Positions 1-64,000 of a stretch of 64,000 bases of DNA are shown piece by piece. Origin of the DNA: Phycisphaerales bacterium. Lineage in GTDB: Bacteria; Planctomycetota; Phycisphaerae; Phycisphaerales; SM1A02. The stretch lies in contig JABABS010000026.1 of NCBI GenBank assembly GCA_014238125.1, forward strand, positions 1-64,000. The letters run 5' to 3'. The position numbers and the translations under genes are program-made. The notes under the pieces were generated by a model. The model was not told the origin of the DNA, did not search any database, and saw only the letters and a list, made by a program, of their open reading frames with translations. The stretch's first letter is position 1, and every line of letters begins with the position of its first letter.

Positions 1-446
1 GATCTGAACCGAGTTAAAATCATTTGACCAAATGCAGATTGGCCATTTGCAAGTCGAATACTTCGTAGTAGTTTTATTGCTTCTTGGGCAGCTGGGTCGC
101 CATACCCAGAAAACGAACCAAATGTAAGAACAGAACCCCTTCTGCGAGCTCGCACAACGAGCATTCTTCCAACATCTGGTTTTAATAATACAAATGCAGA
201 CGCCGCTTCCCTGGCAGCTTCATTGTGGTGTGGTCCAGTGAATGTTGCAACAGTAATTGCATACGTCGTTTTCCCTGATTCTGGATTTACAACCCTTGTC
301 GGTGTAGCTTCTTCCTCATATCCCCATTCAGAAAGATCTATTTGATCGATAACGGATGGTTTTTTCACTGGGGCGGGCTCAGGGCCACAGCAAACAAGCA
401 CAAGTGGGAGAAAAAAGGATACTAATAAAGAGAAAATTGATCTCAT
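1..446 (-). CDS. Hypothetical lipoprotein, C-terminally truncated by window edge
   Basis: Open frame on minus strand from ATG at 446 to base 1 with no stop; N-term MRSIFSLLVSFFLPLVLVCCGPEP is a lipoprotein signal peptide. Confidence 0.7.
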   Translation of the reverse strand, partial: MRSIFSLLVSFFLPLVLVCCGPEPAPVKKPSVIDQIDLSEWGYEEEATPTRVVNPESGKTTYAITVATFTGPHHNEAAREAASAFVLLKPDVGRMLVVRARRRGSVLTFGSFSGYGDPAAQEAIKLLRSIRLANGQSAFGQMILTRFR

Positions 447-731
447 GGTGGTCATCGTAGCAGAGGAACCAATGTACAAAAGTCGCTGTTTTGAACCCCC
501 TTTTAGTGGTACTATCGGACTTTACGAAAACTCTGCATTTTTAAGCAAAGTTCAAGAAAAATCCTGTATTTATACGATAGATAAAAAGCGTCAAGTGTTA
601 GACTTGGTGGTCAATTTGACGCTGGTTACTGGTAAGTAGATAGGGAAGTGTTTGAAACAATTGGGCTGGCAATGAAACGCTGGTGTAAAACTTGAGGAAA
701 GTCCAAGGCTACAAGTCTTGGCACGAAAGGT

Positions 732-1055
732 ATGAATATGTCTGAAATATCAGTCATCGGAAATGCGGCGGCGAATGCCGCTAGCCAAACTGCACCGACA
801 ACCGCCCCGGTGGAAGTGGTTGCTCCTGAAGCAACTACTGGGACGGTCGCGAGTAGCAATGTTGAAGCGGCGGCGACAACCGACCGAGTTGAATTCTCTG
901 AACACGCGCAGTTGCTTGAAAAAGTACATCAATTGCCAGAAGTTCGACAAGATAAAATTGACGCAATCAAAGATGCTATCGCTAACAATACCTATCTCAC
1001 CGGTGACAAGTTAGACGTCGCTGTCAACCGCATGGTTGATGAACTGATGGACTAA
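732..1055 (+). CDS. flgM: Anti-sigma-28 factor FlgM-like protein
   Basis: C-terminal VRQDKIDAIKDAIANNTYLTGDKLDVAVNRMVDEL matches the FlgM C-terminal pattern; low-complexity Ala/Thr N-term. Confidence 0.8.
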   Translation: MNMSEISVIGNAAANAASQTAPTTAPVEVVAPEATTGTVASSNVEAAATTDRVEFSEHAQLLEKVHQLPEVRQDKIDAIKDAIANNTYLTGDKLDVAVNRMVDELMD

Positions 1056-1118
1056 CGGAACGGTAGGTTTCGAATCAAAACAGGTTCTATTCAAAGTTTC
1101 GCCACTGCTTGTTCTGCA

Positions 1119-1526
1119 GTGGCGATCTTTTTTTGTGTTTCATGTAGTGGTGGACAGAAAAGCGGCGGTCCATCTCAAGTCAATTCTTGGGCGTATATAC
1201 CACGATCGGTAAAGGTGCATCCACTAAGTAGATTCGGTCAAGATGATATTATCATTCACGTTGTCTTTGAAGACGGAGACGGATTCGAGTGTCGAGCTAT
1301 TGGAACTTTAGAAGTAACACTTTCTCAAAGCACAATTGAAAACACTACCAAAACTATTGACCTTACAAATTCTCAGGAAAATCGAGAACGATTTGACAAA
1401 TTAACAAGAACATATCTCTTTCGATTCAACGAAGTACCAGATGATTTATCTAGTGTTAAGGTTACCGTTATGTTTTCCCATGATTCTGGTTCTACGCTGC
1501 GGGCAAACGGGCTTGTTGAAAAATAA
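1119..1526 (+). CDS. Hypothetical lipoprotein
   Basis: ORF with short hydrophobic N-term and lipobox-like VSCSGG; start uncertain. Confidence 0.55.
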   Translation: MAIFFCVSCSGGQKSGGPSQVNSWAYIPRSVKVHPLSRFGQDDIIIHVVFEDGDGFECRAIGTLEVTLSQSTIENTTKTIDLTNSQENRERFDKLTRTYLFRFNEVPDDLSSVKVTVMFSHDSGSTLRANGLVEK

Positions 1527-1679
1527 AAACATGCCCGCGGGTTGTTTTAAACCGGTGCATTAGAAACGAGGCTGGTGGCATGTCGTTCAGGTGTCGTCGG
1601 GGCGTGTCCAAAAAATTAACCCAAACTTCAAGGGCTTAGATATAGAGAGTGTTCAGCAACCTCATCCCAAATAGCGGAA

Positions 1680-2555
1680 TCAATGTGATGCGCTTGGATG
1701 CCAAATTGTCTTCATTTCAACAAATGGCTCAATAGCCCATGGTGATGCGCAAAGTCTAGCGTCATACCAATTTGCATCTTTAAGCGTAGAAAAACAAACT
1801 CGTTTTATGCTGTCAGCTGCACCAACCTCGATAATAACACGCTCCTTCTTGCTCAAGCCAGCAGCGCTTACGCTTGCCACTTGGCGATGGTCTGCTATTT
1901 GTTCAATAATGTCCAGTCGCTTACCTGTCAACAAATTGATCGCGCCTGCGGGAACGTCCGAGGTTTGGCACACTTCTCCAAAGATTGCTGTTGGAATTGG
2001 GTGTTTCTGCGAACCAAGGGCAATAACAGTATTGCCCGCACAAAGAGGCGCGGCAATAAGAGTAATTAACCCCAACAAAGATGGTTCATCTGGTGCAACC
2101 ACGCAGGTCACACCTTGCGAAACAGGAACTGTAAAGTTATAAAAACTAGACGCAACCGGATTTTGACAACCCAATACCTGTTGGTATTTATCAGTCCAAC
2201 CAGCGAAACAAACTAAGCGATCAACCGAAGCGTCAACCTCTTTTCTCGCTGCAGCGATCGTCACCTCACTTGTCACACAAATAGCTGCTGCAAACTCCTC
2301 TCGTCTTCCTTCAAGCATCTCAGCCATCCGATAGAGAATTTGTCCTCGCAAATATCCTGTTATGCCAGACCAAGATGGAACTGTTTTTGCTGCTACTTCC
2401 ACTGCTTCGCGAAAATCTTTTCGTGAAGCGTGACAAATATGCGCGGCGGTATCACCTTTGCGATCCTGAATTGGAATAGAACGACCAGATTCGGTGCGCG
2501 GAAATTTTCCGCCGATGTACAACTTGTATGTTTTTGGAACTGTAAGTCTACTCAT
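1680..2555 (-). CDS. Truncated aldehyde dehydrogenase-family protein lacking the catalytic Cys region (ALDH16 C-terminal-domain-like)
   Basis: ALDH fold motifs (KLYIGGKFPRTESGR, VVAPDEPSLLGLITLIAAPLCAGNTVIAL, DVPAGAINLLTG) but no GQ.C catalytic segment; ends ...FVEMKTIWHPSASH; 15 nt downstream of a full-length ALDH. Confidence 0.8.
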   Translation of the reverse strand: MSRLTVPKTYKLYIGGKFPRTESGRSIPIQDRKGDTAAHICHASRKDFREAVEVAAKTVPSWSGITGYLRGQILYRMAEMLEGRREEFAAAICVTSEVTIAAARKEVDASVDRLVCFAGWTDKYQQVLGCQNPVASSFYNFTVPVSQGVTCVVAPDEPSLLGLITLIAAPLCAGNTVIALGSQKHPIPTAIFGEVCQTSDVPAGAINLLTGKRLDIIEQIADHRQVASVSAAGLSKKERVIIEVGAADSIKRVCFSTLKDANWYDARLCASPWAIEPFVEMKTIWHPSASH

Positions 2556-2570
2556 TTATCTATCCTTCAA

Positions 2571-4034
2571 TTACACGAGTTTGACATAGGGCTTCAACCC
2601 TTGCATGCCACCCTCTCGTCCAAAACCAGATTCCTTGAAACCACCAAACGGTGATGCTGCATCAAATTGGTTATAACTATTACACCAAACGATGCCTGCA
2701 TCTAAACGTTTCGCAACCTCGAACACCTTGGACCCTTTGTCTGTCCAGACACCTGCCGCCAAACCATACGGCGTGTTGTTTGCCCTAGCAATTGCTTCCT
2801 CTGGAGTTCGAAATGTCATCACTGACAAAACGGGGCCAAATATTTCTTCTCTTGCAATTGTATGGCTTGGTTGAATATCGGTGAAAAAACAAGGATTACA
2901 CCAATTTCCTTTTGATGGCAATTGTTGGTTGTTCGCTTCATGCAGTTGCCCACCTTCTGCAACACCCGTCTTAATATACTGTTTAATTGTCTGTAATTGT
3001 TGGTGTGAATTAATTGCACCAACGTCCGTGTTTTTATCCATCGGATCACCAACTCGCAATGATTTCATTCGGTGCGCAAGTTTGTGGATCACCTCTTCTA
3101 AAATTGGTTCTTCCACAAACAGGCGTGAGCCCGCGCAGCAAACGTGTCCTTGGTTGAAATAGATTCCTGAGACAATGGCCTCAACCGCTTGGTCAATGGC
3201 GGCATCAGCAAAAATAATGTTTGCGCTTTTTCCACCAAGTTCAAGTGTGAGTCGCTTACCGGTTCCAGCAGAATTACGCATCAACGTTTTTCCAACATCG
3301 GTTGATCCTGTAAATGCGAGTTTATTTATTGCTTTATGTTCTGCTAAGTATTTTCCCGTATCTCCAGCGCCGGTCACAATGTTGATCACGCCATCTGGCA
3401 ACTCTACCTCTTGTAACACTTCAGCCAGTCGAAGAGCGGTTAGTGAAGTAGTTTCAGCCGGCTTTAGGATGCATGTGTTTCCACAAGCAATTGCTGGGGC
3501 TAGTTTCCATGCGGCCATCATCAGTGGAAAATTCCAAGGAATAATTTGTCCACAAACACCTATTGGTTGCACGCTACGACCTGGAAAAGCATATTCCAAT
3601 TTGTCTGCCCAGCCAGCGCAGTAGAAGAAGTGTTGCGCAACAAGTGGAATATCCACATCACGAGATTCTTTAATTGGCTTGCCGCCATCAAGGGTTTCGA
3701 GAACTGCAAACTCTCTTGCGCGTTCTTGGATACGCCTTGCGATTCGATATAAATATTTTGCGCGCTCAGATCCAGCAAGTTTCGACCACTTGGGCAATGC
3801 TTTTTTTGCTGCAAGAACAGCAGCATTTACATCCGCCGCTCCAGCGGTTGCAATGTTCGCGAGTTTTTCATCAGTTGCGGGGTTTGTTGTTGTAAACCAC
3901 TTTCGAGATTTGGGAGAAACAAACTTACCATCAATAAACAATTTGTTGGTTTCTTCGATTGAAATAGGAAATCGCTCGGGCGCCGCGCTATATTCCCACC
4001 CAGAGGGCGGTTTTGTTGTTGTTTCAGTCACCAT
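2571..4034 (-). CDS. Aldehyde dehydrogenase (full length)
   Basis: Motifs IIPWNFPLMMAAWKLAPAIACGNTCILKPAE, LELGGKSANII, FNQGHVCCAGSR, EEIFGPVL, FGGFKESGFGREGG. Confidence 0.95.
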   Translation of the reverse strand: MVTETTTKPPSGWEYSAAPERFPISIEETNKLFIDGKFVSPKSRKWFTTTNPATDEKLANIATAGAADVNAAVLAAKKALPKWSKLAGSERAKYLYRIARRIQERAREFAVLETLDGGKPIKESRDVDIPLVAQHFFYCAGWADKLEYAFPGRSVQPIGVCGQIIPWNFPLMMAAWKLAPAIACGNTCILKPAETTSLTALRLAEVLQEVELPDGVINIVTGAGDTGKYLAEHKAINKLAFTGSTDVGKTLMRNSAGTGKRLTLELGGKSANIIFADAAIDQAVEAIVSGIYFNQGHVCCAGSRLFVEEPILEEVIHKLAHRMKSLRVGDPMDKNTDVGAINSHQQLQTIKQYIKTGVAEGGQLHEANNQQLPSKGNWCNPCFFTDIQPSHTIAREEIFGPVLSVMTFRTPEEAIARANNTPYGLAAGVWTDKGSKVFEVAKRLDAGIVWCNSYNQFDAASPFGGFKESGFGREGGMQGLKPYVKLV

Positions 4035-4946
4035 TTATGCCTCGCTAAAATCAAAGTTTGCGGCGTATCGCCCAGTGTGTTGCCTTACAAGTTGCCGCAG
4101 AACATCATTGGCAAGACTTGAAGCACCAAATCGAAAGAGTGTGGGTGTAAGCCAATCGTTTCCAAGAGTTTCTTTTACCATGACTAGGTAATGCAGTGAC
4201 TGCTTTGCACTGCGAATGCCACCAGCTGGTTTCATACCAATCCGCACGCCGGTTTTGTCAAAGTACGATTGAATTGCGTCAAGCATGACGAGGGTAACTG
4301 GCATCGTCGCCGCAGGGCTCACCTTGCCTGTCGATGTTTTAATAAAAACTTCACCATCGGCAATCGGTCCGGCAGACGCTGCTGCTTCGATCGCAAGATC
4401 AGACGCAATGCGAATGTTTTCTAAAGTTTCAAGTTCGCCCGTTTCAAGAATTATCTTTAGATGGGCACCGCCACAAGCAATACGAACTTGTTTGATTTCA
4501 TCTGCCACTTCTGCGTAATGCCCAGATAGGAATGCACCACGGTTAATCACCATGTCTATTTCATCTGCACCTGCTTCAACAGCCTTTGTTACATCGTCGA
4601 TACGAACAGAAAGTGGATATTGACCGCTTGGAAAACCGGTTGCAACCGAAGCGACTTTTACTCCCGAGCCTTCTAGAGCTTGTTTTGCTATTATCACAAG
4701 ACTCGGATACACACAAACCGCGGCAACCGATGGAATAGGTGGTGTTATTTCACCCTCCCAAGGCGTGATTGCTTTTCGACAAAGTGAACGAACTTTTTCA
4801 TCTGAATCCTTACCCTCAAGCGTTGTCAAATCAATCATTGACAAAGCCAGGCGTAAACCCTGTGTTTTTGATTCGGTTTTTATTGATCTACGGGTAAACG
4901 AGTAAGCCCGTTGTTCAACCATCACAGTGTCAACCTGTCGTCGCAT
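4035..4946 (-). CDS. deoC: Deoxyribose-phosphate aldolase
   Basis: DeoC motifs VCVYPSLV, ADEIDMVINRGAFLSG, LKIILETGEL, FIKTSTGK, MKPAGGIR; stop abuts ALDH start. Confidence 0.95.
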   Translation of the reverse strand: MRRQVDTVMVEQRAYSFTRRSIKTESKTQGLRLALSMIDLTTLEGKDSDEKVRSLCRKAITPWEGEITPPIPSVAAVCVYPSLVIIAKQALEGSGVKVASVATGFPSGQYPLSVRIDDVTKAVEAGADEIDMVINRGAFLSGHYAEVADEIKQVRIACGGAHLKIILETGELETLENIRIASDLAIEAAASAGPIADGEVFIKTSTGKVSPAATMPVTLVMLDAIQSYFDKTGVRIGMKPAGGIRSAKQSLHYLVMVKETLGNDWLTPTLFRFGASSLANDVLRQLVRQHTGRYAANFDFSEA

Positions 4947-5004
4947 AAATAGTATTGTACCTTACCCCCGCAAAAAACAAACAAATGCCTTAGATCCGAA
5001 ACTG

Positions 5005-5208
5005 TTAGTCTTGATGCCCGCGTTTTGAAGGCATAATGCTCACAAGAACAACTCCTGCGAAAAACAAAAACATCAACCCAAACCCCATCCACGCGGCTGG
5101 ACCTTTGCGGATGTTTGGTGTTGGGGGAATAGCCGCCGAAGCAGCGATGGTTTCAAGAACAAGGGTGCTACACACAAATGTAGTCAATAGTGTTTGTAAT
5201 CGTCGCAT
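5005..5208 (-). CDS. Small membrane protein, function unknown
   Basis: Two hydrophobic segments; internal ATG at 5208 gives a signal/TM-type N-term. Confidence 0.5.
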   Translation of the reverse strand: MRRLQTLLTTFVCSTLVLETIAASAAIPPTPNIRKGPAAWMGFGLMFLFFAGVVLVSIMPSKRGHQD

Positions 5209-5224
5209 ATGCAAAGGATACCAA

Positions 5225-6115
5225 CTAGGTAGAGGTTCGGAGGCGAGCACCTGTATGGGCACCTAGAGAGCGAAATATTTCTTCAGTGGCCGCCGATTGA
5301 TTCATCGTGTAAAAGTGGATGCCTCGAACGCTATGATCAAGCAAGTCGCTGCATTGCTCGGTTGCCCATTGAACTCCAATTTGCCTTACTGATTCGGGGT
5401 CATCTTGAAATTTGTATAGTCGTTTCAGAAGTTTCGCTGGAAAATTAGTCCCTCCTGCAAGATCAGCCATTCGTTTCATACTCGAAATCGAAGTGATTGG
5501 CATAATTCCAGCGATAATCGGAACGTGGATGTTGTATAACTCGCACCGATCACACCAATCTAAAAAAGCAGAGTTGTCAAAAAACAACTGAGAACAAATC
5601 CAATCTGCACCAGAATCTACCTTGGCTTTTAGGTGATCAAGTTGTACAAGTCGATTTGGTGTCTCTGGGTGACCCTCTGGAAAACCCGCTACACAAATAC
5701 CAAACTTTTTTTCTCCAAATGCTTTTATGTGTGCAACAAGATCTGCAGCAAATGCAAAGTCACTTGTTACATCCCCATCACTTGGGCTGTCTCCGCGTAT
5801 CGCCAAAATATTATCAACTCCAGCCTCTGCATAACCGCGGAGAATGTTATTTATTTCTTTTTTGTTGTGACCAACACATGTGAGGTGGGGTATTGGGTCA
5901 AGCTTTGTTTTTGATGCTAAATGTTGTACAAGCGCGTGTGTTTTCTCTCTTGTCGAACCACCTGCACCATAAGTAACCGAAACAAACGAAGGTTCGAGGA
6001 TTTCAAACGAGTGCATTCGTTCAAGTAATATTTCCCAGCCATTTTCACTCTTTGGTGGAAAAAATTCAAAAGAGAAAATAGTGTTGTCTCTTTGAAAAAT
6101 TTCTAAAACATGCAT
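5225..6115 (-). CDS. metF: Methylenetetrahydrofolate reductase
   Basis: FSFEFFPPKSENGWE, PSFVSVTYGAGGSTR, HLTCVGH, LAIRGDSP, GADWICSQLFFD, PIIAGIMPI. Confidence 0.95.
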   Translation of the reverse strand: MHVLEIFQRDNTIFSFEFFPPKSENGWEILLERMHSFEILEPSFVSVTYGAGGSTREKTHALVQHLASKTKLDPIPHLTCVGHNKKEINNILRGYAEAGVDNILAIRGDSPSDGDVTSDFAFAADLVAHIKAFGEKKFGICVAGFPEGHPETPNRLVQLDHLKAKVDSGADWICSQLFFDNSAFLDWCDRCELYNIHVPIIAGIMPITSISSMKRMADLAGGTNFPAKLLKRLYKFQDDPESVRQIGVQWATEQCSDLLDHSVRGIHFYTMNQSAATEEIFRSLGAHTGARLRTST

Positions 6116-6167
6116 CGAGATAGGGTATCAAGTAATTGGCAGGAATGACGAGAAGTCCTTACGTTTT

Positions 6168-6195
6168 AGAAAAACAACACGTCGGAGTGTTCCTG
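6168..6195 (-). terminator. Possible weak terminator downstream of the YggS-family gene
   Basis: Minus strand AACAC-TCCGAC-GTGTT followed by GTTTTTC. Confidence 0.35.
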
Positions 6196-6256
6196 TAGGC
6201 GTTGGGTTTTTTGTGTTTATCACTCAAACAACTTGCAAAGAAAGTGGTGATTTGCG

Positions 6257-7033
6257 TTAATTGGATTCCGCGCACTTGGCAGAAGTCTCGTCACAAACTT
6301 CATTTGGACTACCAAAAAGCGCTGTTCCAACACGCACAATGTTCGCTCCGCATTCGATTGCAACTTCAAAATCGTTGGACATACCCATAGAAAGAACATT
6401 AAACCGTGAATCAACCTCTGTAGAAATTTTGATTTCTTCAAAAATTTCTTGACACCTCGTAAACACTGGTCGCGCTTCTTGCGGATTTTCAAAAAATGGA
6501 GCCATGCACATCATGCCCCTTGGAATCACATTTGGCATTGTGTCAATTTGATCCAAAATGTGGGTCACTGCAGCTGGTGCAACCCCCGATTTGGTTCTTT
6601 CGCCACTCACATTTACCTGCACCAATACTTCTACGGTTAACTTTTTTTTCTCTGCTGACTCTTGAATTTCTTCGGCAAGCCGTAAAGAATCCAAAGAGTG
6701 CACCAATCTCGCAATAGGCAACACCCTTCTGCACTTGTTTCGCTGAAGGTGCCCTATAAAGTGCCAACGAATAGCGTCGGTTTGTTTCAATTCGCCAATT
6801 TCACTTCGACGGTCAATGTACTCTTTGACCTGCGCATCAAGTTGAGTAAAGTGTTGCACGCGGCTTTCACCAAAATCAACGTGCCCAATTTCGAGAAGTT
6901 GACGTACTTCATCCATTGATGCGTGTTTCGTCACCGCAACAAGGTGAATATCTTCAGGTTTTCGGTTAGAACGAATTGCAGCGTCGGCTATTCGTTGTTT
7001 TACGGATTCATATCTTTGCTTAATCGTTGTCAC
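6257..7033 (-). CDS. YggS-family PLP homeostasis protein
   Basis: DIHLVAVTKHA, FGESRVQ, WHFIGHLQRNK, VLVQVNVSGE, LSMGMSNDFEVAIECGANIVRVGTALFG; GTG start at 7033 follows GGAGGGG; ATG at 7066 is an alternative. Confidence 0.93.
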   Translation of the reverse strand: MTTIKQRYESVKQRIADAAIRSNRKPEDIHLVAVTKHASMDEVRQLLEIGHVDFGESRVQHFTQLDAQVKEYIDRRSEIGELKQTDAIRWHFIGHLQRNKCRRVLPIARLVHSLDSLRLAEEIQESAEKKKLTVEVLVQVNVSGERTKSGVAPAAVTHILDQIDTMPNVIPRGMMCMAPFFENPQEARPVFTRCQEIFEEIKISTEVDSRFNVLSMGMSNDFEVAIECGANIVRVGTALFGSPNEVCDETSAKCAESN

Positions 7034-7072
7034 ACATTCCCCTCCTTGGGAGTTGATATACAGCATACAGGC

Positions 7073-8029
7073 TTAACAGGCGTTTGCGGTGACACTAAGC
7101 GCCTCAGCTGTCATCGAGCCAATTTCGGCAGGGCTATCAGCGACCAACACGCCGTTAGATCGAAGCGATTCCATCTTTGCAATAGCAGTATCATCGCTCC
7201 CGCCAATAATGGCGCCAGCGTGCCCCATTCGCTTTCCTTTTGGTGCGGTTCGGCCTGCAATGAAGGAAACAACAGGTTTAGTCATGTTGTCTTTCGCCCA
7301 TTTTCCTGCATTGGTTTCATCAGATCCGCCAATTTCACCAATCATCACTACTGCGTCCGTTTCATCGTCACCATTAAAACGATTTAATAGTTCGATAAAA
7401 TTTTCACCCTTGACGGGATCTCCGCCAATACCAATACATGTTGATTGTCCAATTCCAAGAATACTTGTTTGCCAAACCGCTTCGTATGTCAGTGTGCCCG
7501 ATCGGCTAATAATGCCAACACTCTTTCCCGATGGAGCATCACAAGGAGCGGTGTGGATATAACCGGGCATGATGCCAATCTTGCAACCATTTTCAAAAAT
7601 TGCACTTGATCCCTCTCCACTTGTTTTCTTTCCTGGAGTGATGATCCCGGGGCAGTTTGGTCCAATGAGAACTGAATCTGGATATTTTTTCAAATTCTCT
7701 TTCACTCGCATCATGTCTACAGTGGGAATGCCCTCGGTGATTGCACAAATCACAGAAATACCTGCAGCAGCAGCCTCTAATATCGAATCAGCTGCAAACG
7801 GTGGCGGAACAAAAATCATCGTGGCAGTCGCCCCGGTTTCTTTAATGGCTTCAGAAACGGTGTTAAAAACAGGAAGCCCGTTTGCATCCTTTTGATTACC
7901 TTTTCCAGGCGTCACGCCCCCAACCATTTTCGTGCCATAGTCAAGACAACCTTTCGTATGAAATGCGCCTGCTGAACCTGTTATTCCCTGACAAATGACC
8001 GTTGTGTCACTGTTAATTAAAATTGCCAT
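7073..8029 (-). CDS. sucD: Succinyl-CoA ligase alpha subunit
   Basis: [74 protein letters not shown]. Confidence 0.95.
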
Positions 8030-8075
8030 GCTTTACTCCAAATTAGAGTCCACAGGATACCGCCAAGTGCCAGTA

Positions 8076-9182
8076 ATGACTACACTTCACGGCATGCCAT
8101 CAAGCACAAAAAAATCTTTGACATACGCCGACACTGGAGTGGACATTGAAGCTGGGGACCGACTTGTTGGTCTCATCCAAACCATGATGCGTCGCACGCA
8201 TGGTCCACGGGTACTGGGTGAGCATGGCGGATTTGCCGGTATGTTCCGCCTTGACTTCAACGAACGGCTTTTTAAGCGTAATTTTCGAGATCCAGTACTT
8301 GTTGCATGTACCGATGGGGTGGGAACAAAGGTCAAACTCGCTTGCGAAATGAAAATCTATGACACCGTTGGCATTGACTGTGTAGCCATGAACGTCAACG
8401 ACATGATTGTGCAAGGTGCAGAACCATTGATTTTTCTAGATTACCTTGGACTCCATACACAAGACCCTGAAACCACGGCGCAAATTGTTGCTGGTGTTGC
8501 CAAAGGTTGTGAAATTTCAAACTGTGCACTCATTGGTGGAGAGTGCGCCGAAATGCCAGACATTTACCGAGAGGGTGACTTTGATATCGCAGGTTTTGCC
8601 GTTGGAGTTGTAGAACTCGACCGAGCAATCGATCCAAGCCGAGTGGAAGCGGGTGATGTACTCGTTGGACTTCTATCAAGCGGCGTACATTCGAACGGGT
8701 TTACGCTTGCACGCGCAGCGGTTGCGAAACTTGATCTCAAAAATACATACAAAGAACTTAGCGAAGATAAAACACTTGGCGAAATTCTTCTTGAGCCTAC
8801 GAGAATTTACGTTCGCCAAATTGTAAAGTTACTCAGAAAATACAAAGTGAAAAAAGTTGTCTCTGGGATGTCACACATTACCGGCGGTGGGTTAGCGGGC
8901 AACGTTTGCCGATCACTTAACGATAGCGTGGACGCAACGATTCACCTCGATCGATGGGAAATACCTGCAATTTTTGGTTTTTTGCAAAAACACGGCAACA
9001 TTGAAACCGAAGAAATGTATCGTGTTTTTAACATGGGTATTGGATATGTTTTAGCGGTTAGGCCCGCCTTTGCAGATTCAATAGTTGCACACCTAAAACA
9101 ATCTGGTGAACATGCGGTTGTCGTTGGTGAAGTAACCAAAGGTTCGGGTAAGGTGCATCTTAAAGGAATGGAAACAACATGA
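8076..9182 (+). CDS. purM: Phosphoribosylformylglycinamidine cyclo-ligase (AIR synthase)
   Basis: SLTYADTGVDIEAGDRLV, GVGTKVKLA, DCVAMNVNDMIVQGAEPLIFLDYLG, GGECAEMPDIY, GLLSSGVHSNGFTLAR, SHITGGGLAGN; start 8076 or 8094, not 7995. Confidence 0.95.
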   Translation: MTTLHGMPSSTKKSLTYADTGVDIEAGDRLVGLIQTMMRRTHGPRVLGEHGGFAGMFRLDFNERLFKRNFRDPVLVACTDGVGTKVKLACEMKIYDTVGIDCVAMNVNDMIVQGAEPLIFLDYLGLHTQDPETTAQIVAGVAKGCEISNCALIGGECAEMPDIYREGDFDIAGFAVGVVELDRAIDPSRVEAGDVLVGLLSSGVHSNGFTLARAAVAKLDLKNTYKELSEDKTLGEILLEPTRIYVRQIVKLLRKYKVKKVVSGMSHITGGGLAGNVCRSLNDSVDATIHLDRWEIPAIFGFLQKHGNIETEEMYRVFNMGIGYVLAVRPAFADSIVAHLKQSGEHAVVVGEVTKGSGKVHLKGMETT

Positions 9183-9964
9183 TTGCAACATCTGTTCTTG
9201 CTGCTGTGCTTTGTGCACAGGGTACAAACCTAGATACCGATGTTGCAACACTTCGGTTTGGTGCATGGCTCCCAAGGCTTGGTGGCACGGTTACTGATGG
9301 AGGAGGCGCAATTGATTTTGAAACAAATATTGATCTTCGCAGTAGAGAAGACGTCGTTCTTGTTGAGTTTGAACTGAGACCAGTCGAACAACTCACGCTC
9401 TCTTTAACAGCGTTTGATTTTTCAACAACTGGAAACGGTTCTTTTGTTGGAAACAAAACGTTTGGTGGCGTAGCTTTTAATGACGGAGATTTATGGAACG
9501 GGAAAACAAACATGCAAAGTGTTTCCGCTGAAGCTGCGTGGGATTATTGGCAGCCATATCCACGTGGCGGTGACACGATGTTCACATTGAGCCCGGTTGT
9601 TGGTGTTCAGTGGTATGGAACAAGTTTTGATTTACTAAACGACACGTCCGCGCTATCTGTCAATCATGACAACTCGTGGCTTGCTGTCTATGGGGGAATC
9701 CGGTTTGATTTGGGTTGGGATACGAGGCAAAAAATTAGTTGGATCGACTCTTTTTCGATGGGCGCAGAATTCACAGCAGGCGCACTCCTAGGAAATGACG
9801 GTGGGTCACTTTGGGCCGTTCAAGCCGGCGTCGCACTTGAGTTTAGGGAGGGTTTTTCGGGATATTTTGGATATCGCCTAAGGGAAATGAACGGCGAGGA
9901 TGGTGAATATATCTTTGACGCGGGGTTGCAAGGCGTTTACGCTGGAGTGCAGTTCCGATTCTAG
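9179..9964 (+). CDS. Putative outer-membrane beta-barrel protein
   Basis: Signal-like N-term, alternating-residue strands, C-terminal ...GVYAGVQFRF ending in Phe; ATGA overlap with purM. Confidence 0.6.
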   Translation: MIATSVLAAVLCAQGTNLDTDVATLRFGAWLPRLGGTVTDGGGAIDFETNIDLRSREDVVLVEFELRPVEQLTLSLTAFDFSTTGNGSFVGNKTFGGVAFNDGDLWNGKTNMQSVSAEAAWDYWQPYPRGGDTMFTLSPVVGVQWYGTSFDLLNDTSALSVNHDNSWLAVYGGIRFDLGWDTRQKISWIDSFSMGAEFTAGALLGNDGGSLWAVQAGVALEFREGFSGYFGYRLREMNGEDGEYIFDAGLQGVYAGVQFRF

Positions 9965-10002
9965 TGTGAACCCCTCTCTTTCTAACCTCGTACTTAATAC
10001 AC

Positions 10003-10845
10003 ATGCGTGCTTCTGATAAACCTTCAAACAAATATCGCCGAGCAAAAATGCGGAACGTGCTTTTTACAAGTGGTCCAAATAAAATAACTCGCGGTCGATT
10101 ATTTCGGAAACACTTCGATCAACGGATCGATATAAAACGTGTAGAAATTTCAACTCCATTGTGGCCAAAAGAACTTGATGGCCTTCGGATAGGACACATT
10201 AGTGATTTTCATCTTGGTGATTTAATGCCAATGGACCGGGCACTCGCGGCGGTACAAATGTTGAAAGACGAAGAGCCAGACATTGTTGCATGTACAGGAG
10301 ACGTTGTTGACTTAAACGCGCTTGGCGCCGCGCCCCTGTTTAATGCAATGGCAAATATAAAAGCACCCCTTGGGACCATGTTAGTACTGGGGAATCATGA
10401 CGAACTTGATTGTGTTTCGACTATAAGTAACATGGCCCTCAACAGTGGTGTTTCGTTACTTCGCGATGGTCGCTGCACAATCAATTACAACGGTTCGAAA
10501 CTGCATGTTGCGGGCATCGATTGGGCTAAGTCACAAAAAAAGTGTTCTGCAAAAGTTGATCGGGTTTGCAGGGATGAAACGCACCTACTGTTGTCACATA
10601 ATCCAAAAGCGTTTCAAGGAGCAGCGCAGCACAATATTCCACTCACTCTTTCGGGTCATACACATGGGGGACAACTTGCTGTGCGAGATAAACCTGATGC
10701 CAATCTAGCTGTTGCCCACAAGCGTTCACACGGGCTCTATGACATGGGCGACAGTCGCCTGTTTGTCACAGTCGGTGTGGGTGCATGGTTTCCACTGCGA
10801 ATCAATTGCCCAGCCGAAGTCGCAATTCTAACTATTCACTCATAA
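10003..10845 (+). CDS. Metallophosphoesterase (YkuE/YaeI-like)
   Basis: HISDFHLGD, CTGDVVD, LGNHDE, LLSHNP, LSGHTHGGQL. Confidence 0.92.
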   Translation: MRASDKPSNKYRRAKMRNVLFTSGPNKITRGRLFRKHFDQRIDIKRVEISTPLWPKELDGLRIGHISDFHLGDLMPMDRALAAVQMLKDEEPDIVACTGDVVDLNALGAAPLFNAMANIKAPLGTMLVLGNHDELDCVSTISNMALNSGVSLLRDGRCTINYNGSKLHVAGIDWAKSQKKCSAKVDRVCRDETHLLLSHNPKAFQGAAQHNIPLTLSGHTHGGQLAVRDKPDANLAVAHKRSHGLYDMGDSRLFVTVGVGAWFPLRINCPAEVAILTIHS

Positions 10846-10871
10846 TAAACCGTGTAATGTCGAGCATGGTT

Positions 10872-11471
10872 TTATTGGAGAAGGGGAAGAATTTTTCTCA
10901 ATGCAACACTGCGGTGTGATCGAGCATTTTTTGCTTCTTCAGACAACTCGGCGCTTGTCAAACCAACATCTGGTAAGAATAGAAGTGGGTCGTACCCAAA
11001 GCCGTTCACGCCACGAGGAGTTTTTGTAATCAAACCCTCAAAACTACCTTCAGACTCTGCGACAATGGTGCCGTCTGGGTCCGCAACACAAAGCGCACAA
11101 ATAAACCTCGCCGCAGATTCCTTCTCTATGGTTTTCGAAAGTTTTTCTAGCAACAACGTGTTGTTTGCTGCATCACGCTCTTTACGAGTTGTGCCAACCC
11201 CCGCATATCTTGCGGAGTAAATTCCCGGTTCGCCGTTAAGTGCATCAACAACCAAACCAGAATCGTCGGCCATGCAACGCTTTCCTGTGTATTTGGCGTA
11301 GCCGACTGCTTTTAACCTGGCATTTCCTGCAAAAGTATCTGCATCTTCAACGGGTTCATCTAATAATCGCTCTGTTTCATTTAAACCAACAACTTGAATA
11401 CCTTGCAACCCTAAAATTGCTTGTACTTCTTCAAGTTTATGTGAATTAGATGTTGCTAGAAGAATGTTCAT
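10872..11471 (-). CDS. rdgB: XTP/dITP pyrophosphatase (RdgB/HAM1)
   Basis: MNILLATSNSHKLEEVQAIL, ADDSGLVVDALNGEPGIYSARYAG, GFGYDPLLFLPDVGLTSAEL. Confidence 0.95.
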   Translation of the reverse strand: MNILLATSNSHKLEEVQAILGLQGIQVVGLNETERLLDEPVEDADTFAGNARLKAVGYAKYTGKRCMADDSGLVVDALNGEPGIYSARYAGVGTTRKERDAANNTLLLEKLSKTIEKESAARFICALCVADPDGTIVAESEGSFEGLITKTPRGVNGFGYDPLLFLPDVGLTSAELSEEAKNARSHRSVALRKILPLLQ

Positions 11472-11811
11472 CACCAAATGACGCGGTAATGTTACTGCGT
11501 ATTCCCCCGCGACCCTTCCATGAGGTTTTAACTTCCAACCAGCTCGGCTGCATGCTTGCAACGAGATCGTCTCTGATTTGATTTGTCACGGCTTCATAAT
11601 AAATGCCTTCATTACGAAATGATTGAAAATATAATTTCAAACTTTTTAATTCTACGCAACAATTTGCGGGTTCATATCGCAATGTAATAACCCCAAAGTC
11701 TGGATGACCTGTCACTGGACAAACAGATGTGAATTCTTCGTTTATATGCTCAATTAAAAAAGGAGTCTTCGTTGGGGATTCAAAAGTTTCTAATAGTGAT
11801 GGGTCTGGCAT
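11446..11811 (-). CDS. queF: 7-cyano-7-deazaguanine reductase
   Basis: FTSVCPVTGHPDFGVITLRYEPANCCVELKSLKLYFQSFRNEGIYYEAVTNQI. Confidence 0.95.
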   Translation of the reverse strand: MPDPSLLETFESPTKTPFLIEHINEEFTSVCPVTGHPDFGVITLRYEPANCCVELKSLKLYFQSFRNEGIYYEAVTNQIRDDLVASMQPSWLEVKTSWKGRGGIRSNITASFGDEHSSSNI

Positions 11812-11813
11812 TT

Positions 11814-12821
11814 TTATAAACCATATCGTAAAACAAGAGTAATAACCTTGGGTTGATCAGGGTTTATTGAGAGTGATTTTCTAAAAGCATTTCTTGCGTC
11901 TTCATAGGATCTAGTGCTTTTTCGATCGCCTAACAACCAAGAGTTTAATGCGTTCACGCCGATGCCATTCATGGCACGCCAGTTTTCTTCATCAAATTCA
12001 ACGGCGGTGATGTAAGCATTACTCGAAGACGTGTAATCACCAAGCCTAAACTGAGCCCAGCCGAGTTGTTCATAAGAACCACTAGATGGGTCAACACGGA
12101 CAAGTTGCTCTGTTGTATTGACAACTTCGCTATACCTTTTTTCTTGTGTAAGCAAGTAGATGATGTTTCGCATCAATTGAGGAGACGGTTCATTCATCAT
12201 TTCAGAAGCAGCGATATACTCGGCAAGCGCCTCATCCATTCTTCCAAGCAGTTGGTATGTTGCTGCAAGTGTAATGTGTGCCGGCGCTTCTTCTCCGCAC
12301 ATATCAACTGCGCGTTGTGCAAAAACTACCGCACTCTTAGGGCGACCCATTTGTAAATACGTTGTAGCAATATTGAGATTAGCACCAACGTCCTCTGGTT
12401 CAATGGTAAGCGCTCGATGGTATGCACGTATTGCTTCGACAAACCGTTTCATCATTTGCAACGAAACGCCGTGTCCATACTGTGCATCAAAATTACGCGG
12501 AGCGAGTTTTGCCGCTCTTGCAAAAACGGGTTCTGCTTGATTCCATTCTTTTTTTGCCAAATACAAATCCCCTATTCCGACAAACGCGTCGGTCGCCACA
12601 GGGTTGTCTTCTAACACTTCCTTAAAGAGCCGCATTGCTTCGTCATAGTCACCGTAAGAAACAGCAATCTCGGCAGCAGTAATCGTCACTTCTTGTTGTG
12701 TAGTTATCTCAACAATATTTACCACAGAATTACTGTCACCTTTCGGTGCAATTGCATGACAGCTCGCAAGTATGGAAACGAGCATAGACATGAGCAGGGG
12801 CTTGGGAACTTTACAAAGCAT
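11814..12821 (-). CDS. TPR-repeat lipoprotein
   Basis: Lipobox ILASCHA plus several tetratricopeptide repeats. Confidence 0.85.
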   Translation of the reverse strand: MLCKVPKPLLMSMLVSILASCHAIAPKGDSNSVVNIVEITTQQEVTITAAEIAVSYGDYDEAMRLFKEVLEDNPVATDAFVGIGDLYLAKKEWNQAEPVFARAAKLAPRNFDAQYGHGVSLQMMKRFVEAIRAYHRALTIEPEDVGANLNIATTYLQMGRPKSAVVFAQRAVDMCGEEAPAHITLAATYQLLGRMDEALAEYIAASEMMNEPSPQLMRNIIYLLTQEKRYSEVVNTTEQLVRVDPSSGSYEQLGWAQFRLGDYTSSSNAYITAVEFDEENWRAMNGIGVNALNSWLLGDRKSTRSYEDARNAFRKSLSINPDQPKVITLVLRYGL

Positions 12822-12851
12822 AGGGGTGGGTAGGGTACCTAGAATGAGGCT

Positions 12852-13778
12852 CTATCGTCGTTTTCTTGCCTTTGGCTGCATAGATCTCAGTTTTGCGATA
12901 TTCACCATATCCATCAATTTGCCTTGCTTATTTTCCTCTTTTGATGTTTCTAAAATTTTTGGGACATCACGAAATCGCGTGTTTTTTACAATCGCCTCAA
13001 AGCAAGAGAGCCCACAGGCTCCTTCGCCAATATGGGCGTGCCGATCCTTCCGAGAACCAACTTCGCCAATTGAATCGTTAAAGTGAAATACTTTAATGTT
13101 CTCCAAACCAGCAATTTCCTCGAATTGCTGAATAACTTCCTCTGCTTTTTTGTTCGTTCGCAAGTCGTATCCGGCGGCCGTAACGTGGCACGTGTCAAAA
13201 CAAAATGCAATTCTTTCTGGATCAGACACTTCATTTCTAATAATTGCAAGATGTGTAAAGCTATAACCGAGATTCGTGCCAGACCCCACTGTTGTTTCAA
13301 GACAAATTTTTGTGTTGTAATTTGGCAACTCTTTGTGAAGTATGTCTATTGATTTCGCAATTCGTTTGAGTCCCAACAACTCCTCTTTTGTAGGATTGCC
13401 ATGGAGATTGTTTTTGTCGGTTGTTTTTCTTGGTGTACCAAGTCGTGCCCCGGGGTGAGAAACAAGTGATGGAATGTGAAGACGTTCACATCGCTCTAAT
13501 TCTTCTCTTTGCAGAGCAATAGATTTGTTTCGAGAATCTATTTCTGGTGAAGCAAGGTTTACGAGATAACTATTATGGCTTACAACCCTATTTGTGTAGT
13601 CCCAACCATTATCTTGTAATTGCGCAAGCCAAACTTCAACATCTTCGTTTTTCAATGGTTTGGTTTTCCACTGACGTTGGTTCTTTGTAAAAACCTGCAC
13701 ACAGTCCATGCCTTGTTCTTTTGCGGCAACAAGCGCGTTTTGCATGCCCCCGGCAATAGAAAGGTGTGAACCAAACAA
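12852..13778 (-). CDS. nfo: Endonuclease IV (AP endonuclease)
   Basis: MFGSHLSIAGGMQNALVAA, QVFTKNQRQW, VSHNSYLVNLAS, CLETTVG, CFDTCHVTAAGYD, VFHFNDS, DRHAHIGEG. Confidence 0.96.
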   Translation of the reverse strand: MFGSHLSIAGGMQNALVAAKEQGMDCVQVFTKNQRQWKTKPLKNEDVEVWLAQLQDNGWDYTNRVVSHNSYLVNLASPEIDSRNKSIALQREELERCERLHIPSLVSHPGARLGTPRKTTDKNNLHGNPTKEELLGLKRIAKSIDILHKELPNYNTKICLETTVGSGTNLGYSFTHLAIIRNEVSDPERIAFCFDTCHVTAAGYDLRTNKKAEEVIQQFEEIAGLENIKVFHFNDSIGEVGSRKDRHAHIGEGACGLSCFEAIVKNTRFRDVPKILETSKEENKQGKLMDMVNIAKLRSMQPKARKRR

Positions 13779-13790
13779 TACGATGGATTC

Positions 13791-14273
13791 TTATGCAGAA
13801 ATAGAGCGGTCAAACTCTAATAACGCTGCTGGGTTCGTACCAACCATGCGTATTTTGGCGAGGTTGTCTCTAGCAGTTACTTCCTCTTCGACCTGCTCAG
13901 TGATGAACCACTGAAACGCAACCTCAATGTGCCACGCAGATTCTTCACGAGCCAAGCTGAAAATTTTAGTGATCTGCCCAGTGACACGTTGTTCATGTGC
14001 TAGCGCTCCTGCAAAAACGGATTCTGAGTTTTCGAAATCTGTTGATGGGCTAGGTGGACTTTTTAGCGTGATGGATAAATCCCACTCATTCAAAAACCCC
14101 ACTATTTTCATAGCGTGTTCGTGCTCTTCGGTGGCCTGTTTTCTAAACCAACTTGCCAAGCCCTGTAAATTTTCTCGCTCAAACCAAAACGACATCGCAA
14201 GATATTGCATTTCAGCACCAAGCTCATTGGTGATTTGTTCATTCAGTAATTGTTGGAGTTGTTCGCTTGCCAT
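13791..14273 (-). CDS. Ferritin-like iron-storage protein
   Basis: ITNELGAEMQYLAMSFWFERENLQGLASWFRKQATEEHEHAMKIVGFLNE; ATG at 14273. Confidence 0.92.
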   Translation of the reverse strand: MASEQLQQLLNEQITNELGAEMQYLAMSFWFERENLQGLASWFRKQATEEHEHAMKIVGFLNEWDLSITLKSPPSPSTDFENSESVFAGALAHEQRVTGQITKIFSLAREESAWHIEVAFQWFITEQVEEEVTARDNLAKIRMVGTNPAALLEFDRSISA

Positions 14274-14284
14274 AATTAGTTTCC

Positions 14285-16249
14285 TTAGTGAGTCGCGTGT
14301 ACACCAAGAAGCGATGCAGCGGTTTTTGTAATATCCGTGTAGTGCAATCCACACATTCTGAGGATTGACTCTGGGGTACGTGCTGATTTTGGAATTCGTT
14401 TTACAAACATTTGTTTCACCGTAAACGCGTCACCAGAAGTAGTACACGCGTCGGCGACTGCTGAACCAAGCCCAGCGCCATAATTATCTTCAACCACCAA
14501 AATATTTCCATTGTTTTCATTTGCAAGATCCAACAGGCGGTTTTCGTCAAATGGAAGACTATACAAATCAAGCAATGTTGCATCAATACCCATACGGTCG
14601 AGTTCTTCTAGCGCCTTGTTGCATTCGTGCACCATATAGCCGGCGGTCACAATCAAAAGATCGCGACCTTCTGTTAGAACTTCCATGCCACCAAGTTCAA
14701 ATTCTGTGTTTTGATCGTAAATCATCTCTACTTCTGGGCGGAAGGTGCGGAGGTAACAAGATCCTTGGTGTTCTGCCATTTTGATTGTAAGTGCGTACGC
14801 GGCCCACGCATCAGAAGGTTGAAGAACGTAACACCCTGGGTTTCCGTGATGATCCTTCATAGTTCCGAAACTTCTAAACCACGCAACATCTGGCAACGAC
14901 ATTTGGCTTGGTCCATCTGCAGCGAGTGAAATACCACTGTGGGAACCAACGACCTTGAGATTCGCTCCAGAGTTAATCGCCATTTCAATTTGATCGTACC
15001 CACGAGTAATGAACTTTGAAAAAGTTGAGCAAAATGGTATTTTTCCAGCAGCACTTAAACCAACGCCTACCGAATACATGTTTTGTTCAGCAATTTTGCA
15101 CTCAACGAATCGGTTATTCAATTCAGAATCGTTACCAAATGCATTACTGAAGGTTGAATTACTCACATCTGCATCAACTGCCCACACATTTTCGTGTGTA
15201 TGACCAAGTGCTCGCAACGCTATGCCATACGCGCGGCGTGTTGCCAGTTTTCCTGATTGCAAAACCGATGTCATGTCCCACTTTGCCATTGCTTCACGGA
15301 ACGTCATTGCAGTTGGTGTTGGAGCAGAATCTGTTGCCGCTTTTGGAGGTTCTGGTATTGCAATAGATTGTGTAGTCATTGACGATGTTAGTTTAATGCC
15401 GGTTTGTCGAAGTTCTGCGAGCGCATGTTCAAGTTCTTTGCCGGCAACGGGTTTGCCGTGCCAATTTCCACCTTGTAACATGGGTACACCCCAACCCTTA
15501 ATTGTTTTTGCAACGATGGCCATGGGTTGCGTGCGACCATTGGTGTTAAATCGATCGATAGCTTCTTTTATCGCTTCTGGACTATGTCCATCAATACAGG
15601 CGACTTCAAAACCAAACGCCTCAAGTTTCGCGGTCATTCGCTCGGGAGATTGTTGTTTACTCACTTCGCCCGCTTGACCGTATTGGTTGCAGTTGAAAAT
15701 TGGAAGCACATCAACAAGCGCTTCGTCCATAATAAAATCGAGTGCTTCGGTTATTTGGCCTTCTCGTGATTCGCCATCACCAATAATGCAGTACACCTTG
15801 CGACCTGTTTCGTCCGCGCGTGCTGCAAGCCCTAGACCAGCCGCAACAGAAAGTCCTTGACCGAGAGACCCCGTAGCTGCGTCAAAAAATCGAACACCCT
15901 CTTCTGGATTTGGGTGCCCATCAAGGGGCGAGTCGTCTACCCGCAGTGTCTTCAGGTGCTCGGGGGTAAGTTGAATCGGATCACCGTTCCACTCGACTAT
16001 TGCGCCGATGTCTGCGAGTGCGGCGTAAACAACAGGAACTGCGTGACCCTCAGATAGTACAAGACGATCAGATGTTGGGTTTGTTGGGTCATTTGGTAAC
16101 CACCGCATCGTTCGATACATCAAATTAGTTACGAGATGGCCAATGCTCAGTGCTGATGTTGGGTGTCCGCTACCGGATTCGGCACACATTTCTAGAGACA
16201 TTGCACCTAATTTAATGGCTCTTGCATGAATTTCTGCTTCATAAGACAT
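14285..16249 (-). CDS. tkt: Transketolase
   Basis: SGHPTSALSIGHL, LSEGHAVPVVYAAL, GSLGQGLSVAAGLGLA, IGDGESREGQ, TKFITRGYDQIEMA-type C-terminal half. Confidence 0.93.
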   Translation of the reverse strand: MSYEAEIHARAIKLGAMSLEMCAESGSGHPTSALSIGHLVTNLMYRTMRWLPNDPTNPTSDRLVLSEGHAVPVVYAALADIGAIVEWNGDPIQLTPEHLKTLRVDDSPLDGHPNPEEGVRFFDAATGSLGQGLSVAAGLGLAARADETGRKVYCIIGDGESREGQITEALDFIMDEALVDVLPIFNCNQYGQAGEVSKQQSPERMTAKLEAFGFEVACIDGHSPEAIKEAIDRFNTNGRTQPMAIVAKTIKGWGVPMLQGGNWHGKPVAGKELEHALAELRQTGIKLTSSMTTQSIAIPEPPKAATDSAPTPTAMTFREAMAKWDMTSVLQSGKLATRRAYGIALRALGHTHENVWAVDADVSNSTFSNAFGNDSELNNRFVECKIAEQNMYSVGVGLSAAGKIPFCSTFSKFITRGYDQIEMAINSGANLKVVGSHSGISLAADGPSQMSLPDVAWFRSFGTMKDHHGNPGCYVLQPSDAWAAYALTIKMAEHQGSCYLRTFRPEVEMIYDQNTEFELGGMEVLTEGRDLLIVTAGYMVHECNKALEELDRMGIDATLLDLYSLPFDENRLLDLANENNGNILVVEDNYGAGLGSAVADACTTSGDAFTVKQMFVKRIPKSARTPESILRMCGLHYTDITKTAASLLGVHATH

Positions 16250-16495
16250 ATTCGCGATTTCCTTCCGTGGGAGGCGTGGGGGGTTCCGTACTTTGCTTAG
16301 AAAATACCTGCAAATATTGCTTTTCTACAGGAACCTACAGTATCGCATGGCACGCTATTTTGTTCAATAGGAAAGTGCAAAAAAAGGCAAATGTTCGGGA
16401 GAATATTTGAATCTCTTGGTACACTCACCTGTGTGGGTGCGGTTTAGATTATGAACTGCTTTTTTGTGGATTAACCTGGTGAAGGAAAAAGAGAA

Positions 16496-17632
16496 ATGAC
16501 GGTAAAACAAGCAACAAATTTGAAAGCTATATGTGAACGTGATGCACTTGTCGAGGCAATGTCTCTGATAGCTGGTGTTGTTGCTACAAGAACCCCAACC
16601 CCTGCGTTGCAGTGTGTTCGGATTACCGGCCAGGATGGTCACCTAAAACTCGCCGCAACTGATGCTGAGGTGTCACTCACTCTCACGATTGACCGAGTCG
16701 ATCTTCAACAAGATGGAGACACACTTGTTCCCGCCGACAAGTTCTCGCAAATTGCCAAAAGTTGCGACGACCAAACAATCACGATTGCCAGCGATAGTGA
16801 ATCACTTCTGGTTAGGTCTTCAGACTCTCGATTCAAGGTTTTTGGTTTCCCAATTTCTGAATCACCAGAAATTCCAACATTTACCAGTGATGGCCCCGAC
16901 TTTACAATCGATGCTGCTCAGTTTCGCGGGATGATGGAACGAACTGTTTTTGCCGCAGCGTCTGATCACAGCAGATACGCAATCAACGGTGTATTAGTTG
17001 ATCGAACAGGAAAAACGCTACGGCTTGTTGCCACAAACGGACATCGCCTTGCGCTTGCAAGCGGTGTGTGTGATGGTGATAAAGAAAACCAACAATGCAT
17101 TGTTCCAACCAAAGCAATGGTACTTCTCCGGCGATTATTACACGACGAGGGCGTTGTCTCTGTAAAAGTTGATAGTGGTCGTGTTGTTTTTCACATCGAC
17201 GATGGAGCAAATAACACCGCAACCCTTTCGAGCAATCTGGTTGAGGGCACATTCCCACCATTTGAAGATGTAATTCCAAAAGATCTCGATCAAAAAGTTA
17301 CAATCAACACAGAAGGTCTCACTCGCGCGGTGCGTCGTGCACACTTGATGACCAATGAAGAATCTCGCGGTATTCGCCTCGTTTTTGATAACGATAAACT
17401 TGTGATTACAAGTCGCGCGCCAGAAACTGGTACGGCAGAAGTTGAAATACCAATCAGTGGTTTCACTGGCGAGAAAATGGAGATTGGATTCAACCCCGTG
17501 TACATCATTGATGCGCTCAAGGTTGTTGGGGCTGATGAAATTGTGATGGAACTCAAGCGATCTGATAAACCGGGCTTAATCAAAAGCGGTGGCAACTTCA
17601 CCTATGTCATCATGCCCGTAAGTTTGAAGTAA
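16496..17632 (+). CDS. dnaN: DNA polymerase III beta subunit (sliding clamp)
   Basis: DALVEAMSLIAGVVATRTPTPALQCVRI, SRYAINGVLVD, LVATNGHRLAL, ending NFTYVIMPVSLK. Confidence 0.94.
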   Translation: MTVKQATNLKAICERDALVEAMSLIAGVVATRTPTPALQCVRITGQDGHLKLAATDAEVSLTLTIDRVDLQQDGDTLVPADKFSQIAKSCDDQTITIASDSESLLVRSSDSRFKVFGFPISESPEIPTFTSDGPDFTIDAAQFRGMMERTVFAAASDHSRYAINGVLVDRTGKTLRLVATNGHRLALASGVCDGDKENQQCIVPTKAMVLLRRLLHDEGVVSVKVDSGRVVFHIDDGANNTATLSSNLVEGTFPPFEDVIPKDLDQKVTINTEGLTRAVRRAHLMTNEESRGIRLVFDNDKLVITSRAPETGTAEVEIPISGFTGEKMEIGFNPVYIIDALKVVGADEIVMELKRSDKPGLIKSGGNFTYVIMPVSLK

Positions 17633-17656
17633 TACACTCTTTGGGGGCGAATTTGC

Positions 17657-18376
17657 TTACAGACCCATAACACCAGGACCACGGCGAGGTTTACGACGCC
17701 CTTGTTTCTTATCTTTTTCACCACCCTTGGCATATTTCACACCGCAGCCCCAAGGTTTTACATAGTTAGGCTTTACCTCTTCTCCGTTTTGTAACTGGGT
17801 CACTACGCGAACAATGTGGGTTTCAGTATCTACGCCTTCTTTCCCGCGGGGGTCATTACTAAGGGCACCTTGATAAACCAAAACACCTTCCACATCAATC
17901 ACGAATACATGTGGTGTAGTTTTAGCGCCGTATGTATGACCGACCTCGCCGTCATAATCAATCAACATTGGAGTTCCAACTTCAATGTCTTCAAAAAACT
18001 TTGTGCCTGTTTCTACAATTTCTTCTTGTGGTCTATTCGCAGCTGAATTTACTGCAAGATACACAACATCTACATCCATTTTTCCAAACCGTTCAATTAC
18101 ATTTGGAATCAAACCAGAGTTCCAAATTCGTTTGGAATAAGGACACGTATCATCAAACCACTCAAGTACGACTACCTTTCCTTCATACTCTTTTAATGTG
18201 TGTGTTGTTTCCCACTGATCAACTAAAGAAAACGCGGGTGCGGCCTCACCAACTTTCGCGACTACCTTGTCTCTATCTTTTTTTGGCGAATTACCGCCTA
18301 TACCTGCTGGTTGTGCAATAACAGTTGTAGCAACAAAAGTTGCTGCGAGTAGTGTTGTTGTAAAAATGTTTTTCAT
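17657..18376 (-). CDS. Exported redoxin/peroxiredoxin-like thioredoxin-fold protein
   Basis: Signal peptide; VGEAAPAFSLVDQWETTHTLKEYEGKVVVLEWFDDTCPYSKR; TPHVFVIDVEGVLVYQGAL. Confidence 0.85.
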   Translation of the reverse strand: MKNIFTTTLLAATFVATTVIAQPAGIGGNSPKKDRDKVVAKVGEAAPAFSLVDQWETTHTLKEYEGKVVVLEWFDDTCPYSKRIWNSGLIPNVIERFGKMDVDVVYLAVNSAANRPQEEIVETGTKFFEDIEVGTPMLIDYDGEVGHTYGAKTTPHVFVIDVEGVLVYQGALSNDPRGKEGVDTETHIVRVVTQLQNGEEVKPNYVKPWGCGVKYAKGGEKDKKQGRRKPRRGPGVMGL

Positions 18377-19242
18377 TGTTTTAGTCTTCTCTTAAAATAG
18401 GGTTTGGTTTCGCTGTCTACCATAATTGTAACGGTGTAACTGGGGTCTGCTGTGTTTCGACCAAACGTCAGCAATCCTGTAATTTCAAGTGGATTTCCGC
18501 CGGTGTTAATTGTATTGAGTGTAAGTGGAACGGAAAGCACAAATGCGTCGTTCGTAAAAATATATCTTTCGTTTTCAACAAAACGAACGCCTGGCTTTTC
18601 TATTCCCAAAAAACCAACATGATGTTCTGTTGAACTTCCAGATATTTTTAGTAGGTTTCCAACGAGCCGAACGCTGAAACTCTCAAGGTCTGCAAGAGAT
18701 TTTGGTAATAACAGTTGCCACCTATCTAGTGATTTGCTTTTTCGAAGAGGTCCCTCTTCCCACGCGCGAACCGAAACCGTAAGTGTAGTTTTGTTTTCAC
18801 CCTGTACACAACTTTTCTTACACGCAAGCCATGATGTTATCACTTGAAAATCGGCGCGTCCGTCGAGTGTTGAAGTTGGCGCGGTGACGGGAACAAAAAT
18901 CGCCGCCTGTTTTGTATAACCAAACGTCGTGCCCTCTACTGTTTTAAAAATTTCTGGTCTAGGAAAGATTGGTTGCCCGACCGTGTAGCCTTCGGGTGCG
19001 GATATTTGAATCTCGGTTGGGGCGCCACTGTCACCTGGGTTTTCCCAATATGTATGCCAGCCAGCGTCCGCTGTAATTGCAACGATAATATGGAATTCCT
19101 GAGCTGGGCCAATCCAACCCACGTCGGTTGAAACTTCCACGGATGCATGTCCCTTAATGCCCGCATCTTCTCCAAATGGCAGAAACAGCGGCGGGGGCGA
19201 TGCGTAGGTTGTAAACATTGTTGAAAGCAAAATTGCCAGCAT
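18373..19242 (-). CDS. Stand-alone DsbD N-terminal-domain-like protein
   Basis: ADAGWHTYWENPGDSGAPTEI, SWLACKKSCVQGE; 4-nt overlap with the redoxin gene. Confidence 0.75.
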   Translation of the reverse strand: MLAILLSTMFTTYASPPPLFLPFGEDAGIKGHASVEVSTDVGWIGPAQEFHIIVAITADAGWHTYWENPGDSGAPTEIQISAPEGYTVGQPIFPRPEIFKTVEGTTFGYTKQAAIFVPVTAPTSTLDGRADFQVITSWLACKKSCVQGENKTTLTVSVRAWEEGPLRKSKSLDRWQLLLPKSLADLESFSVRLVGNLLKISGSSTEHHVGFLGIEKPGVRFVENERYIFTNDAFVLSVPLTLNTINTGGNPLEITGLLTFGRNTADPSYTVTIMVDSETKPYFKRRLKQ

Positions 19243-19304
19243 GCATAAAACTCCTCTGTGTTACACCTTACAACGAGCGAGAGAGTGGTGTATTCTGCCA
19301 ATTA

Positions 19305-19736
19305 ATGCTTCGCCTTATTGCTTTTTTTACTGGTCTAACTGCCTCCCTATTATTATGTGGTTGTAATACTGGAATTAGCGACAAAAACCTTGTTTATGTA
19401 GGTTCGGATGAAGCCGAGAGCCTTTTACAACAAGGTGACACTTCAATTTTTGGTACTGAGGGCGCAACCATCTTGGTAGATCCTCGGATTCCGTGGCAAT
19501 ATAGTCAGGGGCATATTCCAGGAGCACTGAGTTTGCCCCTCGAAAGTTTGTTTTTTGACGCTTGGAAGCTTGATAATGCCGGAATTATTATTGTTTCTGG
19601 TGAATCTTGGAATGACTCTGTTGCAATTGCAATGAGCAAGGATTTGCTCAAAAAGGGCTTTAAAGACGTCCGCACCCTTAAAGGGGGGCTGACCTCGTGG
19701 ACCGAGAGTGGTCGCGATATTGAAAAAGGGCTGTAG
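19305..19736 (+). CDS. Rhodanese-domain lipoprotein
   Basis: Lipobox LLCGCNT; ILVDPRIPWQYSQGHIPGALSLP, LKGGLTSWTESG. Confidence 0.8.
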   Translation: MLRLIAFFTGLTASLLLCGCNTGISDKNLVYVGSDEAESLLQQGDTSIFGTEGATILVDPRIPWQYSQGHIPGALSLPLESLFFDAWKLDNAGIIIVSGESWNDSVAIAMSKDLLKKGFKDVRTLKGGLTSWTESGRDIEKGL

Positions 19737-19947
19737 AGTAAGTATTTACTACTTGCTTTGAGGGGAAACGAGGGGTATTCTTGAACAATGCTATTTAGTG
19801 AAAAGTCCTTATCGGACACCTTTTGCAACCATTTACAGATGTTTTACGAATAGTAAAGTCGAATGCCGACTGGTGTAGCGGCAGAAATCTCTATTTCTAC
19901 ACCAACTCAATATATGACCACAAAAGAGGTCAAAACAGGAGAGACCA

Positions 19948-21501
19948 ATGTTCGCACGTACAATCTTAACCACATCCCTTGTTGGACTTTGCATCATTGG
20001 TGCTGGTATGGCAACAAAACCAAAAGCACACACAGGGCAAGATCCTGTGCTAAACCCAACTCTGTCACATACTGGACAAGACCCTGCACCCGTTCGTGCG
20101 ATGGGATCAACCGCGCTCACAACTACACGGCTCATCACTGGGTTAGCGAGACCTGTGCAAGTTGTTGCTGCACCAAATGATTTTGATCGTATTTTTATTG
20201 TTGAACAGCGATCTGGTTCAACGGGTCGAATTCGAATTTATAATCTAGACTCAGGTACGCTGAATTCAACCGCATTTTTAAGTCTCAGCGTAAGCACGAG
20301 TTCGGAGCAGGGATTACTTGGTCTTGCGTTTCATCCAAACTACGCACAAAATGGTTACTTCTATGTGAACTACACGGCCACCAATGGTGACACGATCATC
20401 AAGCGATATTCTGTTTCTTCAGACCCCGATGTCGCAAACAGTGGTAGTGGATATACCATTCTTACAATTGACCAACCATATACGAACCACAATGGTGGCT
20501 GGCTAGGGTTTGGTCCCGATGATGGATACTTGTACATTGGTACTGGAGATGGTGGGAGCGGTGGCGATCCGGGCAACCGGGCCCAAGATATTACAAACCA
20601 AAAACTTGGAAAAATGCTACGAATTAATGTCGATGGCGGCTCTCCTTATTCTATTCCTGCCGACAACCCATTTGTTGGCATCACTGGTGATGATGAAATT
20701 TGGGCGTATGGCCTACGAAACCCTTGGCGATGTAGTTTTGACAGCGAAACAGGTGATTTGTGGATGGGCGATGTTGGCCAATATGATTATGAAGAAATTA
20801 CTTTTCAGCCAAGCTCGAGTACAGGTGGTGAAAATTATGGATGGCGTTGTTATGAGGGAAATCATTCATACAACACAAGCGGTTGCAGCCCTCAAAACAC
20901 AATGACATTTCCAGTCTGGGAATATTCTCACTCATCTGGTTGTTCAATTACTGGTGGTGAAATTTATCGCGGCACAGCAATTCCAAGTTTAGATGGTACA
21001 TATTTCTTCGGTGATTATTGTTACAACACAATTTGGTCATTCCGGTATGACGGTTCTACGGTGTACGATTATCAAAATCGCACAAGTGAGTTAGCACCAG
21101 ATGCCGGTTCCATTGGATCCATCTCTGGTTTTGGTCGAGATGCTGCTGGTGAAATTTACATTTGCGACCTTGGTGGTGAAGTATTTAAAATTGTTGCATT
21201 GCCTGCATCAGGTGCGTGTTGTATTGGTACAGATGGCGCTTGTGCAAACATATATGAAGAGAATTGCAACAATGGTGGTGGTACGTGGCTAGGTCCAGAT
21301 ACTGATTGTGCAAACGGGGGTTGCGAACCAAACAACTGCCCACAAGATATCGATGGTGATGGAAGTGTCGGAGTCACCGATCTCTTATCGCTGATTGATG
21401 CTTTTGGCCCGTGTCCTGGCTGTGCTTCTGATACCAATGGCGATGGTGTTGTTGATGTCACTGACATTCTCGACGTTGTAGGTGCTTGGGGGCCGTGTTA
21501 A
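19948..21501 (+). CDS. Secreted glucose/sorbosone dehydrogenase-like beta-propeller protein with C-terminal dockerin-like (GC-type) domain
   Basis: SEQGLLGLAFHPNYAQNGYFYVNYT, GGWLGFGPDDGYLYIGTGDGGSGGDP, AYGLRNPWRCSFD; C-term DIDGDGSVGVTDLLSLIDAFGPCPGCASDTNGDGVVDVTDILDVVGAWGPC. Confidence 0.88.
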   Translation: MFARTILTTSLVGLCIIGAGMATKPKAHTGQDPVLNPTLSHTGQDPAPVRAMGSTALTTTRLITGLARPVQVVAAPNDFDRIFIVEQRSGSTGRIRIYNLDSGTLNSTAFLSLSVSTSSEQGLLGLAFHPNYAQNGYFYVNYTATNGDTIIKRYSVSSDPDVANSGSGYTILTIDQPYTNHNGGWLGFGPDDGYLYIGTGDGGSGGDPGNRAQDITNQKLGKMLRINVDGGSPYSIPADNPFVGITGDDEIWAYGLRNPWRCSFDSETGDLWMGDVGQYDYEEITFQPSSSTGGENYGWRCYEGNHSYNTSGCSPQNTMTFPVWEYSHSSGCSITGGEIYRGTAIPSLDGTYFFGDYCYNTIWSFRYDGSTVYDYQNRTSELAPDAGSIGSISGFGRDAAGEIYICDLGGEVFKIVALPASGACCIGTDGACANIYEENCNNGGGTWLGPDTDCANGGCEPNNCPQDIDGDGSVGVTDLLSLIDAFGPCPGCASDTNGDGVVDVTDILDVVGAWGPC

Positions 21502-21525
21502 TAATTAACGCATAATTGCCCTCGT

Positions 21526-21626
21526 TTGGTTTTGGGGGACCCCAAACCCCAACTTGCCACAGTGGGGCAAAGCTAGGTCACCGATACTGCTGTTCCTTCC
21601 TCTGCTAGGAGTCTGATGATATAATC
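21526..21626 (-). ncRNA. Candidate structured RNA, weakly SRP-like; strand and identity uncertain
   Basis: Non-coding gap with nested inverted repeats; reverse strand of 21587-21600 reads GGAAGGAACAGCAG, similar to the SRP domain IV GGAAGGnAGCAG motif but without the expected closing C-C/G-G pairs. Confidence 0.2.
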
Positions 21627-21628
21627 CG

Positions 21629-21665
21629 CGGTCGCAACATTCGTTGCGACCGTGTTTCTTTTTAG
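21629..21665 (+). terminator. Rho-independent-terminator-like hairpin between the dockerin gene and tRNA-Ile
   Basis: CGGTCGCAAC-ATTC-GTTGCGACCG followed by TGTTTCTTTTT. Confidence 0.8.
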
Positions 21666-21674
21666 AGATACATG

Positions 21675-21748
21675 GGGCTAGTAGCTCAGCTGGCTAGAGC
21701 GCACCCCTGATAAGGGTGAGGTCGGTGGTTCGAGTCCACTCTGGCCCA
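21675..21748 (+). tRNA. tRNA-Ile (anticodon GAT)
   Basis: Cloverleaf: GGGCTAG/CTGGCCC acceptor, GCTC/GAGC D-stem, CACCC-CTGATAA-GGGTG anticodon arm, GGTGG-TTCGAGT-CCACT T-arm, discriminator A; CCA not encoded. Confidence 0.95.
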
Positions 21749-21754
21749 TTCCGG

Positions 21755-21790
21755 TACAACCTCCTGTTCATGCGGGGGGTTGTATCTTTA
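21755..21790 (+). terminator. Hairpin downstream of tRNA-Ile, possible terminator
   Basis: TACAACC(TCC)...GGGGTTGTA followed by TCTTTA. Confidence 0.5.
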
Positions 21791-21927
21791 CACCCTCTAC
21801 ACTTGCAAGTAGTGTTTCATTGCCACGGCTGTTGTGTTGCCTAGCCATGCCCTTCACCACTTGAATGCGAACCGCAATAGGTATTAACCTGAATAAGAAT
21901 ACATTCAGTCGTGCTGAATTGCACATC

Positions 21928-22650
21928 TCATCCCCCCGTGAGCAGGTCTGAAATTCGCCCGGGTGTGAGAAATGGATCGACGGCCCAGTCAACAAGGTTG
22001 TGCAGGATGTAGGCCCAAAGAATCCACTGGGTCTTCCACGTGATCCATGCAAAAGGAAGCGCCAACACGAAGAACCCGACCGAAATCCACCCGACATACT
22101 GCGTATGCCCCAGTGTGAAAAACAGGCTCGTCAGCAGGATCGCATACCACGGCTTTCCCGAAAACCGGATCAGCATGCCAAGCATGAAGCCCCGGAACCA
22201 GATTTCCTCGTAGGCATTCGAAATGAGATTGCCCACCATGTCTCCGGGATACAGGGCATACTCCAGATTCCCCCACCGTGTTCCGAGGATGATCGCAACT
22301 TCGCACACCGCCACCAACAGCGTAATCACCAATGCTTTCTGAATCGACCAAGCCGAACGCCCAGGAAGCAGGAAGACCTGCCGAGCACTGCACCGAAACA
22401 CGCCGAAAGCAACCACTCCATACAACAGTGCACCAATGGCTGTCCAGTAGGCCAGAACGTGGTACAGGAAAAGCCCCGTCTGATCAGGGCTGATTTGCTG
22501 GTTAATCCAGGCTCCGATTCCACTCGCAGTACCGATGAATTCGCTACGGGCGAAGTACAGAATCACGACTACAATCGTAATGCCGACAAGTCCAACCTTC
22601 GTATTTCGCGATTCGCTACCATTGTTCAACGCTGTGGTCATGGACCCCAT
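21928..22650 (-). CDS. CPBP-family (CAAX-like) intramembrane metalloprotease
   Basis: NAYEEIWFRGFMLG (EExxxR), LFFTLGH, YILHNLVDW; multiple TM segments. Confidence 0.85.
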   Translation of the reverse strand: MGSMTTALNNGSESRNTKVGLVGITIVVVILYFARSEFIGTASGIGAWINQQISPDQTGLFLYHVLAYWTAIGALLYGVVAFGVFRCSARQVFLLPGRSAWSIQKALVITLLVAVCEVAIILGTRWGNLEYALYPGDMVGNLISNAYEEIWFRGFMLGMLIRFSGKPWYAILLTSLFFTLGHTQYVGWISVGFFVLALPFAWITWKTQWILWAYILHNLVDWAVDPFLTPGRISDLLTGG

Positions 22651-22766
22651 CTTACTTCTTATGTGAAAAGTCTGTTCCCAACCACACTGAGCAGTGTTGT
22701 TGGAGTTCGGTGTGCAGTAACCTTTTGACCAACGATATATTATTGGGGCGTTCGTGGTAAGAAAAA

Positions 22767-23552
22767 CTATTTCCCAAGCGCCGCTTCATGCGCAACCGTA
22801 TTCTCGTAGTACATCATCGCTCTGGGCATCCACCCTTGGATATTGCTTATTCGAGTTGATGATGCAGGATGCGTAGACAAAAATTCAGCGGGTGCTTTCT
22901 TACCCTCCTTGCCCATTCTTTGCCAAAGCGGAATTGCTTCGCGTGGGTCGTATCCGGCATCGGCCGCTATATACAAACCAATCTGGTCGGCTTCAGTTTC
23001 TTGCGTTCTGGAAAACGGTAGGGCAATGCCAATGCCATACGCACCAAGAACAATTGCTTGATCACGTTTGTTCATTTCGCTCATAGCAACTCCCGCAATA
23101 ATTGATGTTGCCATTGCACGGCTTGATCGCTCTGCGCCATGCCTTGCAATGACGTGCGCTACTTCATGCGCCATCACAATTGCAAGGGCATCTTCGTTTT
23201 TAGTTACAGGCAGAATTCCGGTATACACACCGCACTTTCCACCGGGAAGTGCCCATGCGTTCGCGGTGTCTTTGTCCTTGATGAGTGCAAATTTCCATTG
23301 ATACCCACGAACTAATTCTGGATACCGCCGGTTTGCGGCAATGGCAACTTTTTCGCCAACCCTCTGAACCATTTCATAATCAACTCCCGAGGTTACTGTT
23401 TTTTCTTCTTTAAGGATTTCAGCAAACGCCTCCTGTCCAAGTTTCATTTCTTGAGAGGGAGACATCGCAATAAATTGGGATCGACCAGTCTCTGGAGCAG
23501 ATGAACAACCAATAGAAACCAGCACGATAAATAGAAGGGTGTATTTGTACAT
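22767..23552 (-). CDS. M48-family metallopeptidase lipoprotein
   Basis: Lipobox SIGCSS; VMAHEVAHVIARHGAER (HEXXH); ETEADQIGL; start at internal ATG 23552. Confidence 0.92.
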   Translation of the reverse strand: MYKYTLLFIVLVSIGCSSAPETGRSQFIAMSPSQEMKLGQEAFAEILKEEKTVTSGVDYEMVQRVGEKVAIAANRRYPELVRGYQWKFALIKDKDTANAWALPGGKCGVYTGILPVTKNEDALAIVMAHEVAHVIARHGAERSSRAMATSIIAGVAMSEMNKRDQAIVLGAYGIGIALPFSRTQETEADQIGLYIAADAGYDPREAIPLWQRMGKEGKKAPAEFLSTHPASSTRISNIQGWMPRAMMYYENTVAHEAALGK

Positions 23553-23631
23553 GCGAACAGGGTAACGACCGTAGGTTCGGGTATAATGCCTCGTTTCTAC
23601 ACAAAACCAACCAGGATGAGGTTTAACAACT

Positions 23632-24582
23632 ATGCAACGAGCAAAAATTAGCGTTATTGGTGCAGGAAATGTGGGAGCATCATGTGCTGTCTGGGCTGCT
23701 TCGAAAGAACTCGGCGACGTTGTCCTTGTTGACATTCCAGATGCGGTTGGTGTTGCACAAGGCAAAGCACTTGACCTTTTCTGCGCAAGCCCGATGGAAC
23801 GCTTTGATGCGAACATTACAGGTACTTGTGATTACAAAGATGTTGAAGGAAGCGACGTTGTTATCGTTACCGCGGGTATTCCTCGCAAGCCCGGCATGAG
23901 CCGCGACGATCTCATTGCAACAAACGTTAAAATTGTAAAATCGGTTTCCGAACAAGTTGCTGCTGCTGCACCCGATGCTGTGATGATTATTGTTTCAAAT
24001 CCACTCGATGCAATGGTCTACACAGCATGGAAAGCTTCCGGCTTCCCAACCAACCGAATCGTTGGACAGGCGGGGTGTTTAGATGTTGCAAGGTTCCGCG
24101 CGTTCCTTGCAATGGAACTTTATGTTTCCGTTGAAGATATTCAAGCACTCTTACTTGGTGGTCACGGCGACGACATGGTGCCACTGCCAAGGTATACGTC
24201 TGTACACGGCATACCCGTCTCACAACTTCTTCCAGAAGAAACAATCAACGCGTGTGTTGAACGCGCAAAAGCGGGTGGTGGTGAAATTGTAAAAATGATG
24301 GGTACAAGTGCGTATTACGCTCCTGCAAGTGGCAGCGTGCAAATGGCCGAAGCGATCATCAAAGATAAAAAACGGATCTTGCCATGTGCTGCATATTGCG
24401 ATGGAGAGTTTGGCATCGACGGTTTATTCGTTGGTGTTCCTTGTGTCCTTGGTAAGAATGGCGTTGAACGTGTCGTTCAAATCGAACTTGACGAATCCGA
24501 ACAAGCAATGATGGATGAATCTGCTTCGCATGTTGCTGACCTTGTCAATACAGTGAAAACAACATTCCCAGAATTAGCATAA
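23632..24582 (+). CDS. mdh: Malate dehydrogenase
   Basis: KISVIGAGNVGASCAVW, VTAGIPRKPGMSRDDL, VSNPLDAMVYTAWK, GQAGCLDVARFR, GGHGDDMVPLPRYT. Confidence 0.95.
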   Translation: MQRAKISVIGAGNVGASCAVWAASKELGDVVLVDIPDAVGVAQGKALDLFCASPMERFDANITGTCDYKDVEGSDVVIVTAGIPRKPGMSRDDLIATNVKIVKSVSEQVAAAAPDAVMIIVSNPLDAMVYTAWKASGFPTNRIVGQAGCLDVARFRAFLAMELYVSVEDIQALLLGGHGDDMVPLPRYTSVHGIPVSQLLPEETINACVERAKAGGGEIVKMMGTSAYYAPASGSVQMAEAIIKDKKRILPCAAYCDGEFGIDGLFVGVPCVLGKNGVERVVQIELDESEQAMMDESASHVADLVNTVKTTFPELA

Positions 24583-24594
24583 AAAAACACTATT

Positions 24595-24625
24595 AAAAAA
24601 GGCGGCTCAGAGAGCCGCCTTTTTT
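24595..24625. terminator. Bidirectional rho-independent terminator between convergent mdh and gap
   Basis: AAAAAAGGCGGCTC-AGA-GAGCCGCCTTTTTT. Confidence 0.92.
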
Positions 24626-24639
24626 AATTGAAATAAAAT

Positions 24640-26186
<1,547 letters not shown>

Positions 26187-26192
26187 CTGTAA

Positions 26193-27059
26193 TTACTCGA
26201 GGGCTGCCGCTCCCGAGATAATCTCGGTGAGTTCGGTTGTGATTTGAGCTTGACGGGCGCGGTTGTAATCACGTTTTAAATCTTTACCAAGGTCGTTTGC
26301 GTTTTCGGTTGCGGCTTTCATTGCAATCATTCGCATGATTTGTTCGCTTACAGCCGCATCGTTAAAAGCTTGAAAGAGGGCTGTTTTAACACTTCTTGGA
26401 AGTAAGTCGTCGAGAATTGCTTCTGCGGATGGAGAAAAATCGTAGTTGGTGGATGTGGCTTCAGCCTCACCTTTTTCTTCTTGAGACAACGGTAAGAGTT
26501 GAATTACTTCTGGAATTTGTCTCGCGTTTGTTTCAAATCGCATATACGCAACACTTACAGAATTCCATTCGCCATTAGCGAATCCATCCATGTATTTATC
26601 GGCCAACCGTGCAACATCTTCAAACTGTGGGGTGTCGCCCAAGGTGTGTTTTTCGGCTGGATCGTGTTTTTGAAACTTAAAAAACGATGCTGCTTTTTTC
26701 CCTGCGGTCTCAATCACTATTTCTTTGTTTTGTGCTTTTACTTCACGAAGTTTTTTGAGCGCAACGCGCAAAACGTTACCGTTGTATGCACCACACAAAC
26801 CACGGTCAGATGAAATCACCAAAAGTAGTTCTTTTTTAGCACTGCCCTTTGCAGCAAAAAGCGGTGAATCATAATCACCTGCAGCCCCAGAAACCTCGCC
26901 AACAAGATTTCGAATAGCACTTGTATATGGGCGAGTGTCTTTCGCCCTTGCTAGCGCTGCGGTGAATTTAGCTGTTGCAATCATCTGCATTGTTTTGGTA
27001 ATACGGGTGATTGTGCCCACGGCGGTCATACGATTTCGGATAGCGCGAATTTGTGCCAT
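26193..27059 (-). CDS. atpG: F-type ATP synthase gamma subunit
   Basis: AQIRAIRNRMTAVGTITRITKTMQMIATAKF, SSDRGLCGAYNGNV, AFNDAAVSEQIMRMIAMKAATENANDLGKDLKRDYNRARQAQITTELTEIISGAAAL. Confidence 0.95.
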   Translation of the reverse strand: MAQIRAIRNRMTAVGTITRITKTMQMIATAKFTAALARAKDTRPYTSAIRNLVGEVSGAAGDYDSPLFAAKGSAKKELLLVISSDRGLCGAYNGNVLRVALKKLREVKAQNKEIVIETAGKKAASFFKFQKHDPAEKHTLGDTPQFEDVARLADKYMDGFANGEWNSVSVAYMRFETNARQIPEVIQLLPLSQEEKGEAEATSTNYDFSPSAEAILDDLLPRSVKTALFQAFNDAAVSEQIMRMIAMKAATENANDLGKDLKRDYNRARQAQITTELTEIISGAAALE

Positions 27060-27081
27060 AAGGGGCGTAATTATAGCAGAA

Positions 27082-27897
27082 TTAGTCGACAGAAACACGA
27101 AGCGAGTCGAACGCGAGATTGACCTTTAGGGGTAATTCGCTCTCGGTTTTTGCGTGTGACACGCAATGCGTCATGTGTGTGAAATATGTCTGTTTTGCTC
27201 CGACCTGCTCTGCAATTTCTAGCGCTTGATCAAGGTTCAAATGGGTTGGGTGGTGGCGAAACCTAAGCATATCAAGCGCCAGAACGTCTAAACCCTCTAA
27301 TTGTGGCCATGTTTCGGGTGGAACCGAGGAGACATCGGTGCAATACGCGATGGACGATTTTCCAGTATCAATCCGAAAGCCAATAATGGGAAGGCGACCA
27401 TGAAGTAGACGAATGGGGGTGAACGAAGCGCCAAAGAGGTTAATGGGTTCACCCACCGTGAGCTCATGGGGAACAAGGTTTGCAACAAACGAGTCATTCA
27501 CGTTCTTGTGCGATTCAAAAACATGCTGAAAAACTCTAGCGAGGTGATCAAGTGTTCGCCGTTCAGCAAATATATCAAGCGGCTGTTGCATCGAAATATT
27601 GAACATTCGGGTGTCATCTAATCCAAACGTATGATCAACGTGGTTATGTGTAAACAAAATTGCATCACAGCGCGTTAGTTTTTCTCGCAATACTTGTTGG
27701 CGCAAATCTGGCGATGTGTCAATTAGCACAACACGGTCTTGATCGGTTTCGTCTTTAAATCGAATACAAACACTGCACCGTAATCGTTTGTCTTTTGGGT
27801 CTTTGCTGGTACACACATCGCAATCACATGTAATTACTGGGACACCTGCAGAAGTTCCTGTGCCGAGAAACGTAAACGAAAACTCACTGATCGTCAC
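27082..27897 (-). CDS. MBL-fold metallohydrolase, PhnP-like
   Basis: FTFLGTGTSAGVPVITCDCDVC, LIDTSPDLRQQ, FTHNHVDHTFGLDD. Confidence 0.88.
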   Translation of the reverse strand: MTISEFSFTFLGTGTSAGVPVITCDCDVCTSKDPKDKRLRCSVCIRFKDETDQDRVVLIDTSPDLRQQVLREKLTRCDAILFTHNHVDHTFGLDDTRMFNISMQQPLDIFAERRTLDHLARVFQHVFESHKNVNDSFVANLVPHELTVGEPINLFGASFTPIRLLHGRLPIIGFRIDTGKSSIAYCTDVSSVPPETWPQLEGLDVLALDMLRFRHHPTHLNLDQALEIAEQVGAKQTYFTHMTHCVSHAKTESELPLKVNLAFDSLRVSVD

Positions 27898-29131
27898 TTG
27901 TTACACCCATATACCGAATCAATGGACCAATAGTCAGACCCTGTAACAACAAACTTACAAGCACAACCCCAAATGCTATTGGAACAAGCGTTTGTTTAAG
28001 TTCACCACCCGGCAAACCTAATACCAATGCAAGTGGTATGGATCCTTTAAGACCAGACCAAAAAACAACGTGTTTCCATCCCTTTGGCCAGTTTTTTCCT
28101 ATTGTTAGCGCAGTTGGATACACCATGATCGCCCTTGCAACCATGATTGCTATAAAAGTTGCCGCAATAGCGAGCAGCACTTCGGGTTGTAAAAGTGTGG
28201 ATAAACCACCAATATCTTGAAGTTCAAAACCGATAAGTAGAAATACAATTGAGTTAATGATAAAGTCTATTGACTCCCAAAACGTATTTATCGTTTGTAC
28301 GGTCTGATCACTCATCGCAAGTTTTGTGCCGTAATTTCCAATGATAAGACCAGCTACAACAACTGAAATTACACCCGACGCTCCGTTTTGTTCTGCCACA
28401 ATAAACGATCCCCACGCAAGCACAATGGTAATCGCGTTTTCTAAAACATGATCATTAAGGCGGCGCAATATCCAAAACGCAATGAGACCAAAACCCAACC
28501 CAAACACAACGCCAAGACCTGCCACTTTGATAAATTGCATCAGGCCATCTACTATGGATAGCGGGTCGCTGTGTCCCGTTGTTGTGAAAACCGCAGCTAC
28601 TAAAATTAAAAAGAGCACAACGCCGGTGCCATCGTTAAATAAACTTTCGCCTTCAATTAGTGTGCGTAATCTGTGTGGGGCTTTGGCTGCTTTTAGAGTT
28701 GCTAGAACAGAAATTGGGTCGGTTGGGGCGAGCATGGCACCAAACAAAAGGGCGGGGAGCCAAGCGTGGTCGCCAATGAATGGCCTGACCGCAGCTGCAA
28801 CAAGAACCATTGAGAGAAGTACGCCTGGAATCGCCAAAATAACAACAGGCACCGCTTTTTTCTGGAGTAAATCTATGTCAAGGTGTAAGCCCGCCTGAAA
28901 CAACAGCGGTGGAAGTAACAACACAATAATGAGTTCTTGTGTAATGACAACGCTTCCCGGGGCAGCACCGAGAATCGCAACCGTGAGGCCCGCGAGAACC
29001 AACGCAATTGTGTATGGAACTTTAACTAGCTTTGCAAACACACCAACAACTGTTGCGAATGCTAATAATGAAACAAACGTTGTGAGTGTTGTTGACACAA
29101 CACCATGGTGTTCTACTGTGGCGAGCATCAT
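27884..29131 (-). CDS. Na+/H+ antiporter, CPA1 family
   Basis: VLAGLTVAILG, LLPPLLFQAGLHLDI, FGAMLAPTDPISVLATLK, LIEGESLFNDGTGVVLF. Confidence 0.93.
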   Translation of the reverse strand: MMLATVEHHGVVSTTLTTFVSLLAFATVVGVFAKLVKVPYTIALVLAGLTVAILGAAPGSVVITQELIIVLLLPPLLFQAGLHLDIDLLQKKAVPVVILAIPGVLLSMVLVAAAVRPFIGDHAWLPALLFGAMLAPTDPISVLATLKAAKAPHRLRTLIEGESLFNDGTGVVLFLILVAAVFTTTGHSDPLSIVDGLMQFIKVAGLGVVFGLGFGLIAFWILRRLNDHVLENAITIVLAWGSFIVAEQNGASGVISVVVAGLIIGNYGTKLAMSDQTVQTINTFWESIDFIINSIVFLLIGFELQDIGGLSTLLQPEVLLAIAATFIAIMVARAIMVYPTALTIGKNWPKGWKHVVFWSGLKGSIPLALVLGLPGGELKQTLVPIAFGVVLVSLLLQGLTIGPLIRYMGVTSDDQ

Positions 29132-30129
29132 GCTGATTGATGCTCCGGTTGCAGAAGGGTTTTGATTATTTTCTCTGGGGTTTCTGAGTTAGCAATAGAA
29201 GCACTCACCGCAATACCTTTACAGCCCGCGTCATACAACTGCTGGACATTTTCTGGAGTAATACCACCAATTGCAAGGTGATTGAACGCAAGGGCGTTTT
29301 TCAACAAACCAAGCGATGCAATTTTTGCGCTCGGTTTTGTTTGAGATGTAAACATCGCACCAACGCCCACGTAATCTGCACCAAGCGAAATACATTTATT
29401 TAATTTGGTTGGGTCGTGTACTGTCGCACCAATAATATACTCGGAACCACACAGTTTTCTTGCGTCTTGAATAGAGATATCGTTTTCACCAAGGTGCACA
29501 CCAGCGGCGTTCGTTGCTATCGCAGCATCTACGCGATCATTAACGATTACTTGAACACCATACACGTCTGCAATTTCCTTCACCTCGTGTACATGTTTGA
29601 TGAGGTCTCGAGTAGATAATTCTTTTTCCCGAACTTGGACGCAATCACAACCCGCGACGATAGATTGCACGAGCGAATCTTTCCACGCCAAAACACAGTC
29701 GTTTTTCGTCATCACAAAACAAAGTTTCCACTGTTGTTTTTTTGTTGCGCCAAGTAGTGATACCACTTCCGCAGAAAGGTCGTACATGGTGTATCGAATT
29801 TCTTCGATTGTGTTTTGTTGAGACTCGAGTTTCAAAAACTCCTCAACCACCCGAAGTGCTTCTCCACACCGATTGCCTGCGGCGGTCGCAACATCGTGAA
29901 GTGAATTTCTGTCTTGTTCCTGTGGCGTGGAGATAGTCGTGCCAACATCGCTTTTTGTGTCACGAGATAACACTTTTGGGGTGAACGAACGTAATTCGTG
30001 TCTACAATTTTTGATTCCACTACTTAGAAGTTTGTTATCAAGAACAAACCGTGCGACATCTTCGAGTACACGCATACCTTCGGCAGCGCGGTTAATGTTG
30101 GCGTCTAAAACTCGATTGATTACGCTCAT
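29128..30129 (-). CDS. thiE: Thiamine-phosphate synthase ThiE with N-terminal ThiD2-like domain
   Basis: N-term LDANINRAAEGMRVLEDVARFVLDN; C-term CDCVQVREKELSTRDL, VNDRVDAAIATNAAGVHLGENDI, GADYVGVGAMFTSQTKP, IGGITPENV. Confidence 0.92.
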   Translation of the reverse strand: MSVINRVLDANINRAAEGMRVLEDVARFVLDNKLLSSGIKNCRHELRSFTPKVLSRDTKSDVGTTISTPQEQDRNSLHDVATAAGNRCGEALRVVEEFLKLESQQNTIEEIRYTMYDLSAEVVSLLGATKKQQWKLCFVMTKNDCVLAWKDSLVQSIVAGCDCVQVREKELSTRDLIKHVHEVKEIADVYGVQVIVNDRVDAAIATNAAGVHLGENDISIQDARKLCGSEYIIGATVHDPTKLNKCISLGADYVGVGAMFTSQTKPSAKIASLGLLKNALAFNHLAIGGITPENVQQLYDAGCKGIAVSASIANSETPEKIIKTLLQPEHQSA

Positions 30130-30154
30130 ATCTGTTCATGGTAGGCTGTAACGC

Positions 30155-31609
30155 ATGTTTAAGTCTATAAAAATTGGTTCTTCACGTTCTGCAACTACCG
30201 TCTTGGGGGTTTGGCAAGATTCCAAACGGGTTCCAACATCTCTTTCACCATGGAAAGCGGAAGTTGAGGGCTTGCTTGCTCAAAAAACATTCTCGGGTAA
30301 ACGCGGACAAACGGTGGTTTCCGGCAACGTCCTCCTTGTGGGACTCGGCAAAAAGGGCGATCTTGATTCTGCTGGTTTACGGAGCATTGGGGGGTCGCTT
30401 ATCAAAATACTTAATCAAATCGAGTCAAACAGCGTCGATCTTCGGTTTCATGCCACTGTTCCAAGTGGAGTTGCGTCACCTTCTGAAATTGGACAGGGAG
30501 TTGTTGAGGGAATGAATATTGCAAATTGGCGAGTCGATATGTTCGACGGTGTCGCCACAACAACAAAAGCTGTTTTGAAGACGATTGTTGTTGGAAGCCA
30601 ATCTATTAAATGTGTGTCTGGAATGAAGCGTGGGGTAACGATCAGCAATGCTATCAATGATGCTCGCAGAATTGCAGCTACACCTCCAAATATTTGTAAT
30701 CCGCCATGGATGGCAAAAGAAGCAAAAAAAATTGCAAAAAAATGTGGGTTAGGGTGCAAAATTATTACATTTGCAAAAGCAAAAGAACTTGGTCTAAACG
30801 GCATCGTGAATGTTGGTATGGGATCAGCAGAAAAACCGTGCATGATCATTCTCGAACACAGGCCCAAAAAGAAATCTTCCAAAGAACACCTTTGCCTTGT
30901 TGGAAAAACAATCACCTACGATACGGGTGGATACTCACTTAAAATTAGCAATGGTATGAAGGGGATGAAATATGATAAAAATGGCGGCATGGCAGTACTT
31001 GGCGCAATGGAAGCAATTGCAAATTTGAAAGTTCCCACTCGGGTTACAGCAATTTTACCATGCGCGGAAAACATGGTGAGCAGTAACGCATACAGACCCG
31101 ATGACATTATCAAGATGTATAACGGCGTCTCTGTTGAAGTTACCAACACAGATGCTGAAGGGCGGCTCGTGCTTGCTGATGGCTTAGCTTGGGGGTGTAA
31201 ACATATAAAACCGACAGCAATTGTTGACGTGGCAACTCTAACGGGTGGGGTGGTGGTTGCACTTGGTTCTTTTTGTGCTGGCTTATGGTGCAATGATGCA
31301 AAACTTCGCAAACGTGTTGAAAAAAGTGCAGAAAATTCTGGTGAACGTGTTTGGCAACTTCCACTCTGGGAAGAGCATCGAAATTATATGCGAGCAAAAC
31401 ATGCTGACATTCACAATTCCGCTCCGGCGAGAGGAGCTCACCCGATACAAGGTGCGGCATTTCTAAGTTTCTTTGTTGATGAGGATATTCCGTGGGCACA
31501 CATCGATATTGCGGGTGTGAGTAGTGTTGAGCGAGACCGTGGACTTTTCTGCGCCGGTCCAACTGGTTGGGGCGTTCGTCTTCTCACAAATCTCGCTGAA
31601 TCTTTTTGA
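30155..31609 (+). CDS. pepA: Leucyl aminopeptidase (M17)
   Basis: LVGKTITYDTGGYSLKISNGMKGMKYDKNGGMAVLGAM, NTDAEGRLVLADGL, VDVATLTGG, HIDIAGVS. Confidence 0.95.
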   Translation: MFKSIKIGSSRSATTVLGVWQDSKRVPTSLSPWKAEVEGLLAQKTFSGKRGQTVVSGNVLLVGLGKKGDLDSAGLRSIGGSLIKILNQIESNSVDLRFHATVPSGVASPSEIGQGVVEGMNIANWRVDMFDGVATTTKAVLKTIVVGSQSIKCVSGMKRGVTISNAINDARRIAATPPNICNPPWMAKEAKKIAKKCGLGCKIITFAKAKELGLNGIVNVGMGSAEKPCMIILEHRPKKKSSKEHLCLVGKTITYDTGGYSLKISNGMKGMKYDKNGGMAVLGAMEAIANLKVPTRVTAILPCAENMVSSNAYRPDDIIKMYNGVSVEVTNTDAEGRLVLADGLAWGCKHIKPTAIVDVATLTGGVVVALGSFCAGLWCNDAKLRKRVEKSAENSGERVWQLPLWEEHRNYMRAKHADIHNSAPARGAHPIQGAAFLSFFVDEDIPWAHIDIAGVSSVERDRGLFCAGPTGWGVRLLTNLAESF

Positions 31610-31640
31610 CTTTTTGACCCGCGGTCAAATGGAACTCTGG

Positions 31641-32093
31641 TCAACTTGGCCGTGAGTCAAAAAGGGCGACGCGGCGTTGGTGCCTACCACCCTCAAAATC
31701 GGTAGAAATCCACGTGTCTACGATCTTGTTGTAATTACTGTCCATCGGACCATCCGCAGCCATGCAGATGATGTTTGAGTTATTGTGCCTGCGGCTCATC
31801 TCTGCAGCAACCGGCTCATGCACAAGCGCCGCGCGAATACCAATAATCTTATTTGCTGCCATAGACATCCCAATGCCAGAACCGCAAATCAAAACGCCAC
31901 ATACCGCTTCACCTGAAACTATTTCATCTGTCACCTCTTTTGCAATGTTTGGGTAATCAACAGAATCTGCATCGTCACCATAGTGTTTGTGCACCGTCCA
32001 GCCAAGTGTTTCTAGATGGCGGGTAATGTCATCAACAATTATTCTCGCTCGATGATCTGATCCAATTGCAATTGTGCCCACCGTAAATGGCAT
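31641..32093 (-). CDS. rpiB: Ribose-5-phosphate isomerase B
   Basis: IAIGSDHRARIIVDDI, DYPNIAKEV, GVLICGSGIGMSMAANKIIGIRAALVHE, RRHNNSNIICM. Confidence 0.94.
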   Translation of the reverse strand: MPFTVGTIAIGSDHRARIIVDDITRHLETLGWTVHKHYGDDADSVDYPNIAKEVTDEIVSGEAVCGVLICGSGIGMSMAANKIIGIRAALVHEPVAAEMSRRHNNSNIICMAADGPMDSNYNKIVDTWISTDFEGGRHQRRVALFDSRPS

Positions 32094-32096
32094 GAG

Positions 32097-32549
32097 TTAC
32101 TCCTTTTTTTCTAGACGATTTGTTATTTCCAACAATCGTTTGGGGATGATTTCTAACATTTTTTTTGCCAACTCATCATACACCGATTGGTCACAACCTA
32201 CGGGGTCGATGATTTCACCGTATAAATTCAACATCTCAACTTTGGTTGGGTCTGCAGCAATCGAAGCAACATCCATACAGTGGGACGATGTCATACAAAG
32301 TACAACCGAGGCGCGATCAACTAACTCCTTGGTTAATGGTGTACTTTCGCCTTTAAAAATCACCCCGTGCTCACGTAGAGCCTCTGTCGTTTCCTTGCTT
32401 GTTGGAAAACCAACTCCGGCAAAAATTCCTACAGATGCCACTTCCCATCCCTCAATTTGATTGTTTTTCATCCAATTTTGGGCAAAACCCTCGGCCATTG
32501 GGCTTCGACAAGTATTACCGGTACATACAAATAAGAGAAGTTTTGTCAT
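32097..32549 (-). CDS. Low-molecular-weight protein-tyrosine/arginine phosphatase
   Basis: LLLFVCTGNTCRSPMAEGFAQN (CX5R loop); IIDPVGCDQSVY. Confidence 0.92.
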   Translation of the reverse strand: MTKLLLFVCTGNTCRSPMAEGFAQNWMKNNQIEGWEVASVGIFAGVGFPTSKETTEALREHGVIFKGESTPLTKELVDRASVVLCMTSSHCMDVASIAADPTKVEMLNLYGEIIDPVGCDQSVYDELAKKMLEIIPKRLLEITNRLEKKE

Positions 32550-32589
32550 AAGAGGTTGCAGTTATGGTTACTATCGTATTGAATACGCA

Positions 32590-33189
32590 TTGGTGCAACC
32601 CGTACCTGCTGGAATTAGATCGTTGGAATTCTTACCCGAACAAGAAATTGCTGGCTTGCTTGCCGAATTAGGTGTCACAAAGACTCCCCAAGGGGAGGCT
32701 TGTGTACGCCTGGAGATGGATAGTGCTCGGTGCGATGAACAAGATTGCCTCTGCAGAGATGGTTCTTCTGAAGACACCAATGTTCAATGCTGTTTCCTTA
32801 GTGAGGAGCGGCTCATCGAAGCAACATGTGAAGCTGCCAGAAGAATACATCAGGGTCAAACAGTGCTTATCCCTGCAGGAAAATGGAGATCTGTGTTTGA
32901 TGCCGTTGCGTTCAGTATGGCCACGAACGAAGTTTGGCAAGAATTTGACGCCTCGGCGACAACCATGCTCAATACGCGTGACCCACTCCTTTGTGAAAGC
33001 GGCGATGAACAAGTTATGATCGACCTTATTCACGCAATCATGCGAGACGGTGAGAGTGTTGAGCAAAGCGTGTTCCTTGTTCCAACCGGAACGCCGGTAC
33101 TTATGCATATTCAACCGGCAGGACCTGTCCGTTTGTGGTTTGGAACGCAAGTGACAGCCGATGAGGTTTCTGGAGCGTATAAAGATTAG
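32590..33189 (+). CDS. Hypothetical protein
   Basis: Open frame of listed ORF 32461-33189; upstream part overlaps the phosphatase antisense, so a TTG/GTG start near 32590 is more plausible. Confidence 0.55.
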   Translation: MVQPVPAGIRSLEFLPEQEIAGLLAELGVTKTPQGEACVRLEMDSARCDEQDCLCRDGSSEDTNVQCCFLSEERLIEATCEAARRIHQGQTVLIPAGKWRSVFDAVAFSMATNEVWQEFDASATTMLNTRDPLLCESGDEQVMIDLIHAIMRDGESVEQSVFLVPTGTPVLMHIQPAGPVRLWFGTQVTADEVSGAYKD

Positions 33190-33223
33190 TTCCAAAAATC
33201 TAACGTCAACACTTTCATACATT

Positions 33224-33823
33224 ATGCCTAGACGAAAAATGACACAGTGGTTCAAAGATTCACGGGCATCGAAAATCAAAATCACAAGAGCTAGAAAAAA
33301 TGGAGATTGGGCTATCCTCCAATCTGCAACTAGTGTGCTGCAACATGCAAACAAACAACGTTTTTCCTTATCCAAAAATGGCCGGCGTGTGCAGGTCCTT
33401 GAAACATATGAAGACATCGATGAAATAAAAGACAATGGGCGATATCTCGTTTGCCCACCCCTAGTTGCAAGAAATGCTGGAGATCTTCAGATTTCTCTCG
33501 ATGAAAGAGGGTTTTCCGCGGTTGTTCTTTGTAGAGAGCCAAAAACACAATTGGGGCTTTGCCCAGTCGTTACCCTTGGTGACAACACAACAGTCAGAAG
33601 TCAAATAAAAGAACCCACAAACCCAATCAAACCAACCGCGGGCTGGTTTGATTCTGGAATCGATGAATTGGGTCAAATCATTGTCGAAAAAACCAACACT
33701 TTTGCAACCAATGATCGAAAACTTGATTATTTACTAGGGCACCTCTGTGCCGTTCCCGCGTACGATGGGCTTTATGTTGCAATAATTACTACTTGCGATG
33801 CACTCATTGAAACAAGCGGGTAA
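33224..33823 (+). CDS. Hypothetical protein
   Basis: Long ORF with ATG at 33224 (MPRRKMTQWFKDSRASKIKITRARKNGDW...). Confidence 0.6.
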   Translation: MPRRKMTQWFKDSRASKIKITRARKNGDWAILQSATSVLQHANKQRFSLSKNGRRVQVLETYEDIDEIKDNGRYLVCPPLVARNAGDLQISLDERGFSAVVLCREPKTQLGLCPVVTLGDNTTVRSQIKEPTNPIKPTAGWFDSGIDELGQIIVEKTNTFATNDRKLDYLLGHLCAVPAYDGLYVAIITTCDALIETSG

Positions 33824-33854
33824 TATCTAGGGTGACAGAATAGGAAACAATCTG

Positions 33855-34679
33855 GTGGCATTCACAACAACACTTTCGACTCGGTACTGGCTTAAAACAC
33901 TCATCATGGCTGCGGTTTGTATTGTGCTTGGGCTTTGGGGAGTATGGGATTATGTTGTTGTAATTCCTGAAAAAGAAGAAGCCTCGCGGCGAGCGGTTGT
34001 GTTAAAAATTGTTAACGCTGCGCTTAATACAGAAAAAAACAGCATTGAACGAAGTGAGGGGAGTGTATTGGTTGACCTCTCCCTTGAATTCTCCGCAAGA
34101 GAACCTGTTGGGGAACCTTCTGGTGGTCAAATGGATTTGGGCAACACAGCTGGCTGGATCACATCTCTAGAATTGTTTCAATCCGCACTCTCTTCAGGTG
34201 ATTTTGAATTACAGGCGCAATCTCTCGCACTTATTAATGACGGGCTCAATCAATACGGAAGTGTCACGCCGCCTAGTAAATACGATCGACCAATGCAATG
34301 GGCGTTTATTTTATGCATACCGTTTGGGTTTTATTATTTTTGGGTGTATGGAAAAATGTCTGCAAATGCAAAAACATACCATCTTGATGACGAGGGAACA
34401 CTCACAACACCAGAGGGTATTTGGACTGCAGAAGAAATAATTGACATTGACATGTCCCGTTGGATTGCAACAACTGGAAATGCCAGGGAAACATGGAAAG
34501 CAAAAGCTGTCACAAACGATGGGCAAACAATTGTTTTAGATGATTATATTTTTGAAAACATGCATTTAATCATAGGCTCACTTGCACACAAGTTTTATCC
34601 TAAACAGTGGACACCTATCGCAAAACGTGTCAAGGTGGAAGAGTTGGAATCAGTGGACCGGCAAGTAGAAGAAGAATAA
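33855..34679 (+). CDS. Hypothetical membrane protein, two predicted TM segments
   Basis: Hydrophobic LIMAAVCIVLGLWGVWDYVVVI and WAFILCIPFGFYYFWVYG; immediately upstream of lptB-like gene. Confidence 0.65.
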   Translation: MAFTTTLSTRYWLKTLIMAAVCIVLGLWGVWDYVVVIPEKEEASRRAVVLKIVNAALNTEKNSIERSEGSVLVDLSLEFSAREPVGEPSGGQMDLGNTAGWITSLELFQSALSSGDFELQAQSLALINDGLNQYGSVTPPSKYDRPMQWAFILCIPFGFYYFWVYGKMSANAKTYHLDDEGTLTTPEGIWTAEEIIDIDMSRWIATTGNARETWKAKAVTNDGQTIVLDDYIFENMHLIIGSLAHKFYPKQWTPIAKRVKVEELESVDRQVEEE

Positions 34680-34681
34680 AA

Positions 34682-35419
34682 GTGGCTCTCTTAACCACAA
34701 CAAACTTAGTGAAAAGTTACGGTAGCCGCCGAGTTGTCGACAAAGTCTCTCTTGAGGTAAACGCTGGAGAAATTGTGGGGTTGCTTGGACCAAACGGTGC
34801 TGGAAAAACTACTACATTTCGCATGTGCATTGGCATGATCACTCCCGAAGAGGGTCGAGTTTTGTTTAACGGTGAAGATGTCACATACTTGCCTATGTAT
34901 CAACACGCCCGAAGGGGAATGGGATACCTCGCTCAAGAACCAAGTGTGTTTCGTGGAATGACATGTGAAGACAATCTTCTTGCAATTCTCGAGACACTAC
35001 CAGTTCCAAAACTGATACAAAAACAGCGTTGTGATGAGTTGCTTCAACAGTTTCATTTGGAACACAAACGAAAACACCTTGCAAAAACGTGTAGTGGGGG
35101 AGAGCGGCGAAGGTTGGAAATCGCCCGATCTCTGATTACTCGACCCCAGCTTATTTTGTTAGATGAACCCTTTGCTGCAGTAGATCCACACACTGTCGAA
35201 GATGTTCAGGCAGAAGTTCGGAAACTTGCTGATTCTGGTATTGCAATTTTAGTCACAGATCACGCTGTTCAACAAACATTGCATATTTGTGATCGCGCCT
35301 ACATTATTGACGGCGGCAAAAACCTTATGGATGGAGATCCCAAAACCGTTATCAACGATGATGTGGTTCGCAAACATTATCTAGCTTCTACGTTTAAGGG
35401 TGATGAGTTTGATGAATAA
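34682..35419 (+). CDS. lptB: ABC transporter ATPase, LptB-like
   Basis: VSLEVNAGEIVGLLGPNGAGKTTTF, GYLAQEPSVFRGMT, CSGGERRRLEIARSLITRPQLILLDEPFAAVDPHTVEDVQ; GTG start. Confidence 0.92.
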   Translation: MALLTTTNLVKSYGSRRVVDKVSLEVNAGEIVGLLGPNGAGKTTTFRMCIGMITPEEGRVLFNGEDVTYLPMYQHARRGMGYLAQEPSVFRGMTCEDNLLAILETLPVPKLIQKQRCDELLQQFHLEHKRKHLAKTCSGGERRRLEIARSLITRPQLILLDEPFAAVDPHTVEDVQAEVRKLADSGIAILVTDHAVQQTLHICDRAYIIDGGKNLMDGDPKTVINDDVVRKHYLASTFKGDEFDE

Positions 35420-35441
35420 TGTAGTGGTACAATATCAAGTC

Positions 35442-35822
35442 ATGCGTGCGCTTTTTTTCATATTCCTACTTATCCCACTTGGCTGTGTTAAGCGTACTCT
35501 TTCAATTTCAACAACGCCTACCAACGCGCTTGTGTGGCTAAACGATCGTGAGGTTGGACGAACACCTTTAGAAATAAGTTTTTTATATTACGGAGAATAC
35601 GACGTTCGAATTCAACACGATGACGCCGAGTCGTTGATGACAACTCGGTGGATTCAATCTCCTTGGTGGGACGCACCGTTTGTTGATATCGCCGCCGAGG
35701 CGCTCCCTTTTGATTTAAGCGCAAAACCGGTTTGGCACTTTGAATTACAACCACGCAACGATAATCTAGGTGATCTTGTTTATCGAGCAAACAATTTTCG
35801 GTCACAAGAGGTTGGTAAATAA
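35442..35822 (+). CDS. PEGA-domain-like lipoprotein
   Basis: Lipobox LIPLGCVK; LSISTTPTNALVWLNDREVGRTPLEISFLYYGEYDVRIQ. Confidence 0.75.
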   Translation: MRALFFIFLLIPLGCVKRTLSISTTPTNALVWLNDREVGRTPLEISFLYYGEYDVRIQHDDAESLMTTRWIQSPWWDAPFVDIAAEALPFDLSAKPVWHFELQPRNDNLGDLVYRANNFRSQEVGK

Positions 35823-35824
35823 AC

Positions 35825-36235
35825 TTGAGGCGTAGAACGAGGTGGGTAATGCCCATTGTTATTGTTATCGTGGCTACCGCAATGTCTTGGTGGTCTGCAA
35901 AAACAGAAAGCGCGGTTGAGCAACACGTGCGAGACGAGGTGCTTGAACTTATTCCACTGATTCGAGATAATCCAGAAATTGTTAACAGAATGGTTGTAGA
36001 CCCAGTATTAAGTGGACCCGTGGGTAAAACATTGTCTGAGGTGTCACTTGTTTGGTCTGGAAATAAAAAAGATTTGCTTGTAACTGTAACAACTGGTGAT
36101 GATCCAAATTATGGAGATGGAACCGCAACACATGTTGCTATTGTTGATGTTGGAGAATATGACACTGTTAGCCTTAGAATTCTTTGTGATGGCAAAAATT
36201 CACCCATGTATATTGCAGGAATCTGGACACCGTGA
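35825..36235 (+). CDS. Hypothetical exported protein
   Basis: N-terminal TM/signal (TTG start) followed by about 100 aa soluble region. Confidence 0.5.
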   Translation: MRRRTRWVMPIVIVIVATAMSWWSAKTESAVEQHVRDEVLELIPLIRDNPEIVNRMVVDPVLSGPVGKTLSEVSLVWSGNKKDLLVTVTTGDDPNYGDGTATHVAIVDVGEYDTVSLRILCDGKNSPMYIAGIWTP

Positions 36236-37155
36236 AAGTTTGGATAAACGGCTCGTTTGTTAAAGACACCGACAGTATGGTGAGTATTTTTGACGCGGGC
36301 ATACAACATGGGGTTGGATTGTTTGAAACAATTCGCGCGCAAAATGGTGTGGCGTTTCGAGCCAAACAACACATGGAGAGGCTCGCGGATTCCGCGAAAC
36401 TGCTTCGTCTTACTGAACGGTTACAGGTTGAACCTCTTGTAGAGGCGCTTGAACTTTGTTTAGAAAAAAACAAACTTCAAGAAGCGCGAATCCGTTTAAC
36501 ACTAACTGGTGGTAACCTCAGCATGTTAAACGGGTCTGGTGGAAGTACAGATCCTACAATTTTTATTCAAACACAGCCGCCAACAGAATATCCAAAAGAG
36601 TTGTTTGAAAAAGGTGTTTTGGTTTCACTAGCAAGTGGCCGAATCAATCCATACGATTTAATGGCGGGGCACAAAACGCTTAATTATTGGTCAAGGCTGT
36701 TAAACCTACAACTCTCGGCTGCTCAAAAGTGTGGGGAGGCGCTTTGGCTTACTCCATCGGCACACGTGGTTGGGGGTTGTGTCTCTAATGTTTTCATTAT
36801 GCGAAACGGCCGACTGGTTACTCCCTATGCGCGTGGAGAAGAATCACTCGTAGATGAGCCCTCGGCTGTACTGCCAGGAATTACAAGGAATGTAATGTTT
36901 TTAATTGCTAAAAAACTTGGAATTAAAACAGAACTTTCTCAAATTTCACTCGATGATTTTTTAACAGCTGACGAAACTTTTTTGACAAATTCAAGTTGGG
37001 GTGTTTTACCCGTTGTGGGAGTTGCTGCAACCGTGCAGGGCGAGGGGGAGGCCACTGCTGATCTTCAGCAAGTTGGAGATGGGCGTGTTGGACAATTCAC
37101 TAAAAATTTTCGAAATGCCTACTGGGACTTAGTTGAAGAAGAAACCACCATCTAA
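36232..37155 (+). CDS. Class IV aminotransferase (branched-chain aminotransferase / ADC lyase-like)
   Basis: VWINGSFVKDTDSMVSIFDAGIQHGVGLFETIRAQNG, LASGRINPYDLMAGHKTLNYW, VGGCVSNVFIMRNGRLVTP; GTG start. Confidence 0.9.
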   Translation: MKVWINGSFVKDTDSMVSIFDAGIQHGVGLFETIRAQNGVAFRAKQHMERLADSAKLLRLTERLQVEPLVEALELCLEKNKLQEARIRLTLTGGNLSMLNGSGGSTDPTIFIQTQPPTEYPKELFEKGVLVSLASGRINPYDLMAGHKTLNYWSRLLNLQLSAAQKCGEALWLTPSAHVVGGCVSNVFIMRNGRLVTPYARGEESLVDEPSAVLPGITRNVMFLIAKKLGIKTELSQISLDDFLTADETFLTNSSWGVLPVVGVAATVQGEGEATADLQQVGDGRVGQFTKNFRNAYWDLVEEETTI

Positions 37156-37422
37156 TTATTGTTGATTTGACGGGGGTTTCCTTATTCTTACATTTTTTCG
37201 ACCTTCGGAATCTTTTTTGGTGAATCCTTGAAAAAAAATGACAATCCGACCATAGACAGAAAGAGCACAATACGCGAACATTGCCACCACGCCGGCTATA
37301 AAGAGGAGGAGCAATATGGGTAAAATAAGTAATACCCCAAGCACCACACCAAAAATAGTCATTGCGATTCCAGTGGGTGAAAACTTTATTTGTTTTCCAA
37401 ACTTAATTTGGTTAGAAGACAT
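37156..37422 (-). CDS. Small membrane protein, unknown function
   Basis: Strongly hydrophobic core MTIFGVVLGVLLILPILLLLFIAGVVAMFAYCAL, basic C-term. Confidence 0.5.
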   Translation of the reverse strand: MSSNQIKFGKQIKFSPTGIAMTIFGVVLGVLLILPILLLLFIAGVVAMFAYCALSVYGRIVIFFQGFTKKDSEGRKNVRIRKPPSNQQ

Positions 37423-37479
37423 AAATTCAAATGATACCGGAAAGTTTAGAATGCTTCTTGTTGCTATCATGGCACAAGC

Positions 37480-40400
37480 ATGGATGCACAAGAAAAAAGT
37501 ACATCGGGACAACTAGGCTCATTTGTCCACCTCCACTTACACAGTGAATACTCGTTATTAGATGGTGGAAATAAAATTGACCCTCTTCTTGAAAAAGTCA
37601 AAGAGTTTGGAATGGGCGCTGTGGCAATTACAGATCACGGCAACCTCCATGGAGCATTTGAGTTTTTTAACAAGGCAAAAAAACATGGCGTAAAACCAAT
37701 TTTTGGAATTGAAGCGTACGTTGCGCCAGCAGATCGAAAAGATAGAAAACCAACGGGTGTTCGCGATGGTGGTTTTCACCTCGTGTTGCTCGCAGAAAAT
37801 ATTTCGGGGTGGAACAATTTGGTTAAATTAAGTTCAGATGCTTTTTTAGAGGGGTTTTATTACAAACCCAGAATGGATCACTCAACGCTTGAAAAATATA
37901 GAAGCGGGATTATTGCAATAAATGGTCACCTTGGTTCTTCTATCGCCTATTACCTTTGTAAGTTTGTTGAAAGCGGTAAGGATGAACATTGGCAAGCGGC
38001 GGTTGAAGAAGCGGAGTGGCACAAAAAAGTTTTTTCGCCAAACAAAAATGGGGAGCCTTGTTTTTATATCGAATTACAAAGACACAGTGTGCAAGAACAA
38101 CTCGCCATCAATCCACATTTAATTAGACTCGCAAAAGAACTTGAACTCCCACTTGTTTGTGATAACGACGCACATTATTTAACTGAAAATGACTGGGATT
38201 CTCATGACACACTTTGCTGCATTTCAATGCAAAAAACAAAGGATGATCCAGATCGAATAACCTATCCTCGTGAACTTTATGTGAAATCGCCTGAAGAGAT
38301 GTGCGAGCTTTTTAAGGATGTTCCAGAGGCAGTAGAAAACACTGTTCACATTGCCAACAGGTGCAATGTTGAGCTCGATGACTCTCAAAGTCACGCGCCC
38401 GTTGTCCGAGTAACTGGTCCCAATACAGTTACTCCATTTAAGGGTGGGAATGTAACCGAGTGGTTTAAAGAACATTGTAGAAAGTTTGAACTGCATCCAT
38501 TTGATTCTAGTGTTAATGAAAACGTTTCGGAAAAAGAACTAAATGTCGATTGTGACAATGCACTTCGTTGTCTTTGTGAAGGTGGCCTTATTTGGCGATA
38601 CGGAAACGATGGTGTGACAGAAGAAATTCGCGCTAGGCTAGAGCGAGAACTAAAAATACTTAGTGATAAAAAAATTAGTGCTTATTTTCTCATTGTTTGG
38701 GACTTTGTAGATTGGGCAAGACAACGAGGTATTCCGGCAAACGCTCGGGGCTCTGGTGTTGGGACCATGGTTGGTTTCGTTCTTGGGCTTTCAAACGCGT
38801 GTCCTGTAAAATATGGTTTACTTTTTGAACGATTTACAGATCCAGACCGGTCTGAATATCCAGATATCGATATTGACATTTGTCAAAATGGTCGCGGTGA
38901 TGTTCTTGAATATGTACGAGAAAAATATGGCTATGTCGCACAAATTGTGACATTCGGTCGGCTCAAAGCGCGTGCTGCCATTAAAGATGTTTCAAGGGTG
39001 CACGGCCTTTCTCCAGGTGATGGCCAAAGATTGGCAAACCTAATTCCAGAAGAGCTCAACATCACAATTGACGCCGCCCTAAAGCAAAACGAGGATTTTC
39101 AAGCGGCCTACGAAGAGTCTACTCAAACAAAGACGATAATTGATACTGCTAGGGATCTAGAACACCACGCGAGACATATTGGAGTACACGCAGCAGGTGT
39201 TGTCATTGCAACCGAACCGTTAGATAACATTGTTCCTCTCTGCAGGGCAACTGGAACTGCTGAAACTGTAACCCAGTGGGACGGGCCAACCTGTGAACAA
39301 ATTGGTTTATTAAAAATGGATTTTTTGGGGCTTCGTACACTTTCAACAATTGAATTATGTAGACAACTTGTTTTGTCAACACTCGGCGAAAAAGAAATAT
39401 GGGGTGCGGTTGGTCGAAGGGTGGATGATGGTTCTCACCCACTTGATTTGGAGCGAATAAATTTAATTGATGCAAAAGTGATTGATGTTTTCACGCGAGG
39501 AGACACTGCGGGAATATTCCAGTTTGAATCGGCTGGCATGCGTAGATTGCTTCGAGAAATGAAACCAAAACGTTTGGAAGATCTGATTGCGGCTAACGCA
39601 TTATTTAGACCCGGTCCCATGGATCTCATCCCAGAGTTTTGTAACCGCAAGAATGGTCAGGAAAAAGTCCCAAAAGTACACAAAATCATTGACCACTTCA
39701 CCGAAGAAACATATGGAATCATGGTGTATCAAGAACAGGTTATGCAAATTGTGCATGGGCTTGGGGATATTCCGCTTCGTGATGCATACACATTAATTAA
39801 GGCAATTGGGAAAAAGAAAATAAAGGTTATAAATGCAAATCGACCAAAATTTGTAAATGGTGCTGTCGAGAAGGGGATGGACAAAAACACGGCGAACGAT
39901 TTGTTTGACCTAATTCTAAAGTTTGCAGGTTATGGTTTTAATAAAAGTCACTCGACCGGGTATTCAATCATTGCTTTTCAAACTGCATACTTAAAAACAT
40001 ATTTTCCTGTTCAGTATATGGCGGCGGTGCTTACTTATGAAAGCGGTGCAAAAAAAATTGAAGACTGGGCGCCATACATTGGTGATTGTGGAAAAACAAG
40101 ATTTCCTGATTACACAACCGAAATTCCGCATGTTGGATTTGCTGTTGGCCCACCAGACATCAATCAGTCTGATGCATTGTTTTCTGTTGTTTTTGAGGAT
40201 GATGAAGAAAAAACAAATTGCAATGGTCACATCAGTTTTGGCCTTGGCGCCGTGAAGGGTTCTGGGAACGCGGCGGTTTCTGCAATTGTGAAAGAGCGAA
40301 CGAAAAATGGTCTGTTTGTTTCGGTATATGACTTTTGTTCTCGCGTAAGCGGGAAACTCGTTAACAGGGGGACAATTGAAGCGCTTGTTAAGGGTGGGGC

Positions 40401-41268
40401 GTTTGACTCTATACACGGGGTCGAGAGTCGCGCTGCAATTATCTCCGGTCTTGACCAAGCAATTTCTGCGGGTGCATCTGCAGCGCGCGATCGCGTAAGT
40501 GGGCAAGGTGGCCTGTTTGGTGGGGAAAGTTCAAACAACACTGCTGCATCAGAGCCGGAATGGAGGTTGCCAAAAATAACACCATGGAATCAAAATGAAT
40601 CTTTAGGTTATGAAAAAGATGTTCTAGGTATACATGTTTCGGGGCACCCCCTAGAACAATATGAAGATTCCCTTGAGTTATGGTGTAGCAACACAACAAG
40701 GTCGCTCAAAGAAAAACCCGATGGCAGCGAGGCAACCGTTGGGGGAATATTGTCCTCTGTGAGACTTACTGTTGTGCGAAATGGCCGAAGTGCTGGTAAA
40801 AAAATGGCAATCATTACTTTGCAAGATCGTGGTGGAAACATAGATGGTGTCATTTTCTCAGATGCCTACCAGCGATATGCGGAATTATTGCAACAAGATG
40901 AAGCGGTGATTGTTATGGGTAAAGTTGACCGGTCTCGTGGAGATTTACAATTACTAATCAATAGAGTAATTCCAATTCAAGACGCTTCACTACACTTGGC
41001 GAGAAGATTAGAATTAACTTTTATAAATGGTACTGAACGGGGTGATACAAAATCAAAAATGGAAATGGCTTCGGGATTAATTAAACAAGCTGGCGGTTCC
41101 CGCGTTTCTTCTGGCGCTACACCTGTTGAGGTGCTTGTACATGTACATACTGGAAAGCATGTAGCAACAATCAGAAGTCAACGAAGGGTTGTTGTAGAAC
41201 CAAAGTTACTAGAACAGCTCGGTGGTGTTGTTGGAAAAAACAATATTCGGGTAATCTCAAAAAACTAA
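37480..41268 (+). CDS. dnaE: DNA polymerase III alpha subunit
   Basis: PHP domain FVHLHLHSEYSLLDGG...ITDHGNLHG; GRGDVLEYVREKYG; PDIDIDICQNGRGDV; NALFRPGPMDLIPEF; YGIMVYQEQVMQI; KSHSTGYS. Confidence 0.98.
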   Translation: MDAQEKSTSGQLGSFVHLHLHSEYSLLDGGNKIDPLLEKVKEFGMGAVAITDHGNLHGAFEFFNKAKKHGVKPIFGIEAYVAPADRKDRKPTGVRDGGFHLVLLAENISGWNNLVKLSSDAFLEGFYYKPRMDHSTLEKYRSGIIAINGHLGSSIAYYLCKFVESGKDEHWQAAVEEAEWHKKVFSPNKNGEPCFYIELQRHSVQEQLAINPHLIRLAKELELPLVCDNDAHYLTENDWDSHDTLCCISMQKTKDDPDRITYPRELYVKSPEEMCELFKDVPEAVENTVHIANRCNVELDDSQSHAPVVRVTGPNTVTPFKGGNVTEWFKEHCRKFELHPFDSSVNENVSEKELNVDCDNALRCLCEGGLIWRYGNDGVTEEIRARLERELKILSDKKISAYFLIVWDFVDWARQRGIPANARGSGVGTMVGFVLGLSNACPVKYGLLFERFTDPDRSEYPDIDIDICQNGRGDVLEYVREKYGYVAQIVTFGRLKARAAIKDVSRVHGLSPGDGQRLANLIPEELNITIDAALKQNEDFQAAYEESTQTKTIIDTARDLEHHARHIGVHAAGVVIATEPLDNIVPLCRATGTAETVTQWDGPTCEQIGLLKMDFLGLRTLSTIELCRQLVLSTLGEKEIWGAVGRRVDDGSHPLDLERINLIDAKVIDVFTRGDTAGIFQFESAGMRRLLREMKPKRLEDLIAANALFRPGPMDLIPEFCNRKNGQEKVPKVHKIIDHFTEETYGIMVYQEQVMQIVHGLGDIPLRDAYTLIKAIGKKKIKVINANRPKFVNGAVEKGMDKNTANDLFDLILKFAGYGFNKSHSTGYSIIAFQTAYLKTYFPVQYMAAVLTYESGAKKIEDWAPYIGDCGKTRFPDYTTEIPHVGFAVGPPDINQSDALFSVVFEDDEEKTNCNGHISFGLGAVKGSGNAAVSAIVKERTKNGLFVSVYDFCSRVSGKLVNRGTIEALVKGGAFDSIHGVESRAAIISGLDQAISAGASAARDRVSGQGGLFGGESSNNTAASEPEWRLPKITPWNQNESLGYEKDVLGIHVSGHPLEQYEDSLELWCSNTTRSLKEKPDGSEATVGGILSSVRLTVVRNGRSAGKKMAIITLQDRGGNIDGVIFSDAYQRYAELLQQDEAVIVMGKVDRSRGDLQLLINRVIPIQDASLHLARRLELTFINGTERGDTKSKMEMASGLIKQAGGSRVSSGATPVEVLVHVHTGKHVATIRSQRRVVVEPKLLEQLGGVVGKNNIRVISKN

Positions 41269-41382
41269 TCTAAATACAGTGGATGATTTTGCTACTGTTT
41301 TGTTTTTGTCCAACCAGAAAGCTAGACTCCAAGTTGCCACGCCGGCGTGGTACCCTTGTGGTTGTAACTAGCGAAATTCTTT

Positions 41383-42474
41383 TTACGCAGCATTTCCAAA
41401 TGACCAGTCATCGTCTTCATTATCTAATGATTCTGATGGCCATGTTGTTTCTGCACGTCGGTGAATTTTGAGAATAGAGCCAAGTTGAGAGCCGAAGAGT
41501 GGGGAAATAGTTTCAACTATTTTCAATGACTCGTCATCGAATCGTTTTGAATCGCTTCGGAAAAACACGATAACAGCCATACATTTTTCTCCGTCAAAAC
41601 AACCAATGGAAAGCACTTCGTTACCTTCAAAATCTAACTCGTCTGTGTCTATCCAGTTTGTAAATGAGTTTCCGTCAGTAAATACACGTAGTGTTTTTTC
41701 CTGAGAAACGGTTGTACACGCCTGTTCTCCGAGCGTTTGTAAAAACTCGGAGTAGTTTTCGCCTTGGCGATCGTAATTAATATAGGCACCAACTCCCCAA
41801 CCAACTTCACCCTCACGGATATACACGGCGGCGTTCGTTGGTCCAAGCCGGTGCAACAAGTATTCTAGAGAGGTGCGTAACATTGATTCGACTTCTAATT
41901 CCTGACTTACAAGTGTTCGGAACTCTGCTGCCATTGCCACGAGGCGCATTTTCTGGTCTTGAACACATTGTCCGTTAGCAAGTGTGTGACTAAGTGATTC
42001 TATTTCTTCAACAGCGGCGCCGTGTGCTTGGTGAATCTCATTGTATAACCGCTGAATTTCATCGTGTTTTTTTGTTGCTTCCTGCATATTGGTGTTCTTA
42101 GACATCACCAACTCGATACGTTCTTTTACAACACCTAAATCACGCGGTAAACAAAATACATCTGATGCACCGTTTCGCATCATGTTCATCACAAGTGTTT
42201 GTGAACGAGAGGTTGTGAATCCTACCGTTGGGGTTTTAGGCGATAGAAGTGATGTGAACTCTGAAATTGATTCAACAACCGAGTTGTTTGTGTCACAATC
42301 AACAACAATAAGTCCGTAGGCTCCTTGTTCAAGTGCTATTTCAGCGGCTTTCATTGTTCCTGCGTGCACAACGTCGTATCCAGCAACTTCTATTGAAGCG
42401 CGTATTGCTGTTGTTTGTTCGTTTGCCTCTCCAATAAGGAGAATCTTTTTCGGTTGTTTAAGTTTTTTCATTGT
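41383..42474 (-). CDS. Response-regulator-receiver-like protein with C-terminal GAF-like region
   Basis: ILLIGEANEQTTAIRASIEVAGYDVVHAGTMKAAEIALEQGAYGLIVVDCD; coiled-coil linker; ~150 aa GAF-like C-term. Confidence 0.65.
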   Translation of the reverse strand, partial: TMKKLKQPKKILLIGEANEQTTAIRASIEVAGYDVVHAGTMKAAEIALEQGAYGLIVVDCDTNNSVVESISEFTSLLSPKTPTVGFTTSRSQTLVMNMMRNGASDVFCLPRDLGVVKERIELVMSKNTNMQEATKKHDEIQRLYNEIHQAHGAAVEEIESLSHTLANGQCVQDQKMRLVAMAAEFRTLVSQELEVESMLRTSLEYLLHRLGPTNAAVYIREGEVGWGVGAYINYDRQGENYSEFLQTLGEQACTTVSQEKTLRVFTDGNSFTNWIDTDELDFEGNEVLSIGCFDGEKCMAVIVFFRSDSKRFDDESLKIVETISPLFGSQLGSILKIHRRAETTWPSESLDNEDDDWSFGNAA

Positions 42475-42488
42475 GTGTATGCCTTCCA

Positions 42489-43055
42489 TCACGCGCTCAT
42501 CAATTGTTGTACGGCTTGTTTAATTGCGTCCGTGTGGCTTCCGTTTCCAAAAGTAGTACTGAGGGCGTGTTGTGATGTCTCGATAGTTACAACGTTTGTA
42601 TTTACTAATTCTGGGTTAGTCTTAATTGTGTTTTGCACTGCTATTTCATCTACACCAGACGATGTTAGGTTGAGCAACACAAGGTTTGGCTTGAATGCGT
42701 GTGTTACATATCCAGCTGTCCACGCATCGTCAGCGTGGCAAATTTCAACTTTTCGATCTTGGGCAAATTCTTTAATAGTAGAATCGGTTTGTGATGGTGA
42801 AACACCAACAACAAGAATGCGAATAGGACCAGATTGGAGCTGAGACATATCCATGTCATTGTGTTGCATAAAACGTATCAACTCTGCTCGAGGAATACGA
42901 CGAAACCGTGATCCTGGCACCTTAAAACCATGAAGTCGACCGCTGTCAAAACATCGAATTATTGTTTGCTGTGAAACCTTGCAAATTTTTGCGGCTTCGC
43001 CGGTTGTAAAAACTTGTTTGTTTTTAAGTTCTGTTGTTTCTTGAATATCTGTCAT
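42489..43055 (-). CDS. Excisionase-type HTH protein with degenerate receiver domain
   Basis: FTTGEAAKICKVSQQTIIRCFDSGRLHGFKVPGSRFRRIPRAELIRFM then ILVVGVSPSQTDSTIKEF...PNLVLLNLTSSG (no phospho-acceptor Asp). Confidence 0.8.
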   Translation of the reverse strand: MTDIQETTELKNKQVFTTGEAAKICKVSQQTIIRCFDSGRLHGFKVPGSRFRRIPRAELIRFMQHNDMDMSQLQSGPIRILVVGVSPSQTDSTIKEFAQDRKVEICHADDAWTAGYVTHAFKPNLVLLNLTSSGVDEIAVQNTIKTNPELVNTNVVTIETSQHALSTTFGNGSHTDAIKQAVQQLMSA

Positions 43056-43227
43056 GTGTTGCCTTTCGATAAATCCCCCAATTCCCCACATGACTGTTTC
43101 TTCGGCAACGCGAATACCCCACTTCACCCAACTTCTAAAGTTTGATCAAAATTGTGAAAATAGACAATTAAACCCGCCAAAAACAGTGTTTTTAACCTTA
43201 TTAGGAGATCTGTTTCCGGTTCATTAG

Positions 43228-43923
43228 TTATTCAGTAGTGCTAGACCGCGTTTCTTTCCACATACGAACCGCTTCTGGTTCGCGTGGGTAGAGTGGCAAT
43301 AGCAACGCTGGGTCAATATGATTTTTATCTCCAAGCGTACTCCCAACCGCCATGATAGATGTTGCCGTAGATTGCATTTCCCTTAACGTAACCCCAACTT
43401 CTGTACACATCTTTGTGATTTCGTCGGTTAAAAATGAATCACAATACAACACAGTGTTTTGCTCTATATATAAGGGTAGTTGAGAAGCATTCACGAGCCC
43501 ACCCTCACAATTCCATTTGGGATTTTTTGTCACAACAGACAGCCAAAAGTTGTCTTTTTTAATAGCAGAAACAACAATCGACTTTGGCACATGTTCTTTA
43601 TCAGCACAAACAACTCCAAGTGCTGTTTTAATTGGAATAATAGTTGCCCCGGTTGTATAAGAAAGCATTTTTGTTGTGGCAACAGCAACTCTAAGGCCAG
43701 TAAAACTGCCGGGTCCAATAGAAACAAATGTTGTATCTATTTCATTTGGATTTCCCCCTACGGTTGTAACCGCTTTTTCAAGCGCTGGCATCATTGCGTC
43801 TTTTTTTCGATCGCCTTGCATTACTGCAATCTCAACGATTTCACCATTTCCAAGTCTCGCAGCAACCGATCCTTTGTGCTGAGAAAGTTCGATAGAAATA
43901 ACAAGTGGCTTCTTGTTAGACAT
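43228..43923 (-). CDS. tsaB: tRNA threonylcarbamoyladenosine biosynthesis protein TsaB
   Basis: FVSIGPGSFTGLRVAVATTKMLSYTTGATIIPI; start at ATG 43923. Confidence 0.88.
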   Translation of the reverse strand: MSNKKPLVISIELSQHKGSVAARLGNGEIVEIAVMQGDRKKDAMMPALEKAVTTVGGNPNEIDTTFVSIGPGSFTGLRVAVATTKMLSYTTGATIIPIKTALGVVCADKEHVPKSIVVSAIKKDNFWLSVVTKNPKWNCEGGLVNASQLPLYIEQNTVLYCDSFLTDEITKMCTEVGVTLREMQSTATSIMAVGSTLGDKNHIDPALLLPLYPREPEAVRMWKETRSSTTE

Positions 43924-44812
43924 GGTCTGGTTCGTGTGGAAGTGCCGCGAGCTTAACCGCTGACCATATCGCTGTTTCTGCGCTAGGAATATCACTTAAA
44001 TCAATTGATAAAACCGCGCCCTGTTCGTGGTCGCTATTTAATAGAAGAACATTTGGCATTAACATTTCTATTCCCTCTGAAACAAACGCGTGCCCCAAAC
44101 AAAACAGTTTGACGTTCCAAGCTTTTGCTAAAGCACAAACCTGAGATTCTGTATGTACTCTTCCCCACACCATCAGCGTGGCAGAACCATCTACACTGTT
44201 ACGGTCAGCCTCTGTTAATGATCTATTTAGAACATCTTTATCAAACACGTGCATCAATGGAGCGTTTGGCAAACTGTGACAACACATTAAACCGCTTGCT
44301 GATTTAACCGCCAAGGGCATTGCTAAAAAAAACGAGTCAATTGCTTCGAAAACACTGTCTGATTCTGTGCCAAACACCCATTCAACACCGTCGATAAACA
44401 ATTCAACAATGTTTCCCTTGCCTTTTGTAATTCCACGGCGAGTTAATTGAGATAATTCGTGATTTGCAATGATGGGGTGAACCTGTGTTGGATAGGCAAC
44501 AATTAGTGCGGCAATTCTAACGAGCATTCGAAAGCTCATGTCAACCCCGCTAATAAGTTTGTCACCGTGGATCAATTCTTGTAGCACAACGTGGTTAGTT
44601 TCGCTTTTATCTAATTGCGCAAGCTTGACAATTTTGCTGTAATTAAATGGGTTGTCGTGTAAATCTCCTGTAACTAAAATTTTCCCCGTACTTGGTATGT
44701 GCTGTGTAGACCCAACACGGCCCTTCGCGTTTTCCATAATAGTTGCCCCTTGAATAAGAAGCTCACTCACTGCAACGGGGTCAGACATGTTGACTGTTTG
44801 TATTTTTTTCAT
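43916..44812 (-). CDS. Calcineurin-like metallophosphoesterase
   Basis: KILVTGDLHDNPFNYSKIV, VVLQELIHGDKL, HPIIANHELSQLT; overlaps tsaB start and MTase stop. Confidence 0.78.
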   Translation of the reverse strand: MKKIQTVNMSDPVAVSELLIQGATIMENAKGRVGSTQHIPSTGKILVTGDLHDNPFNYSKIVKLAQLDKSETNHVVLQELIHGDKLISGVDMSFRMLVRIAALIVAYPTQVHPIIANHELSQLTRRGITKGKGNIVELFIDGVEWVFGTESDSVFEAIDSFFLAMPLAVKSASGLMCCHSLPNAPLMHVFDKDVLNRSLTEADRNSVDGSATLMVWGRVHTESQVCALAKAWNVKLFCLGHAFVSEGIEMLMPNVLLLNSDHEQGAVLSIDLSDIPSAETAIWSAVKLAALPHEPDHV

Positions 44813-45807
44813 GTTGATTTTCTGGCTTTAAAAATGGCAGAGCTCTGCCCAACAGAGCAGTTTTTTCTGACCATTTCAACATTAATAATTCTGTTCCATG
44901 CGCTTTCTGCATTGTGTTCAGAATATTCAACACAAATAGATTTTCGGTTGTGAGATCTTGCAACCGTGCTTGTTGTTCCGCTGCCCGCAAATGGATCGAG
45001 AACTAGGTCGCCTTCATTTGAACACGCGAGAATCACTCGTTCTAAATACACTTCTGGGATTTGGTTATGGTGTCCGTGTCTTCGCTCTTTGTTATTTCCT
45101 TGAACCCGCCCCCAAAATTTTCCGTACCAAACATCCATTGGAACTCGCATTCCCTTGTTGCTTTCTTTGTTGTGTGTCCGCTGATCTTTATAAATACTTG
45201 CCCTGTCGCTTTGTTCAAGGATTGCATCGCTATTCCATGTTCGATTATTAGGATCCTTCACAAAATATAATGCGTGTACTTTGCTCATAATAAAAGACCC
45301 TGTCCTACACTGGCCAAACCGAAAGTGCCAAACACACCAATTAATCATCGTTAAGCCGCGGCGCTTCAAATGCATCACAACTTCCGCAGCGGTGTCATCT
45401 GGAATGTTCACCCACAACGCGCCCGTTGGAGATAGTAAATTAATACAAGCATCAAGCCAATCGAATGTAAACCGTTCATACTCATCTCTCGACATGCCAT
45501 CTTTCCAACCTTCGTATGGAACGTCCCAATTAAATGGTGGGTCTGCAAATATAAGATCAACATTGTTTTGTTCTGATAATCTTGGTAACACTTCTCTGCA
45601 ATCTCCAACATACAAATCCGTACTCGGATTTGACTCTGTAAAATTAGATTCAATTGTGTTTTGCGACGAGGGTTTGAACTTCGGAGATTCATCGCCTAGC
45701 ATTTTTATGTTGTCAAGTTCAAGATCATGTCGCTGTGACGCAAGGGCGCCCGTTGGTGTTGAATAACCACCGTGTCTATCAAATAATCTGTTCTTTTTTT
45801 CTGGCAT
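44809..45807 (-). CDS. DNA methyltransferase, N6-adenine/N4-cytosine type
   Basis: VDLIFADPPFNWDVPYEGW (motif IV), GDLVLDPFAGSGTTSTVARSHNRKSICVEYSE (motif I). Confidence 0.93.
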   Translation of the reverse strand: MPEKKNRLFDRHGGYSTPTGALASQRHDLELDNIKMLGDESPKFKPSSQNTIESNFTESNPSTDLYVGDCREVLPRLSEQNNVDLIFADPPFNWDVPYEGWKDGMSRDEYERFTFDWLDACINLLSPTGALWVNIPDDTAAEVVMHLKRRGLTMINWCVWHFRFGQCRTGSFIMSKVHALYFVKDPNNRTWNSDAILEQSDRASIYKDQRTHNKESNKGMRVPMDVWYGKFWGRVQGNNKERRHGHHNQIPEVYLERVILACSNEGDLVLDPFAGSGTTSTVARSHNRKSICVEYSEHNAESAWNRIINVEMVRKNCSVGQSSAIFKARKST

Positions 45808-45809
45808 TT

Positions 45810-46457
45810 TTATACCGTTCCAAAAATACGGTCGCCCGCATCACCCAAACCGGGAACAATGTAACCCTGATCATTTAAACACCTATCTATTGCTGCTGTT
45901 GAAATTTTTAGTGTGGGGTGGTCCTTCTCCATTCTTGAAACCCCTTCTGGCGATGCAACAAGACATACCATTTGAATGTCATCACAACCGTGCTCTCGAA
46001 GAACGTTTGCGGCATATGAAGCCGAACCGCCCGTGGCTAACATTGGGTCAATAAGTAACACGGGGCCACTGGCAATGTCAGTTGGTAACTTGCAATAGTA
46101 AGGGACGGGAGTTTTGGTTTCTTCGTCTCTGTACAGCCCAATATGTCCAACTCTCGCCTCTGGAATCATCCCAAGGATCCCGTCGGTCATTCCTACTCCT
46201 GCTCGAAGAATTGGAACTAGTGTGATTGGGTCAGCTAGCCTTTGACCTGTGGTTTTTTCTATAGGTGTCCGAACTTCGGTCTCTACTGTTTTAAAATTTC
46301 GAGATAGTTGAAAAAACATGAGCCCAGCTATTTCGTTAAGCAATGATCTAAAAGTAGCGTGATTGGTTTTATGGTCTCTTATTCGGGTTAATTTGTCCTG
46401 AATAACGGGATGTTCAAAAATCCACACATTTGGATGGTTTGGAGATTGTAGTAGCAT
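45810..46457 (-). CDS. upp: Uracil phosphoribosyltransferase
   Basis: HPVIQDKLTRIRDHKTNHATFRSLLNEIAGLMFF, PILRAGVGMTDGIL, LIDPMLATGGSA, PGLGDAGDRIFGT. Confidence 0.96.
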   Translation of the reverse strand: MLLQSPNHPNVWIFEHPVIQDKLTRIRDHKTNHATFRSLLNEIAGLMFFQLSRNFKTVETEVRTPIEKTTGQRLADPITLVPILRAGVGMTDGILGMIPEARVGHIGLYRDEETKTPVPYYCKLPTDIASGPVLLIDPMLATGGSASYAANVLREHGCDDIQMVCLVASPEGVSRMEKDHPTLKISTAAIDRCLNDQGYIVPGLGDAGDRIFGTV

Positions 46458-46515
46458 AAGAATAAAACAATTCTACAAGGTGAGTGAAGTGTTGACATCA
46501 AGTATCATCACCCAC

Positions 46516-48192
46516 ATGTGGCGATTATTAGCATTATGTCTGCTTGTTCTCCAGGCCTGTGACTCTGGATTTCAAGCTATTGATCACCGGGTTGAAGCCT
46601 TGTTGGTGGAGGCAAACGAGTCTCTTGGTGATGATTCTGTCCTCCCACGTACTGTTGATTGGTCTACTCTGGCGTCCTCTTCACCAGAAAACCCCTTGCC
46701 AGCAACAAATAATCCGCTTATTGACGAGCTCGCCTTGGTACCGTCGATCAAAATTGATAGTAAAACAGTTGGAAAAAAACTCGACGCTGCCGCACTAGAG
46801 CTTGAAGAGAATGGAATATTACTAACATTGGAAGAGTCGCTGGTGTGGTCAACTAAGCATGCACAAGGATACCGCTTTGCCGAATATGACTATCTCACCA
46901 CCACGCTCTCGTTGCTTAGTGAATTACATTTATGGGGACCAAGGTTTTTCGAAAGCATAAGCGCAACAACAAGCGCAGATTCTACCGGTGGTTTTTATGA
47001 TACATCCCTAAACGTGGTTAACGATTTCGAAATTACACATCGGCTTCCATACGGCGGGTCGGTTTCGGCAACTGCGTTAACAAATTTTGCTGACACATTA
47101 CATGCCGCCACATCAAGTAACACCAAAGGAACCACTGTTGGTTTGGCGCTGGAATTGCCTTTGCTTCGGGGGTCTGGAACAGTTGCCAGAGAAACACTTA
47201 TCCAATCACAACGAAATCTCATATATGGTGCTCGCACATTTGAACGATTTCGAAGAACTTTTTTTAGATCCATTGCAGGAGATTATTTAAATCTTGTTGT
47301 ACAACGACAATCTCTTGCAAACGCGCAACGCGGGGTCGAGTCTTTGCGCCAACTTGCGAGTAGACAAAGGGCACTATATGAATCAGGAAGAACTCGGTTA
47401 TATGATTCTGCCGATGCAGAAAACCAAGCACTTGCTTCGGTAGCGAGATTAAGTCAATCTTGGGAACGATATCGCTTAGCGGTTGACCGGTTCAAAGTTA
47501 AAATAGGTTGGCCAATCAAAGAGCTCGTTCGCATTGAACCAACATCCCTTGGCCTTCAACCACTTAAGGTTGATATGAAAACTGCTGTTACAAAGGCGTT
47601 GCAATATCGACTTGATCTTCAAACAGAAGAAAATAAAGTTGGTGATGCGCGTCGCCGTGTTCAGAATGCAAAGAATGGGGTCCTCTCAGATTTAGATTTT
47701 TCGGCTGGTGCTTCATTACCGTCTGAAAACAATGATTTCACAGACTTTGATGGCCGAGAGGTTGATTACTCTGTTGGGATTACATTTAGTGTTCCTCTTG
47801 ACAGAGAAACGGATAGAATTTCACTGCGCAAGCAACAGATCTTGCTTGAGCGTGCAAAAAGATCGCTTCGTACTTCAAAAGAATCTATTGCAATTGAAGT
47901 TCGCTCTTCACTTCGCAACATTGAGGTGTACCAGTTCACGCTTGATCTACAAGAAAGAAATGTTGAAATTGCACAACTTGGTCTTAATTCAATCAATGCC
48001 GACCCTGACCGTGTTTCGGTATTAGATCAAACAAGGGCTATTTCAGAATTACAAAGCGCGCAAGACGCAAGGGATAGTGCTAGGCGGGACCTAGAATTGT
48101 CCATTGTTGATTTTTTATTGCAAGCCGGACAACTTCGAATTCAACAAAATGGAAACATGTACCCAATTGGTACACTAAATCATAATTTATGA
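46516..48192 (+). CDS. TolC-like outer-membrane efflux lipoprotein
   Basis: Lipobox LVLQACDSG; two long coiled-coil halves typical of OEP family. Confidence 0.85.
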   Translation: MWRLLALCLLVLQACDSGFQAIDHRVEALLVEANESLGDDSVLPRTVDWSTLASSSPENPLPATNNPLIDELALVPSIKIDSKTVGKKLDAAALELEENGILLTLEESLVWSTKHAQGYRFAEYDYLTTTLSLLSELHLWGPRFFESISATTSADSTGGFYDTSLNVVNDFEITHRLPYGGSVSATALTNFADTLHAATSSNTKGTTVGLALELPLLRGSGTVARETLIQSQRNLIYGARTFERFRRTFFRSIAGDYLNLVVQRQSLANAQRGVESLRQLASRQRALYESGRTRLYDSADAENQALASVARLSQSWERYRLAVDRFKVKIGWPIKELVRIEPTSLGLQPLKVDMKTAVTKALQYRLDLQTEENKVGDARRRVQNAKNGVLSDLDFSAGASLPSENNDFTDFDGREVDYSVGITFSVPLDRETDRISLRKQQILLERAKRSLRTSKESIAIEVRSSLRNIEVYQFTLDLQERNVEIAQLGLNSINADPDRVSVLDQTRAISELQSAQDARDSARRDLELSIVDFLLQAGQLRIQQNGNMYPIGTLNHNL

Positions 48193-49724
48193 ATATATTC
48201 AAAAGTCGATTACAATCTATTCCCATGAGACGCGGTGTTTCTATTTCAGCAATTCTTTTATTATGTGTTGCTGTAATTGTTGTCATCGTTTGGGCCATTC
48301 CAACGGGTGGTTCTTCGGACAAGGGTTCACTTGGCGCGGGTGCTTTGTATGAGGTTGTGCGTGGTAGTTTTGAGATAACTGTCCCAACCTCTGGTGAACT
48401 TTCAGCCTTAGAACAGGTGAATATATACAACTCGCTTGAATCAAATGCTGTCATTATTGAACTGGTCGACGAGGGTTCTAGGGTAGAGGCTGGTGATGTT
48501 CTTCTTCGCCTCAATGACGAAACAATACAAAACGCAATTAGAAGCGCAGAAGATGGTGTAACAACCAGTGTAAACACTTTGGATGGGTCTACTGCAAACC
48601 TAATTGTTTTGAATAAAAAGAGAGATTCAGAATTAGCGATAAAGCAACTCGCCGTTGACCTTGCCGTGCTTGCCTTGCAATCGTGGGAAAGGGGTGAGGT
48701 AGTGGCAAGAAAGCAATCGCTTAACCTTGCTGTACAAACTGCGGAGAAAGACTTCACAAGACTTTCTGGGAAATTTAAGTCGTCCTTAAAACTATATGAA
48801 CAAGAATTTTTAAGTAAAGACGAACTTGATAGAGATGAAATTGCTCTTTTGAAAGCTGATGCACAATTAAAAAAAGCGCTCCTTGATGTCGATGTTTACA
48901 ATAATTACACATTTAAACAAGATAAACAAAAAAAAGAATCGGATCTTCAACAAGCAAAAGACGAATTAGAACGAGCTGTAGAACGACTCGCTTCTGAAAT
49001 TCGAGGCGCCGAGTCAAACGTGCTTGCTGCACAAAAAAAACTTGCGAACAAACAAGAGGGTCTTCAAAAACTTGAGGATCAATTAGAAATGTGTGTTGTA
49101 ACATCACCGGCAAGCGGCATGGTGGTGTATGCATCTAGCCTGAGGGAAGAAAGACAGCGTGACGGGGAACCAATTAAAATTGGGAAAAAATTATATCGAA
49201 ATGAACTGTGTATGATTATTCCAAACACAGAAATCATGGTTGCAGAGGTGAAGGTCAATGAAGCTCTCAGTGGACTTATTAAAGATGGTCAACAGGCTTC
49301 AGTTATTTGTGATGCTTTTCCAGACGCTTTGTTTAAGGGTAGGGTGGTTTCAGTTGGCGTCCTTGCCTCTGGTGGTGGTTGGAGAGATCCAAACAGGCGG
49401 GATTACACTATTAAGATACAACTGACTGGAGAAAATGTTGTTGGGCTTAAACCATCAATGCGTTGCTCTGCAGAAATATTAGTGGGTGTTGCTGAGAACC
49501 AACTCTTTGTTCCCATACATGCAATACACAGAAAAGGGGGGACGGTTTGGGTTTGGTTACAAAAAGGTGGTGGGTTTGAGCAACGCGCGGTCACGGTTGG
49601 TCGGTTTAGTGAATCGTTTACGGTTATTGAGGATGGACTAGTTGAAGGAGATGTCATACTTCTTCGAGAGCCGCCCCAGGGAATGGTGACGGGGACAATT
49701 TCTAATTCTAATGAGGAACAATAA
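48189..49724 (+). CDS. HlyD/MacA-like membrane-fusion (periplasmic adaptor) protein
   Basis: N-terminal TM, VPTSGELSALEQVNIYNSLESNAVIIELVDEGSRVEAGDVLLRLND, long coiled coil, barrel domain with GLKPSMRCSAEI. Confidence 0.88.
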   Translation: MNIFKSRLQSIPMRRGVSISAILLLCVAVIVVIVWAIPTGGSSDKGSLGAGALYEVVRGSFEITVPTSGELSALEQVNIYNSLESNAVIIELVDEGSRVEAGDVLLRLNDETIQNAIRSAEDGVTTSVNTLDGSTANLIVLNKKRDSELAIKQLAVDLAVLALQSWERGEVVARKQSLNLAVQTAEKDFTRLSGKFKSSLKLYEQEFLSKDELDRDEIALLKADAQLKKALLDVDVYNNYTFKQDKQKKESDLQQAKDELERAVERLASEIRGAESNVLAAQKKLANKQEGLQKLEDQLEMCVVTSPASGMVVYASSLREERQRDGEPIKIGKKLYRNELCMIIPNTEIMVAEVKVNEALSGLIKDGQQASVICDAFPDALFKGRVVSVGVLASGGGWRDPNRRDYTIKIQLTGENVVGLKPSMRCSAEILVGVAENQLFVPIHAIHRKGGTVWVWLQKGGGFEQRAVTVGRFSESFTVIEDGLVEGDVILLREPPQGMVTGTISNSNEEQ

Positions 49725-50299
49725 TGGTCCCTAAAAAAATTGTTGTTGGAGTCACTGGTGCATCTGGAGCACCTTACGCCGTAAGGGTTGTACAACTGCT
49801 TATTGAGTATGGAGCACAGGTGCACCTCGCCGTTTCTACAATGGGCCGAAGGTTGTTGTTTGAAGAATCAAATATCAAAACTTTGTGTGCGGAGCAATTT
49901 AAAGTTGATGCACAATTTCTTGTTATCCACAATGACAATGATCTTGGTTCCTCAATCGCTTCTGGAAGTTTTTTGCACAACGGAATGATTATTGTTCCAT
50001 GTTCAAGTAATAGTGTTGGTGCGATTGCGAGTGGTTTAACAAACACTTTGGTTCAACGCGCAGCGGCGGTCACTATTAAAGAAAACAGGCAATTAGTTCT
50101 TGCTCACAGAGAAACACCTATTAGTGCTATTGATGTAGAAAATCTCACAAAACTCTCGAGGGCGGGGGTGACAATTGCACCTTTATCACCTGGGTTTTAT
50201 ATGCAGCCGAAAACAATTGATGATTTGGTTGATTTTATGGCAGGTAAACTTGTTGATCTTGTGGGAATACATCACGATTTGCCGGTTCGATGGTGCTAA
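49724..50299 (+). CDS. ubiX: Flavin prenyltransferase UbiX
   Basis: KIVVGVTGASGAPYAVRVVQLL, IASGSFLHNGMIIVPCSSNSVGAIASGLTNTLVQRAAAVTIKENRQLVLAHRETPIS. Confidence 0.94.
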   Translation: MVPKKIVVGVTGASGAPYAVRVVQLLIEYGAQVHLAVSTMGRRLLFEESNIKTLCAEQFKVDAQFLVIHNDNDLGSSIASGSFLHNGMIIVPCSSNSVGAIASGLTNTLVQRAAAVTIKENRQLVLAHRETPISAIDVENLTKLSRAGVTIAPLSPGFYMQPKTIDDLVDFMAGKLVDLVGIHHDLPVRWC

Positions 50300-50325
50300 T
50301 GAGCACTCTTTGATACACTTTACGT

Positions 50326-50832
50326 ATGAAATATCTACTCACGCTTATCGTTATATCATTCCTGTCGTGCTGCTCGCCAATCGCAACCTATCCGCCAGTT
50401 GAGGTGAGCACCGCTGTTAGTTTTTCTAATTCCTCTTACGAGCCCGTTCCAACAATTTTGGTCACGACTATTGAATACGCACACAATCATTATGGTGGTA
50501 TGGAAACTGTTGTGTACAACCTTCCAGAGGGAGTGTTGGGTGAAACATATGACATTGTGTCTGCAAGAGTTTCCGACTCAGAACCACTTCAAAACGAAGG
50601 TGAACAGGCGTATCACATCACCGAATTACGTGTTCGGGGATTAAGGGCAGAAGCGGATATTATTTTTCCACGTGCTGGCGGCGGATACGAAACAGCAACA
50701 TTGTATTTATCTAAATCATTCTCTAATCCGTGGCAAGTAAACCGTGAACGAATTTGGTTAATTCCAGTTACACAGGCGCCCGCGCCAAATTATGTTGCTC
50801 CAGAACAAACCGCTATTGTTGATACGGAATGA
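50326..50832 (+). CDS. Hypothetical lipoprotein
   Basis: Lipobox FLSCCSP; overlaps next gene by 4 nt. Confidence 0.6.
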   Translation: MKYLLTLIVISFLSCCSPIATYPPVEVSTAVSFSNSSYEPVPTILVTTIEYAHNHYGGMETVVYNLPEGVLGETYDIVSARVSDSEPLQNEGEQAYHITELRVRGLRAEADIIFPRAGGGYETATLYLSKSFSNPWQVNRERIWLIPVTQAPAPNYVAPEQTAIVDTE

Positions 50833-51272
50833 AGTTTGAACAAGCGTGGCTTGATGCTGCCATTGTAGAAGCAGAAAAATCTTGGAGCGAGGGAGGCATT
50901 CCAATCGGTTCCACGCTTGTTGATGGGGGTGGTTCGATAGTTTCTTGCGGTCACAACATGCGGGTTCAAAACGGCGATCCGACCGCGCATGCAGAGGTTG
51001 TGTGTATTAGAAATGCGGGGAGAAGAAGGGATTGGAAATCTCTCACGCTTGTTTCAACACTAAGTCCTTGTATTATGTGTACTGGCACAACCCTCCTTTT
51101 TGGCATTCCACGCGTGATTATTGGAGAAAATGAAAATTTTCTTGGCGCAGAAGAACTTTTATGTTCGAATGGTGTTGAGATAGAGGTTATTCATGATGTT
51201 CGTTGTGTTGCGTTGATGCAACGGCTTATAAACGAAAAACCTGATTTGTGGGCCGAAGATATTGGCTTATAA
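50829..51272 (+). CDS. Cytosine/nucleoside deaminase, yeast FCY1-like
   Basis: GGIPIGSTLVDGGGSIVSCGHNMRVQNGDPTAHAEVVCIRNAGRRRDW...LSPCIMCTGTTLLFGIPRVIIGENENFLG. Confidence 0.88.
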   Translation: MKFEQAWLDAAIVEAEKSWSEGGIPIGSTLVDGGGSIVSCGHNMRVQNGDPTAHAEVVCIRNAGRRRDWKSLTLVSTLSPCIMCTGTTLLFGIPRVIIGENENFLGAEELLCSNGVEIEVIHDVRCVALMQRLINEKPDLWAEDIGL

Positions 51273-51289
51273 AAAAAGGAGGTGCACTG

Positions 51290-51421
51290 ATGAAACGACC
51301 AGTTACACCAAAAAGATCACAAACAGATAGGCCGCGTATTACTTCGCGCGCATCTATCAAGGTTAGGCGGCCAGCGTCAAACACAGCAAAAGCAACAAGA
51401 CCTACTTGCTCTACGCGTTAA
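51290..51421 (+). CDS. Putative 43-aa very basic small protein
   Basis: ATG preceded by AAAAAAAGGAGGTGCACTG; MKRPVTPKRSQTDRPRITSRASIKVRRPASNTAKATRPTCSTR stop; below the ORF track size cutoff. Confidence 0.55.
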   Translation: MKRPVTPKRSQTDRPRITSRASIKVRRPASNTAKATRPTCSTR

Positions 51422-51540
51422 TTAACTTCTTTGGCAGTATTTTTCAATGTCAAACATACCACTGCCGCTAAATGGTAGTAGGGGTGAGTGGTACGACAGG
51501 GCTTAATCACCGCTGGTGATAAACAAGATTAATGATTTCT

Positions 51541-52722
51541 TTAATCGCGCTCAAGCAGCATGGAAACAGCGTTGCCACCACCGAGACACAAACTCACAAC
51601 GCCTCGTTTTACGTCAAGTCTACGCATTTGATGAATCAATGTTACGAGAACTCTCGCACCCGAACCGCCAATTGGGTGACCAAGTGCAATGCCGCCACCA
51701 CACACATTCACCTTTGTTTGGTCAAGTCCAAGGTGTGTCAAATTTTGTAACACTTGCACGGCAAATGCCTCGTTAATTTCAAACAGGTCAATATCTGAAA
51801 CCGTAAGGTTGTTTCGTTCTAGTAGCGAAGCTATGCCCTTTCCTGGTGCAGTAAAAATTTCTTTTGGATCAACGCCTTGTGTGTTGTAATCAACAATGCG
51901 TGCAAAAACTTCGCCTGCTGTGTCTGGTGAAGCGACAATGACCGCTGCACCACCATCAGAAATTTGCGAGGCGTTTCCTGCAGTCACGGTGCCTTCTTTT
52001 GCAAATGCTGGTCGTAATTTTCCAAGTGATTCGGCAGACGAATCAGCGCGAACCCCTTCGTCTTGTGTGACATCCGCACGTTGTTTTACCTGCTTGGCTT
52101 CAAAAGTAATTTGTTCATCATTAAACCAACCTTGGTTTATTGCGTGTGCCGCCCGTTGGTGAGATTGAGCTGAATACGCGTCTTGCGCTTCACGTGAAAT
52201 ATTAAACTCTTCTGCCGTCCACTCGGCAGCTGATCCCATTCCCCAGTTTTCAAAAGGACAAGTGAGACCATCGTGTTGCATGTGGTCAACGAGTTTTCCC
52301 TCTCCAAATTTTATTCCACTTCGAATATGTGCAAGGTGGGGAGAACTTGACATGTTTTCCATGCCACCGGCAACAACTATTTTTGTATCTCCAGCCTTGA
52401 TTGATTGTGCCGCCTGAATGACTGATTGTAAACCACTGCCACAAACTTTATTAACTGTAACGGCAGAAAGAGTGGTTGGTAAACCGGCTTTTAATCCCGC
52501 CTGCCGAGATGGATTTTGTCCCACACCAGCCTGTAACACACAGCCCATTACACACTCGTCAATTGCCGCTGGATCAACACCAGAATCTTCAACGGCTGCT
52601 TGAATGGCCCATGATCCAATTTCAGGGGATGAAACCCGAGAAAGTCCACCTAAAAAACGGCCAACAACGGTACGGCGGGCTGCAAGAACTATGGGTTGAT
52701 TTGATTTATTTGTGGTTGTCAT
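51541..52722 (-). CDS. Acetyl-CoA C-acetyltransferase (thiolase)
   Basis: VNKVCGSGLQSVIQAAQSI, GGMENMSSSPHL, NEAFAVQVLQNL, GGGIALGHPIGGSGARVLVTL, VVSLCLGGGNAVSML. Confidence 0.95.
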   Translation of the reverse strand: MTTTNKSNQPIVLAARRTVVGRFLGGLSRVSSPEIGSWAIQAAVEDSGVDPAAIDECVMGCVLQAGVGQNPSRQAGLKAGLPTTLSAVTVNKVCGSGLQSVIQAAQSIKAGDTKIVVAGGMENMSSSPHLAHIRSGIKFGEGKLVDHMQHDGLTCPFENWGMGSAAEWTAEEFNISREAQDAYSAQSHQRAAHAINQGWFNDEQITFEAKQVKQRADVTQDEGVRADSSAESLGKLRPAFAKEGTVTAGNASQISDGGAAVIVASPDTAGEVFARIVDYNTQGVDPKEIFTAPGKGIASLLERNNLTVSDIDLFEINEAFAVQVLQNLTHLGLDQTKVNVCGGGIALGHPIGGSGARVLVTLIHQMRRLDVKRGVVSLCLGGGNAVSMLLERD

Positions 52723-52823
52723 TTGTTTGTGCCTTATTTTCTGAGGTGGGTAGAATATATTTTCTGTAACCCGTTGCAAGGGTACATATTCTATCTAAAC
52801 ACCCTAGGGTCATGTAAAACATA

Positions 52824-53810
52824 ATGGAACACAATTGGACAAGTGACAATCTAACAAGCCTTCAAAGCCATATTTTGGTGGAAGAAAAAAAGTATGAAGG
52901 TGCTACTGGTGAGTTTTCATGGATTCTCTCTGCCATTTCTCTTGCTACCAAGGCAATTGGAAATAAAATTAGGTGTGCAAGAATTGAAGATGTTGTGGGT
53001 GAGGTTGGCTCTGAAAACGTGCAGGGTGAAATGCAACACAAGCTTGATGTAATTTCCAACGAACTTATTTTGCGATGCCTCGGAGATCGTGACAATGTTG
53101 GAATACTTGCAAGTGAAGAAAACGAAACACCGTTTTTTCTTCGCAAAAGAACAGAGGGTGGAAAATATGGTGTTCTTTTTGATCCTCTAGATGGTTCTTC
53201 AAACATTGACGTCTCGGTTGGGGTCGGCACTATATTCAGTGTCCTTCGTCTACCTGATGGTGGTACTAAAGAAGACGCCATTCTCCAAGAGGGTTATAAA
53301 CAGGTCGCTGCCGGATATGTTTTATATGGATCGTCGACCATTCTTGTTTTAACAACAGGAAATGGAGTTAATATGTTTGTTCTCGATCAATCCATTGGGT
53401 CGTTTGTGCTTGTTGAATCAAATCTTCAAATCCCGAGTGGAAACAATACATATTCGATTAACGAGGCATATACCGAAAAGTTTAGTGATAGTGTTCGATC
53501 GTTTTTGGATTGGGCGCATCAAAACAATTATTCCAGTAGATACATTGGTTCAATGGTCGCTGATGTGCACCGAACATTATTAAAGGGCGGTGTTTTTCTA
53601 TATCCACCAACAAGTGATAAACCTGAAGGAAAACTTCGTTTGATGTATGAAGCAAATCCAATGGCGATGATTATTGAACAGGCTGGGGGAAAGGCGGCTG
53701 CGTTGGGCGGTCGCATTCTCGACATTAAACCAACAGGATTACATGCACGAACAAGCGTGGTCCTTGGATCGACTGATCAAGTTGATCAATTTTTGAAACA
53801 CACAACATGA
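52824..53810 (+). CDS. fbp: Fructose-1,6-bisphosphatase class I
   Basis: VLFDPLDGSSNIDVSVGVGTIFSVLR, RYIGSMVADVHRTLLKGGVFLYP, KLRLMYEANPMAMIIEQAGG. Confidence 0.96.
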   Translation: MEHNWTSDNLTSLQSHILVEEKKYEGATGEFSWILSAISLATKAIGNKIRCARIEDVVGEVGSENVQGEMQHKLDVISNELILRCLGDRDNVGILASEENETPFFLRKRTEGGKYGVLFDPLDGSSNIDVSVGVGTIFSVLRLPDGGTKEDAILQEGYKQVAAGYVLYGSSTILVLTTGNGVNMFVLDQSIGSFVLVESNLQIPSGNNTYSINEAYTEKFSDSVRSFLDWAHQNNYSSRYIGSMVADVHRTLLKGGVFLYPPTSDKPEGKLRLMYEANPMAMIIEQAGGKAAALGGRILDIKPTGLHARTSVVLGSTDQVDQFLKHTT

Positions 53811-55369
53811 CAACCGCTACAGAAACGTTTGTAACCCTTTCAAAAAACTCAAATCAGGCGCTCGGAATCGGACGCTTTGCAATTGACTTTATAAATAAAG
53901 CAATCGGGGATCCTTCCAAAATTGTTCTTGATCGAACCACCTTGTTTTTTACAGACGCTGTGCTTTGTGGTCTTTCTGCGCTCTCGGTGAAAACAAATGC
54001 GCCGGTTGTATTACAAAACGAGGCGCTTGAATACACCGTTGAAAAGGGCGCGACTGTCTTTGGTTCTAATATACAAGTGCGCCCGGAAAAAGCTATTTTG
54101 GCAAATGCCGCCGCTGTTCGAGAGTGGGATTCAAACGGAACTAATTTTGGATTTAATCCAGAACTTGGGCACGTTGCTGGGGAGTTTGGGCACAATGATT
54201 TTTATGCTGTACCAATTGCCGCCGCACAAATAATGGATCTTGACGGCGCTGCTGCGCTTCGGGGCATGGTCTTGCTTGATGAAATCAGGGGGCGACTCGC
54301 TGAAGTGTTTAGTTTAAAAACATATAAAATTGATCACGTCGTACACGGCGCAATTGCGTCTGTGGCTGTATATGGAGCCATGTGCGGCGCAACTGCAGAA
54401 CAAATTGAATCTGCAATTGGCATGACTGTTGCACACTACATACCTTGGCGAGCCATCCGAGCGGGCAAACAATTGTCTGATTCAAAGGGTTCCTCGGCCG
54501 CTATTAGTACAGAGGTCGCAATACTTTCAATGCAACGGTCAATGAGGGGGTTTATGGGTCCTCGTGATATTTTTAGAAATCCAGAAGCGGTCTTTAGGCA
54601 ATTTGAATCAACTGATGGCGACTCGCCTTTTGATTTAATTTTGTCGCACAGTGGTGATGACTTTGCTGTCATGGGAATGCATTTTAAAATTGGTTTATAT
54701 GAGCACCAGTCAGCGGGTGCGTTGCAGGGATTATTGAACCTTATTCAACAATACCCAAAAATTGCTATAGAACCAGAAAAAATTAAATCTATTCACATTA
54801 CTGCGTATGAGCCCGCGTTTGGAATCATTGGAGATCCATCCAAGCGCGATCCAAGAACGCGGCAATCTGCTGATCACTCGATGGTTTATATTGTTTCTGC
54901 CATGTTGCGAAAGGCGCAAGATGTTGCGAAACAAGAGGGTGTGGAATTTTTCGAACAATCTAATGATGATGTTTGGAAACGGCTTATGCTCACTCCTTAT
55001 GATTTTGACGCGGATGCAATTTGTCATCCAACAGCACGCGCCATTATGGAAACAATTTCGTTTGAACATGGGGGAAAAGAATACGACGAAAAATATCCAG
55101 ACGGTATTCCAACATCAATGAAAATTACCCTTAAAGACGAAACTGTTTTAGAAAGTGGTATTATCATGTATCCAACTGGTCACGCAAGAAACACGACAGC
55201 GAATCTTGATGACATTCTTGTAGCAAAATTCAAAATGCATGGGGACATTGCTATGGACGATCCTGTGGAGGTTATTTCAAGTTGTATGGGTGTTGCAGAA
55301 CTAGATTCAGGGGGTGTACAAAACTTGTGGAACTTTGAACTTGCTGACCGCCCTATGTACCGAGATTAA
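53807..55369 (+). CDS. prpD: MmgE/PrpD-family protein (2-methylcitrate dehydratase-like)
   Basis: AAVREWDSNGTNFG, DDFAVMGMHFKIGLYEHQSAGALQGLLNL, RQSADHSMVYIVSAML. Confidence 0.85.
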   Translation: MTTATETFVTLSKNSNQALGIGRFAIDFINKAIGDPSKIVLDRTTLFFTDAVLCGLSALSVKTNAPVVLQNEALEYTVEKGATVFGSNIQVRPEKAILANAAAVREWDSNGTNFGFNPELGHVAGEFGHNDFYAVPIAAAQIMDLDGAAALRGMVLLDEIRGRLAEVFSLKTYKIDHVVHGAIASVAVYGAMCGATAEQIESAIGMTVAHYIPWRAIRAGKQLSDSKGSSAAISTEVAILSMQRSMRGFMGPRDIFRNPEAVFRQFESTDGDSPFDLILSHSGDDFAVMGMHFKIGLYEHQSAGALQGLLNLIQQYPKIAIEPEKIKSIHITAYEPAFGIIGDPSKRDPRTRQSADHSMVYIVSAMLRKAQDVAKQEGVEFFEQSNDDVWKRLMLTPYDFDADAICHPTARAIMETISFEHGGKEYDEKYPDGIPTSMKITLKDETVLESGIIMYPTGHARNTTANLDDILVAKFKMHGDIAMDDPVEVISSCMGVAELDSGGVQNLWNFELADRPMYRD

Positions 55370-55432
55370 TTAACCTTGGGGTTGATTAATCTTCCCGGGT
55401 GCATGTGTGAGCGAAAACTATTTTGTGGATTA

Positions 55433-56545
55433 TTAAAACAGGTGATCTAACAATTCAATCACGCCTTTGCCCTGTGTTGCAATTGTTTCAATAATTTCTC
55501 TACCGTTTGCAATGTCTAATAACTCCCGAACCAACGCGCTTTCGCCATCGTAATCCGCCTTGTTCACAACAAAGGTATCTGCTATTTCTAAAATGCCCGC
55601 CTTGTCCATCTGCACAGAGTCGCCCATTCCAGGAACGACAACAACAACGGTTTCGTCAACCAGTGTACGAATCGCAACATCATTTTGACCAGCACCCACT
55701 GTCTCAACAATGACGTGTTCAAAACCCGCACCACCAATGAGGTCTAATATTTCTGGAAGGGTGTCGTAATCTTCCCCAACTCTTGCAAGACTTCTATAAA
55801 AAACATTTTCGTCGACTGCATTAAAGTCTACTCGAAGACGATCGCCAAGAAGTGCGCCGGCGCTGATCGGACTCATTGGATCGTAAGCGACAATTGCAAT
55901 CTTTTCGCCCCTGCGAACAATCTCTGCAGCCATCGCTGCAGAAAGTGTTGATTTTCCGGCTCCCGGAGAACCCGTGAAACCAACAACTTTTGCTGGACGT
56001 TTTTTGGGTGCGTCCACTGTATTTCCATATTCAACAATACTAATGTTTCTTGCAAGTGTGGCGATGTGGTTCGTAGATACAATTGGTTCTTGTGCTTTTG
56101 TTGCGGATCGAACTGCTTCAACAATATCAAGCATGCTTGTACCCGTGTGATACACACCGCGAACTCCACAATCGAGAAGGGGTTGAATATCTTCTTGGGG
56201 AATAATGCCGCCAACATCAACGGTTAGGTCGGGGCGACCCACGTTATTCATTTCCTCCATCATTCTTGGAACAAGCACAAGATGAGAGTTGCTCATCATT
56301 GAACATGCCATCATGTCAACATCTTCATCCCGAGCAGAAATAGCCAGTGATCGGGGTGTTTGCCAAAGCCCGGAATATATCACATGGATACCGCTATCTC
56401 TAAGTGCTCTGGCAATAAGTTTGACGCCGCGATCATGACCATCAAGTCCCATTTTGCCAAGAAGTACTCTTGGGCGGTGATCAAGATTGCCACAGCGATC
56501 TTTTTTTTCAAGTTGTGTTGTTGGTTCAGTAGTTGGTGATGCCAT
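55433..56545 (-). CDS. Cobalamin-binding (methylmalonyl-CoA mutase C-terminal-like) domain fused to MeaB/ArgK-type GTPase
   Basis: KMGLDGHDRGVKLIARALRDSG (DxHxxG) ... VVGFTGSPGAGKSTLSAAMAAEI, VETVGAGQNDVAI, VVVVVPGMGDSVQMDKAGILEIADTFVVNKAD. Confidence 0.92.
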   Translation of the reverse strand: MASPTTEPTTQLEKKDRCGNLDHRPRVLLGKMGLDGHDRGVKLIARALRDSGIHVIYSGLWQTPRSLAISARDEDVDMMACSMMSNSHLVLVPRMMEEMNNVGRPDLTVDVGGIIPQEDIQPLLDCGVRGVYHTGTSMLDIVEAVRSATKAQEPIVSTNHIATLARNISIVEYGNTVDAPKKRPAKVVGFTGSPGAGKSTLSAAMAAEIVRRGEKIAIVAYDPMSPISAGALLGDRLRVDFNAVDENVFYRSLARVGEDYDTLPEILDLIGGAGFEHVIVETVGAGQNDVAIRTLVDETVVVVVPGMGDSVQMDKAGILEIADTFVVNKADYDGESALVRELLDIANGREIIETIATQGKGVIELLDHLF

Positions 56546-56595
56546 AACATGGCGATAATACCAAAAAGTACACCGCGGCGAAAATTTGGTGGTGG

Positions 56596-58443
56596 TTGTA
56601 TCGTATGCAAAATATGACCAAAGATCCTAAACAAACCATTTCTGGTGCTGTACAAGCGGCCTTTTCATTGGTGCTTGGTAACCAGCACAAAGATGCAGAT
56701 CCTGTGGTACGACTTTCACAAAACTCAAAATTTGGTGATTATCAAATCAACGGCATAATGGGGTTGGCAAAGAAGGTAAACCAAAACCCAAGAGAGCTTG
56801 CTGAAAAAATTGTTGAGGCCATGGATCTTGGTGAGTTTGCCCAATCGCTTGAGGTAGCTGGCCCAGGTTTTATTAATGTCACACTCACGTCAGCCACTCT
56901 GGTAAAACTCTGTGAAGAAATGGATATTCCCACTTTGGGTATTCTTCAATCAAATGATTCGCACCCCATCGCAATTGATCTCTGTGGTGTCAATGTTGCT
57001 AAGCAACTGCATGTTGGGCACCTCCGATCAACCATTATTGGTGATTCGCTCGCAAGGGTTTTTGAAAGAATTGGGAGAAGGGTATATCGAGAAAACCATT
57101 TGGGCGATTGGGGGCTACCAATTGCAAAAGTTCTTGAAAACCTCCTGAGCACAGGTGTTGACCTTGACACAATTTCAATCGAGCAGCTCAATACCGCGTA
57201 TAAAGATGCTCAATTTATTTCGAAGGACGATGTGCGCGGTCTTGAAACAGCACAAAACATTTGTGCTGGACCACACAGAATTATTGAACTAGAAGAACAA
57301 AACTCCGGGGCTCTTCCGGCGCAAGAAAGGGCAAAAACTACGCTTGTTAGGTTACAACAGGGTGATTCTGATCTTCTTTCTAGTTGGCAAAAACTGATTG
57401 ATTGCACAATGAACGAAGTGTATATTTCACTTGATTTACTAAATGTAAAACTTGGTTCAAAACACAATCGTGGCGAATCTTTTTATCGCGACCGCCTTGG
57501 TGATGTTGTTGATAAATTTGTGGACACAAAGCTTGCACAGGAGGATGAGGGGGCACTGGTCGTACGTTTTAAAAACAGAAAACGACCCCTTCTTATTCGT
57601 AAGTCTGATGGCGGCTTTATTTACGCAACCACAGATCTTGCGGCTATCTATTTTAGAACACAAGAACTGAAGTGTGATAGGGTTATTTATGTTGTAGATG
57701 CAAGACAGCGTGATCATTTTAAAGATTTGTTTGACGCAGCCGCTTTAATCGGGTGGAACAAAACACCTGATAGTACCGATGTTGATTTTAAACACATCCC
57801 GTTTGGCTCTGTTCTTGGTGAAAATAAAAAACCACTAAAAACAAGAAGTGGTTCGACCGTTACACTTTCTTCTCTACTTAATGAAGCCATCGCTCGTGGT
57901 AAGGCTGAGGTAACCCGCCGAAGCGAGGATGAAAAATCCCAAACATATGGTATGAGTTCAGAAGAGTTATCAACTATTGGTAGGCAGATTGGAATTGGGG
58001 CGATTAAATACGCGGATCTATCTAATGATTTGGTTTCTGATTATGTTTTTGATATGGATCGGATGATTTCATTTGAGGGAAATACTGGTCCATATATTCA
58101 ATATGCGTGCGCTAGAATTGCTTCGTTATTAGAAAAGTCTAAAGAGACGAGTTTTTCTTCTTCCATCATTGTCGATACCCCACAAGAGCGGCAGTTGGTG
58201 CTTGTATTGTTACAATATGGCAACGTTGTACAAAGTGTCGCGAAGCACCTCGAGCCCCACCTGCTCTGTCTGTGGTTGCACGAGGTAACCGTCGCTTTTA
58301 ATTCGTTCTACCAAGCGTGTCCTGTGCTTAAGGTTGACGACGGGGCAATAAGGGGCTCGCGGCTTCGCCTTTCTGAATTAACCCGAAGGGTTATTGTCGA
58401 TGGTCTTGATCTTCTTGGTATTGAGGTTCCCAAAAAAATGTAG
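56596..58443 (+). CDS. argS: Arginyl-tRNA synthetase
   Basis: VNVAKQLHVGHLRSTIIGDSLARVFERIGRRVYRENHLGDWG, KTRSGSTVTLSSLL, YIQYACARIASLL. Confidence 0.96.
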   Translation: MYRMQNMTKDPKQTISGAVQAAFSLVLGNQHKDADPVVRLSQNSKFGDYQINGIMGLAKKVNQNPRELAEKIVEAMDLGEFAQSLEVAGPGFINVTLTSATLVKLCEEMDIPTLGILQSNDSHPIAIDLCGVNVAKQLHVGHLRSTIIGDSLARVFERIGRRVYRENHLGDWGLPIAKVLENLLSTGVDLDTISIEQLNTAYKDAQFISKDDVRGLETAQNICAGPHRIIELEEQNSGALPAQERAKTTLVRLQQGDSDLLSSWQKLIDCTMNEVYISLDLLNVKLGSKHNRGESFYRDRLGDVVDKFVDTKLAQEDEGALVVRFKNRKRPLLIRKSDGGFIYATTDLAAIYFRTQELKCDRVIYVVDARQRDHFKDLFDAAALIGWNKTPDSTDVDFKHIPFGSVLGENKKPLKTRSGSTVTLSSLLNEAIARGKAEVTRRSEDEKSQTYGMSSEELSTIGRQIGIGAIKYADLSNDLVSDYVFDMDRMISFEGNTGPYIQYACARIASLLEKSKETSFSSSIIVDTPQERQLVLVLLQYGNVVQSVAKHLEPHLLCLWLHEVTVAFNSFYQACPVLKVDDGAIRGSRLRLSELTRRVIVDGLDLLGIEVPKKM

Positions 58444-58449
58444 GTATCC

Positions 58450-60249
58450 ATGACTGAAAACAACACACAACAATCTATGTTTTTTTGGGTTGGTATATTT
58501 GCCGCTTCTTGCGCATCAATTGCATCCCTTGTTTTATCGGGTCCTAAACTAGGGTTGTGGACTTCAATGCCTGGGTGTGGACCAGAAAGTGGTTGCGATG
58601 TTGTCACAAATGGACCACTTGGAAACATTCCCCTTGGGTTCATGGTGTGGCCCGTCTCGTTTGTTGGAACAGCGTGGTTTATAGCCATTTCTGGTCTATG
58701 GAAAAACACAAAAGGGAACTCTAAGCCCCTCCTTTGGCTCATCCGGCTCGGGGTGCTTGGTTCGCTTGGTTTTATTCTTGCCATGATAATAGGTGGACAC
58801 TTTTGTAAATGGTGCGCATTGGTTCATTTTTGTAATTTGGCTCTCTGGATTTGCGCTGAACTTCAAGTGCGTGCAAGTAAGAATATTTGTGATAGGTGTC
58901 TCGGGAAGGGTTTTCTTTTTGGATTTGTGCTTGTCAGTGTTATCCTTGGAGTGGTCTACATGTTTGCTTCTACAAAAAAGAAAGCGGATGACAAGAGGGC
59001 GGGTATTCAAAACGCGGCGGAAATTATTAGGGGGGAGGTTGATAACACTACTTTGAAACTCCTTGAATCAGACCACCGTTTTGGAAGCCAAAACGCACCA
59101 ATTCAAGTTGTTATGTTTACAGATTATCAGTGCCCCGACTGTAAAAGATTAGAAACACAACTTACTCGCATCTACGAACAAAGAAACGATCTTTCTATTG
59201 TTGTTAAGCATTTTCCACTTAATTATGATTGTAATGATGAAATTGGAAAGATGAAACTGCATGGCAATGCGTGTTGGGCCGCGAGAGCGGCCGAAACTGC
59301 TTTTTTGCTTGGTGGACAGGATGGGTGGGAACGAATGCACACTTGGTTGTTTGCAAACGGTGGTTCTTTTACGGATGCCACTTTTGCTAGCGATTTAACA
59401 ATGTTGGGGTTTGAGTCGCAACTGTTCCTTCAAACAATGCAATCATCGGCCACTTTACAAAATGTTAAGAGGGATGCTGTTGATGGAAAGGCGCTTGGTA
59501 TTTGGTTTACACCCATGATATTTATCAATGGTGTTGAGTACCTTTGGTATTACGGTGGACAAGATTCACTTGCAAGAGTCATTAATTCTGTTGGAAATGC
59601 TGTTGCGTCTGGAAAATCTTCCGTTGTCGCGCCCCCTTCGGCTGTTGAAAAACTTGTTGCGGATTGGCGGGTTGGTAAAGTTCACTCTTTTCAAGAACAC
59701 GACCGGCTCTCCTGGTCTGGAGATGGAGATGTTGAAATAATTGTGTGGGGAGATTATCAAACAGAGCCAACTATAAAACTTGATTCGCTTCTTAGGGATG
59801 TGCTTAGCGAGGGTGTAAATGCAAAATACGCGTACAGACACTTCCCTATTGATAGTAATTGTAATCCTGGTGTAAAAAATTATAAAAACCAATATCCTGG
59901 ATCGTGTGAAATGGCGAAAGTTGTTGAGGCTGTTGATATTTTGTGTGGCAACGAGGCAAGGTGGAGGGTACATAAGTTGTTTATGACAACACAGCGGTCT
60001 GTTTCTTTAAATTCACTGACCAATGCGGCGGCTTCAGTTTGTTCTCAAAGCGCTGAAACAATTGCCGATGTAGCCGCTAGTGTTGATGTGGGCATTCGCT
60101 TGCGAGATGATATAAACTCAAAACTAAGGGTGTGGAAAAGAAGCGTCCCTGTTCTTGTTATTGATGGGCGATTTATTCCCCGTTGGGAGATAGAGGGGAC
60201 AACGGGCAGGGACACCCTGCTCCAAATCATTGACGAGGCGTCAAAGTAA
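58450..60249 (+). CDS. Vitamin K epoxide reductase-like membrane domain fused to two DsbA/thioredoxin-like domains
   Basis: VKOR region GPESGCDVV...GGHFCKWCALVHF; Trx1 FTDYQCPDCKRLE; Trx2 VWGDYQTEPTIKLD lacks CXXC. Confidence 0.88.
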   Translation: MTENNTQQSMFFWVGIFAASCASIASLVLSGPKLGLWTSMPGCGPESGCDVVTNGPLGNIPLGFMVWPVSFVGTAWFIAISGLWKNTKGNSKPLLWLIRLGVLGSLGFILAMIIGGHFCKWCALVHFCNLALWICAELQVRASKNICDRCLGKGFLFGFVLVSVILGVVYMFASTKKKADDKRAGIQNAAEIIRGEVDNTTLKLLESDHRFGSQNAPIQVVMFTDYQCPDCKRLETQLTRIYEQRNDLSIVVKHFPLNYDCNDEIGKMKLHGNACWAARAAETAFLLGGQDGWERMHTWLFANGGSFTDATFASDLTMLGFESQLFLQTMQSSATLQNVKRDAVDGKALGIWFTPMIFINGVEYLWYYGGQDSLARVINSVGNAVASGKSSVVAPPSAVEKLVADWRVGKVHSFQEHDRLSWSGDGDVEIIVWGDYQTEPTIKLDSLLRDVLSEGVNAKYAYRHFPIDSNCNPGVKNYKNQYPGSCEMAKVVEAVDILCGNEARWRVHKLFMTTQRSVSLNSLTNAAASVCSQSAETIADVAASVDVGIRLRDDINSKLRVWKRSVPVLVIDGRFIPRWEIEGTTGRDTLLQIIDEASK

Positions 60250-60252
60250 ATA

Positions 60253-62610
60253 TTATCTCTTGGGTGCAAAACTCAACTCTGTATATGACGTGTTTATCTC
60301 AATTTTTCCATCCACAGTAATGGTTGTGGTGATGTCACCGTCGATACATGTTACTAGGCGCTCCGTACTTGTTGGAATAATCCACTTGTCGCGAGCGTAT
60401 CTTGATTTGCTTGTTGACTGAATAACCGCCAGTGGTTGAAGTTTATGTATCAGGGCGATTGATTCATTACTCCATTGGCCATGATGTGGCATTTCCAACA
60501 CATCCACCAGGTTCATTTTTTGTAATAAAAATATAGAAATTGTTTTTTCATTAATATCACCTGTGAGCAAAACAGATCGACCACTAGATTTGATTGCAAG
60601 AACCACAGACGCTTCGTTTGAAGAGGTATAATCAATGCCTTTTTTTGGCCACAGTGCCGTGATTGTCGCGTTGTTTGTATTTACGCTCCACCCCCTGGTA
60701 ATTTCGTTCACTTTAATTTGTTTACCCTTTGCAACCTGAACTATTTTTCGCACAACCCGTGTTTGGTTCGCAAGGGCGTAGGGCGTCATATAAATTTGTT
60801 CTATTTCTATCTCGCGCATCAAATCTAAGATCGCCGAACAATGATCCAAATCATTGTGTGTAACAACAATGGTATTTATTTTATTAATTCCTCGTTTTCG
60901 AAGCGAAGGTAGTACTTTGTGCAGCCCAATATCTAAATCAGCTCTTGAACCAGCATCAACAAGGATTGTTGTTTTTCCGTCTTGAATAATATGTGATGTT
61001 CCGTGTGCAACATTAAGTGTAGAAATAACAACATCACCATCTTGTACTATTCCAAAAAAATACAGGGTCAAAAAGATCCCTATAATTATTTTTGTTTTAA
61101 TTCGACCCGTACTTATTATTATAAAAATTAAAAATATGAATAACAAAATTACTATTAAAATGTTTGGTGGAACTATATAAAAAAATAATGGGATTTCGCC
61201 ATATTGTGTTACTGTTTCAACCATTTGCGAAGAAACGAGGTTCATGCACCAAAACAGTTGGTCATCTATAAAAGGGCAGGTCCAACCAATGGTTAATCTT
61301 ATTATTCCTATCAATAAAATAATAACCAAGAACAGTGTCCCACCAACACCGGTTATTAAACCAATGGGCGCTATTGATCCAAACATGTACATTGTAAGTG
61401 GTGTGGCTATCAACACTGCACAAAGCCCCACGACCCAGATCGATGACATCGTGTACCTAATTGTTTCTAACATTGGCGAGTTGTTGTCTCGTGGTCCTAA
61501 TAGTTTCCATTGAAGCGTAGGTAAAAAAATGCAAATACCAAACACAACTAGAAAACTTAAAATAAACCCGCTAGTTAAAATTACCGCTGGTTCAAGCCAC
61601 ACGATTATCATTGCAGCGGCTGCTAATATTCCAGAACCACTAAATCGCTGACCACGAATTTGAAGTGTTGATGCAATCACAATCATCAAAACAGCCCTAA
61701 AAACTGGTGGTCTAGATTCAATGATCGAAAGTAGAAAAACAGAAACAATACAAATAAGCACAAATGAAATTAAACTTCCAAAAGTCACCCGCTGAACTAC
61801 AAAAACTATCATTGTCATAATGATGGCAATATGAAGACCGCTTACCGCCAAAATATGGGCGAGACCTGCGTGACGAAATTTAGTTGATATTTCACTCCAG
61901 CCCGCCCCCCTTTCTCCAAAAAACAATGCAGAGACTAGGGTTTTTTCTTCACCCTGAAAATCATTTAAAACGCTTTGCCTTACTAGTTGTTTTATTTCAA
62001 GATTTACTTTTGTGTTTTTATTATTTGTTTTAACAAGTGATTTTTGCGATACAAAAAGCATTGGTGTTGTTGTTTTTGTAAAAAAATTCCTGTGTATTTG
62101 CCCTATTATATTTATTTTATCCCCTTCGCTAACCGCCAAAGTTCCATTAACTTCCACAGTAAACAGGTTCTGTTTCTCCGTTTTTAGGGGTGGTGAACCT
62201 AAAAATTCAAATGAAGTAACCGGTAACCTGTCGTCAATATCTGATAGATATCCTTGTGTGCGAAGCGTTGTTGTTGAGTTTGAAACAACAACACCATTAA
62301 GTTCAACGAGATCGCCGTTGTTCACAACTAGCCATGAATGAGGTGTTGAATGTAATACGCAAAGAGTTCTTGAAAAGAACAGGCCAAATGATGCGATAAG
62401 CAGTAAAGCTAGTTTTTGCTTTTTGGTTTTCGCGCAAACCCCAAGAATGCTTATTGAAATTGCCAATGAACTTCCAGCTAGATAATCAAACTCAAGGGAG
62501 TTTGACAAGGCGGTTCCGGTTAGTGTTCCAAGAATTGATGTCACCGATATATACACGACTGGCGGGATGGTGATTGGCGGTGGTTTTATTTTGAGTTTTA
62601 CAAAACGCAT
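60253..62610 (-). CDS. comEC: ComEC/Rec2 DNA-uptake channel with C-terminal MBL domain
   Basis: FRHAGLAHILAVSGLHIAI, ESRPPVFRAVLMI, TLNVAHGTSHIIQDGKTTILVDAGS, VVTHNDLDHCSAI. Confidence 0.93.
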   Translation of the reverse strand: MRFVKLKIKPPPITIPPVVYISVTSILGTLTGTALSNSLEFDYLAGSSLAISISILGVCAKTKKQKLALLLIASFGLFFSRTLCVLHSTPHSWLVVNNGDLVELNGVVVSNSTTTLRTQGYLSDIDDRLPVTSFEFLGSPPLKTEKQNLFTVEVNGTLAVSEGDKINIIGQIHRNFFTKTTTPMLFVSQKSLVKTNNKNTKVNLEIKQLVRQSVLNDFQGEEKTLVSALFFGERGAGWSEISTKFRHAGLAHILAVSGLHIAIIMTMIVFVVQRVTFGSLISFVLICIVSVFLLSIIESRPPVFRAVLMIVIASTLQIRGQRFSGSGILAAAAMIIVWLEPAVILTSGFILSFLVVFGICIFLPTLQWKLLGPRDNNSPMLETIRYTMSSIWVVGLCAVLIATPLTMYMFGSIAPIGLITGVGGTLFLVIILLIGIIRLTIGWTCPFIDDQLFWCMNLVSSQMVETVTQYGEIPLFFYIVPPNILIVILLFIFLIFIIISTGRIKTKIIIGIFLTLYFFGIVQDGDVVISTLNVAHGTSHIIQDGKTTILVDAGSRADLDIGLHKVLPSLRKRGINKINTIVVTHNDLDHCSAILDLMREIEIEQIYMTPYALANQTRVVRKIVQVAKGKQIKVNEITRGWSVNTNNATITALWPKKGIDYTSSNEASVVLAIKSSGRSVLLTGDINEKTISIFLLQKMNLVDVLEMPHHGQWSNESIALIHKLQPLAVIQSTSKSRYARDKWIIPTSTERLVTCIDGDITTTITVDGKIEINTSYTELSFAPKR

Positions 62611-62706
62611 TCCCTTTTATTTTCTCAACCCCTTTGCGCTGTTCAGACAGAGTGTGCCTTTTTTCTTTTTTCCGCCAAAAGGCACTACTGTTGGTTGACG
62701 AGTATT

Positions 62707-63762
62707 ATGGGCGTCATGACAGTTATCATCGGTCAAAAAACTGCTAAAAAAACGATTGAAAACGCATTGTGTCATGGCAGAACCCATCACGCATGGGTTT
62801 TCCGGGGACCTGCGGGTGTTGGAAAATTTACAGCCGCTTGTGAGTTTGCCCGTTCGCTAATATTGGGTGGCGCGTTTGGAACCACTCTTGATAGTTTTCA
62901 ACACAATGATCTTCATATCATTCGAAAAGAAGATGCTTCTTGGTCAAAAAATGCGGCGCTCGCTAGAAGAAAGCAAACTAACATTCCAGTTGATTTGTTG
63001 CGCGAACGGATGATTGGTGGCCGAACAGGGGATGATAAAACGCACGACTCCGTTGCTTTTAAAACTTCTGTGACTGGTGGTCAGAAGGTTTTTATTATTG
63101 ATGAAGCCGAGCTGCTTGATGAAACTGCGCAGAACGCGCTCTTAAAAACACTTGAAGAGCCGCCAGTTGGAACCTTCGTTATTCTTGTAACCTCAAGAGA
63201 TGATTTACTTTTACCTACAATACAAAGCCGGTGCCAATCTGTAAACTTTTCGCAACTTAATCAGTTCGAAATGAATTTATGGTTAGATAGCATGAGTTTT
63301 AATGTTTCTAAACCAGACCTTGATTGGTCTGTTGCTTTTTCTTCTGGTTCTCCTGGTGATGTTTGTGTTTCAATTGAAACAAGCCTTCCAAAACTCGCCG
63401 TGTCTCTGCGTGATTTTATACGTGGAGTCGGGGGATCAAAATCTTTTCCTGGTGCCGCTCCATTAATGATCGAATATGTTGATTCTTTCATAAAAATACA
63501 GCTTGAAAAAAACGCTCTTTGTAGTAAAGAGGCCGCAAACAGGCGGGCATTTTCTGTTGTTTTACAGCTGTTGGGCATGGAGATTAGAGAACTTCTTAGT
63601 GATGACAGAGACCGATCCTCTTTAGCAATTAGAGCAGCAGCTATTCTTACAGATGTCGAGGGGCAGGTTCGAACAAATATATCAATCAAGGTGTTGCTTG
63701 AATCGCTCGCTGTTAGGTGGGTTCACCTGTGTAGTGGAGACGCTACGCTGATGCCTGTTTAG
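62707..63762 (+). CDS. holB: DNA polymerase III delta-prime subunit
   Basis: IGQKTAKKTIENALCHGRTHHAWVFRGPAGVGKFTAACEFARSL, VFIIDEAELLDETAQNALLKTLEEPPVGTFVILVTSRDDLLLPTIQSRCQ. Confidence 0.92.
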   Translation: MGVMTVIIGQKTAKKTIENALCHGRTHHAWVFRGPAGVGKFTAACEFARSLILGGAFGTTLDSFQHNDLHIIRKEDASWSKNAALARRKQTNIPVDLLRERMIGGRTGDDKTHDSVAFKTSVTGGQKVFIIDEAELLDETAQNALLKTLEEPPVGTFVILVTSRDDLLLPTIQSRCQSVNFSQLNQFEMNLWLDSMSFNVSKPDLDWSVAFSSGSPGDVCVSIETSLPKLAVSLRDFIRGVGGSKSFPGAAPLMIEYVDSFIKIQLEKNALCSKEAANRRAFSVVLQLLGMEIRELLSDDRDRSSLAIRAAAILTDVEGQVRTNISIKVLLESLAVRWVHLCSGDATLMPV

Positions 63763-64000
63763 TTCGAATAATTCCACCATATTTTTTTGAGCCATTTTTT
63801 GCACATATTAAAATCATTACAGCCCCTACAAGCACCATGCATACACTTAGTAGTTGCCCTCTTGCTAACCCAAAAATAATTGATACGCCCTCGTCTGGTT
63901 GCCTAAATACTTCTGTCAAAATACGAAGTATTCCATATACCACCAAGAAACTTCCGCTCACGATCCCTGGTTTTCTTGGAACAAGCCAAACTAAAACCAG
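63743..64000 (-). CDS. lgt: Prolipoprotein diacylglyceryl transferase, C-terminal part; continues past window edge
   Basis: GSFLVVYGILRILTEVFRQPDEG...GLARGQLLSVCMVLVGAVMIL; frame open to base 64000. Confidence 0.82.
   Translation of the reverse strand: MVLVWLVPRKPGIVSGSFLVVYGILRILTEVFRQPDEGVSIIFGLARGQLLSVCMVLVGAVMILICAKNGSKKYGGIIRTKQASA

What the first reader, a model, noticed from the sequence alone, without database searches (positions are those of the whole stretch)
51273..51421. Overlooked 43-aa highly basic small protein with a near-ideal Shine-Dalgarno
Directly after the deaminase, AAAAAAAGGAGGTGCACTG leads into ATG and a clean 43-codon ORF: MKRPVTPKRSQTDRPRITSRASIKVRRPASNTAKATRPTCSTR. 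It has 13 Lys/Arg versus one Asp and is Thr/Ser/Pro rich, with no hydrophobic core. It is below the 60-aa cutoff of the supplied track. It could be a nucleic-acid- or ribosome-binding microprotein, or an antimicrobial-like peptide.
Basis: partly seen in the sequence, partly recalled or inferred. Interest (0 to 1): 0.6.

Follow-up and report, generated by a model that had tools for sequence, protein, structure and literature searches.

The report
Genus-specific conserved 43-residue basic microprotein
A tiny, strongly positively charged 43-residue protein encoded just after a deaminase gene is real: every one of the 13 held species of this marine planctomycete genus keeps it in the same place under selection on its protein sequence. 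No relative is known elsewhere, and its job, probably gripping RNA such as the ribosome's, remains to be shown.

Summary
ORF 51290-51421 (+) starts 17 nt after the deaminase stop, behind AAAGGAGGTG, and encodes 43 aa with 13 Lys/Arg and 1 Asp. It is a gene, not chance: the same ORF follows the deaminase in 13 of 13 held genomes of the genus (marine Phycisphaerales MAGs, ~2 Mb). In 11 it is exactly 43 aa; in 2 it is a diverged 41-aa form whose ATG overlaps the deaminase stop. Twelve residues are invariant, including four Arg-Pro pairs. Selection acts on the protein: dN/dS is 0.04-0.10 in most close pairs, third codon positions change most, and amino-acid differences lie below neutral simulation (p<=0.02 in all eight pairs). 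No conserved RNA structure was predicted. No convincing relative was found outside the genus (181 family and ~300 class genomes), nor in Pfam, NCBIfam, PHROGs, PDB sequences, phages or plasmids. AlphaFold predicts no secondary structure. bL34 and bS21 are encoded elsewhere. Best guess for function: a disordered cytosolic peptide that binds RNA, most likely as a lineage-specific ribosome-associated protein, inferred from composition and precedent only. Nucleoid binding and a deaminase partner remain open; an antimicrobial role is poorly supported. It is a genuine new orphan family of an already recognised kind.

The parts
51290..51421 (+). ORF43: 43-aa basic, Arg-Pro-repeated microprotein gene (stop included)
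   Evidence: Conserved in 13/13 genus genomes, dN/dS 0.04-0.10 in most close pairs
51275..51286 (+). Shine-Dalgarno region (within AAAAAAGGAGGTGC) of ORF43
   Evidence: Sequence; GGAGG or GGAG kept in most relatives; replaced by an ATGA stop-start overlap in G007 and G010; weak in G005 and G012
50829..51272 (+). Deaminase gene (PF00383, cytidine/deoxycytidylate deaminase zinc-binding region), immediate upstream neighbour in all 13 genomes
50326..50832 (+). 168-aa putative lipoprotein (SCC lipobox-like N-terminus), overlaps the deaminase start by 4 nt; same block
   Evidence: no Pfam or NCBIfam match
49724..50299 (+). UbiX-family flavin prenyltransferase gene, same-strand gene of the block
48189..49724 (+). 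HlyD/RND-type periplasmic adaptor gene, same-strand gene of the block
51541..52779 (-). Acetyl-CoA C-acyltransferase (thiolase) gene, convergent, downstream boundary of the block

Best explanation
ORF43 is a translated, cytosolic, intrinsically disordered microprotein, the last gene of a tight same-strand block (HlyD adaptor, UbiX, lipoprotein, deaminase, ORF43), born or acquired at the base of this genus. Shown: the gene, its start, its conservation and selection on its protein sequence. Inferred: its ~+12 charge and four fixed Arg-Pro pairs spaced 10-13 residues apart let it lie extended along RNA, most likely rRNA, as a lineage-specific ribosome-associated protein (comparable in kind to E. 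coli Sra or microsporidian msL1/msL2). The gene's reality is about 0.95 likely; the stated confidence is for the whole mechanism.
For: Gene reality: 13/13 genomes, same place; dN/dS 0.04-0.10 in most close pairs (G007-G010); amino-acid changes below neutral expectation (p<=0.003 in six pairs, p=0.005 and 0.018 in two others) and third positions changing most in seven of eight pairs; only the zero frame is stop-free in all 11 equal-length genes. Nucleic-acid binding: K+R 11-13 of 41-43 residues, D+E 0-1, aromatic residues 0-1, and exactly four RP in every member; invariant M1 K2 R3 P4 K8 Q11 R14 P15 R27 P28 R37 P38; AlphaFold shows no secondary structure, pTM 0.12. Precedent: msL1/msL2, a small positively charged unfolded protein inferred to have been captured by rRNA (PMC10764239); Sra on stationary-phase ribosomes (PMC9959377).
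Against: No sequence relationship to any ribosomal protein, Pfam or NCBIfam family or PDB chain. It does not lie in a ribosomal operon. Basic disordered composition does not separate RNA from DNA or from an acidic protein partner. Nothing shows that it is expressed.
Confidence: 0.4

Rival explanations
1. Nucleoid-associated DNA-binding microprotein: basic Arg-Pro segments, and a TPKR element resembling the S/TPKK minor-groove motif, sit in DNA grooves like a minimal HMGA/AT-hook-type protein.
For: One S/T-P-K/R-K/R element in 10 of 13 members; very basic and predicted unfolded. AT-hook consensus TPKRPRGRPKK (PMC11354804) shares TPKR and RP elements.
Against: The AT-hook GRP core is absent in all 13; the TPKR element is lost in G003, G007 and G010. 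No known nucleoid family matched.
Confidence: 0.2
2. Small partner of the neighbouring deaminase: ORF43 binds the acidic enzyme or recruits it to RNA or nucleotide substrate, made by translational coupling from the same mRNA.
For: Always directly downstream, 14-20 nt gap or ATGA overlap. Genus deaminases are slightly more acidic on average (-4.9 against -3.4).
Against: The charge difference is small and the ranges overlap. The deaminase is common outside the genus without ORF43. Adjacency is part of a seven-gene syntenic block, so 13 genomes are not 13 independent co-occurrences.
Confidence: 0.2
3. Antimicrobial or bacteriocin-like cationic, proline-rich peptide.
For: Cationic with repeated Arg-Pro, superficially like insect proline-rich peptides (own knowledge, not tested here).
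Against: No leader or signal sequence, no hydrophobic face; 13/13 vertical conservation with strong purifying selection and nearly fixed length; no phage match and no meaningful plasmid match.
Confidence: 0.04
4. Not a protein gene: chance ORF, or a conserved RNA/3' end of the deaminase mRNA.
For: Short; no independent expression evidence; one minus-strand frame is also fairly open.
Against: Codon-level selection in the zero frame; no Rfam match; RNAalifold predicts zero conserved pairs; the minus-strand open length varies 30-43 codons in that frame; no terminator-like hairpin.
Confidence: 0.03

Closest known systems
E. coli Sra (stationary-phase ribosome-associated protein)
   Same: Ribosome-bound small protein outside the core set (PMC9959377); from own knowledge also about 45 aa and basic, with restricted distribution
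   Different: No sequence relation detected; ribosome binding of ORF43 untested
Microsporidian msL1/msL2
   Same: Small, positively charged, predicted-disordered, lineage-specific protein inferred to be of de novo origin (PMC10764239)
   Different: Eukaryotic, 72 aa, structure solved on ribosomes; no sequence relation found in PDB search
bL34 (Ribosomal_L34, PF00468)
   Same: Similar length, highly basic, no hydrophobic core
   Different: ORF43 does not match the family; a true bL34 is encoded elsewhere in all 13 genomes
AT-hook / S/TPKK minor-groove peptides (HMGA, histone H1)
   Same: Basic, Pro-rich, unfolded; TPKR-type element in most members
   Different: GRP core absent in every member

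Membership tests
Protein-coding small gene (microprotein) | Reading frame conserved in relatives | tested here: met
   13/13 genus genomes, 11 at exactly 43 aa
Protein-coding small gene (microprotein) | Purifying selection on protein sequence | tested here: met
   dN/dS 0.04-0.10 in most close pairs (0.32 for G003-G012); neutral simulation p<=0.02 in all 8 pairs
Protein-coding small gene (microprotein) | Translation observed | not testable with these tools
   No Ribo-seq or proteomics available
bL34 ribosomal protein | Match to PF00468 | tested here: not met
   No Pfam match for any member; bL34 found elsewhere in the genomes
bS21 ribosomal protein | Match to PF01165 | tested here: not met
   No Pfam match; bS21 found elsewhere in 12/13 genomes
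Ribosome-associated small protein | Physical association with the ribosome | not testable with these tools
   Inferred from charge and predicted disorder only
AT-hook protein | GRP core flanked by basic residues | tested here: not met
   0 GRP in 13 members; definition from PMC11354804
Antimicrobial peptide / bacteriocin | Growth inhibition of other cells | not testable with these tools
   No secretion leader visible in the sequence; activity untested

The most novel reading that the evidence does not exclude
ORF43 is a new ribosomal or ribosome-associated protein restricted to one marine planctomycete genus, a bacterial case of a recently born unfolded basic peptide that became a fixed component of the translation machinery.
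Probability: 0.25. Interest if true: 0.65.

Novelty: new member of a known kind. Interest (0 to 1): 0.38.

Why it matters
Many proposed short ORFs do not withstand comparison with relatives; this one does, with nearly fixed length, twelve invariant residues and strong purifying selection. If it proves ribosome- or nucleoid-bound, it would be a datable example of how a very short disordered peptide becomes fixed in core machinery.

Tried and rejected
Weak family/class hits of the profile (G182, G158, G129, G022, G193, G200, G094, G227; best E 1.2e-4) were read: the loci show no MKRP-type ORF, several hits appear antisense to longer coding frames (e.g. an ABC-type ATPase in L132), and all were judged chance matches. 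A search with the diverged G007 form found only the genus. Small basic ORFs behind the deaminase outside the genus: none with MKRP. RNA element: no Rfam match, no consensus fold. Mobile origin: no phage match and only an E=9 plasmid match under a transposase; the viral-contig scan could not be run because the protein is too short or too little conserved in one stretch. bL34/bS21 substitute: rejected. Deaminase acidity as sign of a partner: small, overlapping difference, inconclusive. The deaminase dN/dS of G007-G010 is invalid (ends not aligned) and was not used.

Full report
What is there. The window lies in a ~2.07-Mb Phycisphaerales-like genome (G000, contig C5). Named close relatives are Phycisphaerae/Planctomycetota MAGs such as SI047_bin83 and NIOZ-UU92, which the isolate names suggest are marine. 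After the stop of a PF00383 deaminase (50829-51272) comes AAAAAAGGAGGTGCACTG and an ATG at 51290 opening a 43-codon ORF that ends at 51421. A longer GTG start exists on paper (57 aa), but all relatives start at MKRP.

Is it a gene? The protein was searched in 61 genomes and in all 13 held genomes of the genus. Reading the DNA downstream of each deaminase shows the ORF in 13 of 13. Eleven are exactly 43 aa. G007 and G010 carry a 41-aa form (MKRPVKVKQPNRPK...RRP...SRP...) whose ATG overlaps the deaminase stop as ATGA; a single-sequence search misses these two. Twelve columns are invariant: M1 K2 R3 P4 K8 Q11 R14 P15 R27 P28 R37 P38. Every member has exactly four RP pairs, 11-13 K/R and 0-1 D/E.

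Selection. dN/dS is 0.10 (G000-G011), 0.06 (G000-G002), 0.10 (G009-G001) and 0.04 (G007-G010); it is higher, 0.32, for G003-G012. Placing the observed substitutions at random gives more amino-acid changes than seen (e.g. 13.2 expected against 5 observed for G000-G011), p<=0.003 in six pairs and p=0.005 and 0.018 in two more. The pairs share sequences, so these p-values are not independent. About half of such neutral versions would hold a stop in most pairs. Only the zero frame is free of stops in all 11 equal-length genes. The opposite strand is not consistently open, no Rfam family matches and RNAalifold finds no conserved pair. The constraint is on the protein.

Distribution. A profile of the 13 found nothing convincing in 181 genomes of the family or 298 of the class. 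The weak hits were read and judged chance, several of them antisense to longer frames. The deaminase itself is widespread, but outside the genus it is not followed by such an ORF. The genes HlyD adaptor - UbiX - lipoprotein - deaminase - ORF43 - thiolase(-) - FBPase keep their order across the genus as far as the contigs reach, while around five deaminases tested outside the genus none of these neighbours was found. The block and ORF43 therefore appear to belong to the stem of this genus, and adjacency to the deaminase is probably one inherited event, not repeated evidence of a functional link. Very diverged homologs could be missed by sequence search.

What it probably does. It has no signal peptide-like or hydrophobic stretch and AlphaFold gives no secondary structure (mean pLDDT 64, pTM 0.12). 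Such a peptide most likely works by binding something acidic. No Pfam, NCBIfam or PDB relative was found (PHROGs gave one chance-level match). RNA, most likely rRNA, is my first choice (about 0.4), by analogy with lineage-specific ribosome-associated proteins (PMC10764239; PMC9959377). It is not a relocated bL34 or bS21, as these are encoded elsewhere. DNA binding is possible, but the AT-hook core is missing. A deaminase partner is possible; genus deaminases are only slightly more acidic than others. An antimicrobial role has little for it. None of these functions is demonstrated.

Verdict. A real, overlooked, genus-specific microprotein family; observation confirmed, function inferred only. 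It is a new member of an already recognised kind (lineage-restricted basic small proteins).

Noticed in passing
window 50326-50832: 168-aa putative lipoprotein with no Pfam or NCBIfam match; it is among the faster-diverging genes of the genus-specific block (46-88% identity) and overlaps the deaminase start by 4 nt.
   Followed up: partly
G007 and G010 (L126, L127): Two genomes use an ATGA stop-start overlap instead of a Shine-Dalgarno and have a 41-aa, strongly diverged form of ORF43.
   Followed up: yes
G000:C23:1849-2010 and G000:C1:132673-132828: The window's genome shows two bS21 loci while the other genus members with a match show one; could be a paralog or binning contamination (5.91% estimated).
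   Followed up: no
G027:C5:58525-71435: Several full and partial copies of the same deaminase lie within about 13 kb in one family member.
   Followed up: no
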